Positions 1 to 64,000 of a stretch of 64,000 nucleotides of DNA are shown one piece after another; position 1 is the stretch's first letter, and every line of letters begins with the position of its first letter. The position numbers were made by a program, and so were the translations under genes. The notes under the pieces were generated by a model. It was not told the DNA's origin. It saw only the letters and a program-made list of their open reading frames with translations, and made no database searches. The stretch comes from Alkalinema sp. FACHB-956 (GTDB taxonomy: Bacteria > Cyanobacteriota > Cyanobacteriia > Leptolyngbyales > Leptolyngbyaceae), in the NCBI RefSeq assembly GCF_014697025.1, contig NZ_JACJRC010000007.1, positions 62,001 through 126,000 on the forward strand. The letters are read 5' to 3'.

Positions 1-2
1 CC

Positions 3-3000
3 CTAGCCCGTCGATTGCAACGTTTCCAGCAACAGCAAGCAATCATTGCCAATATTGCGTTGCGGGTTCGGCAGTCCCTCCAATTGCAGGAGATGTTGGA
101 GGCGATCGTGCTGGAGGTGCGGCAATTTTTGCACACCGATCGGGTCATCATTTACCAATTCAACCCAGACTGGTCGGGCACCGTGGTTGCAGAATCGGTG
201 GTTCCGCCCTGGTTGCCCAGTTTGCAACAGCAGGTGGCTGATACTTGTTTTCAGGATCCCATCGTTGGCTTGTCTTACCGTGAAGGCAAGATGTTTGTTG
301 CTAATGACATCTATGACGCGGATTTAACCCCATGCCACCTGCAATTACTGGAGCAGTTCCAAGTCAGAGCCAACTTAGTTGTGCCCATTTTGTTGCCCGA
401 GGATGATCCCTCGTCGCTGTGGGGCTTGTTGGTGGCCCATGAATGTACCGCTGCACGTATTTGGGAAGACTCCGACCTGAACTTGGTGCAGCAACTGTCT
501 GTGCAATTGGCGATCGCCATTCAGCAGGCGACGCTTTACCAGAACTTGCAAACGCTCAATGCCTCCTTGGAACAACAAGTTGAGGAACGCACCCAAGCTC
601 TGGCAACTAGTGAGCGGCTATTTCGAGATATTTTTAACCACAGCTTTCAATTGCTGGGGATCTTGGACTTGCAGGGGCATCTGTTGGAAGTCAATCAAGC
701 CGCGTTGGCGATGAAGGGTCTTTCGTGGGAGGCCGTAGCCAATTGCCCCTTCTGGGAAACCCCTTGGTGGGACATTTCCACCACCCTGCGCCAGCAAATT
801 CGATCGGCGATCGTCCAAGCCAGCCAAGGCGAACCATTTCGTCAGGAAATCGAAGTGTTAAATCGGGATCGCCAAGTGATTGCCGTTGATTTTTCCCTTA
901 GACCGCTTTTGGATGCTTCCGGTGCAGTCCGTTTGCTGATTGCAGAAGGGCAAGATCTCAGTCAGGCCAAACGCACTGAAGCCACCTTACGGTTACAGGC
1001 CCAAACTCTGGATCAAATTAGTGATGCCGTCATTTCCACAGATGGCATGGGAACCATTTGCAGTTGGAACCAATCCGCAGAAACGTTATACGGCTACACG
1101 GCTTCTGAGGCGATCGGGCAAAATGTTGAATTTCTCTATGACGATCCAGAGGATGTCAGAACTCAAGTCTTGGGGCCGCTCCTGGCCAACGGAAGCCACG
1201 AAGCGGAAGTGCGGGTGCGCACCCAATCGGGAGAACTCCGTTATGTCAGTGTACGACTCACGGCGGTGTTAGACGATCACGGGCATTTAGTGCGTTTGCT
1301 GGGCTGTGCTAACGACATCACCGATCGCAAACAATCGGAAGTGTTGCTGCGCAATAGTCAGGAGTCCCTGCGCCGGAGTGAAGAATTCCACCGCTTGGCG
1401 ATCGAGGCAAGTGGCATAGGAACGTGGGATTTGGTATTACCAGCCAATACCTGTTTTATTTCACCGCAAATGGCGCGATTGATGGACTATCCAGACACCC
1501 AAACGACGGTGCCAGCCTCGCAATGGCAGGAATCCATTCATCCCGACGATCGCGCGAAGATGACGATCGCGCTGAATGCAACGATCGAACAAGATCTCCC
1601 CTTTCAGGTGGACTTTAGAATTCAGCTTCAGGATGGGAGCATCCGCTGGCTGTCATCGCGGGGGTCTCTGAGTTGCAATGCAACAGGAGATCCGGTGCGG
1701 ATTCGAGGCGTTTCTGTGGATATCACCGATCGCAAAGCCGCCGAAGCTGTACAACAGGAAGCTGAGCAAAAACTGCAACAACTGAATCAAGAACTTGAAG
1801 CCCAGGTTGCGCGACGCACGGCTGAATTGCAAGCCCTCTCGGAACGCCTGAAACTTGCCTTAACATCAGGAGCCGTGGGGTGTTGGGATTGGGATATTAC
1901 GAGCGATATCGCATTTTGGGACGATCGAATGTACGAAATGTACGGTATCGATCAAGCTGCAACCACCGAGTTACCCTACCAAATTTGGGTGAGTTGCCTG
2001 CATCCCGACGATCGTGCGGCCACAGTGGAAATGCTGAATCAAGCCCTGCGAGGGAATGCGGTCTATAATCCCCAGTTTCGCGTTGTGCTCCCCGATCGTA
2101 CGATTCGCTATGTCCAAGCCTATGGAACTGTTTTACGCAATGCAGAAGGCATTCCCCAAAAAATGATTGGGCTGAATCTTGACATCACTGCGCAGAAACA
2201 AGCCGAAGCCGAAAACCTGCAATTAAAGGAACGCCTACAATTTCTTCTATCGGCCAGTCCCGCTATTATTTTTACCCTTCAGCCGGGGGGAGCTCAAACT
2301 GTGACGTTGGTGAATGATAACCTGCGTGAAATTTTGGGCTATGAACCTGATGCGTTGATGGTGGAGGCTAAGGTTTGGAAGCGCTATCTCCATCCAGAGG
2401 ATGCAACGCGGCTGGCTGCGGATCTGGAGCAGTTGTGGGATAGTAACTCCCATGTTCTGGAATATCGTTTTCGCCATCGGGCAGGGCATTATCTCTGGTT
2501 CCAGTTGGGATTGCGGTTGGTGCGTGATGCCCAAGGGGAACCGATCGAAATTGTGGGCTATGCGGTGGATGTGAGCGATCGGAAACAAGTAGAAATCGCC
2601 TTAGCCGAGAGCCAGCATTTTATTCAACAAATTGCAGATACCTCCCCCCATATTCTGTATTTGTATGACATTCAGGAACACCGCAACATCTATGTCAACC
2701 GCGAAGTGGCAAGTACTTTAGGCTATTCGCCAGCGGCCATCACAGCCATGGGCGACCAGTTGCTTCCCCAACTGCTCCATCCCGAGGATCAGGACTACAT
2801 CCTGCATCACTTGCAGCAAATGCAATTTATCCAGGATAACGAAGTTCGAACCACGGAATACCGTCTTAGACATGTCAATGGCGATTGGCGTTGGTTCTAC
2901 ACCCGAGATGCTGTGTTTCTGCGGGATAGTGAAGGGCTGGTGAAGGTTATCATTGGGTCTGCCCAGGATATTACTGACCGCAAACAAGCAGAACTAGAAT

Positions 3001-4796
3001 TACGCAAAAGCGAAGAATTTCGGCGACGGCTCATTGAAAGCAGTAGCGATTGTATTAAGGTGATTAGCCTGGAGGGGGAACTGATCTATCTCAATGCAGG
3101 GGGCGTTTGTCTCTTGGAACTGGATAGTGCGGAGGATGTGCTTGGACAGGACTGGATGAGTCTGTGGCCGCAGGATTTTCGCCCCTATGTAGAGCGTGCA
3201 ATGATTGCGGGACGATCGGGGGATGCTTTCCGCTTTCAGGGCTTTTGTCCCACGGCGAAGGGAACCCCTAAATGGTGGGATGTGGTTGTTACACCGGTTT
3301 TGGATGAGGATGGTCAGCCCTGCCAAGTGTTGTCGGTTTCCCGAGATGTGACGGAACGGAAGACTGCGGAGGAGCAACTCCAGCGAGCCAACGAACAACT
3401 CCAAATGACCAACGCAGAACTCGATCGGGCCACGCGCCACAAGGACGAATTTCTGGCCAATATGAGCCATGAACTGCGGACACCGCTCAATGCTGTGTTG
3501 GGGATGACAGAAGGGCTCCAGGATGAAATCTTTGGCCCTGTTAATGAAAAACAGATACGGGCACTCCGCACGATCGAACATAGTGGAGTTCATCTCTTGG
3601 ATTTGATTAATGACATTTTAGATGTCGCTAAAATTGAATCTGGTCAAATGACCATCGATCGTCAGCCGGCCTCGATTCATTCCCTGTGCCAGAGCAGTCT
3701 GACCTTTGTGAAACAACAGGCGTTAAAAAAGGAGATTCAATTAGTTCTCCATTGTCCGAAAGATTTGCCTCAGATTTGGTTGGACGAACGCCGGATCCTT
3801 CAGGCGCTGATTAATTTACTCACGAATGCCGTGAAGTTTACCCTGCCGGGGGGCTGCGTCACCCTGGAGGTTACCTGTCCCGTGATTGATTTCGATCCTC
3901 ACCTAAGACTTGATGAAAGTCTAGAGATTAATGACAGTTCATTGAATGCAAATGTTGATATAAATGCAAACGTTGATGTAAATTTAAACGTTAATGTAAA
4001 TGACGGGTCTGTGAATAATGCTACGGTAAATGATGAGACTGTGAACGATGAGACTGCACCCCGATCGCTCAAAATCGCCGTAATCGATACGGGTATCGGA
4101 ATTACCAAGGCTGATATTGCCAAACTCTTCCAGCCGTTTGTTCAGGTGGACAGTGCCCTCAATCGCCAACAAACCGGCACAGGTTTAGGGTTGGCCTTGG
4201 TGAAGCGCATTGTGGAACTCCATGGCGGCACCGTTAGACTGACCAGCGAAGTGGGAGTCGGGAGTTGCTTTGCGATCGAACTACCCTATACACCAACTGC
4301 AACGGAGGAGGAGTTATCTAGTGATGCGGCTCGCGAAGCCTCTAATCGCCAAAGATCTCGGTCAGTTTCTGGCGCAACTCCGGACACTCAGCAAGAAAAG
4401 CGCATCTTGCTCTGGTCAAAAGCCCATGGCCCAGAAAGCACGATCGTCAACTATTTAGAGGCGAAAGGCTATCGCGTTTTCTGGTGCCAAACGCAACAGG
4501 CCGCGATCGCACAAGCCCAGCACAGTCCTCCAGCACTTCTGGTTGTGGCTCTGAAGCAGTTGGAAGAACTAACAATTGCAGGGCAAGCCTCCGCCCCGGT
4601 GTCCACCGCCATTCCCTTCATTCGGCAAATCGCAGAGTTTGCAGACCTCCCGATCGTGGTACTGGGTCAACCCACAGCGATCGAAAATGCTGCGGAGGAT
4701 GGTGTACCGCAGGACGATCGGGGTGTGGTTGAATATCTCCCAGCGTCCCCCCGGCCCCAGGACCTCGCCCAACTGCTCCACACGTTGCTCCGTTAA
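3..4796 (+). CDS. Multi-PAS hybrid-type sensor histidine kinase (5' end outside window)
   Basis: The reading frame is open to the first base, so the N terminus is missing; the TTG at 15 is only an internal candidate. From the N terminus I see a GAF domain (residues about 20-170), a coiled coil, about seven PAS/PAC modules, a HisKA domain with motif NMSHELRTPL (His near residue 1152), and an HATPase_c domain with LINLLTNAVKFT, DTGIGI and GTGLGLALVK. A degenerate receiver-like tail without a clear phospho-Asp follows. It would autophosphorylate in response to light, redox or a small ligand; the ligand cannot be read. Odd: an Asn/Val/Asp-rich insert encoded by short tandem repeats (about 3940-4050) splits the ATPase domain between its N box and G1 box. 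Confident on family, not on signal. Confidence 0.93.
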   Translation, partial: LARRLQRFQQQQAIIANIALRVRQSLQLQEMLEAIVLEVRQFLHTDRVIIYQFNPDWSGTVVAESVVPPWLPSLQQQVADTCFQDPIVGLSYREGKMFVANDIYDADLTPCHLQLLEQFQVRANLVVPILLPEDDPSSLWGLLVAHECTAARIWEDSDLNLVQQLSVQLAIAIQQATLYQNLQTLNASLEQQVEERTQALATSERLFRDIFNHSFQLLGILDLQGHLLEVNQAALAMKGLSWEAVANCPFWETPWWDISTTLRQQIRSAIVQASQGEPFRQEIEVLNRDRQVIAVDFSLRPLLDASGAVRLLIAEGQDLSQAKRTEATLRLQAQTLDQISDAVISTDGMGTICSWNQSAETLYGYTASEAIGQNVEFLYDDPEDVRTQVLGPLLANGSHEAEVRVRTQSGELRYVSVRLTAVLDDHGHLVRLLGCANDITDRKQSEVLLRNSQESLRRSEEFHRLAIEASGIGTWDLVLPANTCFISPQMARLMDYPDTQTTVPASQWQESIHPDDRAKMTIALNATIEQDLPFQVDFRIQLQDGSIRWLSSRGSLSCNATGDPVRIRGVSVDITDRKAAEAVQQEAEQKLQQLNQELEAQVARRTAELQALSERLKLALTSGAVGCWDWDITSDIAFWDDRMYEMYGIDQAATTELPYQIWVSCLHPDDRAATVEMLNQALRGNAVYNPQFRVVLPDRTIRYVQAYGTVLRNAEGIPQKMIGLNLDITAQKQAEAENLQLKERLQFLLSASPAIIFTLQPGGAQTVTLVNDNLREILGYEPDALMVEAKVWKRYLHPEDATRLAADLEQLWDSNSHVLEYRFRHRAGHYLWFQLGLRLVRDAQGEPIEIVGYAVDVSDRKQVEIALAESQHFIQQIADTSPHILYLYDIQEHRNIYVNREVASTLGYSPAAITAMGDQLLPQLLHPEDQDYILHHLQQMQFIQDNEVRTTEYRLRHVNGDWRWFYTRDAVFLRDSEGLVKVIIGSAQDITDRKQAELELRKSEEFRRRLIESSSDCIKVISLEGELIYLNAGGVCLLELDSAEDVLGQDWMSLWPQDFRPYVERAMIAGRSGDAFRFQGFCPTAKGTPKWWDVVVTPVLDEDGQPCQVLSVSRDVTERKTAEEQLQRANEQLQMTNAELDRATRHKDEFLANMSHELRTPLNAVLGMTEGLQDEIFGPVNEKQIRALRTIEHSGVHLLDLINDILDVAKIESGQMTIDRQPASIHSLCQSSLTFVKQQALKKEIQLVLHCPKDLPQIWLDERRILQALINLLTNAVKFTLPGGCVTLEVTCPVIDFDPHLRLDESLEINDSSLNANVDINANVDVNLNVNVNDGSVNNATVNDETVNDETAPRSLKIAVIDTGIGITKADIAKLFQPFVQVDSALNRQQTGTGLGLALVKRIVELHGGTVRLTSEVGVGSCFAIELPYTPTATEEELSSDAAREASNRQRSRSVSGATPDTQQEKRILLWSKAHGPESTIVNYLEAKGYRVFWCQTQQAAIAQAQHSPPALLVVALKQLEELTIAGQASAPVSTAIPFIRQIAEFADLPIVVLGQPTAIENAAEDGVPQDDRGVVEYLPASPRPQDLAQLLHTLLR
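3938..4052 (+). repeat. In-frame short tandem repeats inside the histidine kinase
   Basis: An 18-bp unit related to AACGTTGATGTAAAT is repeated about three times, followed by two copies of a 15-bp unit ending GATGAGACT. All periods are multiples of three, so the frame survives and the protein gains an N/V/D-rich linker inside the ATPase domain. Confidence 0.8.
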
Positions 4797-5158
4797 CCGT
4801 TGCCGCAGCCTAGTCAAACGTTGTCGGAGCCTAGGCTGCAATGTTGCTAAACATCACAGGATTGCAAACAATTGCAAAACAGTTGACAGCGCCCCAGTTT
4901 ACCCCTAGGCTTGTTTTTCATAGCTGACTGCAACCGTGTTTTTTAAGTCCCGATTGATCAGCTATGACCCCAAAAATTAAAGCGCTACCCAGCGTTGGTT
5001 CCAAGCAACAAAGGGTAGCTAAACCCCAAGCTGTTCTAGGCAGCTAGGCGGTCTGACACGGATTGTAACATTCGATCGGGCCACCCTACTTGTCCTGCGC
5101 AAAAGGGTGGCTTTAATTTTTGGGATTTCTTCCCACCCCTACACCTAGGAGAAATCCC

Positions 5159-5377
5159 ATGTTTATTGGCTTTGACGATTCCGATCGCGCGATCGATCCG
5201 GAACAGAAACCGTTGCAATTTTATTTACTCGGCACTCGCGAAGAAGTGCAGTCAGCGATTAATCAGTTACACGTTTTGCGATTTAGCGATCGCGTGCGTT
5301 GGAGTCCTCCCATTCCCGTCCTCGGTTCCGATTGGAAATACATCAGCATGATGGAGCGCGATCGGGCAACGGAGTAA
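5159..5377 (+). CDS. Small conserved hypothetical protein (72 aa)
   Basis: I do not recognise a named family. The ATG at 5159 is chosen because CTAGGAG lies 8 bp upstream; a longer frame from 5120 has no such site. The product starts MFIGFDDSD, is soluble, has no membrane segment and contains an EEVQSAINQLH helix followed by a short beta-rich stretch ending near KYISMMERD. It stands alone between the big kinase and the PLD-like gene and is followed by a strong hairpin at 5393-5423, so it is probably a single-gene transcript. Small proteins of this appearance are common in cyanobacteria; no function can be assigned. Confidence 0.6.
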   Translation: MFIGFDDSDRAIDPEQKPLQFYLLGTREEVQSAINQLHVLRFSDRVRWSPPIPVLGSDWKYISMMERDRATE

Positions 5378-5392
5378 GGGCGATCGCGCTTC

Positions 5393-5440
5393 AAAACCGG
5401 GATTTTCAGAAAATCCCGGTTTTTGGAAAATCCCGGTTTT
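5393..5440 (+). terminator. Hairpin with one left arm and two alternative right arms
   Basis: A 15-bp left arm (5393-5407, AAAACCGGGATTTTC) is perfectly complementary to 5409-5423. A second near-copy of the right arm, 5425-5440, follows directly. The first hairpin ends in TTTT and can terminate the small gene at 5159-5377. Only one of the two right arms can pair with the left arm at a time. Confidence 0.55.
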
Positions 5441-5546
5441 GGGGACAGGCGCGATCGCATACGAAGTAGGAGTGATACAACTAAAGGGCGATCTGGTGAT
5501 TCACTCCACAAACTCGAAAAATTCCCCCAGCATTACCGAGGCGTTT

Positions 5547-7214
5547 ATGAGACAACAGGCAAAAACTTCGGGTCTTTCCGTACAGGCGATCGCCGGTTCC
5601 TACGTCGTCCTGTTGGGCATGAACATGCCAAAAAGCGCGGTCAAAGGGGTTCTCGGCTTCGCGATCGAACGCATTGACCACACCGAAGATGAACGCTACT
5701 GGCTCAAGGGCTTTAAGACCTTTGAAGAAACCGACCCCGGCGTTCCCACCGGGAGCTTAGTCTCCAGCTTAGAACATCCCATCCAAGCCTTTCTCTGGGG
5801 GGACTTCACCGCCAAACCCAACCATCGCTACACCTACCGCGTTGTCGCCATGCGGGGCAAACCCAAAAAACTAGAACCCGCCGAAACCGTTGAACTGACC
5901 ATCCAAACGGAGGACGAAGCCCAGGGAACCCATGTGGTGTACTTCAACCGAGGGGTGGCCGGATCCCAAGCCTATGCCCGCAAGTTCAAAAACAAGAAAC
6001 CCGATCAAGTGGCCAATGATGCGGCGTGGCAATGGTTGTCGCGGGGGCTGGTGGAAGCGCTGCTGGCCTTCATCGCCCAGGCAAAAGGGTCGCGCTACAG
6101 TCTCCGAGCGGCGCTCTATGAGTTTCACCACCTCCCCGTTTTGCAAGCCTTTGGGGCCGCCGCCCAGTCCGGGGCAGAGGTCAAGATTGTCTACGACGCC
6201 AAGGAAAATCAGGGAAATTATCCCAACAAAGCCAATCGGAAAGCGATCGCCCAAGCAGGCATTGAAGCCCTAACCATTCCTCGACAGGCCAATTCCAGTT
6301 ACATCGCCCATAACAAATTTATTGTGCTGCTGAAGGATGGGCAGCCTGTACAAGTCTGGACGGGTTCAACCAATATTACCGACGGCGGACTGTATGGCCA
6401 TTCCAACGTGGGGCATGTGGTGCGGGATGCCAAGATTGCTAGCCAGTTTCTCGACTATTGGACGGCCCTCAGCCAAGATACCCCTGCCAAAGCCTTGCGC
6501 CCCCTCAACGACGATCGCACCCCCGTTCCCCAGAAAAAGTTAAAGTCCGGTGAGATGCATCCCATCTTCAGCCCCCGATCGTCCCTAGAAGCGCTGGATT
6601 GGTATGCCCAGCAAATGGATACCGCAAAATCCGCTATCTTCTTCACTGCTGCTTTTGGTGTGAACGATCAACTGGAATCGATTCTCTCCCAGGACAAAGA
6701 TTATCTACGCTATATCCTGTTGGAAAAAGATGGAGGAGACATAGAAAGTTTACGCCGAGATCAAGATAATCGCATCGCAGTAGGGAGCGTGATGAAAGAC
6801 AATCGCGATCAGGAAGATAAACCTTCGGGCGAAATCCTCGATCGTTGGAACTACGAAAAAACAACGGGGCTCAATACCCACGTTCGATTTATCCATACGA
6901 AATATCTGTTGGTTGATCCCTTGGGCAAAAATCCCTTAGTTGTTACAGGTTCCGCCAACTTCAGCGAAGCCTCCACCCGCAATAATGATGAAAATATGCT
7001 GCTCATCCAAGGAGATACGCGGGTTGCAGATATTTACCTTGGGGAATTTATGCGATTGTTCAACCATTTCTATACCCGTTACTGGATGCAGGTGAATCGC
7101 ACCGCAGAAACAGTGTCCTCTCGCTATCTAGTCCCCAATGATTCTTGGACAACGGAGTACTATGTCAAGGATTCCCCCAAGGCAAAGGAACGCCTGTATT
7201 TTTCTGGGAAATAG
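5547..7214 (+). CDS. Phospholipase D-like protein with two HKD motifs
   Basis: This is a PLD-superfamily hydrolase of about 555 aa. The first half-site is H255-N-K257 followed by GSTNITDGG, the second H450-T-K452 followed by GSANFSEAST. Both have the HxK plus GSxN pattern needed for a phosphodiester-cleaving active site formed by two halves. The N-terminal 120 residues look like a beta-sandwich (fibronectin-like) region before the catalytic part. No signal peptide is evident. I chose the ATG at 5547; the frame is open further upstream to 5439 but only with non-ATG starts. It converges on a TPR protein that carries a degenerate PLD-like domain. The substrate (lipid, nucleic acid or other phosphodiester) is unknown. 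Confidence 0.82.
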   Translation: MRQQAKTSGLSVQAIAGSYVVLLGMNMPKSAVKGVLGFAIERIDHTEDERYWLKGFKTFEETDPGVPTGSLVSSLEHPIQAFLWGDFTAKPNHRYTYRVVAMRGKPKKLEPAETVELTIQTEDEAQGTHVVYFNRGVAGSQAYARKFKNKKPDQVANDAAWQWLSRGLVEALLAFIAQAKGSRYSLRAALYEFHHLPVLQAFGAAAQSGAEVKIVYDAKENQGNYPNKANRKAIAQAGIEALTIPRQANSSYIAHNKFIVLLKDGQPVQVWTGSTNITDGGLYGHSNVGHVVRDAKIASQFLDYWTALSQDTPAKALRPLNDDRTPVPQKKLKSGEMHPIFSPRSSLEALDWYAQQMDTAKSAIFFTAAFGVNDQLESILSQDKDYLRYILLEKDGGDIESLRRDQDNRIAVGSVMKDNRDQEDKPSGEILDRWNYEKTTGLNTHVRFIHTKYLLVDPLGKNPLVVTGSANFSEASTRNNDENMLLIQGDTRVADIYLGEFMRLFNHFYTRYWMQVNRTAETVSSRYLVPNDSWTTEYYVKDSPKAKERLYFSGK

Positions 7215-7293
7215 CCACTTAAATAGCTACTTAAGAAATAGCCGCTTAAGTAGCCGCTTAAGTAGCCACTTAAATACCGCTTAAATAGCTACT
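7212..7293. repeat. Tandem repeat starting at the stop codon of the PLD gene
   Basis: About seven degenerate copies of a 12-bp unit, TAGCCACTTAAA, begin with the TAG stop codon itself and fill the gap to the convergent gene. TAG and TTAA/TTAAG recur in each unit, so stops are repeated in several frames. Confidence 0.8.
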
Positions 7294-7312
7294 CTTAGAA
7301 ACAGCCAACTTC

Positions 7313-9736
7313 CTAACTGGTGCGTGCTGCGCCCTCTCCGTGGCCATCAATCACGAGGGATTTTTGCAATTGCGCGATCGCGGTGAGAGACTGCTGATGG
7401 CTGGTTTGATTACCTTGGGCATTAAACAAGCGAGCGGCTTCTTTGAGATCGCGAATGGCACTAATGCGATCGCCTAATTTTGTCCTTGCCATGCCTCGGT
7501 AGAAATAGGCGGAAGCCTCTTGATCATTCAGCCGAATTACTTCGCTGAAGTCTTCCACCGCACCCATCTTGTTCCCCATCTGGAACCGCACGAGCCCCCG
7601 CTGGAAATAGGCGGGCGTGCAGTTGAAATCGGCGTGGATGGCGTAGCTATAATCTTCGATCGCGCCCATGGGATTGCCCAATTCCGCCCGAATCACCCCG
7701 CGATTGCAGTAGGCCAAACTGTTACAGGGATTAATCAAAATCGCTCGATTCAAATCCGCGATCGCCCCTTCCTTATTGCCCAACTCATAGCGCACGAGAC
7801 CACGATTGTTATAGGCGACATCGTGATCGGCATTCATTTGAATCACTTGGGTGTAATCCAAAATGGCACCCTGTTTATCATCCAATTCGTAGCGAGTTAA
7901 GGCGCGATTGAAATAAGCATCAGTATCATTTTCAGCCAGGACTGGATTTTCAAAGCGATCGATCAACCCTTGCATCACTTCCGCCGCCGTGGTGCGCAAC
8001 CCGACCGCAACCTTGGGAAACACCACACTGCGGGTTGCAATCGGGTGGAATCCTAGCAGGGCATATTGTCGATCGCAAACCAGGAAATTTTCGTCCGTTC
8101 CCAGAACTTTAAACCGGAATTGTTGGGGATATTTCCGTTTGAGTTGGGTGAGTTGACTCAACGTGTTTTGTAAGAACGACTTATCCGCCGGATTGGCGGT
8201 AGGCCGTTGGTGGATATAACGCGGTGAATGACTATGTTGAGCATCATTGAGATAGCCCCAGCCGATATCGAGTTTGCCACCGCGTTCCAGGAAGCCCCGA
8301 AACTGATGCAGTAAAGCGCTATCAAAGAAAGCCCGATCGGGGTAGGGAAAAACAATAATTAAACGGGATTGGGCTGTTTCCAGGGCTGTTTCGATCAACG
8401 CCCGACTGTTGGACGCCTGTTCTCGACCGGCCTCGCCTTTGGCCTGCACATCAAACACCAATTCGTAATCTAGTTTAGGTAAGCTCTCCTGAAGGGTTTG
8501 ATCGCTGACGGCCACCAGTTGACTGCCCAATTCTTCCAATTGTGCTTCTTGGTGATCCATGCGATCGGCTAAATGACGCATCTGGTTTTGTAGTGCACTA
8601 AAATCCAGCATTTCCGGGAGCCGAGTCATCCAGCTCCCCATATTTTTTTGCTGGTGGTCTAACTGATGGGTAGAGCGATGCAGGCTATTGAGCTCTTGCT
8701 GAATCGGCTCGAGATGCTGGGCAACGAGGGTATCCAGTTGGCTCTGTAACTGGACCAAATCTGCTTCTGAAGCCGTATTGTCCAGTTGCTTTTCGATCGC
8801 AGCGATCGCGGTTTTCAATTCCTCAAGGGCAAGCAGTTGGTTGGGCTGCGGCTGACGGGATTGATGCGCTTCTTGTTCGTTGCTACGGACGATCGCGGTT
8901 AACGTCATCACTTGCTGGCGCAAAATTTTGCTGGTGACGCGCAACGGCCCCACATTTTCATCTAGCTTGACCTGTTGTAGCCGCAATTGCGTAATTTCTT
9001 CCACCAAGCGCATCCATTCCCGCCGGGGCACCAGATCGGTCACAAATTGCAGGAGGCTGTCCACGTCTTGCTTCAGGGTGGCGGTGTCGATCGGGTTGGG
9101 CATGGTGTTAAACCGCCGACTGAGATAGTCAATCTGGCCTTGCAGCACTTTCAGCGTGCTGGGTTTATAGGCTTTGGCAATTTCATTCACGTCGCCCCGC
9201 AGGGAGTCCATATTCACCTGCAACTGGAGCACATCTTTTTGGGATTCTTGCAACTGTTCCACCGTCGCGGTGCGATGGAGTCCGGCGGTCACTCGCTCGA
9301 TCGCTGCCATCAAGCGGGTTTGCTCGGTTTGGAGATCTTCTACCGTTTGTTTGACTTCACCGACATGGTGACCTTCCAGAATATCGAGGCGATAGGATAA
9401 CTGTTCATGCAGCGCGTTGAGGTTGGCCCGATTTTTCTGCATCACCGTTTTGCGCAGGTTGGCCAAGTCCCAAAAGGTGGGAAGTCCTTGAATTCGCCGA
9501 TCGAGAATTTCTAATTGTTTATTGATCCGTTGATCGAGCTGGACAACATTGTTATTCAGTCGATTTTGTACCTGTTCATCCAGCCGATGACGGTTGACCA
9601 CATTCAGAAGCATCAGAAACGAAATGGGCGCAGCACTGTAGGCAATTTGCTGCGTTGCGATCGCGGCAATGGAGCCGACCCCCGATCCCGCGAGCAGCGC
9701 ATACTCGGTGACATCTAACCACTTTTCGTTCTTCAT
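7313..9736 (-). CDS. Membrane-anchored coiled-coil protein with degenerate PLD-like domain and TPRs
   Basis: The N-terminal 60 residues contain two short hydrophobic segments (GSGVGSIAAIATQQIAY and PISFLMLLNVV), then about 400 residues of heptad-rich coiled coil. A PLD-like fold follows (RLIIVFPYPDRAFFDSALL, then FLVCDRQYALLGFHP) in which the HxK and GSxN residues are absent, so it should be inactive. Five TPR units of the NRGLVRYELGNKEGAI type end the protein. The ATG at 9736 is preceded by CAGGGG; upstream in-frame starts exist up to 9841. A scaffold or sensor is likely, perhaps acting with the active PLD encoded opposite. I cannot name the family. Confidence 0.75.
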   Translation of the reverse strand: MKNEKWLDVTEYALLAGSGVGSIAAIATQQIAYSAAPISFLMLLNVVNRHRLDEQVQNRLNNNVVQLDQRINKQLEILDRRIQGLPTFWDLANLRKTVMQKNRANLNALHEQLSYRLDILEGHHVGEVKQTVEDLQTEQTRLMAAIERVTAGLHRTATVEQLQESQKDVLQLQVNMDSLRGDVNEIAKAYKPSTLKVLQGQIDYLSRRFNTMPNPIDTATLKQDVDSLLQFVTDLVPRREWMRLVEEITQLRLQQVKLDENVGPLRVTSKILRQQVMTLTAIVRSNEQEAHQSRQPQPNQLLALEELKTAIAAIEKQLDNTASEADLVQLQSQLDTLVAQHLEPIQQELNSLHRSTHQLDHQQKNMGSWMTRLPEMLDFSALQNQMRHLADRMDHQEAQLEELGSQLVAVSDQTLQESLPKLDYELVFDVQAKGEAGREQASNSRALIETALETAQSRLIIVFPYPDRAFFDSALLHQFRGFLERGGKLDIGWGYLNDAQHSHSPRYIHQRPTANPADKSFLQNTLSQLTQLKRKYPQQFRFKVLGTDENFLVCDRQYALLGFHPIATRSVVFPKVAVGLRTTAAEVMQGLIDRFENPVLAENDTDAYFNRALTRYELDDKQGAILDYTQVIQMNADHDVAYNNRGLVRYELGNKEGAIADLNRAILINPCNSLAYCNRGVIRAELGNPMGAIEDYSYAIHADFNCTPAYFQRGLVRFQMGNKMGAVEDFSEVIRLNDQEASAYFYRGMARTKLGDRISAIRDLKEAARLFNAQGNQTSHQQSLTAIAQLQKSLVIDGHGEGAARTS

Positions 9737-9746
9737 GTTGTCGGCC

Positions 9747-9821
9747 CCTGATGAATCTAACTTCCTTCTAAAATCGAGAACATCTCTCCCTCCTTTACAC
9801 CGATTTTTTTGATTCATCAGG
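9747..9821 (-). promoter_or_regulatory. Leader inverted repeat enclosing a strong RBS and an 8-codon ORF
   Basis: CCTGATGAATC (9747-9757) and GATTCATCAGG (9811-9821) are perfect 11-bp inverted copies just upstream of the start at 9736. On the minus strand the loop carries AAAGGAGGGAGAG followed by an ATG (9783) that opens an 8-codon frame closed by TAG. This could be a translational or attenuation leader. Confidence 0.4.
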
Positions 9822-9927
9822 ACTGCTTCAGCAGATCCCAAGATTTACTGATTATTCAGGCATTGTCTTTTCCTAGGAACCTTCGCTACAGTTGTTGCAG
9901 AGCCGTTAATACAATGGGAAGTGCGAT

Positions 9928-10701
9928 ATGAAAGGTGTTCGCGCACTGATTTTTGATGTCGATGGAACCTTGGCAGAAACAGAGCGCGACGGTCATCGCT
10001 TAGCCTTTAACCGAGCTTTTGTGGCCGCAGGTCTGGATTGGGTTTGGTCTGTGGAACTCTACGGGCAATTGTTGGAGATCGCAGGTGGGAAGGAACGCAT
10101 GGCCCACTACATCCAGCACTATCAACCCGATTTTGTGCCCCCGATCGAGCTCACTGAATTTATTGCAGGTTTACATCAATCCAAAAGTCGCTTCTATCAG
10201 CAATTACTACAGGGCGGTGAAATTAAATTGCGGCTCGGTGTGCGTCGTCTCATCCAGGAAGCGCGGGAAAGCGGTGTGCGACTAGCGATCGCGACGACCA
10301 GTTCCCTAGAGAATGTCATCCCCTTGCTGGAGACGGCCTTGGAACCGGATAGCCCCAGTTGGTTTGAGGTGATTGCCGCTGGCGATATTGTGCCCCGCAA
10401 AAAACCCGCTCCGGATATTTACCAATACGTCTTGGACACCCTAGCCCTGGAACCTGCGGATTGCCTGGTGTTGGAAGACTCCCAGCAGGGGCTGCGGGCT
10501 GCGGTGGCAGCAGGTTTACAAACCGTGGTGACCTGTAACGATTACACGCGGGATCACGAGTTAACCACGGCGACATTAGTCGTAGATTGCTTAGGGGATG
10601 TGGACAATCCCTTCCAACTGATTCAGGGCGACCTGCCAGAGAAAGCCCCCAATGCACAGTTTTTTGACCTGGCCCTGGCCAATGCGCTGGTTGCTGCTTA
10701 G
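9928..10701 (+). CDS. cbbY: CbbY-type HAD-family sugar phosphatase
   Basis: This is a HAD-superfamily phosphatase of the CbbY/beta-phosphoglucomutase-like group, 257 aa. Motif I is FDVDGTLAETE with nucleophile D10 and acid D12; motif II is ATTSSLENV; motif III is RKKPAPDIY and motif IV is CLVLEDSQQGL. The cap-domain start GHRLAFNRAF matches CbbY proteins, whose characterised members dephosphorylate xylulose-1,5-bisphosphate, a Rubisco inhibitor. That fits a photoautotroph, though the exact substrate here is inferred. The ATG at 9928 is preceded by TGGGAAG. It is followed within 41 bp by the alkyltransferase-like gene, so they may be co-transcribed. Confidence 0.85.
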   Translation: MKGVRALIFDVDGTLAETERDGHRLAFNRAFVAAGLDWVWSVELYGQLLEIAGGKERMAHYIQHYQPDFVPPIELTEFIAGLHQSKSRFYQQLLQGGEIKLRLGVRRLIQEARESGVRLAIATTSSLENVIPLLETALEPDSPSWFEVIAAGDIVPRKKPAPDIYQYVLDTLALEPADCLVLEDSQQGLRAAVAAGLQTVVTCNDYTRDHELTTATLVVDCLGDVDNPFQLIQGDLPEKAPNAQFFDLALANALVAA

Positions 10702-10737
10702 GCTAGTTGCTGCTTAGGCTAGTTGTTGCTTAAGCTG
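10690..10737. repeat. Tandem repeat duplicating the 3' end and stop codon of cbbY
   Basis: The 16-bp unit GTTGCTGCTTAGGCTA occurs at 10690-10705, 10706-10721 and, degenerate, from 10722. The first copy contains the last codons (Val-Ala-Ala) and the TAG of cbbY, so coding end and stop have been copied downstream. Confidence 0.85.
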
Positions 10738-10742
10738 GGGGA

Positions 10743-11138
10743 ATGAACGCCTACGAGAAAATCTATGCCACGGTGCGCCGGATTCCCTACGGCCAAGTCG
10801 CCACCTATGGCCAAATCGCAGAACTCAGTAACTTACCCCGCCGCGCCCGTTTGGTGGGGTATGCGTTGTTTCGGGTGGCACCGGAGGCGGATGTGCCCTG
10901 GCATCGGGTGATTAATGCCCAGGGTGCAATTTCAGAGTCTCCCTTTCGGCAGGGCAACGATTACCTGCAACGATCGCTGCTGGAAGCGGAAGGAATCAAA
11001 TTTAGTGCAGCGGGTAGGGTTGATTTACGGAAGTACCGCTGGCAACCGGATCTTGATCATCCGATCGCCGATGACCCGATCGCCGATGAACCGATCGCAA
11101 ATGACCCAATCTCCCCGTCGGAGTCTGACCGTCTCTAG
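10743..11138 (+). CDS. Alkyltransferase-like (ATL) protein lacking the acceptor cysteine
   Basis: The first 105 residues match the DNA-binding domain of O6-alkylguanine-DNA alkyltransferases: VRRIPYGQVATYGQIAEL, then RRARLVGYALF. The active-site PCHRV is replaced by PWHRV (W53), so it cannot accept an alkyl group. ATL proteins of this type bind O6-alkylguanine lesions, flip the base and recruit nucleotide excision repair. The C terminus is a repeat-encoded tail, Pro-Ile-Ala-Asp/Asn units produced by a tandem repeat in the DNA (about 11059-11115). Its stop overlaps the stop of the opposing gene in the shared sequence CTAG. Family assignment is firm; the function is inferred from characterised ATLs. 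Confidence 0.85.
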   Translation: MNAYEKIYATVRRIPYGQVATYGQIAELSNLPRRARLVGYALFRVAPEADVPWHRVINAQGAISESPFRQGNDYLQRSLLEAEGIKFSAAGRVDLRKYRWQPDLDHPIADDPIADEPIANDPISPSESDRL

Positions 11139-11569
11139 GCTTCACCATTAAACACTTGGAGTAACTCGCGGCAGAAGGTTTTGAGGTTTTCCTGGGCGTC
11201 CTCTGCGGGGTGGGCATTGCCTTCAAAAGTCCAGCTTTCGATCGTAGACATCCACCATTGCTTGCCCGCGTGGCTAAATCCCGCCAGTTCCACGCCGATC
11301 GATCGCTTCACCCCAGAGTCGGGATCCTTGTAAAAGCGAATCTGCACCAAGACGCTACGGCACTGAAACCGCCGACTCCAACCCGGAAAGTGAAATCCAA
11401 TGTCGATTGATTCCGGATCCATTTGCTCGCGGGTGTCAGGATCGTTGGCCCAGGGTTTCAAGTCCGACTTGGCATCGGGAAACGATCGCTTAAAACAGTT
11501 CACCACCGTTGCAATCTTGCTTGCTGTTTCCAGGTTGGTTGCCAGTTCTGCCGCGTTCACGCCGCCCAC
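11135..11569 (-). CDS. Conserved hypothetical protein (144 aa)
   Basis: I do not recognise this family. The protein is soluble and rich in aromatic residues: a helical N terminus (AAELATNLETASKIATVVNC), then a beta-rich core with GWSRRFQCRSVLVQIRFY and KQWWMSTIESWTFEG, and a C-terminal helix ENLKTFCRELLQVF. There are no membrane segments or obvious catalytic motifs. It converges on the ATL gene, the two stop codons overlapping by 4 bp in CTAG. The region upstream (11570-11853) lies between it and the tRNA-Gln promoter and shows no other gene. Confidence 0.6.
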   Translation of the reverse strand: MGGVNAAELATNLETASKIATVVNCFKRSFPDAKSDLKPWANDPDTREQMDPESIDIGFHFPGWSRRFQCRSVLVQIRFYKDPDSGVKRSIGVELAGFSHAGKQWWMSTIESWTFEGNAHPAEDAQENLKTFCRELLQVFNGEA

Positions 11570-11803
11570 TCCCTCGAAAAATGATCTGTCGAAAATGATC
11601 TGTGCTGGCTGTGCTGTAGCCTACACTTTACGTCCGTAACTGCATCATATGCAACTCCTGGGGGGGAATGTCGTACTGATTGATACGGTCAGGTAGGACT
11701 GGGCGGAAAATCGGTTGATTGCCCAAACGCTTGGTTTGGTGGGGCTTTAACGGTGTTCAGGGGCAGGCGATCGAAAAATAGCGAAGAAATTCTAAAAAAA
11801 GTG

Positions 11804-11834
11804 TTGACACAACCCGGGGAGTACCTGCTACTAT
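11804..11834 (+). promoter_or_regulatory. Promoter of tRNA-Gln
   Basis: TTGACA at 11804-11809 is a perfect -35 box. TGCTACTAT at 11826-11834 is an extended -10 (TG-n-TACTAT) with 19 bp spacing. The predicted start falls about 12 bp before the tRNA 5' end at 11854. Confidence 0.6.
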
Positions 11835-11853
11835 TATTCTTGTGGTTGCGCGA

Positions 11854-11925
11854 TGGGGCGTCGCCAAGCGGTAAGGCACCGGGTTTTGGTCCCGGCATTC
11901 CTAGGTTCGAATCCTAGCGCCCCAG
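11854..11925 (+). tRNA. trnQ: tRNA-Gln (anticodon UUG)
   Basis: The 72-nt sequence folds as a cloverleaf. The acceptor stem is TGGGGCG (11854-11860) with CGCCCCA (11918-11924) and discriminator G11925. The anticodon stem CCGGG/CCCGG encloses loop TTTTGGT with anticodon TTG, and the T loop reads GGTTCGAATCC. No CCA is encoded. It is the last ordinary feature before the AT-rich island to its right. The 162 bp after it (11926-12087) contain no gene. Confidence 0.96.
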
Positions 11926-12087
11926 TTAGAAGAATTTGATAGTTAAGTGGATCTAGTCTAAAACGCAAGTTTTCAAACTTTTTGTCATTCTCAACGTTCC
12001 AGGCTTCGTTGTTAGTTCAGATTTATAGGTCGCAGTGCCTCTGAAGGTTGTATGTGAATCCTAGCTTCAGTTTTTCTTTTCTGCTAA

Positions 12088-12768
12088 TCAGATATTTCCT
12101 TCTGTTGGATCGTTCCCAAGCTGTTCAATGTTCGCCAGTAGTCCTGGAACTTGTCGTTGCAAATTTGTAATGTATCCAGTCAAAGTCTCCAAAACATTGC
12201 ATTCTTGAGCCTGTTCCCCTGACCCGAAACAAGCCTGTATTGCCTTATCGTACTGTCGCATCGGCAGTACCCGCGTCTTGACAACTTCAAATCCTAGTTG
12301 CTGAATCAATAACCATACGACTTGCTCCAAACAAATTACTCGCCCTTCTAATCGTTGATAAATTTCCTCTGACAATTTTGGCAATGCTGCCAAGCAGACT
12401 TTATCGCCAGTCAATAACAAAAAATCTGGCTGTGATCGTGTTGCCAAAATTAATTGCTGCTCGCCTTCATGAATCACATTCCGAAACTGATTCAAATACT
12501 CCAACTCACTCAAAGAGTCCTCATCCATTATGATTGAAATGGGCCGACACGCATTCACTACAGCAATTGCCATATCCCACACTACATCGGAATACTGTTG
12601 CCGCCGCTTTTTCTGACTAGAAAACCAATAGCGAGCTGTGGGTAAAATTTGCAAATTCGATCTCTCAATATGTAGCACATCAATCGCCTCGTAAAATAGA
12701 CTCATTGCTACTAGTTTATGAATAATATCATTATCAAGAAAGCAAACACGATCCACAAACTTACTCAA
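12088..12768 (-). CDS. PIN-like domain protein paired with ImmA/IrrE peptidase
   Basis: This 226-aa protein begins with CFLDNDIIHKL (D12, D14), has an acidic HEGEQQ segment (E101, E103), and then FLLLTGDKVCLAAL with D122. The order D...E...TGD is that of PIN-like metal-dependent ribonucleases. The start is a TTG at 12768 that overlaps the end of the ImmA gene by 8 bp, suggesting translational coupling; no ATG lies nearby in frame. The gene is in the AT-rich, HIP1-poor segment. It could be the toxin or effector of a two-gene module whose partner is the metallopeptidase. PIN assignment is by motif only. Confidence 0.6.
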   Translation of the reverse strand: MSKFVDRVCFLDNDIIHKLVAMSLFYEAIDVLHIERSNLQILPTARYWFSSQKKRRQQYSDVVWDMAIAVVNACRPISIIMDEDSLSELEYLNQFRNVIHEGEQQLILATRSQPDFLLLTGDKVCLAALPKLSEEIYQRLEGRVICLEQVVWLLIQQLGFEVVKTRVLPMRQYDKAIQACFGSGEQAQECNVLETLTGYITNLQRQVPGLLANIEQLGNDPTEGNI

Positions 12769-13810
12769 ACCATTGTCGATCCAAATCTAACATTGTAACT
12801 AAATAATCGATTGTTTCGTCATTCAATTGACTCCAATCTAAATGCTGACATAAAATTTGGTTAATTAAATGAGGAGCATGGACAGCCGGTTCTAAAGTTT
12901 TCAATGCTTTGATCCCTATCCGCCAAATCATCTCTTTGTCTGCTTTTGTATAAGCCCGTCCTGCTCGGTTCCAAGCAATGTTTAAGGCAACAACACCTGG
13001 TGCGACATGGTCTTTCTTGGCTAATCTTAAGGATTCTTGTGCTAGTTGTTCACCTGTAATGTATCGTCGCCAAATATCATAACTCATCGCTGATCGACCA
13101 ATTAGCAATTCTTGTGCTACCTGATTAGCTTCATCTTCATCAGCATCATCCGTAGCGACTGCTACCCGCTCATCAACTAATGGTTCATCTTGCCTCACAT
13201 GACCGCACAACAAGTGTCCTAGTTCATGGGCTGCAATAAATAATAAGCGTGCTGGAGATTTATCTTTCAAACTTACAATAATCACGGGACGATCAACAAA
13301 ATATGCCACCATTCCCTGGAAGCGGTGTACGTCAGGTGGAAAAGCTGAAAAATGCAATACTGGAATTCCGATTGACCAACAGAACTGGACTAATCCCAAT
13401 AAATCAACTGCATCTTGCGATTGCATAATTTGTTGCCGAATGCGATCTATTGACCAATTTGCCAGTCCTAAATAAGGCTGCTTGCACCCGTAGGCTACTA
13501 CTTCTGCAACCCTGGAAGCTAATGCACGTGGAATGGTCAGTCGATTCGTATCTGTTCCATTTTTCAATTTAAACTTTAGTTGAAATGCAGATGCAAAACT
13601 TACCTCTGAATTTTCCGTTAGTAGAGATCTAAGATTGACGTTCAACCGATTTGCTAAGTAGGCTGCGCCTTCTAACAAAACATCGGGATCTTGGTCAGCC
13701 TCATCCGTCCACCAATCCGGTAACCCTACTTGACGGATATATTTTCTGGAAAAACCTACATTCACTAGACGATCGTAGAGGTCAGCCATCTTTATCTGAA
13801 CTTGCGTCAT
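12761..13810 (-). CDS. ImmA/IrrE-family metallopeptidase with N-terminal HTH-like region
   Basis: This zinc-peptidase-like protein of 349 aa has AAHELGHLLCGH (HExxH, H195/E196/H199) followed by a DEDEANQVAQELL helix that offers the third ligand (E227). The first 90 residues (VGFSRKYIRQVGLPDWW ... GAAYLANRLNVNLRSLL) resemble an Xre-like helix-turn-helix plus linker. The start at 13810 is chosen because GATAGGAGGTATGCC directly precedes the ATG; the longer frame to 13915 has no such site. ImmA/IrrE proteases cleave repressors or antitoxins in mobile elements and stress responses. It is co-directional with and overlaps the PIN-like gene, and diverges from the methyltransferase operon. Confidence 0.8.
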   Translation of the reverse strand: MTQVQIKMADLYDRLVNVGFSRKYIRQVGLPDWWTDEADQDPDVLLEGAAYLANRLNVNLRSLLTENSEVSFASAFQLKFKLKNGTDTNRLTIPRALASRVAEVVAYGCKQPYLGLANWSIDRIRQQIMQSQDAVDLLGLVQFCWSIGIPVLHFSAFPPDVHRFQGMVAYFVDRPVIIVSLKDKSPARLLFIAAHELGHLLCGHVRQDEPLVDERVAVATDDADEDEANQVAQELLIGRSAMSYDIWRRYITGEQLAQESLRLAKKDHVAPGVVALNIAWNRAGRAYTKADKEMIWRIGIKALKTLEPAVHAPHLINQILCQHLDWSQLNDETIDYLVTMLDLDRQWFE

Positions 13811-14181
13811 GGCATACCTCCTATCAACCTGCAATTTCCGAGCAAACCGTTGATTGTCTCTCTCAATTATGGCATACGGATCCGAAAACATAATAATGAG
13901 GAGCAAGATTTTCAAAACTAGCCTGAATTATGGCTACTAAGTGGATTCATAATACAAGAGAGGGAATACAGCCCTTTGCTTGACTGATCGATACAGCAAC
14001 CCACAGCAGAAAAGGTTTCAGGTGTTGCATCTGTTTCTTGTCGTTACGCAATCCGCTGTAGTAGACCTCAATATATAAGGTTGATGAATATAATTTTACA
14101 GAAGACTGTAACCCGAGTCTGTTCAAGCAGCAGCCGATTATCAGTACTGCATACAACGAACTAGTAGTGAGTTAAAATTTC
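13811..14181. other. Divergent intergenic region of the putative defence island
   Basis: These 371 bp separate the ImmA/PIN pair from the MTase-HerA-NurA operon and must hold both promoters. On the plus strand TATAAT occurs at 14089-14094, but no good -35 box stands 16-18 bp before it. The minus-strand ribosome site AGGAGGT is at the left edge. I saw no gene or clear operator. Confidence 0.45.
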
Positions 14182-15150
14182 GTGAAACCTGTATACCGAA
14201 ATAAGTCAGGGCAGTACTATCTCGGCAAATGTGAGGAAGTTTTGCTGCATAAGAAGCTACAAGATATTCAAGGAAAGGTAAACCTTATACTTACGTCACC
14301 ACCTTTCCCTTTGAATAAAAAGAAAAGGTATGGCAATATGAAAGGTGAAATTTATCTAAAGTGGTTTACGGATTTAGCACCTCTTTTTGCAAACCTGTTA
14401 GCTGATGATGGTTCTATAGTTATTGAATTAGGAAATGCCTGGGAACCTAAACGACCCGTTCAATCATTGTTGCCACTTCAGTCTTTACTAGGTTTTGTTT
14501 CACATGAGAAAGCTAATCTACGGCTTATCCAACAATTTGTATGTTACAACCCTTCTCGGCTGCCATCTCCTGCTCAGTGGGTCACAATTGAACAGATTCG
14601 GGCTGTAGATAGTTATACAAATGTTTGGTGGATGGCAAAGAGTGATTTTCCTAAGGCGGATAATTCCCGACCAGAAGTGCTACGCCCGTACAGTAAAAGT
14701 ATGCAAAGGCTGCTGAAATCAGGAAAGTTCAATGCTGGCAGAAGACCTTCACAGCATAAGATTAGTGATAGTGGTTTCTTAAACGATAGAGGTGGTTCTA
14801 TTGCTCATAATTTCATTGAGTTAGAAAGCCTTACACCGGGATGTGAGCCACGCCTACCAAACGCCTTTTCCATGTCTAACACCTCGTCCAATGACTTCTT
14901 CAGCCGGATATGTCGTGAGAAAGGTATAGAAGCACACCCAGCTAGAATGCAAGTGGGGCTGGCTAAGTTTTTTATTGAATATCTGACTAATCCTGATGAC
15001 TTAGTTCTTGATCCGTTTGGTGGGAGTAATACTACTGGCTATGCAGCAGCCCTTTGTGGCCGTCGATGGCTAACAATTGAAGAAAGAGAGGACTATGTGG
15101 AGCAATCACGGCTCAGATTTGAAGATCCTGCGCTAAGGTATAAAAAGTAG
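14182..15150 (+). CDS. Beta-class site-specific DNA methyltransferase (N4-cytosine or N6-adenine type)
   Basis: The 322-aa protein has catalytic motif IV TSPPF (residues 38-42) early and the AdoMet-binding motif I DPFGGSNTTG (from 277) late. That is the circular order of beta-class amino-methyltransferases; SPPF is typical of N4-cytosine enzymes. The start is the GTG at 14182, needed to keep the conserved YYLGKCEEVL segment; the next ATG is after motif IV. No restriction endonuclease of a usual kind lies beside it; instead a HerA ATPase follows after 17 bp and a NurA-like nuclease after that. It probably marks host DNA so that the partners spare it. Confidence 0.87.
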   Translation: MKPVYRNKSGQYYLGKCEEVLLHKKLQDIQGKVNLILTSPPFPLNKKKRYGNMKGEIYLKWFTDLAPLFANLLADDGSIVIELGNAWEPKRPVQSLLPLQSLLGFVSHEKANLRLIQQFVCYNPSRLPSPAQWVTIEQIRAVDSYTNVWWMAKSDFPKADNSRPEVLRPYSKSMQRLLKSGKFNAGRRPSQHKISDSGFLNDRGGSIAHNFIELESLTPGCEPRLPNAFSMSNTSSNDFFSRICREKGIEAHPARMQVGLAKFFIEYLTNPDDLVLDPFGGSNTTGYAAALCGRRWLTIEEREDYVEQSRLRFEDPALRYKK

Positions 15151-15167
15151 CTTCTATTTATAGAATT

Positions 15168-17180
15168 ATGGGAATTAGTTCTCGGATTATCCAACCCGAC
15201 TTTTTCAAGCGAGATACTAACGGAGAGTGGCAAACAGGTCTTTTTGTAGGTAGGCCATTTCGTCTCAGTTATAGCAAAGCAGAAATTTTAGTTGCTGATT
15301 CGTGGAAGGAGCGTGCCAAAGGAATTCCCCAAGGCTGCTTTCTCCTTGCATATTATGACAATGAACTTGATGACAAGTCAAATGCTGAAGCAATGCTGCT
15401 GAGGGTTCTTCAACCTGCCAAACTGCCAACTGATCAAGATGTGATCAGCAGTATGGTTGAGTACTACAAAGATGGACTACAGACAGGTTCAACCAGTCGC
15501 TCCCAATTAGATACATTCACACGTTATGAGTTTTCATTCAGTGGCCTTGAGTGCTCTGTTTTAGGTTCTTTCTATCTAGATCAGAATGATAAACTTCGTT
15601 TCGGAGCCGACTTAGAAAATTTCTACAGTGCTCATCATTATAAAGTTATAAAACCTTCAGCCGATATTTTAAAATTTATTGTGAATTACCGTGAAGATTC
15701 TGTGCCAGGTGGAGCAGGAGATGTTCCAGTTGGTAAAGTTCGTTACAGTTCTAGCCAGCGTTTCCAACAGCAGGAATTGGATGTTCCAGTCTACGTACAA
15801 GCTCCCGATTTTGCGGGAAAACGAACTGCATTATTTGGGATGACTCGAACAGGAAAATCTAATACTGTCAAAACTATTATTCAAGCCTGTGTGAAAATGA
15901 GCGAGCAGGCAACGCTCATCTTAGATCAAGGAGAACAAGAGCCTCCTGACGAGATTCTCGATCCTTGGAATGAGAATAAGTCGCCCAAATACCCCATTGG
16001 GCAGATTATTTTTGATATAAATGGTGAATATGCCAACCCCAACCTACAGGATCAAGGTACAGCCATATTTCAGCTTTACAGAAGTCAGACTCAGCGATAT
16101 TCAACTGTTCCTAGAGAAGCCGATGTTAAAGTCTTAAAGGTCAACTTCTACCGAGAAATTGAAGAGGGCTTTGAGTTGCTTTGTGGTCATCCAAATATTG
16201 TGGCAGACTCTACTAAATACATGATTAACTTCAAAAATATTAGCTTTTCAAAACCTGAAGATTATGACGCGAACAGATCTGCGGCAACTCGATATGACAG
16301 ACGCATAGCTGTGTATCTTTGCTGTCTGTATAGAGCAGGCTTTCCTTTGCCAATCAACCTCAAGACTATTAGGTTCTCTGCCAATGCAGAAGTCAGAAAA
16401 GCTATAGGAACAGTAGATCCAAGTAAGGGTATATCTTTTGAGGAGGCATGTAATTGGTGGGAGAAGCTGTATGAAGTCTATGATACAGATCCCTGCTTTG
16501 CAAAATATAAGCAGGATAATGGGAAAGAGTGGGCTGATGATGAACTCAAGGCTCTGTTAGTCATGTTAACTCGCAAGAGTGATGGGCGGATGGTTACAGG
16601 CTATCGTAATCTGAAGAGTGTTATTGAACAACATACAGATCGAGATCAGACACCATTTGATCAAGACATTCTACAGCAATTGAGACGTGGGAAAATAGTG
16701 ATAGTGGACTTATCACTGGGTGATGAAGGAGTTCAGAAAATGTTTACCGAAAGAATTACACGGAAAATTTTTTATGATTCCTTGGCAAGATTTGTCCAAA
16801 CTCGGCCTAATAATTTTATTCAATTCTACTTTGAAGAGGCGCACAACCTATTCCCAAAAAAAGACGACAAAGATCTATCACAAATCTACAATCGTCTTGC
16901 CAAGGAGGGTGCGAAACTTCATCTTGGGTTGGTTTACGCAACCCAAGAAGTGAGTTCGATTAGTAGTAACATTCTGAAAGCAACTCAGAACTGGTTTATA
17001 TCACACTTAAACAATGAAGATGAAACAAGAGAGTTACGTAAGTATTACGACTTTAGCGACTTTACGGAAAGCCTAATACGCTTTAGTCAGGATACTGATA
17101 AAGGATTTGTCAGAATGAAAACTTATAGCAACCCTTTTGTTATTCCCGTTCAAGTTAATCGCTTTCCTATGGAAATGTAA
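15168..17180 (+). CDS. HerA-type DNA-pumping ATPase
   Basis: This 670-aa protein has an N-terminal beta-barrel-like region (residues about 1-170) and a FtsK/HerA ATPase core. Walker A is GMTRTGKSNT (K230), FDINGEYANP is the DUF87-type motif, and Walker B is FYFEEAH (E556/E557), followed by ATQEVSSIS. Characterised HerA forms a hexamer that translocates on duplex DNA and drives the nuclease NurA, encoded here 30 bp downstream. The ATG at 15168 is the only sensible start. Codons and base composition are AT-rich compared with genes outside the island. Family identity is confident; a defensive role is inferred from the methyltransferase and nuclease neighbours. Confidence 0.88.
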   Translation: MGISSRIIQPDFFKRDTNGEWQTGLFVGRPFRLSYSKAEILVADSWKERAKGIPQGCFLLAYYDNELDDKSNAEAMLLRVLQPAKLPTDQDVISSMVEYYKDGLQTGSTSRSQLDTFTRYEFSFSGLECSVLGSFYLDQNDKLRFGADLENFYSAHHYKVIKPSADILKFIVNYREDSVPGGAGDVPVGKVRYSSSQRFQQQELDVPVYVQAPDFAGKRTALFGMTRTGKSNTVKTIIQACVKMSEQATLILDQGEQEPPDEILDPWNENKSPKYPIGQIIFDINGEYANPNLQDQGTAIFQLYRSQTQRYSTVPREADVKVLKVNFYREIEEGFELLCGHPNIVADSTKYMINFKNISFSKPEDYDANRSAATRYDRRIAVYLCCLYRAGFPLPINLKTIRFSANAEVRKAIGTVDPSKGISFEEACNWWEKLYEVYDTDPCFAKYKQDNGKEWADDELKALLVMLTRKSDGRMVTGYRNLKSVIEQHTDRDQTPFDQDILQQLRRGKIVIVDLSLGDEGVQKMFTERITRKIFYDSLARFVQTRPNNFIQFYFEEAHNLFPKKDDKDLSQIYNRLAKEGAKLHLGLVYATQEVSSISSNILKATQNWFISHLNNEDETRELRKYYDFSDFTESLIRFSQDTDKGFVRMKTYSNPFVIPVQVNRFPMEM

Positions 17181-17210
17181 GTTCATACATGTCGTTAATG
17201 GCATCACGAT

Positions 17211-18566
17211 ATGGGATATATTAGTCGTAACGATCGCCGTCCCTTTGAGGGCGCAAGCAAAGCCTCACATCAACACATCATCAACGATCCTGAAGTTCGA
17301 GCATTAATGGATCGTATTTATAAGCCTGACAAGAATTCTGGGATCACAGCAGCTGATTTAGTCGTTGATTTTGAGCCACCCGATAAGAATCCTATCCAAT
17401 TTGTGATAGCTGTAGATGGTGGCTATACCGAATCAATGATTGAGATGAATTTTCCATCTCGAACAATTCATTTTATGCAATTTGGCGCACTTTTCTTTGA
17501 GCAAAAAGAGCTCGAGTGTATTGATGCATCTCCTTTTATTGCACCAGAAGATATGGCGAAGCTGAAAAACATTGAACGATTGAAGCTGGCCTTGCCCACA
17601 AAAAATATTTGTTTCAAAGATCAACCTAGCCTGAAAGCTAGTGTTTTGAGAGCTATTTATGAGTTTTTCAAAAATAATACGATGGATGAGGGCAATAGTT
17701 TGTTAGATACCTTGGCATGGTTTGTCTTCCGCAGATATAAGCCACCTGCTCAACAAACTCAACAAGATGGCAAGTGGAACCTCGCGACAAATCCACGTAG
17801 CCCGGATCTTAATCAAGTTACTCTCAAGCTGGAGGAGATGGATTCAGAGTTCACATTTCCTTGCCCTGAAACTGGTGAGAGAATTTATTTGACTGATATT
17901 TTTCGTCTTCATGAAGTGATTGAAGAAGAAATCGGAGCAGGTGGGATTATGGGATATCTGACCAATGTAATTGAGCATTTAATTATCATTCATATTATCA
18001 GACAACTTCTGAAGCGACAGCCAGAAATGCTACGTCGTTTGTTCTTTATTAAAGATGGTTCAGCTGGGTTCTTTGGCCAAACGGCGCGGCTACACGAACC
18101 AATGCTTGATTTAATGAACTGGCTGATGAACAAGCACGGTATCTTTTTAGCTGCCTTAGAAAAAAGTGGTGCATTTGTTGAACATGCACAAGAAATCCAG
18201 CCAAAGCTCAATCCTGGCTGTGCGCTTGTGTTGACTGATGAATACATTTATAACCATATACTCCCTGGCCCTGGGGATCCATCTCGTCCCTATGCATCAA
18301 CCAGTAATTATGGGCACAAAGTAATTTTTAAGACGCGTAAAGGACAGATGCATGTTCTCTCGGTTCCTGTGAGGGGGCTTCAGAAATCACCTAGTCCTGA
18401 AGACTTACCGAATCTACAAATCATTCTTGCAAACGTTGAAGGCTTGCACTGTGATATGTACGATTCTGCTCTATTTCCAGTGGCTCTAGTGAATAAGTTA
18501 GTCAGTCTATCAGCTCATCCTAGCCAGCGTATCCTCAACAAATTTGCCAGTCAAGCGATTGGGTAA
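17211..18566 (+). CDS. NurA-like nuclease
   Basis: The 451-aa protein has the NurA pattern: FVIAVDGGYTES with D69 near the N terminus, LFFIKDGSAGFFG with D282 in the middle, followed by a LAALEKSGAFVEHA segment, and near the C terminus SALFPVALVNKLVSLS. NurA enzymes are metal-dependent DNA nucleases that work with HerA. It is longer than the usual archaeal NurA, with an insert at about residues 100-230. It is the last gene of the operon; the next 140 bp (18567-18706) hold no gene. Assignment rests on motif spacing and on the HerA neighbour. Confidence 0.78.
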   Translation: MGYISRNDRRPFEGASKASHQHIINDPEVRALMDRIYKPDKNSGITAADLVVDFEPPDKNPIQFVIAVDGGYTESMIEMNFPSRTIHFMQFGALFFEQKELECIDASPFIAPEDMAKLKNIERLKLALPTKNICFKDQPSLKASVLRAIYEFFKNNTMDEGNSLLDTLAWFVFRRYKPPAQQTQQDGKWNLATNPRSPDLNQVTLKLEEMDSEFTFPCPETGERIYLTDIFRLHEVIEEEIGAGGIMGYLTNVIEHLIIIHIIRQLLKRQPEMLRRLFFIKDGSAGFFGQTARLHEPMLDLMNWLMNKHGIFLAALEKSGAFVEHAQEIQPKLNPGCALVLTDEYIYNHILPGPGDPSRPYASTSNYGHKVIFKTRKGQMHVLSVPVRGLQKSPSPEDLPNLQIILANVEGLHCDMYDSALFPVALVNKLVSLSAHPSQRILNKFASQAIG

Positions 18567-18706
18567 TTATCTGTAAAGATTACGGTATCCATCCTTGATC
18601 TCTCATCTATTTCATCTTCTGAAACTTCCATCTGATGGATGTATTTCAAACATTCCCCATATTTCCTGAATCGATATCCATCAAATTGTCTTGACTACTG
18701 CTGTTG

Positions 18707-19432
18707 CTACGGAGTATCAGAATGGCTACTGGATTCCCGTAGGACGTATCCGACGCTGCGAACAGTGTGGATTAGGCGTTCCTCCTGTTGTTCCTCCAAT
18801 TTGAGCCGTAGGTAGCGGATGTAGACTTCGATGATGTTGGAATCGCCCATGAAGTCATAGCCCCAGACATTTTCGAGAATTTGGTTACGGGTGTAGACTT
18901 GCCGGGGGTGACGCATCAGGTATTCCAACAGGTCAAATTCCTTCGCTGTTAGTTCGATCGCCCGATCGCCCCGCTTAACTTGCCGAGTGCGCCGATTCAG
19001 AACCAAGTTGTCAAATTGTAGGACATCCGGATCGTCTTCTTGGGTGCGGCGCAGATGGGCCCGAACCCGCGCCAGTAATTCCTCAATGCTGAAGGGCTTC
19101 ACCACATAGTCATCGGCTCCGGCGTCTAATCCAGCCACCCGATCGCTGATGTCATCCCGCGCCGTTAAGAGAATCACGGGCACCTTGCTACCCGTACTGC
19201 GCAACCGTCGGCAAATTTCGATTCCCGTCATCCCCGGCAACATCCAGTCCAAAATCAGTAGATCTAACGTTTCATTGCGGGCTAGGGTCATGCCAGTCAT
19301 CCCTTCATGGGCAACGCTGGTTTGATATCCCTCGCTGTCCAGCTCTAATTGAATGAACCGAGCTAATTTTTCCTCATCTTCGACTAAGAGGATATGGGGA
19401 ATGGATTTGTTTTGCATAGAACTGCTGGGCAT
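18707..19432 (-). CDS. OmpR/PhoB-family response regulator
   Basis: The receiver domain (residues about 12-130) has acidic pocket VEDEE, phospho-acceptor D62 in LILDWMLPG, LLTARDD and K112 in VVKPFS. The winged-helix DNA-binding domain (about 140-232) has ELTAKEFDLLEYLMRHP and VYIRYLRLKLE. It starts 4 bp after the stop of the kinase-like gene upstream, with TGAGG overlapping that stop, so the two are translationally coupled. It belongs to the broad cyanobacterial OmpR group (NblR/ManR/RppA-like); I cannot choose between them. Its normal phospho-donor is uncertain because the coupled kinase lacks an ATPase domain. Confidence 0.92.
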   Translation of the reverse strand: MPSSSMQNKSIPHILLVEDEEKLARFIQLELDSEGYQTSVAHEGMTGMTLARNETLDLLILDWMLPGMTGIEICRRLRSTGSKVPVILLTARDDISDRVAGLDAGADDYVVKPFSIEELLARVRAHLRRTQEDDPDVLQFDNLVLNRRTRQVKRGDRAIELTAKEFDLLEYLMRHPRQVYTRNQILENVWGYDFMGDSNIIEVYIRYLRLKLEEQQEERLIHTVRSVGYVLRESSSHSDTP

Positions 19433-19436
19433 AGAG

Positions 19437-20003
19437 CTACCTCAGGGAAGAATGGGACGACTGACCTCGTAGGTCATCTAATAGGCGTTGCAGGATTTCG
19501 ATCGTATGTTGGGTTTCTGCGGTGGCAATTTCTAGGGCTTCCCGTTGATCTAGGGTTAGGTTGGGACTACGCCGCAAAAGGCTTTGTAAGTAGCCGTACA
19601 CGATCGTTAAGGGAGTCCGCAATTCATGGGAAACGTGGGTGGTAAAGTGGCGCTGACGATTGCGAATGTTGTAAAACCAACGACCGCTGATACTGAGTAG
19701 CAACAGAACGATAAAACTGAGGGCGATTGAAAAGCCAAATTCCAAAGTATGGACGTAGTGATACAAATCATTCATGCCCAACATAATCATAGAATTCCCA
19801 GCAGTAGCTGCATCAGCTGGATTCATTGCCTTTTGCATTAAATGTTCCATCATGAGATGGTTCCAGTAACGAATACTGACCCACCCGATCGCAAGGACAA
19901 CAGACAATAACAAGAGGAGTTGAAGAAATAATGACGAAGGGTGATTCCAACGCAAAAAGGACTTAAGGTGCCTTCCCCAGTTGGCGATAACAGGTATAGA
20001 CAT
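19437..20003 (-). CDS. Membrane HisKA-only protein: histidine kinase without ATPase domain
   Basis: Only 188 aa long. Two membrane segments (residues about 25-43 and 90-107) flank a short extracytoplasmic loop, then a HisKA domain with HVSHELRTPL (H126) and its second helix ending LLDDLRGQ. The protein stops at once; N, G1, F and G2 boxes are absent, and the response regulator starts 4 bp later, so there is no room for a hidden ATPase domain in another frame. A normal orthologue would be some 400 aa. It could be a deletion product, a dimerisation/phosphotransfer partner that borrows the ATPase of another kinase such as that at 20253-21512, or a phosphatase-type regulator. Confidence 0.8.
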   Translation of the reverse strand: MSIPVIANWGRHLKSFLRWNHPSSLFLQLLLLLSVVLAIGWVSIRYWNHLMMEHLMQKAMNPADAATAGNSMIMLGMNDLYHYVHTLEFGFSIALSFIVLLLLSISGRWFYNIRNRQRHFTTHVSHELRTPLTIVYGYLQSLLRRSPNLTLDQREALEIATAETQHTIEILQRLLDDLRGQSSHSSLR

Positions 20004-20252
20004 GGGTACGGTTCAGTTGCTGAGTCATGTTTCTATTGAACGATAGGAAACTGAGTTTTTCCTGAGAATTATCTAGAAAATAGCGAAGGATTTCTACCAA
20101 AGGATTTCTACAAATTGAGCAATGGCTGGAATGGTGCCGATCGTGGATGACAAGCTGTAATGGAACGGCAGGGGCATTAATGTTTATGCGAGTTTTGCCA
20201 CAAGTTTGCCGCAAGTTTACCGTCAGTTTGCCGTCAGTTTCTAGACAAGCGG

Positions 20253-21512
20253 CTACACCAAGGTTGAGGTCGGTAGGGGAAATTGGATGGTCACCCAAGT
20301 GCCCTGCTCAGTGTTGGAAGTTATGGTTAACGTCGCCCCATGGGCATCGAGAATGCGCTTGGAGATTGCAAGTCCTAGCCCCGTGCCACCGGATTTGGTA
20401 GAAAAGAACGGTTGAGTCAGTTTGGCTAAGACTTCGGGCGGAATTGGGGGGCCAGGGTTGTGTACCTGAATTTGCTGAGTGTGGGCGATCGGATCAACCT
20501 TCAACCAGCAAGTAACCGTTCCATTGGGTTCTGTCGCTTCGCAGGCATTGCGAATAATGTTAATCAACACCTGTTTGAGCTTATCAATATCTGCGACTTG
20601 AAATAGGTTCGGCACCTCTGCAATTAGGTCGATCGAACGGTCTTCTGCTTCCGGCATTTCTCGTAATGTAGGCAGCATTCCCCGGAGCAATGCCACTAAG
20701 TCTAATTGCACCAGTTTCAGGGTTTGGGGTTTGGCATAGAGCAAAATTTCGCTCAACAGGTTTTCTAAGCGTTGTGATTCCCCTAAGGCAAGGCCCAGAC
20801 GCTCGTGATAGGCGGGAGTGAGCTCTAATTTTTTAAAGGCATTTAAACCCATTTTGACTGTGGTGAGGGGATTGCGAATTTCGTGAACAATAATGGCGGC
20901 AAATTCTCCGATCGCGGCCAACCGTTCCTGTTCCATTAGCTTGGCTTGGGCTTCCCGCAGTTCCTCGGTACGAATGGCAACTTCCGCTTCCAGCCGTTCG
21001 TTAAATTCCAATTGTTGTTTATACAGAAAATAGTTGTCGATCGCCGTTGCGGCTCGTTCTGCAAAGAGTTCCGAGACTTTGACTTCCCGTTGGCTAAATT
21101 GTCGTGGGGTTTGATGGAAGGAGCAAATGGTGCCAATCACCAGATTTTGTGCTGTGCGTAAAGGCACTCCCAAGTAAGAACGATAGCCTTCAGGTGCTTC
21201 GCCCAGTTCAGGGTGCTGATCGGTATCTTCTACGACCAGGGGACACCCCCGTTCAATCACCGTACCCGTTAGCGTGCCATGGACTTCATAGACATGATCT
21301 TCTTCACCCAAATCAACGCTGCTGGCCAGTACTCGCTCATAGCCATCCTTGCACAGGGTCACGACCGACCAGTCCAGGTGGAGCAAGCTACTGACGCCTA
21401 GGGTGATTTCCTGTAAATAGCTTGTCAGTTCACCCGATCGATAACTCAGCGCAGAAATATATTCCAAAACGCGCTGATAATGCTGAATCTCTTGGGAATC
21501 GAAGGAGGACAT
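20253..21512 (-). CDS. GAF-domain sensor histidine kinase
   Basis: A soluble 419-aa kinase. A GAF domain covers residues about 20-165, a coiled coil about 165-200, then HisKA with VHEIRNPL (H210). The HATPase domain has NIIRNACEAT, a short G1 region (VHNPGPPIPP) and GGTGLGLAISKR. The HEIRNP form and the short G1 region are like the NtrB/HAMP-less group. It lies on the same strand 249 bp upstream of the HisKA-only gene and response regulator, so it may supply phosphate to that pair. The intervening 20004-20252 contains a short repeat (two copies of AGTTTGCCGTCAGTTT-like sequence) and no gene. Confidence 0.88.
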   Translation of the reverse strand: MSSFDSQEIQHYQRVLEYISALSYRSGELTSYLQEITLGVSSLLHLDWSVVTLCKDGYERVLASSVDLGEEDHVYEVHGTLTGTVIERGCPLVVEDTDQHPELGEAPEGYRSYLGVPLRTAQNLVIGTICSFHQTPRQFSQREVKVSELFAERAATAIDNYFLYKQQLEFNERLEAEVAIRTEELREAQAKLMEQERLAAIGEFAAIIVHEIRNPLTTVKMGLNAFKKLELTPAYHERLGLALGESQRLENLLSEILLYAKPQTLKLVQLDLVALLRGMLPTLREMPEAEDRSIDLIAEVPNLFQVADIDKLKQVLINIIRNACEATEPNGTVTCWLKVDPIAHTQQIQVHNPGPPIPPEVLAKLTQPFFSTKSGGTGLGLAISKRILDAHGATLTITSNTEQGTWVTIQFPLPTSTLV

Positions 21513-21626
21513 GGGAAGGGGAACACCGCGACCATGGCTTCTATCTTATTTTCAGCAATAGGACTGAAATATTAATTTTTACTGAGTTCCTGCTGGATGC
21601 CTGCTGAGAAAAGTCAGATAGCCTGA

Positions 21627-22631
21627 CTAAAACCCTCTAAAATTGACCACGCCCATCATTTCATCAATCCAGTTAATTGCGCGATCGTGCTTGCGATTTT
21701 GCTGTAGTAAATCCCAGAGGCTAATCAAAATGCTAATAAATACAATGCTACCCCCCACATATTGCGCGGGCGTTGGGGTTTCGCCCAGGATTAAAAAGGC
21801 CATGGCGATCGCGGCGATCGGTTCCAGTAGATGCGCTAGGGTAATTTCAGCGGTAGAAGCCTCTTTGAGGCCATTCAGCCAGCAAATTTGCCCCCCGACG
21901 ACAATCAACGCGCTATACAGCACCATCCATTTCCACAGAAAGGGGGAAAATGCATCGGTGAAATGCTGACTCCCGTAAAGCGTTTGAGCAATTAAAAAGA
22001 AAATAATTGTGCCTAAAAACGTACGAATTAAGTTAAACAGACTAACAGGGACAAGTTGTAGACTGGCTTTGCTTAAATTGCTGGCGATCGCGAGAATGAT
22101 GGCAGCGGCGGTTACGAATACAATGCCCCGATCGAACTGGAATGCGGTGGTATAGCCCAGGACCGCAGTCACGACAATTCCGATAAATCCCACGATCGCG
22201 CTTAAGGCCGTCCATCGCTGTACCCGACTCTGGAAAAAGAGCACGCCGATTAACAAAGAAATGGGGGGTTCTAACCGACTAAAGAGCACCACATTGGTCA
22301 CGCTAGTATTGTCTAAGGCTGCAAAAATCAGTGCAGGAGCAAGGGCACCGGAAAGCAGTCCGATTGTTCCTAGCTGAATCCAATCCTGCCGCTTTAGCTG
22401 ACTCAAAAGATGGCGATTCCACTGGCGGCTGAAGAGGCAAGCCATCAAAATTAAGGCGCATAGATTACCAACAAATAGAACATTGCAAAGGGAAATAGGA
22501 TTTCTGCCATCTACTAAATGCTGTTCTCCCAGTAATGTGATTTGACGAGTAACAGAATTAGAGGCTGCAAAAATGAATGCGGCAATCCAAAGGTAAACAC
22601 GATGATGCATTATAAGACGAAGAGTGTTCAT
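21627..22631 (-). CDS. EamA/DMT-family transporter
   Basis: A 334-aa integral membrane protein with about ten hydrophobic helices in two related halves, the layout of the drug/metabolite transporter (EamA) family. The second half includes EASTAEITLAHLLEPIAAIA followed by GETPTPAQYVGGSIVF, the family's typical ending. Loops are short and basic on the cytoplasmic side. Members export amino acids, metabolites or drugs; the substrate here is unknown. The ATG at 22631 opens the first membrane segment correctly. It is transcribed away from the repeat-rich region at 22681-23017. Confidence 0.85.
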   Translation of the reverse strand: MNTLRLIMHHRVYLWIAAFIFAASNSVTRQITLLGEQHLVDGRNPISLCNVLFVGNLCALILMACLFSRQWNRHLLSQLKRQDWIQLGTIGLLSGALAPALIFAALDNTSVTNVVLFSRLEPPISLLIGVLFFQSRVQRWTALSAIVGFIGIVVTAVLGYTTAFQFDRGIVFVTAAAIILAIASNLSKASLQLVPVSLFNLIRTFLGTIIFFLIAQTLYGSQHFTDAFSPFLWKWMVLYSALIVVGGQICWLNGLKEASTAEITLAHLLEPIAAIAMAFLILGETPTPAQYVGGSIVFISILISLWDLLQQNRKHDRAINWIDEMMGVVNFRGF

Positions 22632-22680
22632 GCTGAGTCATGTCAATTTCCGCGATCGATGCTAATCCACAAGATTGCTG

Positions 22681-22761
22681 CACCAGTGCTAATTCACCAG
22701 TGCTAATTCACCAGTGCTAATTCACCAGTGCGAGATTATATCTGTGAATTATATCTGTGAA
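22681..22761. repeat. Two adjacent short tandem repeats upstream of the EamA gene
   Basis: CACCAGTGCTAATT (14 bp) occurs nearly four times at 22681-22732. It is followed by two copies of a 13-bp unit, ATTATATCTGTGA, at about 22736-22761. The 22632-23076 interval otherwise contains no gene. Confidence 0.85.
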
Positions 22762-22982
22762 ATTACATCATTGCATGGTGAGTGCGGCAAAAGATGAGCG
22801 ATCGCTAGCAGTTGGATAAGGCTAGAATCATGGCTTTTTTACGCAGCTTACAGCCTAGACTCAGCGGATTCTCATCTGGAGATGCCAGCAGGTAATTGAA
22901 GCTTTTCTCAGAGAGTTCTCAGGTGAACTCAGCCAAGGTTTATCAACCCATCAGCTAGATGTAGGCTATCCCCGCAACAATG

Positions 22983-23017
22983 GCAAACAGTTACACCACG
23001 GCAAACAGTTACACCAC
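22983..23017. repeat. 18-bp tandem duplication upstream of the DM13 gene
   Basis: GCAAACAGTTACACCACG is present twice in succession (22983-23000 and 23001-23017). A third partial CAGTTACACC follows near 23039. It lies in the leader of the DM13 gene and could be a repeated binding site. Confidence 0.7.
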
Positions 23018-23076
23018 ACACAACTCGTTCATACATCACAGTTACACCCATCAATCCACACACAAGGAATGACACC

Positions 23077-23559
23077 ATGATGAAACTCAACCTGAAACTG
23101 AACCACTGGGCCACGCTAGGTGCCATGTCTGCAATGCTGACGATCGCGGCTCCGGCGGTCTATGCTTCAGCTCCGGTTCTACTCCCACCGGGGTGGCAGT
23201 CTTCAGCGATCGCGGCGAAGCCTGAAGGTCTGATGAAGACCGGAAAATTTGTGGCAGCAGAAAAAGCAACGACAGGAACGGCCCGCATTGTGCAAGATAA
23301 GGGTCACTACTACCTGGAACTGGATAGCGCGTTCAGTACGAGTGAGCTTGGCCCCGACTTACATGTCTTACTGGATTCCCAGAGCAAGCCGCCCCAAGCC
23401 TACACTGCAATGAATGGCTATATTAACCTAGGGAAACTCCACAGTTATAGCGGGATGCAGCGCTATCCCATTCCCGATGCGATCAACGTCTCAAAAGTGA
23501 AATCCGTAGTGATTTGGTGCCGGATGGCGAATGCCACCTTTGGCTATGCATCGCTGTAA
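23077..23559 (+). CDS. Secreted DM13-domain protein
   Basis: A 160-aa protein with a Sec signal peptide (charged start, hydrophobic LGAMSAMLTIAAPAVYA, cleavage after YASA). The rest is a DM13 domain: KTGKFVAAEKATTGTARIVQ, LDSAFSTSELGPDLHVLL, GYINLGKLHSYSGMQRYPIP and VVIWCRMANATFGYASL. The single conserved Cys in VIWC is the residue suggested to bind haem or take part in redox reactions in DM13 proteins. It would act in the periplasm or on the thylakoid lumen side. AAGGAATGACACC precedes the ATG pair; either ATG could be used. Confidence 0.85.
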   Translation: MMKLNLKLNHWATLGAMSAMLTIAAPAVYASAPVLLPPGWQSSAIAAKPEGLMKTGKFVAAEKATTGTARIVQDKGHYYLELDSAFSTSELGPDLHVLLDSQSKPPQAYTAMNGYINLGKLHSYSGMQRYPIPDAINVSKVKSVVIWCRMANATFGYASL

Positions 23560-23641
23560 TGGTTCTAGTTGTAATGAGTCTAGTTGTAATGGGTCTGGTT
23601 GTAATGGGCCTGTATCACTGTGATGGGTAGGTATCACTGTA
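23555..23641. repeat. Tandem repeat beginning at the DM13 stop codon
   Basis: The 15-bp unit TGTAATGGGTCTAGT is repeated nearly four times, the first copy containing the TAA stop of the DM13 gene. A second unit, GTATCACTGTGATGGGTAG, partly repeats at 23611-23641. Confidence 0.85.
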
Positions 23642-23698
23642 ACTTTGGCCCCTGAAAACTTGGCCTCTGGAAACTGTCTAAAACGGTATAAAAGGGTA

Positions 23699-23777
23699 CC
23701 GATACCAGGTAAACTAAGGATCTTACTAGCTGCTCAGCCCCACTCGGATGAAAGAGTTGGGGCTATTTATTATTTTT
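23699..23777 (+). ncRNA. Candidate small RNA or gene-end transcript with terminator
   Basis: TATAAA at 23687-23692 could be a -10 box. It is followed about 45 bp later by a strong hairpin, AGCCCCACTC / GAGTTGGGGCT (23736-23764), and TATTTATTATTTTT. This would give an RNA of about 78 nt. It may equally be the distal terminator of the DM13 gene; the -35 region is weak. Confidence 0.3.
23736..23777 (+). terminator. Rho-independent terminator
   Basis: GC-rich hairpin AGCCCCACTC with GAGTTGGGGCT, one bulged base, followed by a T-rich tract ending TTTTT. It ends either the DM13 transcript or the small RNA proposed just upstream. Confidence 0.75.
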
Positions 23778-23874
23778 GGGGTGATGGGTTTCACCCGTGA
23801 ATTAAATATCCAGTTCAACTAGATGTATCCAACATAGGCTAGCCAAATACACCCTAAGCATAACAAAGGCCAAG

Positions 23875-23916
23875 CAAAAAGTGCGTTAGCTTGCATACTG
23901 ATCAGCTAACGCACTT
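23875..23916 (-). terminator. Terminator of the peroxiredoxin gene
   Basis: Perfect 13-bp inverted repeat AAGTGCGTTAGCT (23879-23891) and AGCTAACGCACTT (23904-23916). Read on the minus strand it is followed by TTTTTGC, and it lies 55 bp beyond the peroxiredoxin stop. Confidence 0.85.
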
Positions 23917-23971
23917 GCTATCTATCGATCGCTTAACACGATACGACCCAGGGAAATCCCATCACAGCAAG

Positions 23972-24565
23972 TTACACTGCGGCGAAGTATTCCTTCGACT
24001 TGACGGGGTCGGGGTTCATCGTAGCGGCACCGGGCTGCCAACCGGCGGGGCACACTTCATCGGGGTGGGACTGGGTGTACTGGAAGGCTTGCAGGGTACG
24101 CAGGGTTTCATCTACGCTACGACCCACGGCCAAGTTGTTGATGGTGGCGTGTTGGATGATGCCGTCTTTGTCGATGATGAACAGGCCGCGCAGTGCTACC
24201 CCTGCGTCGGGATCGAGCACGTTGTAAGCGGTACTGATTTCTTTCTTCAGGTCAGCTACCAGAGGATAGTTCAGGTCACCCACACCACCGCTCTTACGAT
24301 CGGTTTGAATCCAAGCCAAGTGAGAGAATTCGCTATCGACAGAGACGCCCAAAACTTCGGTATTCAGCTTGCTGAACTCTTCATAGCGATCGCTGAATGC
24401 AGTGATTTCAGTAGGGCACACAAAGGTGAAGTCCAGCGGATAGAAGAACAGGACAACGTACTTACCGCGATAGTCCGACAGCTTAATCGTCTTGAACTCT
24501 TGGTCAACTACGGCAGTGGCAGTAAAGTCAGGGGCCGCTTGACCAACCCGGAGGAATTCAGACAT
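23972..24565 (-). CDS. Typical 2-Cys peroxiredoxin
   Basis: A 197-aa AhpC/TSA-family peroxidase. The peroxidatic Cys is C50 in DFTFVCPTE and the resolving Cys is C172 in [12 protein letters not shown] (residues 93-96) and the C-terminal KEYF match the GG[L/V]G and YF motifs of eukaryote-like, over-oxidation-sensitive forms found in cyanobacteria and chloroplasts. It reduces H2O2 and alkyl hydroperoxides with electrons from thioredoxins or NTRC. It is a single-gene unit: its own terminator follows and 365 bp without a gene lie upstream (24566-24930, which includes the divergent leader of the protease gene). Confidence 0.95.
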
Positions 24566-24930
24566 GGGAAACTTCTCCTGAATAGCAGTGATGTAATCGG
24601 TTCAAAATCCAATGAGTTCTCAGAATCCAGCCTTAGACTGCACTAGGGCATAATTTAAGAACTGTTACAACTATATCATAGTCATAACGATTTTGATTAA
24701 GGGGATCCCGATAGGTAATCATCCTCATCAGTCACCATCCTCAGTCAAGATAGCGAATTTTGCCAAAAGATCAAGATCGATCGAGATCACAACAGGATCG
24801 ATCGGGATCACAAATTGAGTGACTGGGGAAGGAGAGTTGTATAAGGGGTTGACTTTTGTCCTGAATCTTGGCAATTGGCTGGAAAACTAGAACATCTCTA
24901 ATTTGTGGGGCAAAGGCCTAACGGGGTGAC

Positions 24931-26313
24931 ATGGATCGTTGGTGGGTTCCTGGAGTATTCGCACTATTGGTTGGCCCAGGCGTGACCTTCGGGGTGATGG
25001 CTCCCGCTCAGGCATTGCCGATCGATCGCCTCAACGAGATTGCACAGTCTGTAACAGTGCGCATTCAGGCCGATCGCCCCAGTTCGGGCGTTTTGATCGA
25101 TCGCCAGGGGGATTTGTATACGGTTTTGACCACCCATCACGGCGTACAAGTCCAGGATCGCTATACGGTGGTGACGCCCGATGGTAAGCGTTACCCCGTG
25201 GAATGGCGCAGCATTCAGCCCTTGCCGAATTTAGATCTCGCCTTAGTGCAGTTTCGCAGTGCGGCCAACTATGCCACGGCCAAACTCGCCAACTATGTGC
25301 CCACAACCCAGCAACCGTTGTTTATTTCTGGGTTTCCGGCTCCTAGTGCGGCGGTTTCCGAACAAATTCGCCTATTTATTCCCGGCCAAACCGTCCCGAC
25401 AACCCAGGCGATCGCCCTGGCGCAAAACCCCTTTTCCCAAGGCTATCGAGTTTTCTATACCAACCTGGCGGAGGCGGGCATGAGTGGCAGTCCGCTGTTC
25501 GATCTGAATGGCCATGTGGTAGCGATCCATGGGAGATCGGAGGGGGAAGAGACCTTTGATCCACAGTTACAAGAACCTCGGCGGCTGCGCTTGGGCTACA
25601 GTTCGGGGATTTTGATGCGGACGTTGTTGCAGTACCAGCCCCGACTTTCGGTACAAACCAAAGAGACGCCACCACCTGCACCAACGCCTGTGGAAACAGC
25701 GGCCATGGCGAAACTTCTACAGAATTGGGTGGTGACGCCTGCGGGGGCACCCAGTGCCATGACCTGGGTGAATTACAGCAATACACTCTATCGCTTGGGG
25801 CGTTTTCCCGAAGCGTTGGCCGCGATCGATAAAGCCTTGGAATTGGAATTTAATGCCCCCCAGTTTTGGTATTTCCAAGGGGTGATTTTGCAGGCAATGC
25901 AGCGGCCTCAGGAGGCGGTGAATGCCTTCGATCGGGCAACACAATTGCAACCGAATTTCTATCGCGCATGGCAAGCTAAGGCATTGGTATTATCGACATT
26001 GGGCCGTTCGATCGAAGCGATCGGCTCCTTGGATCAAGCCTTACAAATTGATCCCCAAGCCTATGTTGCATTGTATCTACGGGCCCAGGTACTGGGTCAG
26101 GCATTGCAGCAACCCCAGGCTGCGTTATTAGATCTCGATCGGGTACTTCAGTTGCAACCAGAGTTTGTGGAAGCTTGGGTGTTAAAAGGACGGGTTCTCC
26201 AATCGTTAGGCAAATCGGCGGAGGCATTGGTGGCGGTCAATCAGGCATTGGCGATCGAACCGCGCGATCGGGATGCCCAAGCCTTGCGAGTCAGTTTACG
26301 ATCGGGCCGTTAG
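24931..26313 (+). CDS. Secreted trypsin-like serine protease with TPR repeats
   Basis: The 460-aa protein has a signal peptide (residues 1-28, ending MAPAQALP). A trypsin-like domain with a complete triad follows: His in TVLTTHHG (H69/H70), D102 in LPNLDLALVQF, and S185 in EAGMSGSPLF. After a Pro-rich linker come about five TPR units (residues about 265-455) of the NTLYRLGRFPEALAAIDKAL type. The TPRs probably bind partners or substrates next to the protease in the periplasm or lumen. GGGGTG lies just before the ATG. Protease plus TPR fusions are common in cyanobacteria; the target is unknown. Confidence 0.88.
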   Translation: MDRWWVPGVFALLVGPGVTFGVMAPAQALPIDRLNEIAQSVTVRIQADRPSSGVLIDRQGDLYTVLTTHHGVQVQDRYTVVTPDGKRYPVEWRSIQPLPNLDLALVQFRSAANYATAKLANYVPTTQQPLFISGFPAPSAAVSEQIRLFIPGQTVPTTQAIALAQNPFSQGYRVFYTNLAEAGMSGSPLFDLNGHVVAIHGRSEGEETFDPQLQEPRRLRLGYSSGILMRTLLQYQPRLSVQTKETPPPAPTPVETAAMAKLLQNWVVTPAGAPSAMTWVNYSNTLYRLGRFPEALAAIDKALELEFNAPQFWYFQGVILQAMQRPQEAVNAFDRATQLQPNFYRAWQAKALVLSTLGRSIEAIGSLDQALQIDPQAYVALYLRAQVLGQALQQPQAALLDLDRVLQLQPEFVEAWVLKGRVLQSLGKSAEALVAVNQALAIEPRDRDAQALRVSLRSGR

Positions 26314-26315
26314 GA

Positions 26316-26375
26316 GTGGATTGACTGGCGTGATTCACGATTGACTAGCGTGATTAACTAGCGTGGATTGGCTAG
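26316..26375. repeat. Tandem repeat filling the gap between two convergent genes
   Basis: A degenerate 16-17-bp unit, GATTGACTAGCGTGATT, is repeated about three and a half times between the protease stop (26313) and the stop of the opposing gene (26372-26374). The last copy supplies that stop codon. Confidence 0.8.
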
Positions 26376-26908
26376 AAGCGAGGCGGGCGGGGGGCGGCGG
26401 GATGAACATAGATGAGTGTCCAATTGTCTGGATTTTGAATCAGGTCAGCTTTGCCCAGTAGGAGAAACCAGAAAGCAGTCCGAGTGTGAATGTGATCGAC
26501 CATGAGGAAATGATTACGTTTGGCAATCACGCCTTCCCGTTTGAAACCACTGCGATTAACTACATCACAGTAAACACCAATGTGTTTAACTTTGAGAATA
26601 GCTGGTTCCCTAGACTGAACCGCTTTGGGTAACATGAAAATGCCGTAGACTTGGTGTTTGCCTTGCCAGGGCTTCATGATGATGGTTTCTGGATGGATTT
26701 CGACGAGGGGCTGTCGGGAAGTCAAAAGGGCTTCTGCATCGCAGGCAGATTCTGGCCGCTGGACGATCGGTTGGGCCTCACAGACGATTCCCAGTCCGAG
26801 TAGAAATGCGATCGTGGAACAAATGGGTTGACGCCAGTGGAGAAGAGCCTGAATTACGAGTTGCACAGAGATGGGATGCGATGAATTGATTCCTGGATGC
26901 AATCTCAT
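26372..26908 (-). CDS. Hypothetical protein with N-terminal hydrophobic segment
   Basis: I do not recognise the family. From the ATG at 26908 the product has 178 aa with a hydrophobic stretch (CSTIAFLLGLGIVCEAQP, residues about 30-47) that may be a signal peptide or anchor. A mature region with KPWQGKHQVYGIFMLPKAV, HIGVYCDVV and KRNHFLMVDHIHTRTAFWFL follows, probably beta-rich, and then a Pro-rich end. In-frame starts exist upstream to 26974 but none has a better ribosome site. It lies just downstream of the polysaccharide cluster's minus arm in the same orientation (116 bp gap), but nothing ties it to that pathway. Confidence 0.5.
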   Translation of the reverse strand: MRLHPGINSSHPISVQLVIQALLHWRQPICSTIAFLLGLGIVCEAQPIVQRPESACDAEALLTSRQPLVEIHPETIIMKPWQGKHQVYGIFMLPKAVQSREPAILKVKHIGVYCDVVNRSGFKREGVIAKRNHFLMVDHIHTRTAFWFLLLGKADLIQNPDNWTLIYVHPAAPRPPRF

Positions 26909-27024
26909 AGTACCCACAATCATGTTGGGGAATGAAACTTGGCTACCGCCATCATCCCGCCAAAGCCTTGGCAATCATGGGGTTCCCCGGTTTGAGCGGC
27001 CCACTGACTCTAGGGTTCTAGGGA

Positions 27025-28389
27025 CTAGCCTTTGGATTCTGTGAATACAGGTTGTAAAGCGAGAGCTTCCTCATTAGCTGGGACACCTACTGGTTGTCTC
27101 CCAGAGAAATCCAGCAATTCAGGGGTTGTTCGGTAAATTTGAATGGCAGCCATCCCAACCCCATAAATTGTCCAAATCCAAATGGCTCCCGTTGGACCTT
27201 CAATAATGACCTCGAAGGTTGTTGTTGTCATAAACGCGATCCAGTAGGTTAAGAGGGTCATAAATAAACCCGACCAATGCTGTAACCCCCGTAGCCGACT
27301 ATGCACATAGGCTAACAGCATGGTGCTTCCCCAACTCAACTGAGCACACAACCAGAGAATAAAACCTGGCACTCCTGTTCTCGCCAAGAGGTTGATATGG
27401 CCGTTGTGGGGACTGCGTAGAATGCCATCCTGAAATGGATCAAAGCCATCCACTGTCGCTAGATTAATTCCAAATCCCCGCCCAGTCCAAAAATATTCGC
27501 CTCCAAACGTATAGTTAATAATCTTAGTCCACCATCTTTGTCGCCACTCTTTTGTTCCTTGATAGCGGGTAGACCCTTCATCGGAGAAAATAGTTCCGAC
27601 TTTGGAAGAGACAACTTCAATTAAATTGGGATTTAAAGCAACGATTAAAGTCAATGCTATGCCAACTACAATCAAAATTTTCCACAGTCGTTTACTCTGG
27701 ATTTGATTAATTCCAACAACAAGGAATGCAAGTACAAAGGCAACCGTTCCCGATCGATTAGCTTGACTCCCCACATAGCCTACATTCATTAGAAATAAAA
27801 ACAAAAATGAGATGACTCCTGGAGGTTTTAGCGCTACAAAAAATGCTAAACAAGCCGATAGATGGGCCATCACATCTGCTACCTTCATATCAATCATGGT
27901 TGCAGTTGTTCCCGGAATATTGGGAGAAACTCCTGCCTGATAAATAGTCCAGGTAAAGGGCAAAATTAGTAGAAAAATTGTGATGAAACTACGATATCTT
28001 CTTAAGAGAAAAATTAATAACTCTGGTCTAGCAGTCAAAACAACAGCAATGATAAATGCATACAAACTGTAGTAATACATGGCAGCATCTCTGATTGCAT
28101 TGATGCCGTATACGGGAACATAGGGAATGGTATGGAAGACACACCAAAGGAAAAAAATAACTAGAAAACAGGGTGCGGGTTGACGAAAAAGCTGGGGTAG
28201 GTAATGGCCGATAAGTTTTGAGAAAGAACGATTGAGTATTAGGGTTATAAAACCAAAAAATAATGTGATTTCACCAATATAAAGTGGAGCCACACCCACA
28301 TAGGAAAACCCACGCCCAAAGAGCGAGTATCCTAGCAAAACCCAAGTATGCCAACCCAAAAATCGTCTGCTAAGTCCTAACTTTCTCAT
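27025..28389 (-). CDS. O-antigen ligase/polymerase-like membrane protein
   Basis: A 454-aa protein with about 11-12 membrane helices. A large loop before the last helices contains TGRGFGINLATVDGF and SPHNGHINLLARTGVPG; the HNxHxxLL...G.pG pattern is the signature of the O-antigen ligase/Wzy-like (PF04932) family. It would polymerise or ligate lipid-linked glycan units at the outer face of the plasma membrane. Its start overlaps the upstream glycosyltransferase by 20 bp, so it is part of a minus-strand operon with three glycosyltransferases. Whether it acts as a polymerase (Wzy) or ligase (WaaL) cannot be told from sequence. Confidence 0.85.
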   Translation of the reverse strand: MRKLGLSRRFLGWHTWVLLGYSLFGRGFSYVGVAPLYIGEITLFFGFITLILNRSFSKLIGHYLPQLFRQPAPCFLVIFFLWCVFHTIPYVPVYGINAIRDAAMYYYSLYAFIIAVVLTARPELLIFLLRRYRSFITIFLLILPFTWTIYQAGVSPNIPGTTATMIDMKVADVMAHLSACLAFFVALKPPGVISFLFLFLMNVGYVGSQANRSGTVAFVLAFLVVGINQIQSKRLWKILIVVGIALTLIVALNPNLIEVVSSKVGTIFSDEGSTRYQGTKEWRQRWWTKIINYTFGGEYFWTGRGFGINLATVDGFDPFQDGILRSPHNGHINLLARTGVPGFILWLCAQLSWGSTMLLAYVHSRLRGLQHWSGLFMTLLTYWIAFMTTTTFEVIIEGPTGAIWIWTIYGVGMAAIQIYRTTPELLDFSGRQPVGVPANEEALALQPVFTESKG

Positions 28390-29659
28390 TGTTCTGTCTT
28401 GTTACCTTCGAGGATTGAGATTGGAGAATCTTGCTGTAGGTTTGTGTCAGTAATTCTGCCCGATTTTCCCAGCGGTAATGCTGCTGAATACGCACTCTGC
28501 CTGCTGCTCCCATCCGTTCCCTTAGGGGGGGATTGGTGGCTACCTCTACCATAGCCTTGGCTAGGTCTTGAATGGCTTGTTCGGGGGCATGGGCAGGAAT
28601 TTTAAATCCCGTTTCTGAGGTGACTTGCGTTCCTGGGCCTCCCAAATCCAAACAAATCACAGGTCGCCCCGTGGCCATGGCTTCTAGACAAACCCAACCG
28701 CCGGAGTCATGGAGACTGGGATGCACTAAAGCATGGGATTGTGCCAATTTTTGGAGTCCTTCGGCCCGAGGTAATTTTCCTAGAAATTGCACCCGATCGC
28801 CTAATCCTAGGGATTGCACCAGTTGCTTGAGTCGTCCTTCCTCAGGGCCTTCCCCTAAAATCCAATAGGTGGCATTGGGCAGGTTGGCCTGGGCAAAGGC
28901 TTGAATCCCCAGATGAAATCCTTTCCAATGCAGTAAGCGGCCCATGCTAATGAACTGGATCGGTTCCTCGGATGGTAAACAGTATTGACATAACTGATCA
29001 ATTTCAGAATCGATTAATCCAGACTCGCTCAGAGTTTCCACCCTGGGAGCTGCTAAGGCTTGGATACGTTTCTCCGTATCTTGAGTCGTGACCCATACCA
29101 GGGCACTCCGTCTGATCGTCAGCCACAGAAAGGGATCCCATTCACCCATCCGTTTAGCGAGCGCCCGAATTCGCTCAAACCATTGATCCTTGGATTTAAA
29201 TGTGGTCAGAAACGGAGGGGGAGTCACTTCAGCTCCGCCCACTGGCCCAAAGATAAAGGGAACCGGCAGCAAGGCTAAAAAACTAGGGTTGTAATACCGT
29301 ACATAGGTAACATGTTGGGCAATATCAAACTGATGCAGCTTATGAAGGGATCGCGCCACTAGGTAGGCTTTTACTTGCCAGAGATAATAATGTAAGTTGA
29401 CAGCCCATGTGTAATGCTTCCCTTCCTGACTCCAGTCATACACCCAATCGAAGGGATCTAAATAAATAACTGTGAGGTTGGGCTGAGGATTGTGAGCGAG
29501 TTCAGCTTCAATTCCCGATCGGTGCGCGGCGGTGGTGAGTACATACACTTGGTGGTGGGTTCCGGAATACTGAGCCAAGGCCAAGGCCACGTTCCATCCC
29601 ACGCCCGGTTCTGACCCCCGGTTTGGTTCACAGGCATAGGCAGAGAGCAAAATTTTCAT
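28370..29659 (-). CDS. Glycosyltransferase family 4 protein
   Basis: A GT-B glycosyltransferase of 429 aa. It begins MKILLSAYACEPNRGSEPGVGWN, a start typical of a GT4 subgroup with a Gly-rich acceptor loop. The C-terminal half has MGRLLHWKGFHLGIQAFA, ILGEGPEEGRLK, and donor-binding HPSLHDSGGWVCLEAMATG with the E-x7-E region. The start at 29659 is fixed by the ATGA overlap with the upstream gene's stop; the frame is open further but without reason to extend. It transfers a sugar from a nucleotide donor to the growing glycan at the cytoplasmic membrane; donor and acceptor are unknown. Confidence 0.9.
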   Translation of the reverse strand: MKILLSAYACEPNRGSEPGVGWNVALALAQYSGTHHQVYVLTTAAHRSGIEAELAHNPQPNLTVIYLDPFDWVYDWSQEGKHYTWAVNLHYYLWQVKAYLVARSLHKLHQFDIAQHVTYVRYYNPSFLALLPVPFIFGPVGGAEVTPPPFLTTFKSKDQWFERIRALAKRMGEWDPFLWLTIRRSALVWVTTQDTEKRIQALAAPRVETLSESGLIDSEIDQLCQYCLPSEEPIQFISMGRLLHWKGFHLGIQAFAQANLPNATYWILGEGPEEGRLKQLVQSLGLGDRVQFLGKLPRAEGLQKLAQSHALVHPSLHDSGGWVCLEAMATGRPVICLDLGGPGTQVTSETGFKIPAHAPEQAIQDLAKAMVEVATNPPLRERMGAAGRVRIQQHYRWENRAELLTQTYSKILQSQSSKVTRQNNEKVRT

Positions 29660-30810
29660 ACCATCTCCAAACGACTGTACTGTTGAAGGGCTTGTTGGGC
29701 AATTTTGTCCCACCGAAGATTGTCTAAGGCATATTGGCGACCCTTTAATCCCATTTCTGGCCAGCGATCGCGGCAATTCCAAAGCTTGGTCATTCCTTGG
29801 GCAATACTCTCGGCGGTTGCTTGTACGACTACACCACAGCCACTAGCTTGGACGTGGGTTGCAATGCCTGCGACCTCCGAAACAAGTAAAACCCGACCGG
29901 CTAACATCGCTTCTAGCGCCGAAAGACTAAACCCTTCAAAGCGCGAGGGCATACAGAACACATCATACTGAACTGCTAACTGAGACGGACTGGTGTGATA
30001 GTCCGGTGACAGAAACTTCACAGTTTCCGATAAATTTAATCGTTTAACTTGCGCCTCTAGGGTGGCTCGATCGCCCCAATCCGACCCTTGAAGCGTTAAA
30101 TGGCTGGCAGCAGTTGCAGATTGTTGATATTGGGCAAAGGCATCCACGAGGAGATCCAAGCCTTTGTTATAGGCATCTAAACGGCCTAAAAAGAAAAAGC
30201 GCGCCGTTGCTGGGTTATGCCATTGCAAGTCTGCTTCCGGCAGCACATCTTGGGGTTCAAAGCCATTGGGCAACGCCACGATGGGGGTGCGAATGCCTAA
30301 CCGACTTAGCCATTGTTGATGCTGGGCATCCAGTACTTGGATGGCGGTGGCCTGTTGTAGTAAGCGTTTTTCCACTAAAAACCAGTAGGGCCACTTCAGA
30401 TGGGCATTTTTTTGGAAAATCGTGGGGTGATAGGGATCGTGGGGAGCCACGATATAGGGAACTCGCAACTTGTGCAGTTGCTGGGCAACGGCGGCGACAC
30501 TGCGGTGGAAAATGCCGTTGAGGATGACGATCGCCGCCGTTGCATCGGCTCCGGTGAACTGTGTTTGAAGAAATTGCTGGAGTTCTGGGGCTAGGTTCCA
30601 ACTGGGCGAGGAACCTTCGCTGGGAAAACATTGAATCTCGTAGCCAGCAGGGGTGAGGCGTTGTCCTGACGGTGTTCCCTCACACAGTACGGTGACGGAG
30701 GCACCCTGTTGGACTAAACCCGATGCCAGACCATGCACTGCTTTGCAGACCCCTTCGGAATGGGGATCTTTCTCGAGGGGAAAATGCTTGAGATAACAGT
30801 AAATCTTCAT
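29656..30810 (-). CDS. Glycosyltransferase family 4 protein
   Basis: A GT-B enzyme of 384 aa. The N-terminal domain starts MKIYCYLKHFPLEKDPHSEG. The C-terminal domain has FFFLGRLDAYNKGLDLLVDA and CMPSRFEGFSLSALEAMLAG, the acidic EGFxxxxLEA donor site of GT4 enzymes. The ATG at 30810 is preferred to the upstream in-frame starts because it begins the conserved first strand. Its stop overlaps the start of the next glycosyltransferase (ATGA), so these two are translationally coupled. It acts in assembly of the exopolysaccharide repeat unit; specificity is not readable. Confidence 0.9.
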   Translation of the reverse strand: MKIYCYLKHFPLEKDPHSEGVCKAVHGLASGLVQQGASVTVLCEGTPSGQRLTPAGYEIQCFPSEGSSPSWNLAPELQQFLQTQFTGADATAAIVILNGIFHRSVAAVAQQLHKLRVPYIVAPHDPYHPTIFQKNAHLKWPYWFLVEKRLLQQATAIQVLDAQHQQWLSRLGIRTPIVALPNGFEPQDVLPEADLQWHNPATARFFFLGRLDAYNKGLDLLVDAFAQYQQSATAASHLTLQGSDWGDRATLEAQVKRLNLSETVKFLSPDYHTSPSQLAVQYDVFCMPSRFEGFSLSALEAMLAGRVLLVSEVAGIATHVQASGCGVVVQATAESIAQGMTKLWNCRDRWPEMGLKGRQYALDNLRWDKIAQQALQQYSRLEMV

Positions 30811-30867
30811 ACCGGTTCTATAGCCAATGCTCCATAAATCTCTAGCGCAACCAGCCCGACCACCCAA

Positions 30868-32178
30868 TTATCCTTTCCAAGGATGAATGGCGGGTAAAGG
30901 GGCAAAGGACTGGGCGATCGCAGGTGCCCCTTGGCATTGGGGCTGTTGTTCCAATAACTCCTGAAAAAGATGGGAGTAGTAGACAGCTTGTTTAACATGG
31001 TCAAACTTTGCAACAGCCTGCGATCGTGCTGTTTGCCGTAATTGGGTATGGCGCTCTGGATCCTGAAGAACCCAGGCAATTCCCCGCGCCAAATCATCAA
31101 TGTGATAGGCATTGGCAAGATAACCGCTTTGTTGATGATCGACAATATCTTTGATGCCCGTTGCATTGAAGCCCACCACTGGGGTGCCACAGGCGATCGC
31201 TTCACAGGCCGTATGGCCAAAGGCTTCCTGGAGGGAAGGGACAATCATCACATCCGCTGCTGCATACAATAAAGCTAAGGTGTGATCGGAGTGGATATGG
31301 CCGAGGGAGGTCACTGGGCAGTTGAGCTGGATGGGCATCTGGGGATCCTCGGCCCCAAAAATGACTAAGTGAATTCGTTGGCCCCAATCATTGGCAATCA
31401 GTTGCTGCAAAGCCGGCAACAGGTATTGAAAGCCTTTGCGAGGATCCTCTAGGGCATTGGGTGCCCCAAAGACAATAATTTGCTTATCTAAGGGGAGTTG
31501 TAGGGCTGCCCGAGCCAGCTTGGGATCCGTGGGCTTAAAGATGTTGACATTGAGGCCATGGTGAATCACTTCAATGCGATGGTTCTGAAACAGCGTACTT
31601 TGTTGAGCACAATCCGCTATCCAATGACTGGGAGCGACCAAGGTCAGATTTAAATTTCGCCAGGCTCTCTGCTTACGGGCCCAAATCCAGCGGGATAAAT
31701 CTTGAGCGCGGGAACTGTCAAGGTGGGGGCAACGACCACAGGTTTGTTCGTAGCGATCGCAACTTTGACTATAGTGGCAGCCACCAGTAAAGGCCCACAT
31801 ATCCCGTAACGTCCAAACCATGGGCTGACGCAATTGCCCGATCGCTTCCACGGTGAGATAGCCACTGCAAATCCAATTGAGATGCAGAATATCAGGCTGC
31901 AACCGACGAATTTGCTGGACAGTTCCGTTAGGAAACCACTGGCTTGAAAATAACCCCACTTGGCGATTGGGATACCGCAGCAGGGGCAAATTTCCCATCC
32001 GACGCGAGATTGTAGTCCACAGGGTTCGCTGGGCAAACACGCCAGGATCATCCGTATGTTGATTCCGAACCAACATTTTGGCATCAACCCCTAGTTGCTG
32101 CAAACCTTTGTACAGACGATAGGCCCCTCGTGCAGCGCCCCCCTGGTTATCGGAGTCATTGAGTAGCAGAACTTTCAT
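30868..32178 (-). CDS. Glycosyltransferase family 4 protein (WcaC-like)
   Basis: A 436-aa GT4 enzyme. The start MKVLLLNDSDNQGGAARGAY and the cysteine-containing segment GGCHYSQSCDRYEQTCGRCP are typical of the colanic-acid WcaC-like subgroup, which has a small Cys cluster near residue 130-150. The donor half contains FGAPNALEDPRKGFQYLLPA and VPSLQEAFGHTACEAIACG. It is the first of the three co-directional glycosyltransferases, 57 bp from the next. The 336-bp gap upstream (32179-32514) holds the terminator of the ABC exporter, short repeats of the type AAGAATGAATT, and probably this operon's promoter. Confidence 0.9.
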   Translation of the reverse strand: MKVLLLNDSDNQGGAARGAYRLYKGLQQLGVDAKMLVRNQHTDDPGVFAQRTLWTTISRRMGNLPLLRYPNRQVGLFSSQWFPNGTVQQIRRLQPDILHLNWICSGYLTVEAIGQLRQPMVWTLRDMWAFTGGCHYSQSCDRYEQTCGRCPHLDSSRAQDLSRWIWARKQRAWRNLNLTLVAPSHWIADCAQQSTLFQNHRIEVIHHGLNVNIFKPTDPKLARAALQLPLDKQIIVFGAPNALEDPRKGFQYLLPALQQLIANDWGQRIHLVIFGAEDPQMPIQLNCPVTSLGHIHSDHTLALLYAAADVMIVPSLQEAFGHTACEAIACGTPVVGFNATGIKDIVDHQQSGYLANAYHIDDLARGIAWVLQDPERHTQLRQTARSQAVAKFDHVKQAVYYSHLFQELLEQQPQCQGAPAIAQSFAPLPAIHPWKG

Positions 32179-32416
32179 GAAATTTGGAGTGTCGATAATG
32201 GCGGATGCTTCAGTAAATGGATCTCCCTGATATTGTTCCTTGCTGTCAATGATTTTAGGGAATTGCCCGTTTGCCCTAGCCTGTTATGGTTGCAGAATTT
32301 AGATTGTCCATGGGTTGCATCTCAAGGTCAGCCTAAAATACCCGACTAAAACAAGGGATTCCAGAAGAATGAATTCTCAAAGAATCAATTCCAAAAGAAT
32401 GAATTTTAGAAGAATA

Positions 32417-32442
32417 GGTCACCCGTGGTTGGTCGGGTGACC
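32417..32442 (-). terminator. Hairpin downstream of the ABC exporter gene
   Basis: Perfect 9-bp inverted repeat GGTCACCCG / CGGGTGACC with an 8-nt loop. On the minus strand it is followed by TATTCTTCT. It lies 73 bp beyond the ABC exporter stop. Confidence 0.55.
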
Positions 32443-32514
32443 CGCCAGATAAAGATGAAGTAGATGCAAGAGTCATCGCAAAGCGAGCGGTCAAGGGCAA
32501 AATCCTCGCTATTC

Positions 32515-34323
32515 TTAGGATTGTTGAGGAGTCGTGGTGGGGGCTTTGAGAACCACTTCCTCGTAGCTACCGGACTTCACCACTTGTCCCCGTTCCATCA
32601 TGTAGATGCGATCGCAGTGTTCTACCGTCGTTAGTCGGTGGGCAATGATAATCATGGTTTTTAGACCACCTAAGGCTTTCACGGCTTCACTGACTAAGCT
32701 TTCGGTCTCGTTGTCGAGGGCAGCGGTGGCTTCGTCAAACACTAAAATTTCGCGATCGTGGTAAATGGTTCGAGCAATGCCGACCCGTTGCCGTTGTCCC
32801 CCAGACAAGCGCATTCCCCGCTCTCCCAAGACGGTATTAATGCCCTCGGGCAAACGCTCTACTAATTCTGTCAGTTGGGCAATTTCGATCGCTTTTTGTA
32901 ACTGATGTTGGTCGATCAGGTGATCCGGCACCCCAAAGGCAATGTTCCTTTCTAAGGTATCGTCCGTCAGAAAAATCGTTTGAGGCACATAGCCAATTAA
33001 GTGTTGCCAAGAAGCGAGGTCCTCATAGATGGAAACGCCATCGACGGTAATCTGTCCTTCCTCTAGCTCCAACAGGCCTAAAATGACATCAACCAAGGTG
33101 GTTTTACCTGCGCCCGATCGACCAATGAGTCCAATGGATTCACCTTTTTTCAACGTGAGAGAAATTCCTTTCAGGGCATACTCAGCGGATCCAGGATAGC
33201 GATAGGTGACCTGATCGAGGATCACCTCGCGATCGAAGTTCATTGGAGAAATTACTTTATCCTTGCCGACGCAGTCAGGATCGTAGGGTAATGTCTTGGC
33301 CTGTCCAGAGATTTGCTCCAACTCCTGCAAGCTAAAGTAAATGCGATTGAGGGCGGAGGTGGCGTAGCGAATATCACTAGTTCCATTAATCACCAAGGTG
33401 ATCGCAGGCAACATGCGGATGGACGCCATTGCGAAGATGCCTAGAATGGCATTAAGATTTTCAGAACTTCCGCCGCTGAGTTGTAAGAATAGGAATGTAA
33501 ATAACACCAAAAATGTCACCAAAAATGCCTCCATCGTGTATCGAGGCAAATTGGTGAAGGCAAAGAAGGATGAGGCAGAGTTGGCGTAGCGCATCATTTG
33601 GGTGTTGGCCTGTCGTTCAAAGTAAGGTTCACAGCCAATCACCCGAATTTCCTTAAGTCCTCCAAAGCTATGGTTAATAATTCGAATCATTTCTTCATAA
33701 GCTTCCGATCGATCCTTGCCCCAGCCAGAAACACGTCCCTTGAAACGTTTGATCAGTAGAAAGGAAACCAGGAAGACACCCCCCACAATGACTACAGCAA
33801 TAGCATTGGTGGTGATTAGCAGAATGACGATCGCGGTGATGACTGCGACATTTGCACCAACAAACAGCAGAGGAAGCAACACCCGGTTTGTGAATAATTC
33901 TGTCTCACTCAGCATATTCTGCGTCAGTTCAGCGGAATTGTGGCTGAGATGGTAGGTGTAGGGTGCACGGGAGTAGGCATACATCAGCCGGGAACAGAGG
34001 AGACCCTGTTGGCGATAGCCGTACTGAAAAATGTAGCGCTGAACGCAAAAACTCACAAATGTCTTGACATAGAAAATCAAAACAACGGCCAGCCCCAAGC
34101 AGAGTACAACCTTCCACTCCTGCCCCTTGGGTATGGCAAAACGTTCCTGGAACCAACCCAAAACGGCTGAGTCGGGATTGGTTGCCACTGCAATAAAGGG
34201 GCCTACCATGCCAATCCCAAAGGCTTCCAGAATCGATGCAAGCGTAGCCAGCGCCATCAGAAGACCGAGTTCCTTCTTGCGCCCTGATAAAACGTAGAAA
34301 AACTTGGATAAATATCCCTGCAT
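32515..34323 (-). CDS. MsbA-like ABC exporter (fused membrane and ATPase domains)
   Basis: A half-transporter of 602 aa. Six membrane helices occupy residues about 15-310, and a nucleotide-binding domain carries Walker A GRSGAGKTTL, Q-loop GYVPQTIF, signature LSGGQRQRVGIA, Walker B ILVFDEAT and switch His in IIAHRL. The ATG at 34323 is preceded by AGAGGA; the frame extends to 34368 without a better start. Members flip lipid-linked glycans or lipid A-like molecules and work as homodimers. Being beside glycosyltransferases and a Wzy-like protein, it probably moves the lipid-linked product of this locus across the membrane. Confidence 0.9.
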   Translation of the reverse strand: MQGYLSKFFYVLSGRKKELGLLMALATLASILEAFGIGMVGPFIAVATNPDSAVLGWFQERFAIPKGQEWKVVLCLGLAVVLIFYVKTFVSFCVQRYIFQYGYRQQGLLCSRLMYAYSRAPYTYHLSHNSAELTQNMLSETELFTNRVLLPLLFVGANVAVITAIVILLITTNAIAVVIVGGVFLVSFLLIKRFKGRVSGWGKDRSEAYEEMIRIINHSFGGLKEIRVIGCEPYFERQANTQMMRYANSASSFFAFTNLPRYTMEAFLVTFLVLFTFLFLQLSGGSSENLNAILGIFAMASIRMLPAITLVINGTSDIRYATSALNRIYFSLQELEQISGQAKTLPYDPDCVGKDKVISPMNFDREVILDQVTYRYPGSAEYALKGISLTLKKGESIGLIGRSGAGKTTLVDVILGLLELEEGQITVDGVSIYEDLASWQHLIGYVPQTIFLTDDTLERNIAFGVPDHLIDQHQLQKAIEIAQLTELVERLPEGINTVLGERGMRLSGGQRQRVGIARTIYHDREILVFDEATAALDNETESLVSEAVKALGGLKTMIIIAHRLTTVEHCDRIYMMERGQVVKSGSYEEVVLKAPTTTPQQS

Positions 34324-35709
34324 CCAGATTATTCCTCTGCGAGTCGATAGCAAGATTGTGTCCCACAAGAACCGGGCTTGACTAAGACACTACAGGCTGA
34401 GAATAGACAGGCTGAGAATAGACTTCTCTCCAAAAGTATACTCAGGCCAGAGCTGCCTTAAATCCTACACCTAAAGGCAAAAACTTAAAAAAGTAACAAT
34501 TTAAGGTTAAACTAACCCTCTGGCAACACCTAGATCACGCCACCTCAATTCCAGGGGGGCAATCAGGTTGTGATTATCAAACTTGTGATCATCCAATTGG
34601 GAAGCTTGGGCGCGAACGAGGTAGGGAACACAGAAAGTTAATGTAAACCTGTGATTCAGCATCTGTGATTCGTCATATTGGTTAACAGTAGGTAAATTTG
34701 ATTCATAGTAGATAAATCTAAGACTCTATCTACAACTCATTGTTTAGATGCAATTATTTATACGTTTAGAGGTATCTAGACATATTTAAAGATCTATATA
34801 AGCCCACACGACTTGCTAGCACTCTTTGATAGAGCATTGTTTAAATTTCTCCGAGCTTAAACTTATTTTCCGGATTTCTGATGGAGTCTCTAGAAGCGGG
34901 TTTTGGAAGATGGGTGAGATTTCCAATGGTTCAAAGCCATGGGATTGGTTTAAAGCCATAGGATGCTGGCGCGTTGATGCTAAGTCAGTAGTGCTCAGCA
35001 ATAACTGGTCTTGCCAGAACTTGTATCTCCAGCAGAATTATTTCGAGATGGCCGCGATCACAGCGTCTCTCCCGAGAGAGTTGGGGTTGCTAGGGTTCAA
35101 AAAATTTGTACATTGCCTATTACATTTCTTAAGTGTTAGAGCCTAAGGTTTAAAGCCTCAGTTTTGGATAGTTAGCACTTCAGGTTAGTTGCTTGTGCCC
35201 CTAGGGTTAGTAGTACGCTAGTACACCCAAGAGACGGTTTAGACCAACCTTTATGCATCGTTACACCAGTATATTCACTCAAGAGAATGCTGAAAAAGCT
35301 TTATTTAATCTTCAAGGTTAACATGGTTTATTCTCTGATTGGGGATATAAAGTGGTTTATTTGACCTCATGGGATGGTTTAAGCCTGTTGTCCCTCCATC
35401 TGGGAGCTCTATTGCTTCCATAACAGTTGCGAGGCAGGCTGTTAGAGATCAGAGTCCATAGATTCTCTAGAAATCGAATATTTTATTTTAGTGAAGAGCG
35501 AATCCAAAGACTGGTAATTTTCTAGGTCCCTTTGGTACTAGTATTAGGAACTCCTGTGGAATGAATTTGATTAAGTTTGCTGCATGAGTTAAATGGGCAT
35601 CGGACTACGTGGGAGCCAAGTACTGGCATCGCCCTTCGATCCAAGATCGGTCGTCTTCCGTTGTGCGTACAGTTAACCCCATTTTTATGAATATTGGAAG
35701 TGCTAAGCT
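34324..35709. other. Long AT-rich divergent intergenic region of the polysaccharide locus
   Basis: Nearly 1.4 kb without a convincing gene separates the two arms. It holds a 15-bp duplication (GGCTGAGAATAGACA, from about 34391), a very AT-rich block around 34690-34800, and many in-frame stops. An open frame at 34826-35146 has unlike codon use, no ribosome site and no recognisable product. I take the region to contain both promoters and long leaders; it could also contain an unrecognised RNA. Confidence 0.5.
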
Positions 35710-36711
35710 ATGGCAGAAGCCTTACCCCGTGTCAGTATTGGCGTTCCCGTCTACAATGGTGAAGCTTTTTTAAGAGATTGCCTGGACTCTCTTTTGGGGC
35801 AAACCTTTTCCGATTTTGAAATTATCATTTCGGACAATGCCTCGACGGATAGCACCGAAGCTATTTGTCGAGAGTATGCTGCACGGGATGCCCGGATTTA
35901 TTATTATCGGAATGACTATAATATTGGGCCTGTGGCAAACTTCGATCGGGTGTTACGGCTGGCACGAGGTGAATACTTTAAGTGGGCTGCCCATGATGAT
36001 GTCTCTGCCCCTGAGTGGCTCGCTCGGTGTGTAGAAGTTCTCGAACACCATCCCGAAGTGGCTCTATGTTATACCCGCATGGGGGTGATTGATTCCCAAG
36101 GCCAGTTGCTCAAAGAGTATTGCTACGATATTCAGTCTAATGTTGCTCAAACACCACGACGTTTTCGCAACTTGATGTGTGTGGATCACCGCCGCCATTC
36201 TGCGATTGAAATCTTTGGATTGATGCGACGTGAAATGATGCTGAAGATTCCACCGCAGGGACTGTATGCCCGGGGAGATAGTGTTTATTTAGCTCGGGTG
36301 TCCCTATTTGGCCGTTTTTATGAAGTGCCCGAGGTTTTATTTTTTAACCGTGATCACGGGGAACGCTCTTCACGGCTGCCCTCCAACACGATTCGCAGCT
36401 ATACACGCATGGCGGCTTGGCTAGGAGTTGGACCTCTCCCCCCAACAGAATGGTGGGACTCGAGTAAACGTGGCAAGCTGACTTTTCCTGAATGGAATTT
36501 GATAAGAGAGTATTGGAGATCGGTGAGATTAGCTCCTTTATCACTGCGAGATAGAATGGCTTGCTATCTTGCGGTTGGATACTGGCTAATTGGGCACGGT
36601 CCAAAATTATTACGTGATGTCTTGATCGCTGCAGAGTTGGTTCTCAGGAAATTTTTTCTTGGAAGTAATACCTGGCAAGCCAGTGGTGAAGTGAGTAAGG
36701 GCAGCGTATAA
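35710..36711 (+). CDS. Glycosyltransferase family 2 protein
   Basis: A 333-aa GT-A enzyme. It has the GT2 start RVSIGVPVYNGEAFLRDCLD, IIISDNASTDSTEAIC, and the metal-binding DXD-like segment AHDDVSAPEWLA, followed by the acceptor region. The C-terminal 60 residues are amphipathic and basic, which may attach it to the membrane; there are no clear transmembrane helices. It starts the plus-strand arm of the polysaccharide locus and is separated from the next gene by 575 bp with no gene (36712-37286; only a weak hairpin CCTGTAA/TTACAGG at 36905-36926). It adds a sugar to the repeat unit; specificity is unknown. Confidence 0.9.
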   Translation: MAEALPRVSIGVPVYNGEAFLRDCLDSLLGQTFSDFEIIISDNASTDSTEAICREYAARDARIYYYRNDYNIGPVANFDRVLRLARGEYFKWAAHDDVSAPEWLARCVEVLEHHPEVALCYTRMGVIDSQGQLLKEYCYDIQSNVAQTPRRFRNLMCVDHRRHSAIEIFGLMRREMMLKIPPQGLYARGDSVYLARVSLFGRFYEVPEVLFFNRDHGERSSRLPSNTIRSYTRMAAWLGVGPLPPTEWWDSSKRGKLTFPEWNLIREYWRSVRLAPLSLRDRMACYLAVGYWLIGHGPKLLRDVLIAAELVLRKFFLGSNTWQASGEVSKGSV

Positions 36712-37286
36712 GTAATTTGTAGCACAATTGATCCTGTGTGCTGGTGTTGGATATTCTGCTGTGAGATATTATGCTTCTGTGTGCTCATCACCATTATTTG
36801 TAAGTTTTTCAGAATTTTCACTCAAATAAGCTATGGACTCGATTACCCCAGTCAAGATTGGATAAAGTTATCGAGTTGGCTGGCCCCCCCGACTACTTCT
36901 CTTGCCTGTAACTTTTCTATTACAGGTGATCGATAGTACCCGAATCCTCAGTTTTATCTCCATTACTGTAGATTTTTAGTGAAGCCTATTTTAATTTGAG
37001 TGAAAGTAATATAGAACTACTGATAATTGTCAACATGATGAGAGGCATCAAGTAGTTACATTTCGTAACTGTTATCGTTGTTTTTCGTTGTCATTTCGGT
37101 AATTTTCTACCTTACATCAGCAGTGCACTAACAGGACTTTATTGTATGGAGCATTACTCGGTATCGCTGCGACAGCTACATTGCAAGGTGGGAGGTTTTG
37201 AAGAGAGTTCGCTGAAGTTAGCGCTTCCATGTTTTAGGTGGCAGGATTTGAAGGATTGAGGTTCATTAATTTCTAGATGCAGATCT

Positions 37287-38522
37287 ATGAGTAAATCAAA
37301 TTGTCGATTTTGTGATGCTCCCTTAAAACACACTTTTGTCGATTTGGGAATGTCTCCCCTCTGTCAAACCCATATCACGTCAGAACAGCTCAATCACATG
37401 GAGCCGTTTTACCCCCTCCATACCTACGTGTGCGATCACTGCTTGTTGGTGCAATTGCAAGAGTATGTGAGTCCCCAAGAGATTTTCACGGAGTACGCCT
37501 ATTTTTCGTCCTATGTGGATGCGCTACTCAGGAATGCCAGCAACTACACAGACTTGATGGTGGAGCGATTTAAACTGAATGCCCAGAGTCAAGTGGTAGA
37601 GGTGGCGAGTAACGATGGATATTTGTTGCAGTATTTCCTGAAAAAAGGGATACCGGTTTTAGGGGTAGAACCTGCAGTGAATGTGTCCCAGGTGGCGATC
37701 GAAAAGGGCATTCCGGTGGTCAACAAGTTCTTTGGTCGGCAAACGGCTACGGAGCTTGCGGCTGAACGGGGACAAGCGGATTTGCTCCTCGGCAATAATG
37801 TGTTAGCGCACGTGCCTGATATCAATGATTTTGTCGGCGGTCTCAAGATTTTGCTCAAGCCAACCGGCGTGATCACGATGGAATTTCCCCATCTGATGCA
37901 GTTGATGCAGGACAATCTGTTTGACACGGTTTACCACGAACATTTTTCCTATCTCTCCTGTTTGGTGGTGGAGAAAATCTTCGCAGCCCACGGCTTGACG
38001 TTGTTTGATGTGGATGAGATTCCGATTCACGGCGGTTCCCTGCGCATTTACGCTCGCCATACGGAAGATGCGTCTAAGCCCGTCAGCGATCGGGTGGCGG
38101 CCTTTATTGAGCGGGAGAAGGCGTTTGGACTGACCCAACTGGAGACCTATTTCACCTTTACCGAAAAGGTCAAAGCCACGAAGCGGCAGCTCTTGCAGTT
38201 TCTGATCACGGTGAAGGAAAAGGGCAAAACCATTGCGGGCTATGGTGCACCGGGTAAGGGCAATACCCTGCTGAACTACTGCGGCATTCGTACGGACTTT
38301 CTCGATTACACCGTCGATCGCAACCCCTACAAGCAAGGGAAGTTCACGCCCGGAACCCACATCCCAATCTACTCGCCGGACAAAATCCAAGAAACGAAGC
38401 CGGATTATCTGCTGATTTTGCCCTGGAATGTGAAGGACGAAATTATGGAGCAGATGTCCTTTATTCGCGACTGGGGTGGGCAATTTGTGGTACCGCTGCC
38501 GGAAGTGAAGGTGTATTCCTAG
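37287..38522 (+). CDS. Sugar C-methyltransferase (TylC3/NovU-like)
   Basis: A 411-aa protein with the three-part layout of NDP-hexose C-methyltransferases. An N-terminal zinc-binding domain has C6, C9, C49 and C52 (CRFC ... VCDHC). The central AdoMet-binding Rossmann domain has VVEVASNDGYLLQYF, and YHEHFSYLS supplies the conserved His/Glu active-site region. The C-terminal domain has IAGYGAPGKGNTLLNYC and DRNPYKQGKFTPGTHIPI. It adds a methyl branch to carbon 3 or 5 of a keto-sugar nucleotide. The SDR, dehydrogenase, cytidylyltransferase-like and deacetylase genes downstream probably act on the same sugar. Confidence 0.88.
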   Translation: MSKSNCRFCDAPLKHTFVDLGMSPLCQTHITSEQLNHMEPFYPLHTYVCDHCLLVQLQEYVSPQEIFTEYAYFSSYVDALLRNASNYTDLMVERFKLNAQSQVVEVASNDGYLLQYFLKKGIPVLGVEPAVNVSQVAIEKGIPVVNKFFGRQTATELAAERGQADLLLGNNVLAHVPDINDFVGGLKILLKPTGVITMEFPHLMQLMQDNLFDTVYHEHFSYLSCLVVEKIFAAHGLTLFDVDEIPIHGGSLRIYARHTEDASKPVSDRVAAFIEREKAFGLTQLETYFTFTEKVKATKRQLLQFLITVKEKGKTIAGYGAPGKGNTLLNYCGIRTDFLDYTVDRNPYKQGKFTPGTHIPIYSPDKIQETKPDYLLILPWNVKDEIMEQMSFIRDWGGQFVVPLPEVKVYS

Positions 38523-38716
38523 GCCGATTTGCTACCTAGCGGAATCGGTGGTCTGCTGTATGTGCTAAACACAATGCTATGCGTATCCATGCGGTGAACG
38601 GGCCATGACTTTATAAATGGAACCTAGGATTGCAGGATTGCATAGCTCTCAGCCGTACATTTGATTTAAGTTTTAGTCGTTCATTTGCAACTGCAATTAT
38701 TTTTGGAAATCGCTCT

Positions 38717-39880
38717 ATGGGTGGAAATATCGATGCGATCGTCCTCGACGATCGGCAAACCAATCCAGTGCAGACAGCTCAGGATATTATCCAGGAAGAT
38801 TTAGATTACATCTGCAAAAATCTTGCTGAAGAATTTGGCACCATGGCGGGTAAAAGCCTACTGATTACCGGTGGGGCTGGTTTTCTGGGCTACTATTTTG
38901 TGCAATCGGTGCTGCATTGGAATAAACAGGTGGAGGCCGCTCGCCAAATTCGCTTGACGGTTTTTGATAACTATTCCCGAGGGGTGCCCACCTGGCTGAC
39001 TGATCTCGAAGGCGATCCCACCCTGACCCTGCGCAAGCAAGATCTCAAGGATCCCCTGCCCGCCGACATGGGTGACTTCCAGTACATCATCCACGCCGCT
39101 TCGATCGCCTCGCCTACGTTCTATCGTCGAGACCCGATCGGCACCATGGATGCCAACGTCAACGGCCTGCGCAACCTGTTGGAATACTTCAAGCAGCAGC
39201 GCGATGCGGGTAAAGAAGTGGGCGGCTTCCTGTTCTTCTCCAGCAGCGAAATCTACGGCGATCCCTCCCCCGAGAACATTCCCACCCCTGAGGATTATCG
39301 CGGATTTGTCTCCTGCACCGGCCCCCGCGCCTGCTACGACGAAGCCAAACGCTATGGCGAAACCCTCTGCGTCAACTTTGCCCAGCAGTACAACCTGCCG
39401 ATTAAGTCCGCCCGTCCCTTCAACAATTACGGCCCCGGCCTCAAGATCACCGATCGTCGTCTGCTGCCGGATTTTGCCCGCGATATTTTCTCCGGGCGGG
39501 ATATCACGATGTTGTCCGACGGCTCCCCCAAACGTACCTTCTGCTACTCCGCCGACTCGATTACGGGCTACTACAAAGTGCTGGTGAAGGGTCATCCCGG
39601 TGAAGCCTACAACATCGGCATCGAATCGCCGGAAATCTCCGTGGCGGAACTAGCGGAACTCACCGTAAAGTATGCCCGTAATCTGTTTGGCTACCAGGGC
39701 AAGGTCGTGCGTCAAGTCAGCGAAGACAAAGACTACCTGGTGGATAACCCCAACCGTCGCTGCCCTGTCATCACCAAGGCCCGTACCCATCTGGGCTATA
39801 ACCCGACCATTCTGATCGAAGAAGGACTACGCCGATCGCTGATCTGGTACCACGACAACCAAGTTGCGGAGGATGCATAA
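38717..39880 (+). CDS. NAD-dependent epimerase/dehydratase (UDP-glucuronate decarboxylase-like SDR)
   Basis: An extended SDR of 387 aa from the ATG at 38717; the upstream frame has only a TTG. After a 45-residue N-terminal extension comes the NAD-binding GGAGFLG (residues 52-58), then SSSEIYGDP and catalytic Y207-DEA-K211. Later ARPFNNYGPG and a GSPKRTFCYSADSI region resemble UDP-glucuronate decarboxylases and dTDP-glucose dehydratases. Its stop overlaps the start of the nucleotide-sugar dehydrogenase gene (TAATG), and GGAGGATGC at its end is that gene's ribosome site. If it decarboxylates the dehydrogenase product it would make a UDP-pentose; an epimerase or dehydratase role cannot be ruled out. 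Confidence 0.85.
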   Translation: MGGNIDAIVLDDRQTNPVQTAQDIIQEDLDYICKNLAEEFGTMAGKSLLITGGAGFLGYYFVQSVLHWNKQVEAARQIRLTVFDNYSRGVPTWLTDLEGDPTLTLRKQDLKDPLPADMGDFQYIIHAASIASPTFYRRDPIGTMDANVNGLRNLLEYFKQQRDAGKEVGGFLFFSSSEIYGDPSPENIPTPEDYRGFVSCTGPRACYDEAKRYGETLCVNFAQQYNLPIKSARPFNNYGPGLKITDRRLLPDFARDIFSGRDITMLSDGSPKRTFCYSADSITGYYKVLVKGHPGEAYNIGIESPEISVAELAELTVKYARNLFGYQGKVVRQVSEDKDYLVDNPNRRCPVITKARTHLGYNPTILIEEGLRRSLIWYHDNQVAEDA

Positions 39881-41217
39881 TGCAGGTTTCAATTATTGGC
39901 ACCGGCTATGTCGGACTGGTTTCGGGCGTTTGTTTTGCGGATAAGGGCCATCAGGTGGTCTGCGTCGATATCGATCCCAACAAAGTTGAAAAGATCAACC
40001 AGGGCTTCTCGCCGTTCTATGAACCGGGCCTGGATGAACTGTTGGAGCGCAATATCCACAGCCGCCTCAAGGCCACCACGGATTTCCGGCAGGCGATTTT
40101 GGACACGGACGTGTCGCTGATTGCGGTGGGAACCCCCTTTGATGGGCGCGAAGTGGATCTGACCTATGTCAAACAGGTGGCCCAGCAGATCGGTGAAGCG
40201 CTCAAGGACAAGTCCACCTATCACCTCGTCATCGTCAAGAGTACAGTGGTGCCGGGAACGACCGATCAGGTGGTGCTGCCCATTCTCGAGGCGGCCTCGG
40301 GCAAAAAAGCAGGTGTGGACTTCGGCGTCGGCATGAACCCGGAATTCCTCACAGAAGGGGAAGCGATAAGCGACTTTATGTACCCCGATCGCATTGTCCT
40401 GGGCGGCATTGACGATCGCAGTATTGATCTGCTGGATCAGCTCTACGAAGGCTTTGACGGTGTCGATCGGCTGCGGACGAATAACTCCACCGCCGAGATG
40501 ATAAAGTACACCTCCAACTCGCTGCTGGCACTGTTGATCTCCTTCTCCAACGAAATTGGCAACCTCTGTGCGGCGATCGGAAATACCGACATTGTCGAAG
40601 TGATGCAGGGGGTTCACAATAGCCGCTATCTGACCACAGTAATGCCCAACGGAGATCGGATCGTGCCGCCGATTACCAGCTTCTTGGCGGCGGGCTGTGG
40701 CTTTGGCGGAAGCTGTCTGCCCAAGGACGTGAAAGCGCTGATTGCCCACGGCGAAAAATACGGCAGTCCCATGCCCCTGCTGGATGCGGTAATTCAGGTT
40801 AACCAAGCCCAGCCTAAACAGGTGATTGCCCGACTGCACAAGCATTTCCCCTCCCTCGAAGGGGTGCGGGTGGCGATCCTGGGGCTGTCCTTCCGACCCA
40901 ACACCAACGACATGCGCGAATCTCCTGCGATTCCGATCGTGCGAGATCTCCTGGCGCAAAAAGCTATCCTGAAAGCCTACGATCCGGTCGCCAATGCAGA
41001 AGCCCAGCACATCCTGGGAGCCGATGCGTTGGAATACTGCGACAGCCTCAATCAGGTCTTAGAAGGGGTGCAAGCCGTGGTGCTCGTGACCCGCTGGGAT
41101 GAGTTTCGATCGGTGCCGGAACTGCTCACCAAACTCGATCCGCAGCCTGTGTTTGTGGACGGTCGTCGTCTGCTCGACCAGCACAGCATCGCGAAGTACG
41201 AAGGCATCGGCTTGTAA
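39880..41217 (+). CDS. UDP-glucose/GDP-mannose 6-dehydrogenase family protein
   Basis: This 445-aa enzyme oxidises the C6 hydroxyl of a nucleotide sugar to a carboxylate using two NAD+. It has the N-terminal Rossmann motif IIGTGYVGLVSG, VKSTVVPGTT, GMNPEFLTEGEAI with the catalytic Glu, K209 in MIKYTSN, and catalytic C279 in GFGGSCLPKD. The C-terminal UDP-binding domain has ILGLSFRPNTNDMRESPA. The length and motifs fit UDP-glucose dehydrogenase (Ugd), but GDP-mannose dehydrogenases share them, so no gene symbol is given. It is translationally coupled to the preceding SDR, and the two probably act in sequence. Confidence 0.92.
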   Translation: MQVSIIGTGYVGLVSGVCFADKGHQVVCVDIDPNKVEKINQGFSPFYEPGLDELLERNIHSRLKATTDFRQAILDTDVSLIAVGTPFDGREVDLTYVKQVAQQIGEALKDKSTYHLVIVKSTVVPGTTDQVVLPILEAASGKKAGVDFGVGMNPEFLTEGEAISDFMYPDRIVLGGIDDRSIDLLDQLYEGFDGVDRLRTNNSTAEMIKYTSNSLLALLISFSNEIGNLCAAIGNTDIVEVMQGVHNSRYLTTVMPNGDRIVPPITSFLAAGCGFGGSCLPKDVKALIAHGEKYGSPMPLLDAVIQVNQAQPKQVIARLHKHFPSLEGVRVAILGLSFRPNTNDMRESPAIPIVRDLLAQKAILKAYDPVANAEAQHILGADALEYCDSLNQVLEGVQAVVLVTRWDEFRSVPELLTKLDPQPVFVDGRRLLDQHSIAKYEGIGL

Positions 41218-41285
41218 TTTCTGAGTGCATCGGGAGGTGGAGTCCTAAGCTGGCTCTGCCTCCGCTGTCATCCCCCTAAACTGCC

Positions 41286-42599
41286 ATGAATATTAGCGAT
41301 CTCCGACAAACGCTGGATCTGGCGCAAACGGTGCAGGAGATGGAGTTCCTCGTGCGCGCACTCTACCCAATCTGCCGCAGCATTACGGGTGAGGGCTTTC
41401 GTCAGACGCTCCAGATTCTCCAAACCCAGATTCCCTTGACCCAACATCAAGTGCCCTCGGGAACTCAGGTCTTTGACTGGACGGTGCCCCGCGAGTGGAC
41501 GATTCGGGATGCCTATGTGAAAAACTCCCAGGGCGATCGGGTGATTGATTTCCAGCGATCGAACCTGCACGTGGTCAACTACAGCATTCCGGTTCACACG
41601 AAGCTCTCCCTCCAAGACCTCAAACCCCACCTGTTTAGCCTGCCCGATCGGCCCGATTGGATCCCCTACCGCACGTCCTACTACAAAGACACCTGGGGTT
41701 TTTGTCTGAGTCACAATCAGCTTCTGGCCCTCCCCGAGGATGAGTATGAAGTGCGGATTGATTCGAGCTTGGAACCCGGTTACCTGTCCTACGGCGAATA
41801 TTATCTTCCCGGAGAAACTCCCGAGGAAGTGCTGATTTCCTGCCATGCCTGCCATCCTTCGTTGGCCAATGACAATCTCTCGGGCATCGCGATCGCCACG
41901 ACCCTAGCGAAACATCTCAGCGAAATTCATCGGCGCTATTCCTATCGATTTATCTTCATTCCGGCCACCATTGGCTCAATTACCTGGCTCAGTCGCAATG
42001 AGGAAATCGTCGATCGGATTCGCCATGGGTTGGTGCTCAGTTGTCTAGGGGATCCGGGCCATTCCACCTACAAAAAGAGTCGGCGGGGAGATGCGGAAAT
42101 CGATCGAGCCGTGTTGCATATCCTGCAGCATTCGGGGAAAGACTATAAAGTGATCGATTTTTCACCCTACGGCTATGACGAACGGCAATATTGCTCGCCA
42201 GGATTTAATTTGCCCGTGGGCTGCTTTATGCGGACACCCAATAGCCAATTTCCTGAATATCATACTTCTGCAGATAATTTAGAGTTTATTCAACCTTGGG
42301 CCCTGCAAGATTCGTTCACAAAATGTCTAGGCGTTCTTTCGGTTCTCGAGCACAATAAGACCTATCTCAATCAAAATCCCAAGTGCGAACCTCAGTTAGG
42401 GAAACGCGGACTATACAGGGCCGTTGGTGGGCCGGCTGGAACTGGCATCAATGAAATGGCCATGCTCTGGACGCTTAATCTCTCCGATGGGTTACATAGT
42501 TTGCTCGAGATTGCCGATCGATCCGGATATGCGTTCGACGCGATCAAAAAAGCAGCGGATGCCCTCGAGGAAGCGGGTTTACTCAAGGCACTTTCTTAG
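41286..42599 (+). CDS. DUF4910 aminopeptidase-like protein of a sugar cluster
   Basis: A 437-aa protein that matches the DUF4910-type, M28-peptidase-like family with a C-terminal winged helix. It has SCHACHPSLANDNLSG (metal-ligand candidates His, Asp), HTSADNLEFI near the end of the peptidase-like domain, and a C-terminal helix-turn-helix-like tail ending KKAADALEEAGLLKAL. Family members occur in polysaccharide and modified-sugar clusters and their reaction is mostly unproven. Here it sits between a nucleotide-sugar dehydrogenase and a cytidylyltransferase-like gene, 68 bp after the former. It may hydrolyse an amide on a sugar or aminoacyl group, but this is inference. Confidence 0.75.
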   Translation: MNISDLRQTLDLAQTVQEMEFLVRALYPICRSITGEGFRQTLQILQTQIPLTQHQVPSGTQVFDWTVPREWTIRDAYVKNSQGDRVIDFQRSNLHVVNYSIPVHTKLSLQDLKPHLFSLPDRPDWIPYRTSYYKDTWGFCLSHNQLLALPEDEYEVRIDSSLEPGYLSYGEYYLPGETPEEVLISCHACHPSLANDNLSGIAIATTLAKHLSEIHRRYSYRFIFIPATIGSITWLSRNEEIVDRIRHGLVLSCLGDPGHSTYKKSRRGDAEIDRAVLHILQHSGKDYKVIDFSPYGYDERQYCSPGFNLPVGCFMRTPNSQFPEYHTSADNLEFIQPWALQDSFTKCLGVLSVLEHNKTYLNQNPKCEPQLGKRGLYRAVGGPAGTGINEMAMLWTLNLSDGLHSLLEIADRSGYAFDAIKKAADALEEAGLLKALS

Positions 42600-42734
42600 G
42601 AACGGCTGGCTGACTGGAGAGATTGCCCGCAGGAAGTGTTCTCGCGATCGCATTTTGACAGAATTGAGTCTGTTTCTGCCTTCAGCAGTTTTCAATTAAC
42701 TGCGATTTATTCATCATATCTCAGGAGAAAAATC

Positions 42735-43517
42735 ATGAAAGTAGTTCTCTTTTGTGGCGGTCTAGGGACTCGGTTACGGGACTATTCTGAAAGCGTGCCC
42801 AAGCCGATGGTGAACATTGGCTACCGTCCCATTCTCTGGCATTTGATGAAGTACTATGCCCATTATGGTCATAAAGAATTTATCCTGTGCCTAGGCTACA
42901 AAGCGGATTTTATTAAGGAGTATTTTCTCAACTACAATGAGTGCCTTTCCAACGATTTTGTTCTATCAGGGGGCGGTAAGCAGCTCCTCATGCTTGGCAG
43001 CGATATCCAAGACTGGAAAATCACGTTTGTGGATACGGGGCTGCACTCCAACATTGGTCAGCGTCTGAAGGCGGTGGAGAAACACCTAGCCGGGGAGGAA
43101 ATGTTCTTAGCTAATTACAGTGATGGCCTCACCGACCTGCCCTTAGATCATTACATCAATAATTTCATTCGCCACGATAAAATTGCAAGCTTCTTGTGTG
43201 TGAAACCGACCCAGACCTTCCATGTGGTATCCACGCAAGAGGATGGGGTAGTGACCAGCATTCAGCACGTAACTGATTCGGACACACGCATCAATGGTGG
43301 CTTCTTTGCGTTCAAGACGGAAATCTTCAAGTACATGGAAGCCGGTGAAGAACTGGTTATAGAACCGTTCCAGCGGCTGATTGAAAAAGAGCAATTGCTG
43401 GCCTACAAGTATGACGGCTTCTGGACGTGCATGGATACCTTCCGGGATAAGCAAAACCTTGATGATATGTATTCCCAAGGAAAGGCTGTTTGGGAAGTGT
43501 GGAAACGTAATGCTTAA
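42735..43517 (+). CDS. Sugar-phosphate nucleotidyltransferase (glucose-1-phosphate cytidylyltransferase-like)
   Basis: A 260-aa enzyme with the nucleotidyltransferase signature GGLGTRLRDYSESVPKPMV (from residue 8). DTGLHSNIGQRLK and NYSDGLTDLPLD (metal-binding Asp) follow, and then INGGFFAFKTEIF. The pattern and length match RfbF-type CTP:glucose-1-phosphate cytidylyltransferases, which make CDP-glucose. The ATG at 42735 is preceded by CAGGAGAAAAATC; the open frame further upstream is unlikely. No CDP-glucose 4,6-dehydratase is visible in the window unless the SDR at 38717 has that role. It feeds the modified-sugar branch of the polysaccharide locus. Confidence 0.82.
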   Translation: MKVVLFCGGLGTRLRDYSESVPKPMVNIGYRPILWHLMKYYAHYGHKEFILCLGYKADFIKEYFLNYNECLSNDFVLSGGGKQLLMLGSDIQDWKITFVDTGLHSNIGQRLKAVEKHLAGEEMFLANYSDGLTDLPLDHYINNFIRHDKIASFLCVKPTQTFHVVSTQEDGVVTSIQHVTDSDTRINGGFFAFKTEIFKYMEAGEELVIEPFQRLIEKEQLLAYKYDGFWTCMDTFRDKQNLDDMYSQGKAVWEVWKRNA

Positions 43518-43582
43518 GTCTCCTGTTAATGCTTAGTCCAAGTTCTGGTTGTTTAGGATAGCAATTACGAGGAAGCATCAGC

Positions 43583-44236
43583 GTGCTGAAACTAAACTTT
43601 GAAGCAAAATCGGACTCTGCCTATCGAGTTCTTTGTCTCGGAGCCCATTGTGATGATATTGAGATTGGCTGTGGCGGGACGATCTTAAAGTTGATTGAAA
43701 CCTATCCCAATATCATTTTTTATTGGGTGGTTTTTAGTTCTAGCGAAGTGCGATCGAAGGAGGCATTTGCTGCGGCAAATCGCTTCTTGCAGGGAGCTAC
43801 GATCGAGAATATTGTTGTCAAAAACTTTAGAAACAGCTTTTTCCCCTTTGTTGGAGCGGAGATCAAGGAATACTTTGAGGAGATTAAGCAAGCCTTCTCT
43901 CCAGATTTGGTTTTGACTCACTACAAACAAGATGCCCACCAGGATCATCGCCTGATTTCTGATCTCACTTGGAATAGCTTCAGGGATCATCTGATTTTAG
44001 AATATGAGATCCCAAAATATGATGGCGATCTTGGTCAGCCTAACTGTTTTGTCCATCTAGATGAATCAACTTGTCAACGCAAGATTCAGACCTTGATGGA
44101 AGTTTTTGATACGCAAAAGAAACGCCAGTGGTTTACAGAAGATACATTTCTCTCACTGCTACGCTTGCGCGGTGTTGAATCTAATTCCCCCAGTCGATAT
44201 GCAGAAGCATTCTACTGTCGTAAGTTAGTTCTCTAA
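43583..44236 (+). CDS. PIG-L family deacetylase
   Basis: A 217-aa zinc-dependent N-deacetylase of the LmbE/PIG-L family. It has AHCDDIEIGCGG (metal ligands H22 and D25, catalytic D24) and the third ligand in DAHQDHRL (H119 or H122). A GTG at 43583 is the start, with GAGGAAG about 9 bp before it. Family members remove acetyl groups from N-acetylglucosamine-type sugars in lipids, antibiotics and glycans. As last gene of the plus arm, 65 bp after the nucleotidyltransferase, it probably deacetylates an amino sugar of the same product. No membrane anchor is visible, so it should act in the cytoplasm. Confidence 0.88.
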   Translation: MLKLNFEAKSDSAYRVLCLGAHCDDIEIGCGGTILKLIETYPNIIFYWVVFSSSEVRSKEAFAAANRFLQGATIENIVVKNFRNSFFPFVGAEIKEYFEEIKQAFSPDLVLTHYKQDAHQDHRLISDLTWNSFRDHLILEYEIPKYDGDLGQPNCFVHLDESTCQRKIQTLMEVFDTQKKRQWFTEDTFLSLLRLRGVESNSPSRYAEAFYCRKLVL

Positions 44237-44262
44237 TCCTGTGTTGAGGTGAAGAAAGTTTT

Positions 44263-44308
44263 CGATCTTTGCTGAGCCGCGACATTGGTTGCTCCGCAGC
44301 AAAGATCG
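44263..44308. terminator. Bidirectional hairpin between convergent genes
   Basis: Perfect 12-bp inverted repeat CGATCTTTGCTG (44263-44274) and CAGCAAAGATCG (44297-44308), with GAGC/GCTC able to extend it. It lies between the PIG-L gene and larE, which converge here. There is no long T tract, but the long GC-containing stem could end both transcripts. Confidence 0.55.
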
Positions 44309-44315
44309 GGCTACA

Positions 44316-45170
44316 TCACGAATGTGTTGAACTTACATTAAGTGGGTGTTGAGTTAAGACATCATTTAACTTACCGCTGCGGTAGCCTTCTAAATCTAAG
44401 GTGACGTAGAGAAACCCATACTCTTGAAAGATCTGAACCAGGGTTGGCAAATCGGTGTCCATGACAAATTGTTTGACTTGCTCTGGTAGGACTTCAATGC
44501 GGGCGGTTTCTCCCTCCGATCGCACGCGAATATTTTGCCAGCCTAATTTCCGCAAATACAGTTCTGCCCGACCGACTCGCTGTAATTTTGGAATCGTAAT
44601 TTCTTCGCCATAGGGAAACCGGGAACTTAAGCAAGGTTGAGCGGGTTTATCCCACCAAGGCAGTCCTAGGGATTTGGACAGTTCCCGCACTTCCAATTTT
44701 GTAATACCCAATTCGGCTAAGGGCGATCGGGCACCCCGTTCCTTAGCGGCTTGAATTCCAGGTCGATAGTCCCGCAAATCATCGCCATTGACGCCATCCA
44801 CGACGTAGGGGTAGCCCCATTGCAACGCTAAGGGTTTCAGTGTGTCGTGCAGTTCACTTTTGCAGAAGTAACAACGATTGATGGGGTTGGCGGTGTAGTT
44901 GGGATTATCCATCTCATGGGTTTGGACAACCTGATGGGGAATGCCGATATAGGCTGCCTGCATCCGAGCGTCTTCCAAGTCTTCCGGGAGCAGGGAGGGG
45001 GATTCTGCCGTAACCGCCAAGGCCCGATCGCCCAAAACATCGTAGGCAATCTTGGCCACTAAGGTGCTGTCAATGCCACCGGAGTAGGCAATTAGAGCTT
45101 TATCCATCTCGGCAAACAGGTCACGGAGACGATCGAGCAGTGGTGAGCGATCAAGAGTATCTATCAGCAT
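44316..45170 (-). CDS. larE: ATP-dependent sacrificial sulfur transferase LarE
   Basis: A 284-aa PP-loop ATPase. The PP-loop is SGGIDSTL (residues 30-37); the segment with NRCYFCKSEL (C100, C103) and PAQPCLSSRFPYG (C180) follows. The last Cys corresponds to the sulfur-donating Cys in LarE, which activates nicotinic acid adenine dinucleotide-derived pyridinium carboxylate and inserts sulfur to make the nickel-pincer cofactor of lactate racemase. With three Cys present, this form could instead carry a cluster that is recycled. No larA, larB or larC is nearby. Cyanobacteria often carry isolated larE-like genes, so the product may serve another nickel enzyme. Confidence 0.88.
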   Translation of the reverse strand: MLIDTLDRSPLLDRLRDLFAEMDKALIAYSGGIDSTLVAKIAYDVLGDRALAVTAESPSLLPEDLEDARMQAAYIGIPHQVVQTHEMDNPNYTANPINRCYFCKSELHDTLKPLALQWGYPYVVDGVNGDDLRDYRPGIQAAKERGARSPLAELGITKLEVRELSKSLGLPWWDKPAQPCLSSRFPYGEEITIPKLQRVGRAELYLRKLGWQNIRVRSEGETARIEVLPEQVKQFVMDTDLPTLVQIFQEYGFLYVTLDLEGYRSGKLNDVLTQHPLNVSSTHS

Positions 45171-45392
45171 AGTTCTACGGAGATTAACTAAATACCACGG
45201 GAGAAATGGATAGGAAACACCAACAGTAAAACCCTAATCATGCTTCTATGATTCCTGGAAACATGAATGAACTAGCTATTAATAACATGACTGATTGTAG
45301 TTTCTGAAACATATTCTGCATTATCGATAGATTCATCTGTCAATTCATCTGTAAATTTATCAATATTCCTATTGTGATTATCGGCAAACATG

Positions 45393-45440
45393 GTTTTCAA
45401 CTGATTTTTCAACTGGTTTTTAACCTGGCTTTTAACCTCT
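45393..45440. repeat. Degenerate tandem repeat upstream of larE
   Basis: Four degenerate copies of a 12-14-bp unit, TTTTTCAACTGG, follow one another. The interval 45171-45484 has otherwise no gene; part of it must hold the larE promoter. Confidence 0.65.
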
Positions 45441-45484
45441 AGTGTTTTACACAGAATTCCAACGCCTTAAGTCAAATCGTGAAT

Positions 45485-47788
45485 CTAGTGTGTTGTGTAC
45501 TGGGCAACTAAGCTCGCTAGTTTTTTGAGATCGATCGGTTTCGCAATATACTCTGTGGCCCCTGCGGTCATGCAAGTCTCCCGATCGCCCGACATTGCCA
45601 TTGCAGTTTGAGCGATAATTGGTAATTCCTGATAGGAATTCTGCGATCGTAACTGACGGATTAAGGTTAAACCATCCACTTCGGGTAAGTTAATATCCAT
45701 CAAAATCAAATGCGGTAAGGCATGATGTAGAGATTGCCACATCTCCTCAGCATCCTTAGCCCAGACGATGTGATAGCCCAACCGACCCAAATAGGCCATG
45801 AGCAACTGACCATTATATAAGTTATCTTCTACCAACAAAATTTCACCCCGCATCTGTAGAGTCTCTTGGGGCTGGGTGGGGGCTATGGGTTGAGATGCGG
45901 CTCGACTGCCTAAAGCAACCGGTGGCTGACCTCGATCGGCAGTACTTTCTGAACTCGCTTCTGAACTCGCTTCTGAATTACCTTGTGAATTACCTTCTGA
46001 ACCTTCTGGCGGAGAGATGGCAGAATTTATAGCCTGAACGGGCGCTGGGGCACAGGCAGAGTCGATCGGAATCACGACTGTAAAGGCCGAACCCTGATTC
46101 AATTCCGATTCCAACTCCACCCAACCCCCATGCAGTTCGGCTAACTTTTGAGTCAGCGCCAATCCCAATCCTGTGCCTTCCGTTGGGCTTGCCACTGCGT
46201 TGGGCAGTTGCTGATAGGGCTTAAAGAGCAAACTTTGCTGTTCTGGAGAAATGCCAGTTCCCGTATCCCACACCGTTAACCGCGTCCAACCGTTCTCCTG
46301 CACCACCCGCAACCCTACAGTACCGACCGCCGTAAACTTGAGGGCATTAGACAGTAAGTTAAACAGCATTTGCTTCAGTCGCAGGGGATCGGCCTTCAGG
46401 GGCAGCAAATCTGCCGGGATGTTCAGTTTAAGAGACAAGCCCCGATCGCTGGCTTTTTCCTTGACTAGCAATAACACAGTTCGACAGAGCGGTTCAATCT
46501 CCACCGACTCCCAATTCAAATCCAGTTGATTGGCTTCAATTTTGGAAAGATCGAGAATGTCGTTAATCAAAGCCAAGAGATGTTGGCCACTGGTGAGAAT
46601 AATTTTGAGATATTCCTGATGGCGTAGACTGCCGGGGTTAAACCCCTGTTCCCGTAAAAGATGGGTAAAGCCCAGAATGGAACTTAAGGGGGTGCGAATT
46701 TCGTGGCTGGTATTGGCTAAAAACTCACTTTTAAGTTGACTAATCTGTTGCAGTTCCTGGTTTCTAACTTGCAGTGTTTGGGTCTGTAATTGCAGTTGGT
46801 TATACGATCGATAACGACCTAAACCTTGCCCAACCAACTGAGCAACCCGTTGAATAAATGCCTTTCTACTGGTCTGAGGAATGGCCTCTAGAAGAGCCGT
46901 ATCCATAATCTGCGGACGCCCAATCAACCAGCCAATTTCCTGGCCTTGAGCCATGAGCCGCCAAGCCCAGCAGCAATCTTGCGCTTCCCACAGTCGTAAC
47001 GTTTCAGAGGCGATCGCTTGGTTCAGCGTCAATTGAATTGTTCCAGGGCGTGAGTTCTCGCTATAGGGATTAGGGCTGGAAGGATTAAGACTAGAAGGAT
47101 TAAGACTAGAAGCGTTAAAACCAGTGGCGTTAAAACTAGTAGCGTTAAAACTAGCCGCGTTAAAAAAACAGGAATCCAAACAACAGGCGTCAATTTTGTA
47201 ATCTATTGTATTGCCTGATGTATTGGTATTGTCTGATGTATGGGTATTGCCTGATGTATTACCTGACGTATTACCTGATGTATGGGTATGGTCTGATGGG
47301 TTGCCTGGGCTGCTATTGGGAGTGCAGGGTGGAGGAGATGAATAATTTGAGTCTGAACTATTTGGAGTGTAATAGGTAGTGGCTCGATAGTGGTTGCCCG
47401 AGGAAGGGAAGGGTGCCAGGAGACTCCGAAACGTAGGATCTAGGGCGATCGCCACCTCTTCTCCGGTCAGAAATCGGGCAATTGCCTCGACTAGGGTTTG
47501 GAGCAGAGGTAACTCGTGATCACTATCGCCCTGCGGTTCGTTGCTTTCGCTCTCGGTACTTTCCTGGGTTAGCCCTTGGTCAAGATAGCCTTCTAGCCAG
47601 TCATCCAATGCATCCCGAAAGGCATGAAATCTTGCTGCGAGCTCCATAGAACCCAGTGCCTGCGTGCCCCATACCGTAGAGCCTAGAGCCGCAGAATCCC
47701 GAGAGTCGGCAACCTTATTGGAGACTTCAGGGTTGAAGTCAACTTGAATTAGGGCAGCCCCCCAGTAACACTGAGTCGAAAGGTTCAT
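45485..47788 (-). CDS. Hybrid histidine kinase/response regulator with repeat-expanded linkers
   Basis: A soluble 767-aa hybrid kinase. The N-terminal 330 residues carry no domain I can name and include two low-complexity blocks, Ser/Gly/Asn/Thr units (NTSGNTSGNT) and FNATSFNATG/LNPSSLNPSS units. Next come HisKA with FLANTSHEIRTPL, HATPase_c with LFNLLSNALKFT, DTGTGIS and GTGLGLALTQK, a second Ser/Glu-rich repeat linker, and a C-terminal receiver with LMDINLPEVDG and IAKPIDL. The blocks are encoded by short tandem repeats in the DNA. The gene lies 87 bp downstream of fraE on the same strand, so it may share that transcript. Confidence 0.9.
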   Translation of the reverse strand: MNLSTQCYWGAALIQVDFNPEVSNKVADSRDSAALGSTVWGTQALGSMELAARFHAFRDALDDWLEGYLDQGLTQESTESESNEPQGDSDHELPLLQTLVEAIARFLTGEEVAIALDPTFRSLLAPFPSSGNHYRATTYYTPNSSDSNYSSPPPCTPNSSPGNPSDHTHTSGNTSGNTSGNTHTSDNTNTSGNTIDYKIDACCLDSCFFNAASFNATSFNATGFNASSLNPSSLNPSSPNPYSENSRPGTIQLTLNQAIASETLRLWEAQDCCWAWRLMAQGQEIGWLIGRPQIMDTALLEAIPQTSRKAFIQRVAQLVGQGLGRYRSYNQLQLQTQTLQVRNQELQQISQLKSEFLANTSHEIRTPLSSILGFTHLLREQGFNPGSLRHQEYLKIILTSGQHLLALINDILDLSKIEANQLDLNWESVEIEPLCRTVLLLVKEKASDRGLSLKLNIPADLLPLKADPLRLKQMLFNLLSNALKFTAVGTVGLRVVQENGWTRLTVWDTGTGISPEQQSLLFKPYQQLPNAVASPTEGTGLGLALTQKLAELHGGWVELESELNQGSAFTVVIPIDSACAPAPVQAINSAISPPEGSEGNSQGNSEASSEASSESTADRGQPPVALGSRAASQPIAPTQPQETLQMRGEILLVEDNLYNGQLLMAYLGRLGYHIVWAKDAEEMWQSLHHALPHLILMDINLPEVDGLTLIRQLRSQNSYQELPIIAQTAMAMSGDRETCMTAGATEYIAKPIDLKKLASLVAQYTTH
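45950..46012 (-). repeat. In-frame tandem repeat in the kinase-receiver linker
   Basis: Units of 12 bp (GAAGCGAGTTCA and GAAGGTAATTCA-like on the minus strand) encode a Gln/Glu/Gly-Asn-Ser/Ala-Ser-Ser run between the ATPase and receiver domains. Confidence 0.7.
47075..47300 (-). repeat. In-frame tandem repeats in the kinase N-terminal region
   Basis: Two blocks: a 15-bp unit (TTAAAACTAGTAGCG-like on the plus strand) at about 47075-47165, and 12/15-bp units related to TATTACCTGATG at about 47200-47300. They encode FNATS/LNPSS and SGNT/HTSGN repeats. All periods keep the reading frame. Confidence 0.75.
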
Positions 47789-47875
47789 AAGGAAACAATC
47801 AGACGTACCAACGCTGTCGCATCAACTCTGTCACCTTGAAGTTGCTTACTCTCCCTTGCTTGGGATCAGTTGATC

Positions 47876-48655
47876 TTAGAACTCTCGGCGCTCAAAGATT
47901 AACGAAGCCAATGCCAGTACAAGAACTATATACAGTAAACCATATCCAGCATTGGCCAGCAGAATATCCGTGCCAGGGATGAGATTGTAGTTCAATTGGT
48001 TCTTTAAATCGAGCCGAGATAGATCGGGCAACACCATGTAGAGATAGCGGGTGACTTGCTCGATCGCGGGATTTTTGGACAGCTTGCCAAGAGTCACCAG
48101 ATCTCGACTGAGGGATCCCATCAAATAGACCGAGAAGGTCATCAGCACCGCTAACAAAGAACTGGTAAAGACCCCAAAACCAATGGCGATCGCGGTGATT
48201 AATGAAAGCTGAAGCCAGAGAAACGCAGAATGGCATAGGAGGGCAAGCCCATTAAACTCCACACGCCCCAACAGCATCACCCCCGCGTAAAGTGCGGTCA
48301 TTATGGCCACTAGAACCGCTAAGACCCCCGACAATCCCAAGTGCTTCCCCAGGATAAATTCCGATCGACTGACAGGCTTCGCAATCAGGACAAAAACCGT
48401 GCGTTTTTCAATTTCTTTATTCACTAGCCCAGTGCCTACAAACACGGTCAGCAACAGACCCAGAACTTGCATGGCCGCCAAGCCTAGATCGGGCAGAATT
48501 TTTTGCTCGGTGGAAGCAGCAATCTCGGGCAGCAGGCGTTGGGCTAGGATGAGGGTAATGCCATAGAACCCAACCAAATAGAGGACGCGATCGCGAATCA
48601 CTTCCCGAAAGACATTCGATGCAATGACTGTAATTCTCGCGATGGAACCGAACAT
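47876..48655 (-). CDS. fraE: ABC-2-type permease, probable filament integrity protein FraE
   Basis: A 259-aa membrane protein with six helices. It has a KEIEKRTVFVLIAKPVSRSE loop near residue 100, typical of ABC-2 family permeases; no ATPase subunit is adjacent. In Anabaena the third gene of the fraC-fraD-fraE operon encodes such a permease-like protein needed for filament integrity and heterocyst maturation. Here it follows proteins that fit FraC and FraD in that order and on one strand, so I call it FraE. The ATG at 48655 is preferred over the TTG at 48709. Confidence 0.68.
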   Translation of the reverse strand: MFGSIARITVIASNVFREVIRDRVLYLVGFYGITLILAQRLLPEIAASTEQKILPDLGLAAMQVLGLLLTVFVGTGLVNKEIEKRTVFVLIAKPVSRSEFILGKHLGLSGVLAVLVAIMTALYAGVMLLGRVEFNGLALLCHSAFLWLQLSLITAIAIGFGVFTSSLLAVLMTFSVYLMGSLSRDLVTLGKLSKNPAIEQVTRYLYMVLPDLSRLDLKNQLNYNLIPGTDILLANAGYGLLYIVLVLALASLIFERREF

Positions 48656-48821
48656 GATGGGATTGGCTGAGAAACGGCTAAAGTTTTGCGACTCCCCTTG
48701 CCTAATCAATTTGCCTGATTAATCAATTTGACTCAGAGTCACTGAACTTAGAGCAAAGAGAGATGCAAAGGGAGAATAACACAGTCTAGCTCGCTTGGTG
48801 CAGTTTCTCAGCCTCCCGACG

Positions 48822-49877
48822 TTAAGCACCCACAGGCTTAGAATCTGGCTTAATCTCGATCGGACGGCTGACATCGTTGCATTTCAAACGGCCCACCACA
48901 CGACTTGCGGGTAGGGCTGCCCCTGCCTTGCGATAGAACTGGCGATTGGGCGTAATTTCGCAGGTTTTGGTGAGGTAATAGCCAGCCTGCTGGGAACTCG
49001 GCCCTTGCCAAACAGCATCCAATTGCACGTTGTACATTGCGCCCGTATCAAAGCGATCGGTGGTGACTTTACCCTGGAGATCCCACAGTTGCCCTTCAAA
49101 TAGTCGCCAACGCTGGGACAATTGTTTTTTGACATCACTTTCGAGATCGTTGACCCATTGCTTTTGGGCTTTGTTTTCAAATAACCAGCGTTCAATCTCG
49201 CTCCAATTCTGCTTCTCTAGGCGGCTCCGCAGCTGAGACTCGGCAGTATTGAGCACATCTTTGCCCAAGGGAGCGCCCCGATCGAAGTTGGAAACCCGCA
49301 CGACAAAAGAGCTACTGGTAAAGTCATCGGCAAGCAAACTGGGATAAATGCTAAGCCACCCCTGTAGCAAAAAGTAGAACTGGAACCAGCAGGCTACCAA
49401 CACATGACTAAGCAAAAACAGCACCATGCCTTGGCGCTTATCCTTACCGGGCCAGGTAAATTCGGGGGTTTTGCTGCCACCGTTGGTTTTAATAAAATTG
49501 GGAATTAAGCCAATGAAAGCCGCTAAGATCGGCCAGACAATGAATGCAGGGGGGGTAATGGCGGTCAATTGCCCAAAGTTGCCCCAACTGCCAAAGAGAA
49601 ATAGACAAATCAAGGCAGAGATAATCCAAGGCCCCAAAAAGATCTGGGTGAAGACGCCCGGAAACGTGAGAGCCTTCTTGACCGGCGGTTCATAGACAAA
49701 CCACCAAGCCGCCAAAATCAAGAAAATCCAGCCACAGGATGAAATGATGTTTTGCGCGATCGAGGTGGTGAAAAAGGCAATGAATGACGAAAACAAACTC
49801 AGCAATAACAAAGTTTGCCAGGATGCAGGCTGTTTAGGGGTCAGAAAGTTACGAATTTCTTGAATAAACTCTTTCAT
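48822..49877 (-). CDS. fraD: Probable septal filament integrity protein FraD (DUF5357-like)
   Basis: A 351-aa protein with five membrane helices in the first 190 residues, followed by a long periplasmic part. That part begins with a predicted coiled coil (NTAESQLRSRLEKQNWSEIE ...) and ends in a small globular region. Five helices plus a periplasmic coiled coil is the known layout of FraD, a septal-junction protein that joins neighbouring cells in filamentous cyanobacteria. It lies between genes that fit FraC and FraE. Assignment relies on topology, order and remembered family features, not on an alignment. Confidence 0.68.
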   Translation of the reverse strand: MKEFIQEIRNFLTPKQPASWQTLLLLSLFSSFIAFFTTSIAQNIISSCGWIFLILAAWWFVYEPPVKKALTFPGVFTQIFLGPWIISALICLFLFGSWGNFGQLTAITPPAFIVWPILAAFIGLIPNFIKTNGGSKTPEFTWPGKDKRQGMVLFLLSHVLVACWFQFYFLLQGWLSIYPSLLADDFTSSSFVVRVSNFDRGAPLGKDVLNTAESQLRSRLEKQNWSEIERWLFENKAQKQWVNDLESDVKKQLSQRWRLFEGQLWDLQGKVTTDRFDTGAMYNVQLDAVWQGPSSQQAGYYLTKTCEITPNRQFYRKAGAALPASRVVGRLKCNDVSRPIEIKPDSKPVGA

Positions 49878-50193
49878 GGCAGCGCGTTCATGGCAACTTT
49901 GTGAGGCAAATTAGCATTTAGCAAGTTAGCGGCAAGCAGTTGAGCTAAAGCTGTCAATGGAGCAACGAGATGAAGAAGACTGACCAGATATTGACCAGAT
50001 ACTGGCGAAAAGAATGGGACAGATTCTGAAGGACGAGTTTTCAGTCAATGGAGCTGTAACGCTTATCGCAATAACGTTGGTCAATGGAAGGACAGGAACT
50101 CCGAACCGTTCAGACCTAAGAGGCCGTTCACATACCGTACTGCTCGCATATGCTTGTGATAGATCATCTGCGAGACCTTAGCTTGTGCAGAGA

Positions 50194-50757
50194 CTAGCGC
50201 GGCAACGGCGGCTGAGCCACGAGGATGCGAATCGCTAGAATAATGCTGATGGCCGTAAAGCTAAAGGCGTTGGCCCAAAGTACCGCCAGAGGCCGATTGG
50301 ACTCCGGGGCAAAGATAGGATTTGTCTGTTGTTGACGAAGCCGACCTTTAAATTTGGGTGACTCATCCCCTTTTTTCTCGGGGAGTGTACTTTTTTCCAA
50401 GAGCAATTCTAGCCACTCAATGCCCTGGAGCTTCAACAGAAAGGTGACTAGGAAGATCCCAAACCCTAGGCCAATCATGATGGGCGGAATCGATCGAATC
50501 CCAAAGAAGACATAGTCGATCACGAGGATGCGATAGGGCTCTGGGAGTAGGGGTTCCGCGACGAAAAAAGCTACCCAACCTAACACCGTGGTGAAAAGGT
50601 TGATGGAAGCAGCATACTGCATACTCACTTTGCGTCCCAAGTCCAGCCGCACGTTCAAGACGGCAGCTTCGATAGCGATCGCCAAAATCAGAAAGAGGAG
50701 CTGAAAGGCGATCGCCCGTAGGGGCAAAACATCGGTAAAAGTGGTGATCGGTGGCAT
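50194..50757 (-). CDS. fraC: Probable filament integrity protein FraC
   Basis: A 187-aa protein with three or four membrane helices (residues about 13-33, 50-67, 85-108 and 160-180) and a basic cytoplasmic stretch (EKKGDESPKFKGRLRQQQ) before the last helix. Start MPPITTFTDVLPLRAIAFQ and length resemble FraC, which localises to septa and is required for FraD placement and molecular exchange between cells. It is the first gene of the fraCDE set; the 316-bp gap to fraD (49878-50193) contains no gene but has short repeats such as TGACCAGATATTGACCAGATACTGG. Confidence 0.68.
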   Translation of the reverse strand: MPPITTFTDVLPLRAIAFQLLFLILAIAIEAAVLNVRLDLGRKVSMQYAASINLFTTVLGWVAFFVAEPLLPEPYRILVIDYVFFGIRSIPPIMIGLGFGIFLVTFLLKLQGIEWLELLLEKSTLPEKKGDESPKFKGRLRQQQTNPIFAPESNRPLAVLWANAFSFTAISIILAIRILVAQPPLPR

Positions 50758-50839
50758 TGCGACCCAACTTAGCGCTCTGTCCCCACGATTTTACGCGCGT
50801 TCTCTCCATTTGGAACGGAAACTTTGACCCAGAAAATAT

Positions 50840-50869
50840 AGCCCTCGATCAAGTAACGGATCGAGGGCT
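50840..50869 (-). terminator. Terminator of the GHL10 glycosidase gene
   Basis: Perfect 11-bp inverted repeat AGCCCTCGATC / GATCGAGGGCT. On the minus strand it is followed by TATATTTTC. It separates the glycosidase gene from fraC, which is transcribed in the same direction. Confidence 0.75.
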
Positions 50870-50924
50870 GTGGTTGAGGAACCTGCCAGGGATTCCATGG
50901 GCACTTAATAGGCAGGAGGCAAGC

Positions 50925-52208
50925 TTATGGCGTGGCTGAGCCGGCGATCCGGGTGGCTGGATTTGGGAACAGTGCTTGAAAGCCTGCTAGACGATCGGCC
51001 AAGGGATCCGGTGACTGATCCCAGAGGGTTTCGTAGTAGAAGAAGGAGACCCCCAGCCCCGCCTGTTGCGAGGCCCAGACCTGGGATTGAATTTGCTGGA
51101 TGGAAACGGGTTTGTTCCGTAGACCTGTCAGGATCCCGATCGCGGTGGGAATTTTTTTCTGGGTTTCCTGAATTTCGGGACGCGATAATTTAGCCGCAAA
51201 GCTTTGCAAGTCCGATCGATACACCTGCATGACCAATTCGTCCACGATCCCCTTACGGACCCAGTTCAGCCAATCCTGGAGATGGAACTTGTAGGCGTGG
51301 TCGTAGTAGTTGGGCGAGACGGAGAAAATGGCTTGGGCTTTCTTCGCCTTGACGGCCTGATTCAGTTGGGTCATGAAGGCGGTGATCTTATCGGCCCGCC
51401 ACTTTACCCAGGCTTCGTCGGCGGGATTGGCGGGAGGGGCTTTTTTCGTTTCTTTTTTGTAGAGTTCGATGGTGTAGCGATCGTAGCCAAACTCGCGGGG
51501 TAGGCTCATATTGTCATCGAACTGGATCCCGTCTACGTCGTATTGCTGCATCACTTCCATTACCAACTGGGTGATGAACTGTTGCACCTCAGGATGGAAG
51601 GGATTGAGCCAAGCCACTTCCCCCGCAGGCCCCACGGAGGTTTGGCTGCCGTCGCGTTTTTGGGTGAGCCAGTCGGGATGGGCTAGGGCGAGTTCCGAAG
51701 TTTCCGGTGTCATAAACCCAAACTCAAACCAGGGGATCACTAACAGGCCCTGACGGTGAGCTTGGTTCACCACATCTTGCAAAATATCGTGACCGTCGGA
51801 TCCTCGGTATTGGAAGGGCTGGATCCCCATCTGCTGGGCGAGGGGACTGGTATACATGACATAGCCTGAATTCCAGATAACGGGATAGATCGTGTTGAAG
51901 TGGAGGCTGCTGAGTTTACCCATGGCGTCTTGGGTGCGTTGGCGATCCTGCATGATGTCCATGTCGTTCAGGGTCATCCACACGCCCCGAATTTCCTGCC
52001 GGGGGGCTTGGGGCGGCGGCGCGATGGGAAAAGCGTCCAACTGGGCGATCGCGGGTATCCCTGACAGCAGGACAATCCCCCAGGACAGTAGAAAGAGGAT
52101 GGGCCACAGCCATCGCAGCCGAAGACGCGATCGCCCCAATGAGGTAGACCGATGGGAACGGCGGGACGCTGAAGGATGGAGCAAGGGAAGGGAGGAGAAG
52201 ACGCTCAT
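50925..52208 (-). CDS. GHL10-type glycoside hydrolase-like protein
   Basis: A 427-aa protein with a basic N terminus and one hydrophobic segment (WPILFLLSWGIVLLSGIPAIA) acting as signal peptide or anchor. The catalytic-type barrel of the GHL10 (DUF187) family follows: EIRGVWMTLNDMDIM, HFNTIYPVIWNSGYV, QAHRQGLLVIPWFEFGFM, WLNPFHPEVQ and YDVDGIQFDDNMSLP. Family members are thought to cleave glycans of the cell envelope; a related protein helps trim denuded peptidoglycan. It would act in the periplasm. It has its own terminator before fraC, so a link to septal biology is only positional. Confidence 0.85.
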   Translation of the reverse strand: MSVFSSLPLLHPSASRRSHRSTSLGRSRLRLRWLWPILFLLSWGIVLLSGIPAIAQLDAFPIAPPPQAPRQEIRGVWMTLNDMDIMQDRQRTQDAMGKLSSLHFNTIYPVIWNSGYVMYTSPLAQQMGIQPFQYRGSDGHDILQDVVNQAHRQGLLVIPWFEFGFMTPETSELALAHPDWLTQKRDGSQTSVGPAGEVAWLNPFHPEVQQFITQLVMEVMQQYDVDGIQFDDNMSLPREFGYDRYTIELYKKETKKAPPANPADEAWVKWRADKITAFMTQLNQAVKAKKAQAIFSVSPNYYDHAYKFHLQDWLNWVRKGIVDELVMQVYRSDLQSFAAKLSRPEIQETQKKIPTAIGILTGLRNKPVSIQQIQSQVWASQQAGLGVSFFYYETLWDQSPDPLADRLAGFQALFPNPATRIAGSATP

Positions 52209-52472
52209 GGGTATCTACAGAAGTGCACGATCAATCAGGAGAAAGAAGATTTAAGCGAGCTAGGCAGCGGTACTTGCTAGGCAGCCGGGATCCATGTTGA
52301 TCACTCTGGATAGATTGCTCTCCAGTCTACAAGGATCCTTTTTCTCTGCTTAGGAACTCGATCGCAGGCGGTGAATGGGAGAATTCAACGGCTGGGGCAA
52401 GTGATAGAACAGACGCTGGAGCACGCTACTGTTGATTGTTGAAATGACAATCGTCCAAATTGTTCCCTGCAA

Positions 52473-52514
52473 CGGTTATTGCCAACAGGTTATTGCCAAC
52501 AGGTTATTGCCAAC
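52473..52514. repeat. 14-bp tandem repeat, three copies
   Basis: GGTTATTGCCAACA occurs at 52473-52486 and 52487-52500, and with one change at 52501-52514. It lies in the 753-bp gap between the glycosidase and adenosyltransferase genes. Confidence 0.9.
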
Positions 52515-52519
52515 CCTGC

Positions 52520-52670
52520 TTTCAAGCTTTCAACCCGTGATTCCCCACCGGTAGGACACAAGGGGCGAAATGACCTATCCTCTGGTTTCACCGATCGGGG
52601 CTTAGCTTCAGGATAAACCTGGGTTTGGCTGGCATTTGCCTGCCTGTGGCCATCATCGTGTACCGTCCCC
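52520..52670 (+). promoter_or_regulatory. Candidate structured leader, possibly a divergent cobalamin riboswitch
   Basis: This part of the 52209-52961 gap is GC-rich and can form a stable hairpin, CCACCGGTAGG with CCTATCCTCTGG, followed by GGATAAACCTGG and TTTGGCTGGCATTTGCC. The last part has the skeleton of a B12 box (GCC-hairpin-CTGCC) and the next plus-strand gene is a corrinoid adenosyltransferase. The core GCCACTG element is not present, so this is only a candidate. Confidence 0.25.
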
Positions 52671-52673
52671 GCT

Positions 52674-52703
52674 GCAACGTTCATGCCTGCAACGTTCACG
52701 CCT
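52674..52703. repeat. 15-bp tandem duplication
   Basis: GCAACGTTCATGCCT is followed directly by GCAACGTTCACGCCT, downstream of the candidate leader. Confidence 0.75.
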
Positions 52704-52961
52704 ACAACACCTACTTCTGTCCTGGGTTGGCAAAATAGACACTATATCTAGTGTTGATTTCAATAAAATCCTGTTCCAAAACGCAAAAGTTCGCTAAGAT
52801 ATGCTCACATTTCCAATCACCCTTGCTCTGGTCGGTTTCGCCTAATTCTCTGAGCCTTCCTCCGGCTTGGGAACCTCTTGCTCTAGCCGACTGAGCAATC
52901 TTTCTCAGAATGCGACGGTTCTGAATTTTCCCTTTCGTTGGCCCTTCTCGTTAATAGACCT

Positions 52962-54095
52962 ATGGTTCGGACAGGCATTGGCATTCGTACAGCACAGGAT
53001 CGGACGGAACGACTGGTCGGGCAGATCCATGTCTATGACGGGGCGGGCAAAGGGAAGTCCCAGGCAGCCTTGGGGGTGGTGCTGCGATCGATCGGCCTAG
53101 GCATCCAGACCTTTTCCCAAACGCGGGTATTATTGTTGCGGTTTTTGAAGGGGCCGGGGCGTACCTACGACGAAGATGCCGCGATCGAGGCTCTGCAACG
53201 GGGCTTTCCCCACTTGATCGACCAGGTGCGTACGGGGCGGGCAGAATTCTTTGGGGCTGAGGAGATCACCAAGTTCGATCGCCTAGAAGCGCAACGGGGC
53301 TGGGATGTGGCTAAGGGCGCGATCGCGTCGGGGCTGTATTCCGTGGTGGTGATGGATGAACTGAATCCGGTGCTGGATTTGGGACTGCTGCCCGTGGATG
53401 AGGTGGTGCGGACGCTGAAACGCAAACCGGAGCATATGGAAATTATTGCGACGGGTCGGGGGGCACCCCAGGCGCTGGTGGATATTGCTGATCTCCATTC
53501 GGAAATGAAGCCGCACTACCACACGCTACCGGAAGGGCAAGGCATTACCGGGATTGAGATTTACACCGGGGAAGGAAAGGGGAAATCAACCAGTGCGTTG
53601 GGCAAGGCGTTGCAGGCGATCGGGCGAGGCATCAGTCAGGACAAGTCCCACCGGGTGCTGATCATGCAGTGGCTCAAGGGTGGCGTGGGTTACACAGAGG
53701 ACAGTGCGATTCAAGCCCTGCGCCAAAGTTACCCCAATTTAGTAGACCATCAACGATCGGGGCGGGATGCGATCGTTTGGCGGGGGCAGCAGCAGGATAT
53801 TGATTATGTGGAGGCGGAGCGGGGCTGGGAAATTGCCAAGTCCGCGATCGCGTCGGGGATGTATAAAACGATTATTTTGGATGAGTTAAACCCCACGATC
53901 GATCTGGAGTTGTTGCCTGAGGAACCGATCGTGCAGGCGTTGTTGCGCAAGCCCAAGGATACCGAGGTGATCATCACTGGGCGTTGCAAAAATCATCCCG
54001 CCTATTTCGATCTAGCCAGTGTCCATTCCGAAATGGTCTGTCACAAGCATTACGCAGCACGCGGCGTGGATCTCAAGCGCGGCGTTGATTTTTAG
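52962..54095 (+). CDS. Tandem-fused corrinoid adenosyltransferase (CobO/CobA-type)
   Basis: A 377-aa protein made of two related CobA/CobO/BtuR P-loop domains. Domain 1 has YDGAGKGKSQ (residues 25-34), domain 2 YTGEGKGKST (201-210). Each repeats the family's later motifs: LRFLKGPG and MQWLKGG, YSVVVMDELNPVLD and YKTIILDELNPTID, EIIATGRG and EVIITGRC. Such enzymes adenosylate cob(I)yrinic acid diamide or cobalamin in B12 synthesis. Both P-loops look intact. The ATG at 52962 is used; a TTG at 52938 is possible. The double-domain form is known in cyanobacteria, where its exact activity is less certain. Confidence 0.82.
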   Translation: MVRTGIGIRTAQDRTERLVGQIHVYDGAGKGKSQAALGVVLRSIGLGIQTFSQTRVLLLRFLKGPGRTYDEDAAIEALQRGFPHLIDQVRTGRAEFFGAEEITKFDRLEAQRGWDVAKGAIASGLYSVVVMDELNPVLDLGLLPVDEVVRTLKRKPEHMEIIATGRGAPQALVDIADLHSEMKPHYHTLPEGQGITGIEIYTGEGKGKSTSALGKALQAIGRGISQDKSHRVLIMQWLKGGVGYTEDSAIQALRQSYPNLVDHQRSGRDAIVWRGQQQDIDYVEAERGWEIAKSAIASGMYKTIILDELNPTIDLELLPEEPIVQALLRKPKDTEVIITGRCKNHPAYFDLASVHSEMVCHKHYAARGVDLKRGVDF

Positions 54096-54107
54096 GAGGC
54101 GTTGATT

Positions 54108-54424
54108 TTATCGACTGAGTTGCCTAATGATGCAGCATCCAGGGCCTATTATGCTGTTTTCCACGCTGCATCCGCTTGATTGTTGGCACAAAACTTAGAG
54201 TTTAAGAGTCACGCCGGAGTTTTGAGATCTATCAGCTTAAACTTTGTGAAACCCGGAATCCTTGAAACTAGCGTTGGACGCGATCTGAATTGGCTAGCCG
54301 AATTGCGTCAAACAGCTGACTACGGAGAAATACGCAACGTTTCTATGCTTCACTGCCTAGGGAGGGGTAAGCCATCGCCGCCTACGAAGGAGCTGAAGCG
54401 ATCGCCTTGCATAAATCGATCGGG
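54108..54424 (+). pseudogene. Decayed HEPN-domain protein gene
   Basis: From about 54108 the frame reads LSTELPNDAASRAYYAVFHA (the HEPN start SRAYYAxFHA), then ASA, a TGA stop at 54177-54179, and continues in the same frame with LLAQNLEFKSHAGVLRSIS, NFVKPGIL, GRDLNWLAELRQTADYGEI. These match the second half of HEPN domains (SHxGV, FVK, LxxLRxxADY). A later frameshift moves to EAIAAYEGAEAIALH. The normal N terminus is also missing. HEPN proteins are usually RNases or toxins paired with nucleotidyltransferase (MNT) antitoxins; no MNT partner is nearby. The gene is broken by stop and frameshift. Confidence 0.65.
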
Positions 54425-54504
54425 TCTTCCCTATCGAGAAGATGTCAGAGGTTAACCCCTCCACACAATCTTCCAATAGACCCAAACATTCAAGGAAATT
54501 CGCA

Positions 54505-55194
54505 ATGAAACTTGCTCAACTGACCTCCTCCCTCGTGATTGCTTCTACCCTGTTTGCAGCCTTTGTTCCCACTGCCAAAGCTGATGATCTTGCTAGCCAA
54601 ATGGTGGGTAAAGTTCAATGCAGCACTGGCGATGTCGCTCTGGGAAATAATATTCAAAATAATGTGAATAAGAGCGATCGTACCTGGGACTTGTCTAAGT
54701 CTGGCAACAGCGCTTCTTCCAGTAACTCCAACAGCAGCAAATCAAGCAATTCTAGCAGCAAAGCCGGTGGTGGCGGTGGTTTCAGCGTCTTTGGTATTGT
54801 TGGTGCCAATGGCAATGGCAGCTCTGCCGACAGTAAATCCTCTAGCTCCAATCAATCCAGTGCCTTCAGCGGCAAGAGTGCCTTCAGTAACCTAAACAAA
54901 GGTACCTCTTCCTCCTTCAGCGATAAGAGTTCTTCCACCGTTGTGGTTGGCAAAGTCAGCAATTGCGATTCCAATAACGCGGCAATGGCTGATATGTTCA
55001 AATCGCAAAAAGCATCCGAAATGAATGCAGACAACAACCGAACGGATATTCAAATCAACAACACCAACAATGAAACCTCTCGGAAACGAATTGACGCGGA
55101 AGTTAACATGAATCGTGACAATAACAAAACTCAAGTGGAAATGTTGGATATGCAGCGCCGAGGTGGCCAAGTGCAAAACCTAATTAAGTGGTAA
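54505..55194 (+). CDS. Secreted Ser/Asn-rich low-complexity protein
   Basis: I do not recognise the family. The 229-aa product has a Sec signal peptide (MKLAQLTSSLVIASTLFAA, cleavage after AKA), a short VGKVQC segment, and a long Ser/Asn/Lys/Gly-rich stretch (residues about 60-140). A second VGKVSNC segment and an Asn/Asp/Arg-rich C terminus (NADNNRTDIQINNTNNE) follow. The two VGKV...C elements look like a duplicated motif and hold the only mature cysteines, so a disulfide is possible. AAGGA precedes the ATG at 54505. A strong terminator follows. It could be a cell-surface or sheath component; that is a guess from composition. Confidence 0.65.
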   Translation: MKLAQLTSSLVIASTLFAAFVPTAKADDLASQMVGKVQCSTGDVALGNNIQNNVNKSDRTWDLSKSGNSASSSNSNSSKSSNSSSKAGGGGGFSVFGIVGANGNGSSADSKSSSSNQSSAFSGKSAFSNLNKGTSSSFSDKSSSTVVVGKVSNCDSNNAAMADMFKSQKASEMNADNNRTDIQINNTNNETSRKRIDAEVNMNRDNNKTQVEMLDMQRRGGQVQNLIKW

Positions 55195-55400
55195 ATGGAG
55201 TGGTCAAAGTGCCAAACACCAGTCCGCTGAGTTCCTGAAACCTTTGTCAGTCTGTCGTTCCCTACCATTGCTTTACTCAGTCATCATTCAACCGAGCACC
55301 TCTGTATCTATTACTACCTTGATAAGGTCATGTAGAACGTCTTGATGCAGCAAGTCTAAGCAATTCTCACAGCATTTTCATCTTGCACAACTTGCACAAC

Positions 55401-55429
55401 AAAGGGACATCGAATCGATGTCCCTTTTT
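55401..55429 (+). terminator. Rho-independent terminator
   Basis: AAAGGGACATCGA pairs perfectly with TCGATGTCCCTTT and is followed by TT. It lies 207 bp after the Ser/Asn-rich protein gene. The rest of 55195-55563 shows no gene. Confidence 0.85.
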
Positions 55430-55563
55430 CTGATTTCTGCCGCAATTACTCTGCCGCAATCCGTGGATTCTTCCAAAGGAAGATGATAGGTTGGGCAATG
55501 AAGCCGCAATCAACCCGATCGCCCGTGCTGAATTGCTTAATTCGACTGAGCGATCGCCCAGTC

Positions 55564-55974
55564 CTAGGGATTGGCTGGCTTAAACTCAAGCGACACGCCA
55601 TTCATACAATACCGCTGTCCCGTCGGCTTTGGCCCATCGGGAAACACATGGCCGAGGTGTCCCCCGCAACGGCTGCAATGGACTTCGACCCGCGTCATAA
55701 AGAACGATCGATCGACTGAAGTCTCGATCGCCCCTTCGATCGGAGCATAGAAGCTTGGCCAACCCGTCCCGCTGTTGAACTTAGTATCCGAAGTGAATAG
55801 GTCTTGCCCACAGCCAGAGCAAGCATAGGTACCGGGTTCATAGGTTTTATCTAACGGACTGGTTCCGGCCCGCTCGGTGCCATGTTTACGGAGAACCCGA
55901 AACTGCTCCGGCGTCAGAAGTTGCTGCCACTCCGCCTCTGTTTTTTGGACTTCAAACACTTTGTCAGTTGCCAT
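55564..55974 (-). CDS. msrB: Peptide methionine-R-sulfoxide reductase MsrB
   Basis: A 136-aa SelR-type enzyme that reduces methionine-R-sulfoxide in proteins. Two CxxC pairs, ACSGCG (C52, C55) and CSRCGGHLGH (C100, C103), bind the structural zinc. The catalytic Cys is C123 in GQRYCMNGVSL. FNSGTGWPSFY and GHVFPDGP complete the active site. No signal peptide is seen, so it is cytoplasmic. It is a single-gene unit with the Cax gene's terminator just upstream. Full length and well matched. Confidence 0.96.
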   Translation of the reverse strand: MATDKVFEVQKTEAEWQQLLTPEQFRVLRKHGTERAGTSPLDKTYEPGTYACSGCGQDLFTSDTKFNSGTGWPSFYAPIEGAIETSVDRSFFMTRVEVHCSRCGGHLGHVFPDGPKPTGQRYCMNGVSLEFKPANP

Positions 55975-55998
55975 GGTGGATTCACTCCGCCTAACGCT

Positions 55999-56029
55999 AA
56001 AAAAAGGGACAGAGCGATCGCCCTGTCCC
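55999..56029 (-). terminator. Terminator of the cax gene
   Basis: GGGACAG (56006-56012) and CTGTCCC (56023-56029) form a hairpin that on the minus strand is followed by seven T residues (55999-56005). The loop holds a GCGATCGC HIP1 site. Confidence 0.85.
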
Positions 56030-56102
56030 TATGATTATGCAATGAATTTTAGGGAGTCGGTTGCTAGGCAGGCGTGGGATGAGCGGACTGCCTAGCCAAT
56101 GA

Positions 56103-57221
56103 TTAACCCATGCCCGGAACCACCGGATGGAAATAAAACGCTAAGCCTAAGACTGCATAGGCTGCCAGCAAAAGTGTCCCCTCTAGCCAGTTAGATTTAC
56201 CATCGGAACTGATGGAGTTCGTAATCAGCACGGCTACGGCTACAGCCACCAGTTCAAAGGGATTAAAGTTCAAATCCATGGGCTGCCCCAGGAACCAGCC
56301 CGCAATTACCAGCACCGGAGCTACAAACAGCGCAATCTGTAGGCTGGATCCAACTGCTACGGAGAGTGACAAATCCATTTTGTCCTTCATAGCGACGGTG
56401 ACGGCAGTGGCGTGTTCTGCGGCGTTACCAATAATCGGCAACAAGATCACCCCGGTAAACAATGCCGTCAGCCCCAGCATCGAAGTTGCTTCTTCCAGGC
56501 TATCCACCAGCAACTCCGACTCGATCGCGACGCCGATCGTGCAGCAGAACAAGACAAACGTCCAAAGCGGCAGATTGGGTTGGTGGCCTTCTGATTCCCC
56601 CGCAAGACTCGCTTCGGCCATCTCGATCGCGCTCTCTTCCACCGTAGCTGCGTCATACAGATAGGTATGGGTTTTCATGGAGAATAACAGGGTCAACCCA
56701 TAGACCCCAATCAACACGATCGCCACGGCCACGGAGAGCTTTTGAATCGTGACCTCATCAATTCCGGCAGACGTGTAGTTCACCGCCGTCGGCAGCAGCA
56801 AGGCAATCACCGCCAAGTTCATCGACGATGCATTGACCCGCGCCACCACCGGCTGGAATTCCTGTTCCTTATAGCGCAGCCCCCCGAGGAGCATGGACAG
56901 CCCCATGACCAGTAGAAGGTTGCCAATGATCGACCCGGTTAAACTCGCTTTTACCACGTCGATCAAGCCTGCATTGAGGGCAACGATCGCAATAATCAGT
57001 TCCGTCGCGTTGCCAAAGGTGGCGTTCAATAGCCCCCCGAGGGTCGGCCCTGCGACCACCGCAATTTCCTCTGTCGCGGTTCCCATCCAAGCGGCCAGAG
57101 GAAGAATCGCTGCTCCCGCCGTCAAGAAGACCACTAACGAGCCCCAGTGGAGGAAATGAGCTGCGATCGAAATTGGAATAAAGGCTAGTAGCCCAAGAAA
57201 GACTAAATTTTTTAGTGACAT
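56103..57221 (-). CDS. cax: Calcium/proton exchanger (Cax)
   Basis: A 372-aa antiporter with about 11 membrane helices in two inverted halves. The two cation-binding alpha repeats are FGNATELIIAI (E74) and IGNAAEHATAV, both with the G-N-A-x-E core. An acidic loop (EESAIEMAEASLAGESEGH) lies between the halves. It exports Ca2+ from the cytoplasm in exchange for protons, supporting ion and pH homeostasis. It has its own terminator and 313 bp upstream (57222-57534) that contain two short-repeat blocks and no gene. Confidence 0.93.
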   Translation of the reverse strand: MSLKNLVFLGLLAFIPISIAAHFLHWGSLVVFLTAGAAILPLAAWMGTATEEIAVVAGPTLGGLLNATFGNATELIIAIVALNAGLIDVVKASLTGSIIGNLLLVMGLSMLLGGLRYKEQEFQPVVARVNASSMNLAVIALLLPTAVNYTSAGIDEVTIQKLSVAVAIVLIGVYGLTLLFSMKTHTYLYDAATVEESAIEMAEASLAGESEGHQPNLPLWTFVLFCCTIGVAIESELLVDSLEEATSMLGLTALFTGVILLPIIGNAAEHATAVTVAMKDKMDLSLSVAVGSSLQIALFVAPVLVIAGWFLGQPMDLNFNPFELVAVAVAVLITNSISSDGKSNWLEGTLLLAAYAVLGLAFYFHPVVPGMG

Positions 57222-57387
57222 CAGACTTCGCCAGGTGGATATGTGACGGGGTAATGGAAAAGGTGAATCGCCTTCGCTGTAGGAGGCAACTTAAGAATAC
57301 CCATGGCGATCGGTTTTAGCATGGATTTTCCCAACAGGCACGGAGAATTGCGATAGGCTGAGACAATTAGGCTAAGGCAAGGGGGGC

Positions 57388-57426
57388 ACCTAGGGAATAC
57401 CTAGGGGGTACCTAGGGGATACCTAA
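57388..57426. repeat. ACCTAGGGG-type short tandem repeat
   Basis: ACCTAGGGAAT, ACCTAGGGGGT, ACCTAGGGGAT and ACCTAAAAT follow one another, an 11-bp unit in about 3.5 copies. Confidence 0.85.
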
Positions 57427-57462
57427 AATTCCCTCCTGAAATGGCCCCTACACTAATCTCTT

Positions 57463-57518
57463 AAATTAGCAATCCCTCAAATTAGCAATCCCTCAAATTA
57501 GCAATCCCTAGTCAAATT
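57463..57518. repeat. 16-bp tandem repeat upstream of the DUF1611 gene
   Basis: AAATTAGCAATCCCTC occurs three times without change in the first two copies, plus a partial fourth, ending 17 bp before the start codon at 57535. It overlaps the place where the ribosome site should be. Confidence 0.9.
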
Positions 57519-57534
57519 AACGCCTCCGCTTGCT

Positions 57535-58590
57535 ATGTCCGACCTGTCTTGCTTTGCTAGCCCCGATCGCCGGATTGCGGTTCTCCTCCATGAAGGGATT
57601 CGTGGCACCCATGGAAAAACGGGATTGGCTCTCATCCGCTATCGCCCCGAACAGATTGCCGTGGTCATTGACAGCCAAACCGCAGGGCAATCCTTTGCCC
57701 AACTGACGGGAATTCCTTGGGATGGCCCGATCGTCGCGTCCGCTGCCGAAGCCATGGCCTACCAGCCTGATTGGTTGGCGATCGGCATTGCGCCCTCCGG
57801 TGGGGCCTTACCCGAAAGCTGGTTCCAAGAGATCCACCAAGCAGTCGCGGCGGGTTGCTCGATCGCCAATGGCCTGCATACGCCCATGGCCGCTCATCCT
57901 GACCTCAGCCCTCTGCTACAACCGGGGCAACTCATTTGGGACATGCGCCAGGAACCCCCCGGCTTGGCCGTAGGTCGCGGAGCGGCTCGCTACCTTTCCT
58001 GTCGTCGGGTTCTGACCGTCGGGACGGATATGAGTGTCGGTAAAATGTCCACCAGCCTGCAACTCGATCGGGCCTGTCGCCAACGGGGACTCAACTCCAA
58101 GTTTCTCGGAACGGGGCAGGCGGGCATTATGATTTCTGGGGAAGGCATTCCTTTAGATGCGGTGCGGGTGGATTTTGCCTCCGGCGCAGTGGAACAACTG
58201 GTTTTGAAATTTGGTAACCACCACGACATCTTATTGGTCGAAGGTCAGGGATCATTATTAAATCCGGCTTCGACTGCAACCCTGCCCTTAATGCGGGGAA
58301 GTCAGCCAACCCATTTAGTTTTGGTACACCGGGCTGGGCAGACGCATATTAGGACGTTCCCAGATACCCCCATTCCACCGTTGCAGAATGTAATAGAATT
58401 ATACGAGTCCGTTGCATTTGCTGGTGGTTCGTTTAATTCCGCAAAGGTTGTTAGTGTTGCACTCAATACAATTCACTTATCCGATGAGGAGGCGAAAATC
58501 GAAATCGATCGCGTCCAACAATCGACAGGGTTACCTTGTAGTGATCCCATTCGTTATGGCGTGGATAACTTGATCGATACTTTTCTCTAG
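57535..58590 (+). CDS. DUF1611-family protein (DgcN-like)
   Basis: A 351-aa protein of the DUF1611 family. The N-terminal Rossmann-like domain has EGIRGTHGKTGLALIRY and a LAIGIAPSGGALPESW loop. The C-terminal P-loop domain has VGTDMSVGKMSTS (residues 162-174), then GTGQAGIMISGEGIPLD and LLVEGQGSLLNPASTA. Characterised relatives act with an L-Ala-D/L-Glu-type epimerase in D-glutamate or dipeptide metabolism; no epimerase gene is next to this one. No Shine-Dalgarno is visible because the tandem repeat runs up to the start. Function is inferred from the family only. Confidence 0.8.
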   Translation: MSDLSCFASPDRRIAVLLHEGIRGTHGKTGLALIRYRPEQIAVVIDSQTAGQSFAQLTGIPWDGPIVASAAEAMAYQPDWLAIGIAPSGGALPESWFQEIHQAVAAGCSIANGLHTPMAAHPDLSPLLQPGQLIWDMRQEPPGLAVGRGAARYLSCRRVLTVGTDMSVGKMSTSLQLDRACRQRGLNSKFLGTGQAGIMISGEGIPLDAVRVDFASGAVEQLVLKFGNHHDILLVEGQGSLLNPASTATLPLMRGSQPTHLVLVHRAGQTHIRTFPDTPIPPLQNVIELYESVAFAGGSFNSAKVVSVALNTIHLSDEEAKIEIDRVQQSTGLPCSDPIRYGVDNLIDTFL

Positions 58591-58731
58591 AAAATCACAT
58601 TTCTTTTAACAAAAACTTAACTTGATCCCATTGCAGTTCTGGGATCTTCGGGGCACTCTATTTCTATAGGCAATTACTTGATCCCAAGGAAAAGCCTAAA
58701 TTTTTTTAAACCACTACTAGAGGAAACACCT

Positions 58732-58908
58732 ATGCAATCCGTCAAACAAATGACCCAGCGCAAAGTCACCGAACTATTGAACTGGCTCCATGGCGATAGC
58801 TCCCAGTTACAACAGTTGCTGGAGCAAACTCAGCAGCTGAATCCTGATAAAGATACTTCCTGGTGCATCGACAAAGTCTGGTCAGAACAACGGGCGTGGC
58901 GAGTTTGA
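58732..58908 (+). CDS. Small hypothetical protein (58 aa)
   Basis: The ATG at 58732 is preceded by AGAGGAAA, a good ribosome site; the open frame from 58678 lacks one. The product is a soluble, mostly helical peptide, with KVTELLNWLHGDSSQLQQLL and QQLNPDKDTSWCIDKVW as its main features, one Cys and a Trp-rich end. I do not recognise a named family. It lies between the DUF1611 and DUF362 genes on the same strand with gaps of 141 and 121 bp, so it probably has its own promoter. Confidence 0.55.
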   Translation: MQSVKQMTQRKVTELLNWLHGDSSQLQQLLEQTQQLNPDKDTSWCIDKVWSEQRAWRV

Positions 58909-59029
58909 CTCGATCGTTCCCTAGCCTCCTTGTCCCTCTCTACTGCAACTTGCCCGGTGTCCTTGCTGGATTCTTAATATCCAAGTTTTAATAGAAGGCA
59001 GTTTTACCGACTCGGTTGAGAGTGTTAAG

Positions 59030-59992
59030 ATGCAGCCTTCTGTCAGTCTCCTTCGTGTAACGTCCTACAATCACCAGCAGCTACGCCACAGCCTGGAAAC
59101 CCTGCTGGATCCCTTGGGTGGCATCTCAAACTTTGTCAAGTCCGGCGATCGGGTTCTCCTAAAGCCCAATCTCCTGACGGGCGCTCGGCCTACGAAAGAA
59201 TGTGTGACTCGACCAGAGGTGGCCTATTGTGTCGCACAAATGGTTTTGGAAGCGGGCGGACAGCCCTTTTTAGGCGATGGCCCCGCCTTTGGCAGTGCAC
59301 TAGGGGTTGCTAAGGCCAGCGGCTATGCCTCGCTGATTGAAGACCTCAAAGTTCCGATCATCGAATTCAAGGGCAAACGCTATGAAACGGTGAGTCAGGA
59401 ATTTAACCATTTGTTGTTGTCGAAGGAAGCCATGGATGCGGATGTGGTGATTAACCTACCGAAGGTCAAATCCCACGTTCAGCTCACCATGACCATGGGG
59501 GTCAAAAATCTGTTTGGCTGTGTTCCCGGTAAGATGAAAGCCTGGTGGCATATGGAAGCGGGCAAAGATGCCGATCGCTTCGGAGATATGTTAGTGGAAA
59601 CGGCACGGGTCATTAGTCCTGACCTGACGATCGTCGATGGAATTTTGGGCCATGAAGGCAACGGCCCCAGTGGCGGTGAACCGAAAGAACTGGGCATTTT
59701 GGGCGCATCCGCCGATGTATTTGCCCTCGATCGGGCCATTTTAGACATCGTGCAAGTTGATCCAGCGCTCGTGCCAACGATTCGAGCGTCCCGGCGATTG
59801 GGTCTCTGTCCTGAACTTGAGGCGATCGCGTTTCCCTTGATGACACCCAAGGAACTCCAAATTGCCGATTGGCAGTTACCCGTTAACATGATGCCGATCG
59901 ACTTTGGGGCACCTCGGGTCATCAAGTCTACGTTTAAACACCTGTATATTCGGTTTATTAAGGAACCCATGGCAGCCTACGCTGGACGCTAG
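59030..59992 (+). CDS. DUF362-domain protein
   Basis: A 320-aa protein of the DUF362 family. It has VLLKPNLLTGARPTKECVTR, LGDGPAFGSA, VINLPKVKSHVQLTMTMGVK (the family's most conserved region), LFGCVPGKMKAWWHM and IVDGILGHEGNGPSGGEPK. Unlike many members it has no C-terminal 4Fe-4S ferredoxin domain, as no CxxCxxC motif is present. There is no signal peptide or membrane segment. The biochemical role of the family is not established; redox or iron-sulfur biology has been suggested because of the fused forms. Confidence 0.82.
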   Translation: MQPSVSLLRVTSYNHQQLRHSLETLLDPLGGISNFVKSGDRVLLKPNLLTGARPTKECVTRPEVAYCVAQMVLEAGGQPFLGDGPAFGSALGVAKASGYASLIEDLKVPIIEFKGKRYETVSQEFNHLLLSKEAMDADVVINLPKVKSHVQLTMTMGVKNLFGCVPGKMKAWWHMEAGKDADRFGDMLVETARVISPDLTIVDGILGHEGNGPSGGEPKELGILGASADVFALDRAILDIVQVDPALVPTIRASRRLGLCPELEAIAFPLMTPKELQIADWQLPVNMMPIDFGAPRVIKSTFKHLYIRFIKEPMAAYAGR

Positions 59993-60078
59993 CCCTTCAG
60001 CCAATTTGCTGCGATTAATTGCGCTGCTGTGACTCTACGGCTGCAATCTTGTTGCACCTGAGTCCATGGCTCCTAAGA

Positions 60079-60326
60079 CTAGATAAGTCCCATCCCGATC
60101 ACCATGGCTCCCATGGTGATCAGGTGTAGCATGACGCCTCCCCAGAGATTTTGGGTTTTGAGGATGAGCCAACCATTGATCACCCCTAGGGGCAGCCCCA
60201 TTCTTTGAGGATTGTGAAGTGTCCAATCCCCCCTATCACCCAAATGGCTACAATCAACCAGAGGGTCTGTCGGAGGCGATCGGGGGCTGACGCGGCATGA
60301 TTGACTCTGGATGGATTCAGCACCAT
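60079..60326 (-). pseudogene. Remnant of a CPBP-family membrane protease gene
   Basis: From the ATG at 60326 (minus strand) the frame reads RLRQTLWLIVAIWVIGG, a first membrane helix, and ends at a TAG near 60210. In another frame, directly following, comes GVINGWLILKTQNLWGGVM with LHLITMGAMVIGMG, which is the last conserved block of CPBP (Abi-type) intramembrane proteases, then TAG at 60081-60079. The central catalytic region is missing, so this is a deletion and frameshift relic. The surrounding 59993-60613 holds no other gene. Confidence 0.5.
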
Positions 60327-60568
60327 AATGCTGCGCCTATTGCTTAAGTATTGCGCCTGTTGCTGAAACTTACCTAGAAGAAAATGCTTGCTGTCAAGCG
60401 GTACACCCTGATCCTAATGAAATCCTCAGTGGAAACGCCCAATCTTGAGTTAAGCGTTAACTAAGAACAACCGCCATTTCCGTATCACTCCCCCCAGTTT
60501 TATGTCTTTTTTGTAACTCTTGTATCGCCTTGTTACTAAGCTGTTCGATTACCATGTCAGCTAGGTAT

Positions 60569-60595
60569 CTTAAGAAAGTCACCTATTTTCTTAAG
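60569..60595 (+). promoter_or_regulatory. Hairpin in the leader of the 79-aa gene
   Basis: CTTAAGAAA (60569-60577) and TTTCTTAAG (60587-60595) are perfect inverted copies, followed by CTTTTG and, 18 bp later, the ATG at 60614. It may be an attenuator or an operator. Confidence 0.35.
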
Positions 60596-60613
60596 CTTTT
60601 GCTAAGAGTTACC

Positions 60614-60853
60614 ATGACACCTACAATGCTTCGACAACTGTGGTCTCTGGTGGAAATGAATCAGGCCACGCTGCTTCTCAATCTAGATGATGCTTCCCTC
60701 GTACAATGGCTGCTCAAGCAATTTCGAGCAGAACAATCCCTGAATGCTGAAGAAGCTTCCATGGTGGGCCATTATATTCAGTCAAAAATTCCTTTAATTC
60801 GTGATCTAGCGGGACAACGCATACCACACATGGCGCTGAGCCGTTCAGTGTAG
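60614..60853 (+). CDS. Small hypothetical protein (79 aa)
   Basis: From the ATG at 60614 the product is a soluble helical protein: MTPTMLRQLWSLVEMNQ, LLNLDDASLVQWLLKQF and LNAEEASMVGHYIQSKIPLI, ending in a basic tail. The frame extends to 60530, but that part covers a hairpin and has no ribosome site. No named family is recognised; similar short helical proteins are frequent in cyanobacteria. It converges on the membrane protein gene at 60942. Confidence 0.55.
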   Translation: MTPTMLRQLWSLVEMNQATLLLNLDDASLVQWLLKQFRAEQSLNAEEASMVGHYIQSKIPLIRDLAGQRIPHMALSRSV

Positions 60854-60941
60854 TCGTTTGCACTGGTTGTGCGGTCTAGGTTCTCTCCATTGCGATTCAA
60901 AAGCGCTTATCGAGGGCTGTTCAGAAGTCGGTGATTCGGCG

Positions 60942-61526
60942 CTAGTTGGTAGACGGACTAGTTGGCGGAAGATCGATGGGTGGCTGGGATTGGGACGATC
61001 GCAGCGTACTGGAAACTAAGACAAACCCTAGATAGGCCGGCAGAATCAAAAGAATCAGGCCAATTCCTGCGACGGTAGCCCATTTCAAATTCGCGGGTTT
61101 ACCGTAGACACTCCGATAGGGATCAATGGGCAGTAGCTCAGACTTCACCACTTCCCGCATCGCGATCGGACGCTTAAACCGGACTCGTCGATCGTCGAGC
61201 TTTTCTAACAAAATCCAACCGGCATATCCTTCTTCTTCGCACAATTTTTGCAGCACCTTGGGATCCCGAAACACATCCTGGTAAGCCCGCACAATTTTAA
61301 ATTCCCACCCCACCAGTCGAGGGTCTGTGCTGCCCTTTTGAGCTTTCGTCACAACATTTTCATCCATCGGATCGATCGTAGTTTTGGAATCATAGGGCGT
61401 TAATTGCTCTTCTTCGGTCCAATCTTGACGTTCCTTGAGTTGCTGCCACCGCAGTCCGAGACCCAAAACGAGGCCCTGTAGCCCAAGGCTCCCCATCAAT
61501 AAACTTAGTAGAGCCAGTTCGCCCAT
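60942..61526 (-). CDS. Conserved hypothetical membrane protein (194 aa)
   Basis: One N-terminal hydrophobic segment (LALLSLLMGSLGLQGLVLGL) and one near the C terminus (WATVAGIGLILLILPAYLGF) flank a soluble middle domain. That domain contains GWEFKIVRAYQDVFRDPKVL, EEGYAGWILLEKLDDRRVRF and PYRSVYGK. The product ends in a Pro/Ser-rich tail. This looks like a conserved cyanobacterial membrane protein of unknown role. It lies 107 bp downstream of ribD on the same strand; most of that gap is a tandem repeat, so co-transcription is possible but unproven. Confidence 0.65.
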   Translation of the reverse strand: MGELALLSLLMGSLGLQGLVLGLGLRWQQLKERQDWTEEEQLTPYDSKTTIDPMDENVVTKAQKGSTDPRLVGWEFKIVRAYQDVFRDPKVLQKLCEEEGYAGWILLEKLDDRRVRFKRPIAMREVVKSELLPIDPYRSVYGKPANLKWATVAGIGLILLILPAYLGFVLVSSTLRSSQSQPPIDLPPTSPSTN

Positions 61527-61553
61527 CCTGCCCTTACACCCATGCAGACCACA

Positions 61554-61633
61554 TTGATTGCAAAATCATTGATTGCGAAACCATTGATTGCGAAACCATT
61601 GATTACGAAATTAAGTGCGAAATTGATTGCGAA
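61554..61633. repeat. Tandem repeat immediately after ribD
   Basis: A 15-bp unit, ATTGATTGCGAAACC, is repeated about five times with drift between the ribD stop (61634) and the next gene. The repeat starts directly after the stop codon when read on the minus strand. Confidence 0.85.
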
Positions 61634-62758
61634 CTAGAATTTAACATATCCTTCAATCAACCAATCGGTGTCAATTGATTGTAGTCGCAGTTTTTCCAGT
61701 TGTAGCGCTTGGGTCATTGCTTGGAAGCCCAAATCGCCCACGGGGGTCGGTGCATTGACGCCGCCAATGATTTTGGGGGCAATGAAGGCCCAGACTTTTT
61801 GGACAGCCCGATCGGCGATCGCCCGTGCCGCCAAGGTGCCACCACATTCCCACAACACCTGCATACAACCCCGATCGTACAAATTTTGCATGACTGCGGC
61901 GGGGCTTAAGTCCGCTAGGGCAATCACTTCTACGCCCTGGGCTTGTAGTTTGTCATTGACCTCAGGATTTGCGCCAATTTGGGTAAAGACCAGGGTAGGA
62001 GCGATGTCCGTCTGCCACAAATTGGCGATCGTCGGCAGATCCAAGGTGCGACTCATCACCACGCGCAGGGGATTGTGATCCGTGAGGCCGTGGGTGGTCA
62101 GGTTGGGATTATCTTGACGAACGGTGTTGCCGCCGATAATGACCGCATCACAGGCCGATCGCAGTTGATGGACTTTTTGCCGTGCGGCTGGCCCCGTAAT
62201 CCAAGCACTGTGCCCCGTCGTGGTGGCAATTTTGCCATCGATCGTCATGGCATACTTCAAAATCCCAAAGGGCTGATGGTGCAAAATACGATGCGCAAAC
62301 GCTTCGTTCAATTCCTGGCAGGCGGCAGCTTCCACCCCCACAACGACTTCAATGCCCGCCTCTCGCAGCTTGGCAATGCCCCGTCCCGCCACCTGGGGGT
62401 TGGGATCTTCCATGCCAATCACCACCCGATGCAATCCTGCCGCCACGATCGCATCGGCACAGGGCGGTGTCCGACCAAAATGGCTACAGGGTTCCAAATT
62501 AACGTAGAGCGTCGCTCCCTGGGCTTGGTCTCCCGCCTGTCGCAGGGCAAAGACTTCAGCATGGGGGTCTCCCGCCCGTGGATGAAACCCTTCCCCCACC
62601 ACCACTCCGTGCTTGACAATGACAGAACCCACGAGAGGGTTAGGTGCGGTTTTTCCCAAGGCTTGTTTGGCAAGGTCTAAGCACCGTTGGAGATATTGTC
62701 GATCGATGTCATTAAACTCAGATGGCGGGAACTCAGGAGATAGATTACGACTAGACAT
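61634..62758 (-). CDS. ribD: Bifunctional riboflavin biosynthesis protein RibD
   Basis: A 374-aa fusion of deaminase and reductase. The N-terminal deaminase has zinc ligands H66 with catalytic E68 (DPHAEVFAL), C91 in NLEPCSHFG and C100 in TPPC. The reductase half has LKYAMTIDGKIATTTGHSAW and IIGGNTVRQDNPNLTT. It converts 2,5-diamino-6-ribosylamino-pyrimidinone 5'-phosphate to the ribityl-aminouracil phosphate in two steps of flavin synthesis. The ATG at 62758 is clear. No FMN riboswitch fits in the 87-bp gap upstream. Confidence 0.95.
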   Translation of the reverse strand: MSSRNLSPEFPPSEFNDIDRQYLQRCLDLAKQALGKTAPNPLVGSVIVKHGVVVGEGFHPRAGDPHAEVFALRQAGDQAQGATLYVNLEPCSHFGRTPPCADAIVAAGLHRVVIGMEDPNPQVAGRGIAKLREAGIEVVVGVEAAACQELNEAFAHRILHHQPFGILKYAMTIDGKIATTTGHSAWITGPAARQKVHQLRSACDAVIIGGNTVRQDNPNLTTHGLTDHNPLRVVMSRTLDLPTIANLWQTDIAPTLVFTQIGANPEVNDKLQAQGVEVIALADLSPAAVMQNLYDRGCMQVLWECGGTLAARAIADRAVQKVWAFIAPKIIGGVNAPTPVGDLGFQAMTQALQLEKLRLQSIDTDWLIEGYVKF

Positions 62759-62845
62759 AGTGGTGACGATGGACTGTTTCCATCCTCCCTTTAGGAGGTT
62801 GTGTCGTCTACTATACCCAAGCAGGATTCAATCCCCAAGCAGGAT

Positions 62846-63403
62846 TCAATACAGGCGAGAGGTTGAGTAATGTCCCAGAACTTCTTGGCCCCACCGCACT
62901 AGATTTTCGGAGCCTTCCATCAGGAGTAAATAATGGCCTCGGCTGATGTGGTGGCGATACAAGCTAGCGACGGTTCCCCCGCCAAAGGCTCCTAAAAAAG
63001 TTCCGATCGCAGCGCCTAACAGTCCGCTGGAAAAGCCCACCATGGGAATAATCATCATCGAGGATCCCACCATGGCCCAACTGGGTTGGCGCAGGAATGC
63101 TAGGGCTTCGAGTTGACTGTGAATCAGCCAGAATAAGGCCGTGGCAACGACGGTTCCCACGATCGCGCTGACGATCGCCCAGCCCACGGCCTTCCGCACA
63201 ATGATCTGAATTGGACGCAAGAGGCCAATTCGCTCAGGGCGGCTATACCCTTCACCTACGATCGTTAAATGTTCGGGAGAAATTCCGTGATAGTTCAACA
63301 ATCGGTAAGCTTGAAATGCAGATACTTCATCTGGAAAAACTTTCACGACCAGATGTGTATTTCGAGGCACCAACCCTTTTTGTCGCAGGAATCGCCTTAC
63401 CAC
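62846..63403 (-). CDS. Membrane protein with N-terminal general-stress-like domain
   Basis: A 185-aa protein. Residues about 15-55 (LVVKVFPDEVSAFQAYRLLN ... HLTIVGEG) look like the small ferredoxin-like domain found in DUF1269 and general stress protein 17M types. Two or three Gly-rich membrane segments follow (WAIVSAIVGTVVATALFWLI; SSMMIIPMVGFSSGLLGAAI; GTFLGAFGGG), and then a short soluble end. The start at 63403 is a GTG; nearby alternatives are TTG or GTG, so the N terminus is uncertain by some ten residues. Function is unknown; Gly-zipper-like segments suggest an oligomeric membrane protein. Confidence 0.65.
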   Translation of the reverse strand: MVRRFLRQKGLVPRNTHLVVKVFPDEVSAFQAYRLLNYHGISPEHLTIVGEGYSRPERIGLLRPIQIIVRKAVGWAIVSAIVGTVVATALFWLIHSQLEALAFLRQPSWAMVGSSMMIIPMVGFSSGLLGAAIGTFLGAFGGGTVASLYRHHISRGHYLLLMEGSENLVRWGQEVLGHYSTSRLY

Positions 63404-63500
63404 CGCAGCTATGCCCAGTTTTATAAAAGCTATATTGGCAATTCTAAACGCTCAAACTGAAATTCCCTAGTAGCCACCCATCTAACTTAATCATTGTTTG

Positions 63501-63540
63501 ATGAATCATCGGGTTATGACATGAATCATCAGGGTATGAC
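63501..63540. repeat. 20-bp tandem duplication
   Basis: ATGAATCATCGGGTTATGAC is followed directly by a copy with two changes. It lies in the 341-bp gap 63404-63744, which has no gene. Confidence 0.8.
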
Positions 63541-63606
63541 CAAGGTCTCTCCTGTATTCGATCGCTCAGGGGCGGCAGTGTGAAGGGGGCGTTTGGTCAA
63601 AGGGGG

Positions 63607-63661
63607 CTGGGGCGAACTTGGTTGGGGCGAACTTGATTGGGGCGAACTTGGTTGGGGCGAT
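63607..63661. repeat. 15-bp tandem repeat upstream of the 2TM gene
   Basis: TTGGGGCGAACTTGG and variants occur three and a half times in a row, the last copy ending in GGGGCGATCGCC (a HIP1 site). Confidence 0.85.
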
Positions 63662-63744
63662 CGCCCTAGGACCCCTGTGCGTACTATGTGTGTGTACTAT
63701 GGAAGGATTCAGGTTTTGTTGAAATTATTGTTTGGTGGATCCCT

Positions 63745-63999
63745 ATGCCTCCCCGTTGGTCTCGTGTTCCCACTCGTCAAGATCCGGAGTATCGCAAGCT
63801 CGACGATCGTGTGACGTTTGCCACCCATGTTGCTGGCTTTCTTGCGGTGAATTCTGGCGTATGGTTTGTGCGACAGGTGCAGTATGCCGATTGGCCTTGG
63901 ACACTTTGGCTGACGGGCCTATGGGGTTTAGTTTTAGTCGGCCATGGTGTTTACGTGTTTACGATCGCCGACTACAGCGATGCTCCTAAGGATTCCTAA
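63745..63999 (+). CDS. 2TM-domain small membrane protein
   Basis: An 84-aa protein. A basic, polar N terminus (MPPRWSRVPTRQDPEYRKLD) is followed by DRVTFATHVAGFLAVNSGVW, WPWTLWLTGLWGLVLVGHG and VYVFTIADYS. Two membrane helices with a short turn and the H-x-x-x-F...N pattern match the 2TM domain family, often found at the ends of kinases or as stand-alone proteins of unknown function. The ATG at 63745 starts the conserved part. The stop is at 63997-63999, so the gene is complete just inside the window edge. Confidence 0.72.
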   Translation: MPPRWSRVPTRQDPEYRKLDDRVTFATHVAGFLAVNSGVWFVRQVQYADWPWTLWLTGLWGLVLVGHGVYVFTIADYSDAPKDS

Positions 64000-64000
64000 C

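Follow-up and report, generated by a model that had tools for sequence, protein, structure and literature searches.

The window, the whole 64,000-nucleotide stretch of Alkalinema sp. FACHB-956 DNA analysed here, carries at positions 14182-18566 an operon of three intact genes on the plus strand. ORF analysis placed a methyltransferase (MTase) gene at 14182-15150 (322 aa, GTG start), a HerA gene at 15168-17180 (670 aa) and a NurA gene at 17211-18566 (451 aa), with intergenic gaps of 17 and 30 bp, in agreement with the three same-strand genes and the gaps described in the first-pass annotation of this DNA. Their products are a beta-class DNA methyltransferase, probably specific for N4-cytosine, which would be the modification part, a TdpA-like ATPase of the HerA/FtsK family, which would be the DNA translocase part, and a predicted nuclease of NurA fold resembling TdpB, the candidate effector part. 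Upstream, a divergent two-gene unit (12088-13915, minus strand) encodes an IrrE/M78 regulator and a 226-aa protein without a family, and a pair of this kind also lies near the HerA-NurA genes of another cyanobacterial locus (L014, 4541-6231). As to whether the window copy arrived by transposition, no convincing repeats were seen at its flanks.

The first protein matches PF01555 (E 9e-27) and the PADLOC model MTase_II (E 5e-73), and its closest solved relative is M.PvuII (1boo), to which it aligns over residues 2-317, nearly its full length (E 2e-60). Its motifs follow the beta-class order, TSPPF and then DPFGGS, and the PF01555 and M.PvuII matches agree with the beta-class assignment first made from these two motifs. 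N4C enzymes typically carry SPPF, and the window MTase, as far as its sequence tells, probably marks a short site with N4-methylcytosine. Across phyla the beta MTases are well conserved in their central region, which hints that these enzymes may share a target site. The PvuII type II restriction-modification (R-M) system thus has a closely related N4C MTase, but it differs in its restriction part: the classical endonuclease is absent here, where an ATP-driven translocase-nuclease would take its place, and no restriction endonuclease family was detected in the operon and flanking proteins scanned for a cognate enzyme.

The second protein matches PF01935/DUF87 (E 1e-17). Among 49 relatives, the Walker A motif GMTRTGKS(N) and the Walker B region FYFEEAH are invariant or nearly so and K230 is invariant, which sustains the earlier reading of GMTRTGKSNT and FYFEEAH as marks of a HerA-type ATPase. 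TdpA was the best PDB sequence match of this protein (E 2e-18; profile E 3e-27) and the top Foldseek match of its AF2 model (E 4e-24). When the model was compared by VIA, the defence HerA 8xau (Z 23.0 over 426 residues) scored above TdpA (Z 20.5 over 495 residues). Defence-linked HerA proteins of the HerA-SIR2 (Nezha) and HerA-DUF4297 systems are thus similar in structure, but their partner is SIR2 or DUF4297 and not a NurA nuclease; neither partner was matched among the scanned proteins, and to our knowledge no MTase belongs to those systems. The window HerA reached 48.6 bits against the NCBIfam anti-phage HerA models, far under their 800-bit cut-off. Besides its weak match to mad8 (39 bits), no member of the MADS mad1-8 set was among the matches listed for five proteins (for the MTase, the best 25 of 54 families).

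Protein 3 itself had no Pfam, NCBIfam or PADLOC match, and the Pfam NurA family PF09376 was matched by 20 of its 50 relatives (best 1e-7). Because PDB sequence searches with protein 3 gave nothing useful, a fold search was needed. The AlphaFold2 model, computed from 46 relatives (pLDDT 85.6), shows a NurA/RNase H-like fold in both Foldseek and VIA comparisons. In Foldseek, its best match was TdpB of the TdpAB complex (8wfd_G, E 1e-8), and TdpB was again the best match in VIA (Z 19.2 over 313 residues, rmsd 3.9), followed by the NurA proteins of Sulfolobus, Pyrococcus, Thermococcus and Deinococcus (Z 12.6 to 10.6). Residues D69, D229, E255, D282, H325 and Y417 are invariant among the relatives aligned, D69 and D282 in 46-50 of them. 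By its modelled fold and its conserved acidic residues, of which D69, E255 and D282 are putatively catalytic, protein 3 is a member of the NurA family and a predicted nuclease; the first-pass annotation had called it NurA-like and had singled out D69 and D282, and both points hold. Most relatives carry two CPxC pairs, a zinc-ribbon-like insert, at residues ~194-226 (window 17790-17890), and most of these cysteines are lost in the window protein and its close cyanobacterial kin.

TdpAB is the restriction half of a phosphorothioate-linked defence system found in thermophiles. The window operon resembles this system, TdpABC, in joining a HerA-like translocase to a NurA-fold nuclease, and TdpAB (8wet, 8wfd, 8y1k) is the top Foldseek match for both proteins, at identities of ~20% to TdpA and ~10% to TdpB. 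The difference lies in the mark: a phosphorothioate writer, TdpC, acts there whereas a base methyltransferase is encoded here, and a scan of the flanking ORFs, run with family models rather than with the TdpC sequence as query, revealed no sulphur-transfer family. The HerA-NurA pairs of archaea and Deinococcus (4d2i, 3taz, 7f6d, 9x1m), known for DNA-end processing, share both folds, the gene pairing and a translocase that feeds a NurA dimer, but their NurA proteins match protein 3 less well (Z at most 12.6, against 19.2 for TdpB). We know of no report of a methyltransferase gene accompanying these archaeal and Deinococcus pairs. Judged from the models, the closest known relative of the window pair is TdpAB and not the repair HerA-NurA. 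A role in DNA repair, in which HerA-NurA would resect double-strand breaks like its archaeal and Deinococcus counterparts, next to a methylase of regulatory or accompanying role, draws on the match of both folds to repair HerA and NurA and on the end resection known for such a pair (PMC9960219), and has against it that the closest fold of protein 3 is TdpB.

A HerA alignment scan with one genome per species yielded 461 relatives, and the best 80, which were kept, come from at least 14 phyla and include one archaeon (Methanosarcina). A NurA-like gene lies directly 3' of HerA in 79 of these 80 loci, the remaining one (L015) meeting a contig edge there, and in 67 of the 80 the immediate neighbour on the 5' side of HerA encodes a methyltransferase (on the opposite strand in L034); three further loci have MTase genes downstream of NurA. 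For the MTases of these 80 loci, motif order was used in place of the HMM label 'perm', which is unreliable through profile drift. Median gaps are -1 bp between MTase and HerA and 3 bp between HerA and NurA. As a control, at least 4 of 118 other neighbouring ORFs, in a list from which families with a single member were left out, belonged to a DNA-MTase family, so that the MTase-HerA adjacency stands far above background and is not due to chance. The three-gene order, which the first-pass annotation had proposed to look for elsewhere, therefore recurs in many phyla. The operon is patchy, with carriers among 3 of 386 cyanobacterial and 14 of 395 Bacteroidota genomes. No relatives turned up in scans of viral contigs; among phage records, two temperate Vibrio phage records of near-identical size carry them.

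The Bacteroidota count comes from an independent sample, 395 genomes of the phylum of L062 searched with a NurA profile and thus blind to HerA and MTase. Modification or R-M genes were present beside the pair in 12 of the 12 new loci. One locus (L093) combines the N4C-type motif order with Septu-like genes and looks like the MTase-HerA-NurA-PtuA-PtuB operons described below. A D12 m6A MTase occupies the slot of the N4C-type MTase in L094, L095 and L097, and an SPPY MTase lies downstream in L098-L103. In L096 (6941-15771), HerA-NurA is followed directly by type I HsdR, HsdM and HsdS genes, and in L104 (9047-10447) a single frame joins a NurA-like start to an N6_N4 MTase domain; the NurA of L104 looks like a truncated or degenerate copy or a fusion. 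Beyond this sample, the pair stands with an SPPY-type MTase on Deferribacter and Halorarius plasmids and with a D12-type MTase in a Vibrio temperate phage, and type III-like (Mod/Res-like) genes precede HerA in L011, L012 and L013. At least four unrelated modification modules are thus found beside the pair, namely beta SPPF, SPPY (with reverse motif order), D12 m6A and type I HsdRMS. On the HerA tree, the partner class needs ~10 changes. In the identity matrices, HerA and NurA co-vary tightly (rho 0.78) and MTase and HerA weakly (rho 0.29, a value reached in 0 of 500 permutations). Taken together, these correlations, the changes of partner class and the variety of classes indicate that HerA-NurA is a fixed pair and the modification module an exchangeable one. 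We take this exchange of partners as the chief new finding, and no other observation argues as strongly that modification belongs to the function of the operon. It does not fit a housekeeping repair pair, and neither do the patchy presence (3/386 cyanobacteria), the plasmid, phage and transposon sites and the defence neighbours, and we regard the repair role as very unlikely.

Two of these loci deserve a further remark. The arrangement in L096 is as if the HerA-NurA pair had been added to a type I system. In L011 (441-11856), a UvrD-like helicase, the type III-like methyltransferase and a large helicase lie upstream of HerA-NurA and an EVE-like small protein follows it, the helicases and the small protein being recognised by eye.

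Genes of defence systems and mobile elements abound in the neighbourhoods of the relatives; the first-pass annotation had proposed to score enrichment in defence islands. In ten Bacteroidota loci, the Septu genes ptuA-ptuB follow nurA, typically with an overlap or a gap of a few bp, and form MTase-HerA-NurA-PtuA-PtuB five-gene operons (L039, L048, L056, L062, L063, L067, L086, whose MTase is cut by the contig start, L087, L089 and L090); in the HerA tree these ten loci fall into two distinct branches. Other neighbours encode AbiEii (AbiE), KwaB, PIN proteins, integrases, resolvases, R-M proteins and other MTases. Relatives are carried on plasmids, in temperate phage, inside a type V-K CRISPR-associated transposon (CAST) and in chromosomal islands. 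In genome G093 (L009:4226-13970) the operon is cargo of this transposon, flanked on one side by TnsB/TnsC/TniQ-like genes and on the other by a MerR-like regulator and Cas12k (E 1e-187); no CRISPR repeat was found within the 1 kb tested. In the Vibrio temperate phage (L008, 1-12861), HerA-NurA and the D12 MTase adjoin an integrase, and genes annotated as Shedu and Gabija lie elsewhere in the phage genome. An Anoxybacillus copy (L045, 1-6499) stands beside genes that look, by eye, like those of a Tn7-like transposon (TnsB, TnsC, TniQ).

Carriage by plasmid, temperate phage and CAST would also be expected if the pair served the mobile element itself, by transferring DNA, maintaining the element or attacking rivals, with the methylase shielding the element, and a Thermus ATPase, TdtA, and a NurA-like protein reportedly act in DNA donation. 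However, no transfer genes lie close by in most loci and the operon also occurs in chromosomal islands beside stand-alone defence genes. This explanation moreover overlaps with restriction-modification, an R-M system that protects an element being still an R-M system; as a separate account we find it very improbable. The PtuAB and TA-like genes common in the neighbourhoods are a point for another alternative, a mark-dependent or suicidal effector, in which HerA-NurA would attack methylated or host DNA on infection and the MTase would be a sensor or a partner controlling the toxin. Other HerA systems (SIR2, DUF4297) do act against phage through different effectors, and some responses of the HerA-SIR2/DUF4297 type are abortive. 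Yet an MTase encoded in the operon would keep the host genome permanently marked, which would make an attack on marked DNA suicidal, and the interchange of unrelated MTase classes next to HerA-NurA is what one would expect if the MTase were a shield; we therefore hold this alternative to be very improbable.

The reading that we favour, and consider likely, is that the operon is a restriction-modification-like defence system with a TdpAB-like HerA-NurA translocase-nuclease as its restriction part and an exchangeable mark. The MTase would modify bases in the DNA of the cell, most likely to N4-methylcytosine within a short recognition site. A HerA hexamer and a NurA dimer would form a DNA-translocating nuclease of the TdpAB kind, which would take in unmarked double-stranded phage or plasmid DNA, pump it through the ring and cut both strands, and marked DNA would block loading, tracking or cutting. 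We infer in this scheme the formation of the complex, m4C as the mark, the sparing of marked DNA and the protection. By analogy, the MTase would shield the host, and HerA-NurA would spare marked and destroy unmarked DNA. In a known 6:2 complex, the HerA ring feeds DNA to the NurA dimer (PMC9960219), and double-stranded DNA, whatever its end structure, is digested on both strands by T. kodakarensis HerA-NurA, for which an antiviral role has been proposed (PMC12977600). It counts against a restriction-modification reading that no separate target-recognition domain was found in HerA and NurA, so that the mark would have to stall translocation or cutting, or the MTase would have to give specificity. 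A broader proposal, which we put forward tentatively as possible though on balance doubtful, is that HerA-NurA acts as a restriction engine of general use, leaving intact any DNA that carries the mark of its operon partner, whatever that mark is. It would sense the mark generically, by stalling of the ring, or through contact with the MTase, and not as a site-specific endonuclease does, so that a single effector type would serve N4C, m6A, type I and phosphorothioate marks and possibly type III ones.

CglI-type R-M systems, in which MTase, nuclease and ATPase are separate genes, also resemble the operon in being ATP-dependent and built from these three parts. No model for the system exists in PADLOC, Pfam or NCBIfam, which label just the MTase and a generic HerA, and no description of the three-gene system was found in the literature searched, a scope that leaves out preprints and most subscription journals. 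R-M, TdpAB and HerA defence offer precedents for the parts and the principle; what is apparently undescribed is their combination, together with how widely it occurs and the switching of methylase class. If the reading is right, this would be an R-M architecture that extends over at least 14 phyla and into the archaea, in which an ATP-driven ring nuclease would replace the site-specific endonuclease and the HerA-NurA pair would be tied to self/non-self recognition; it raises the question of how one nuclease engine could obey chemically different marks.

Two further points were counted against the restriction-modification reading, namely that HerA-NurA is also a DNA-repair pair and that five cyanobacterial loci (L014, L023, L024, L025 and L028) have HerA-NurA with no MTase in their flanks. 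A beta MTase was present elsewhere in the genome in 7 of 7 cases checked, these five together with L011 and L029, the last of which is cut at its contig start; two of the seven distant copies are interrupted by stop codons or incomplete. The background, measured in the order of one such genome, is a beta MTase in 33 of 100 genomes, including all six with a NurA gene, and because of this background an MTase elsewhere in the genome that would serve the MTase-less pairs is only suggestive. In the order of genome G820, some PvuII-like methylase copies have in-frame stops, and others (G870, G881, G912, G923 and more) are domains within open frames of ~870-900 codons, where they are apparently fused to another large domain.
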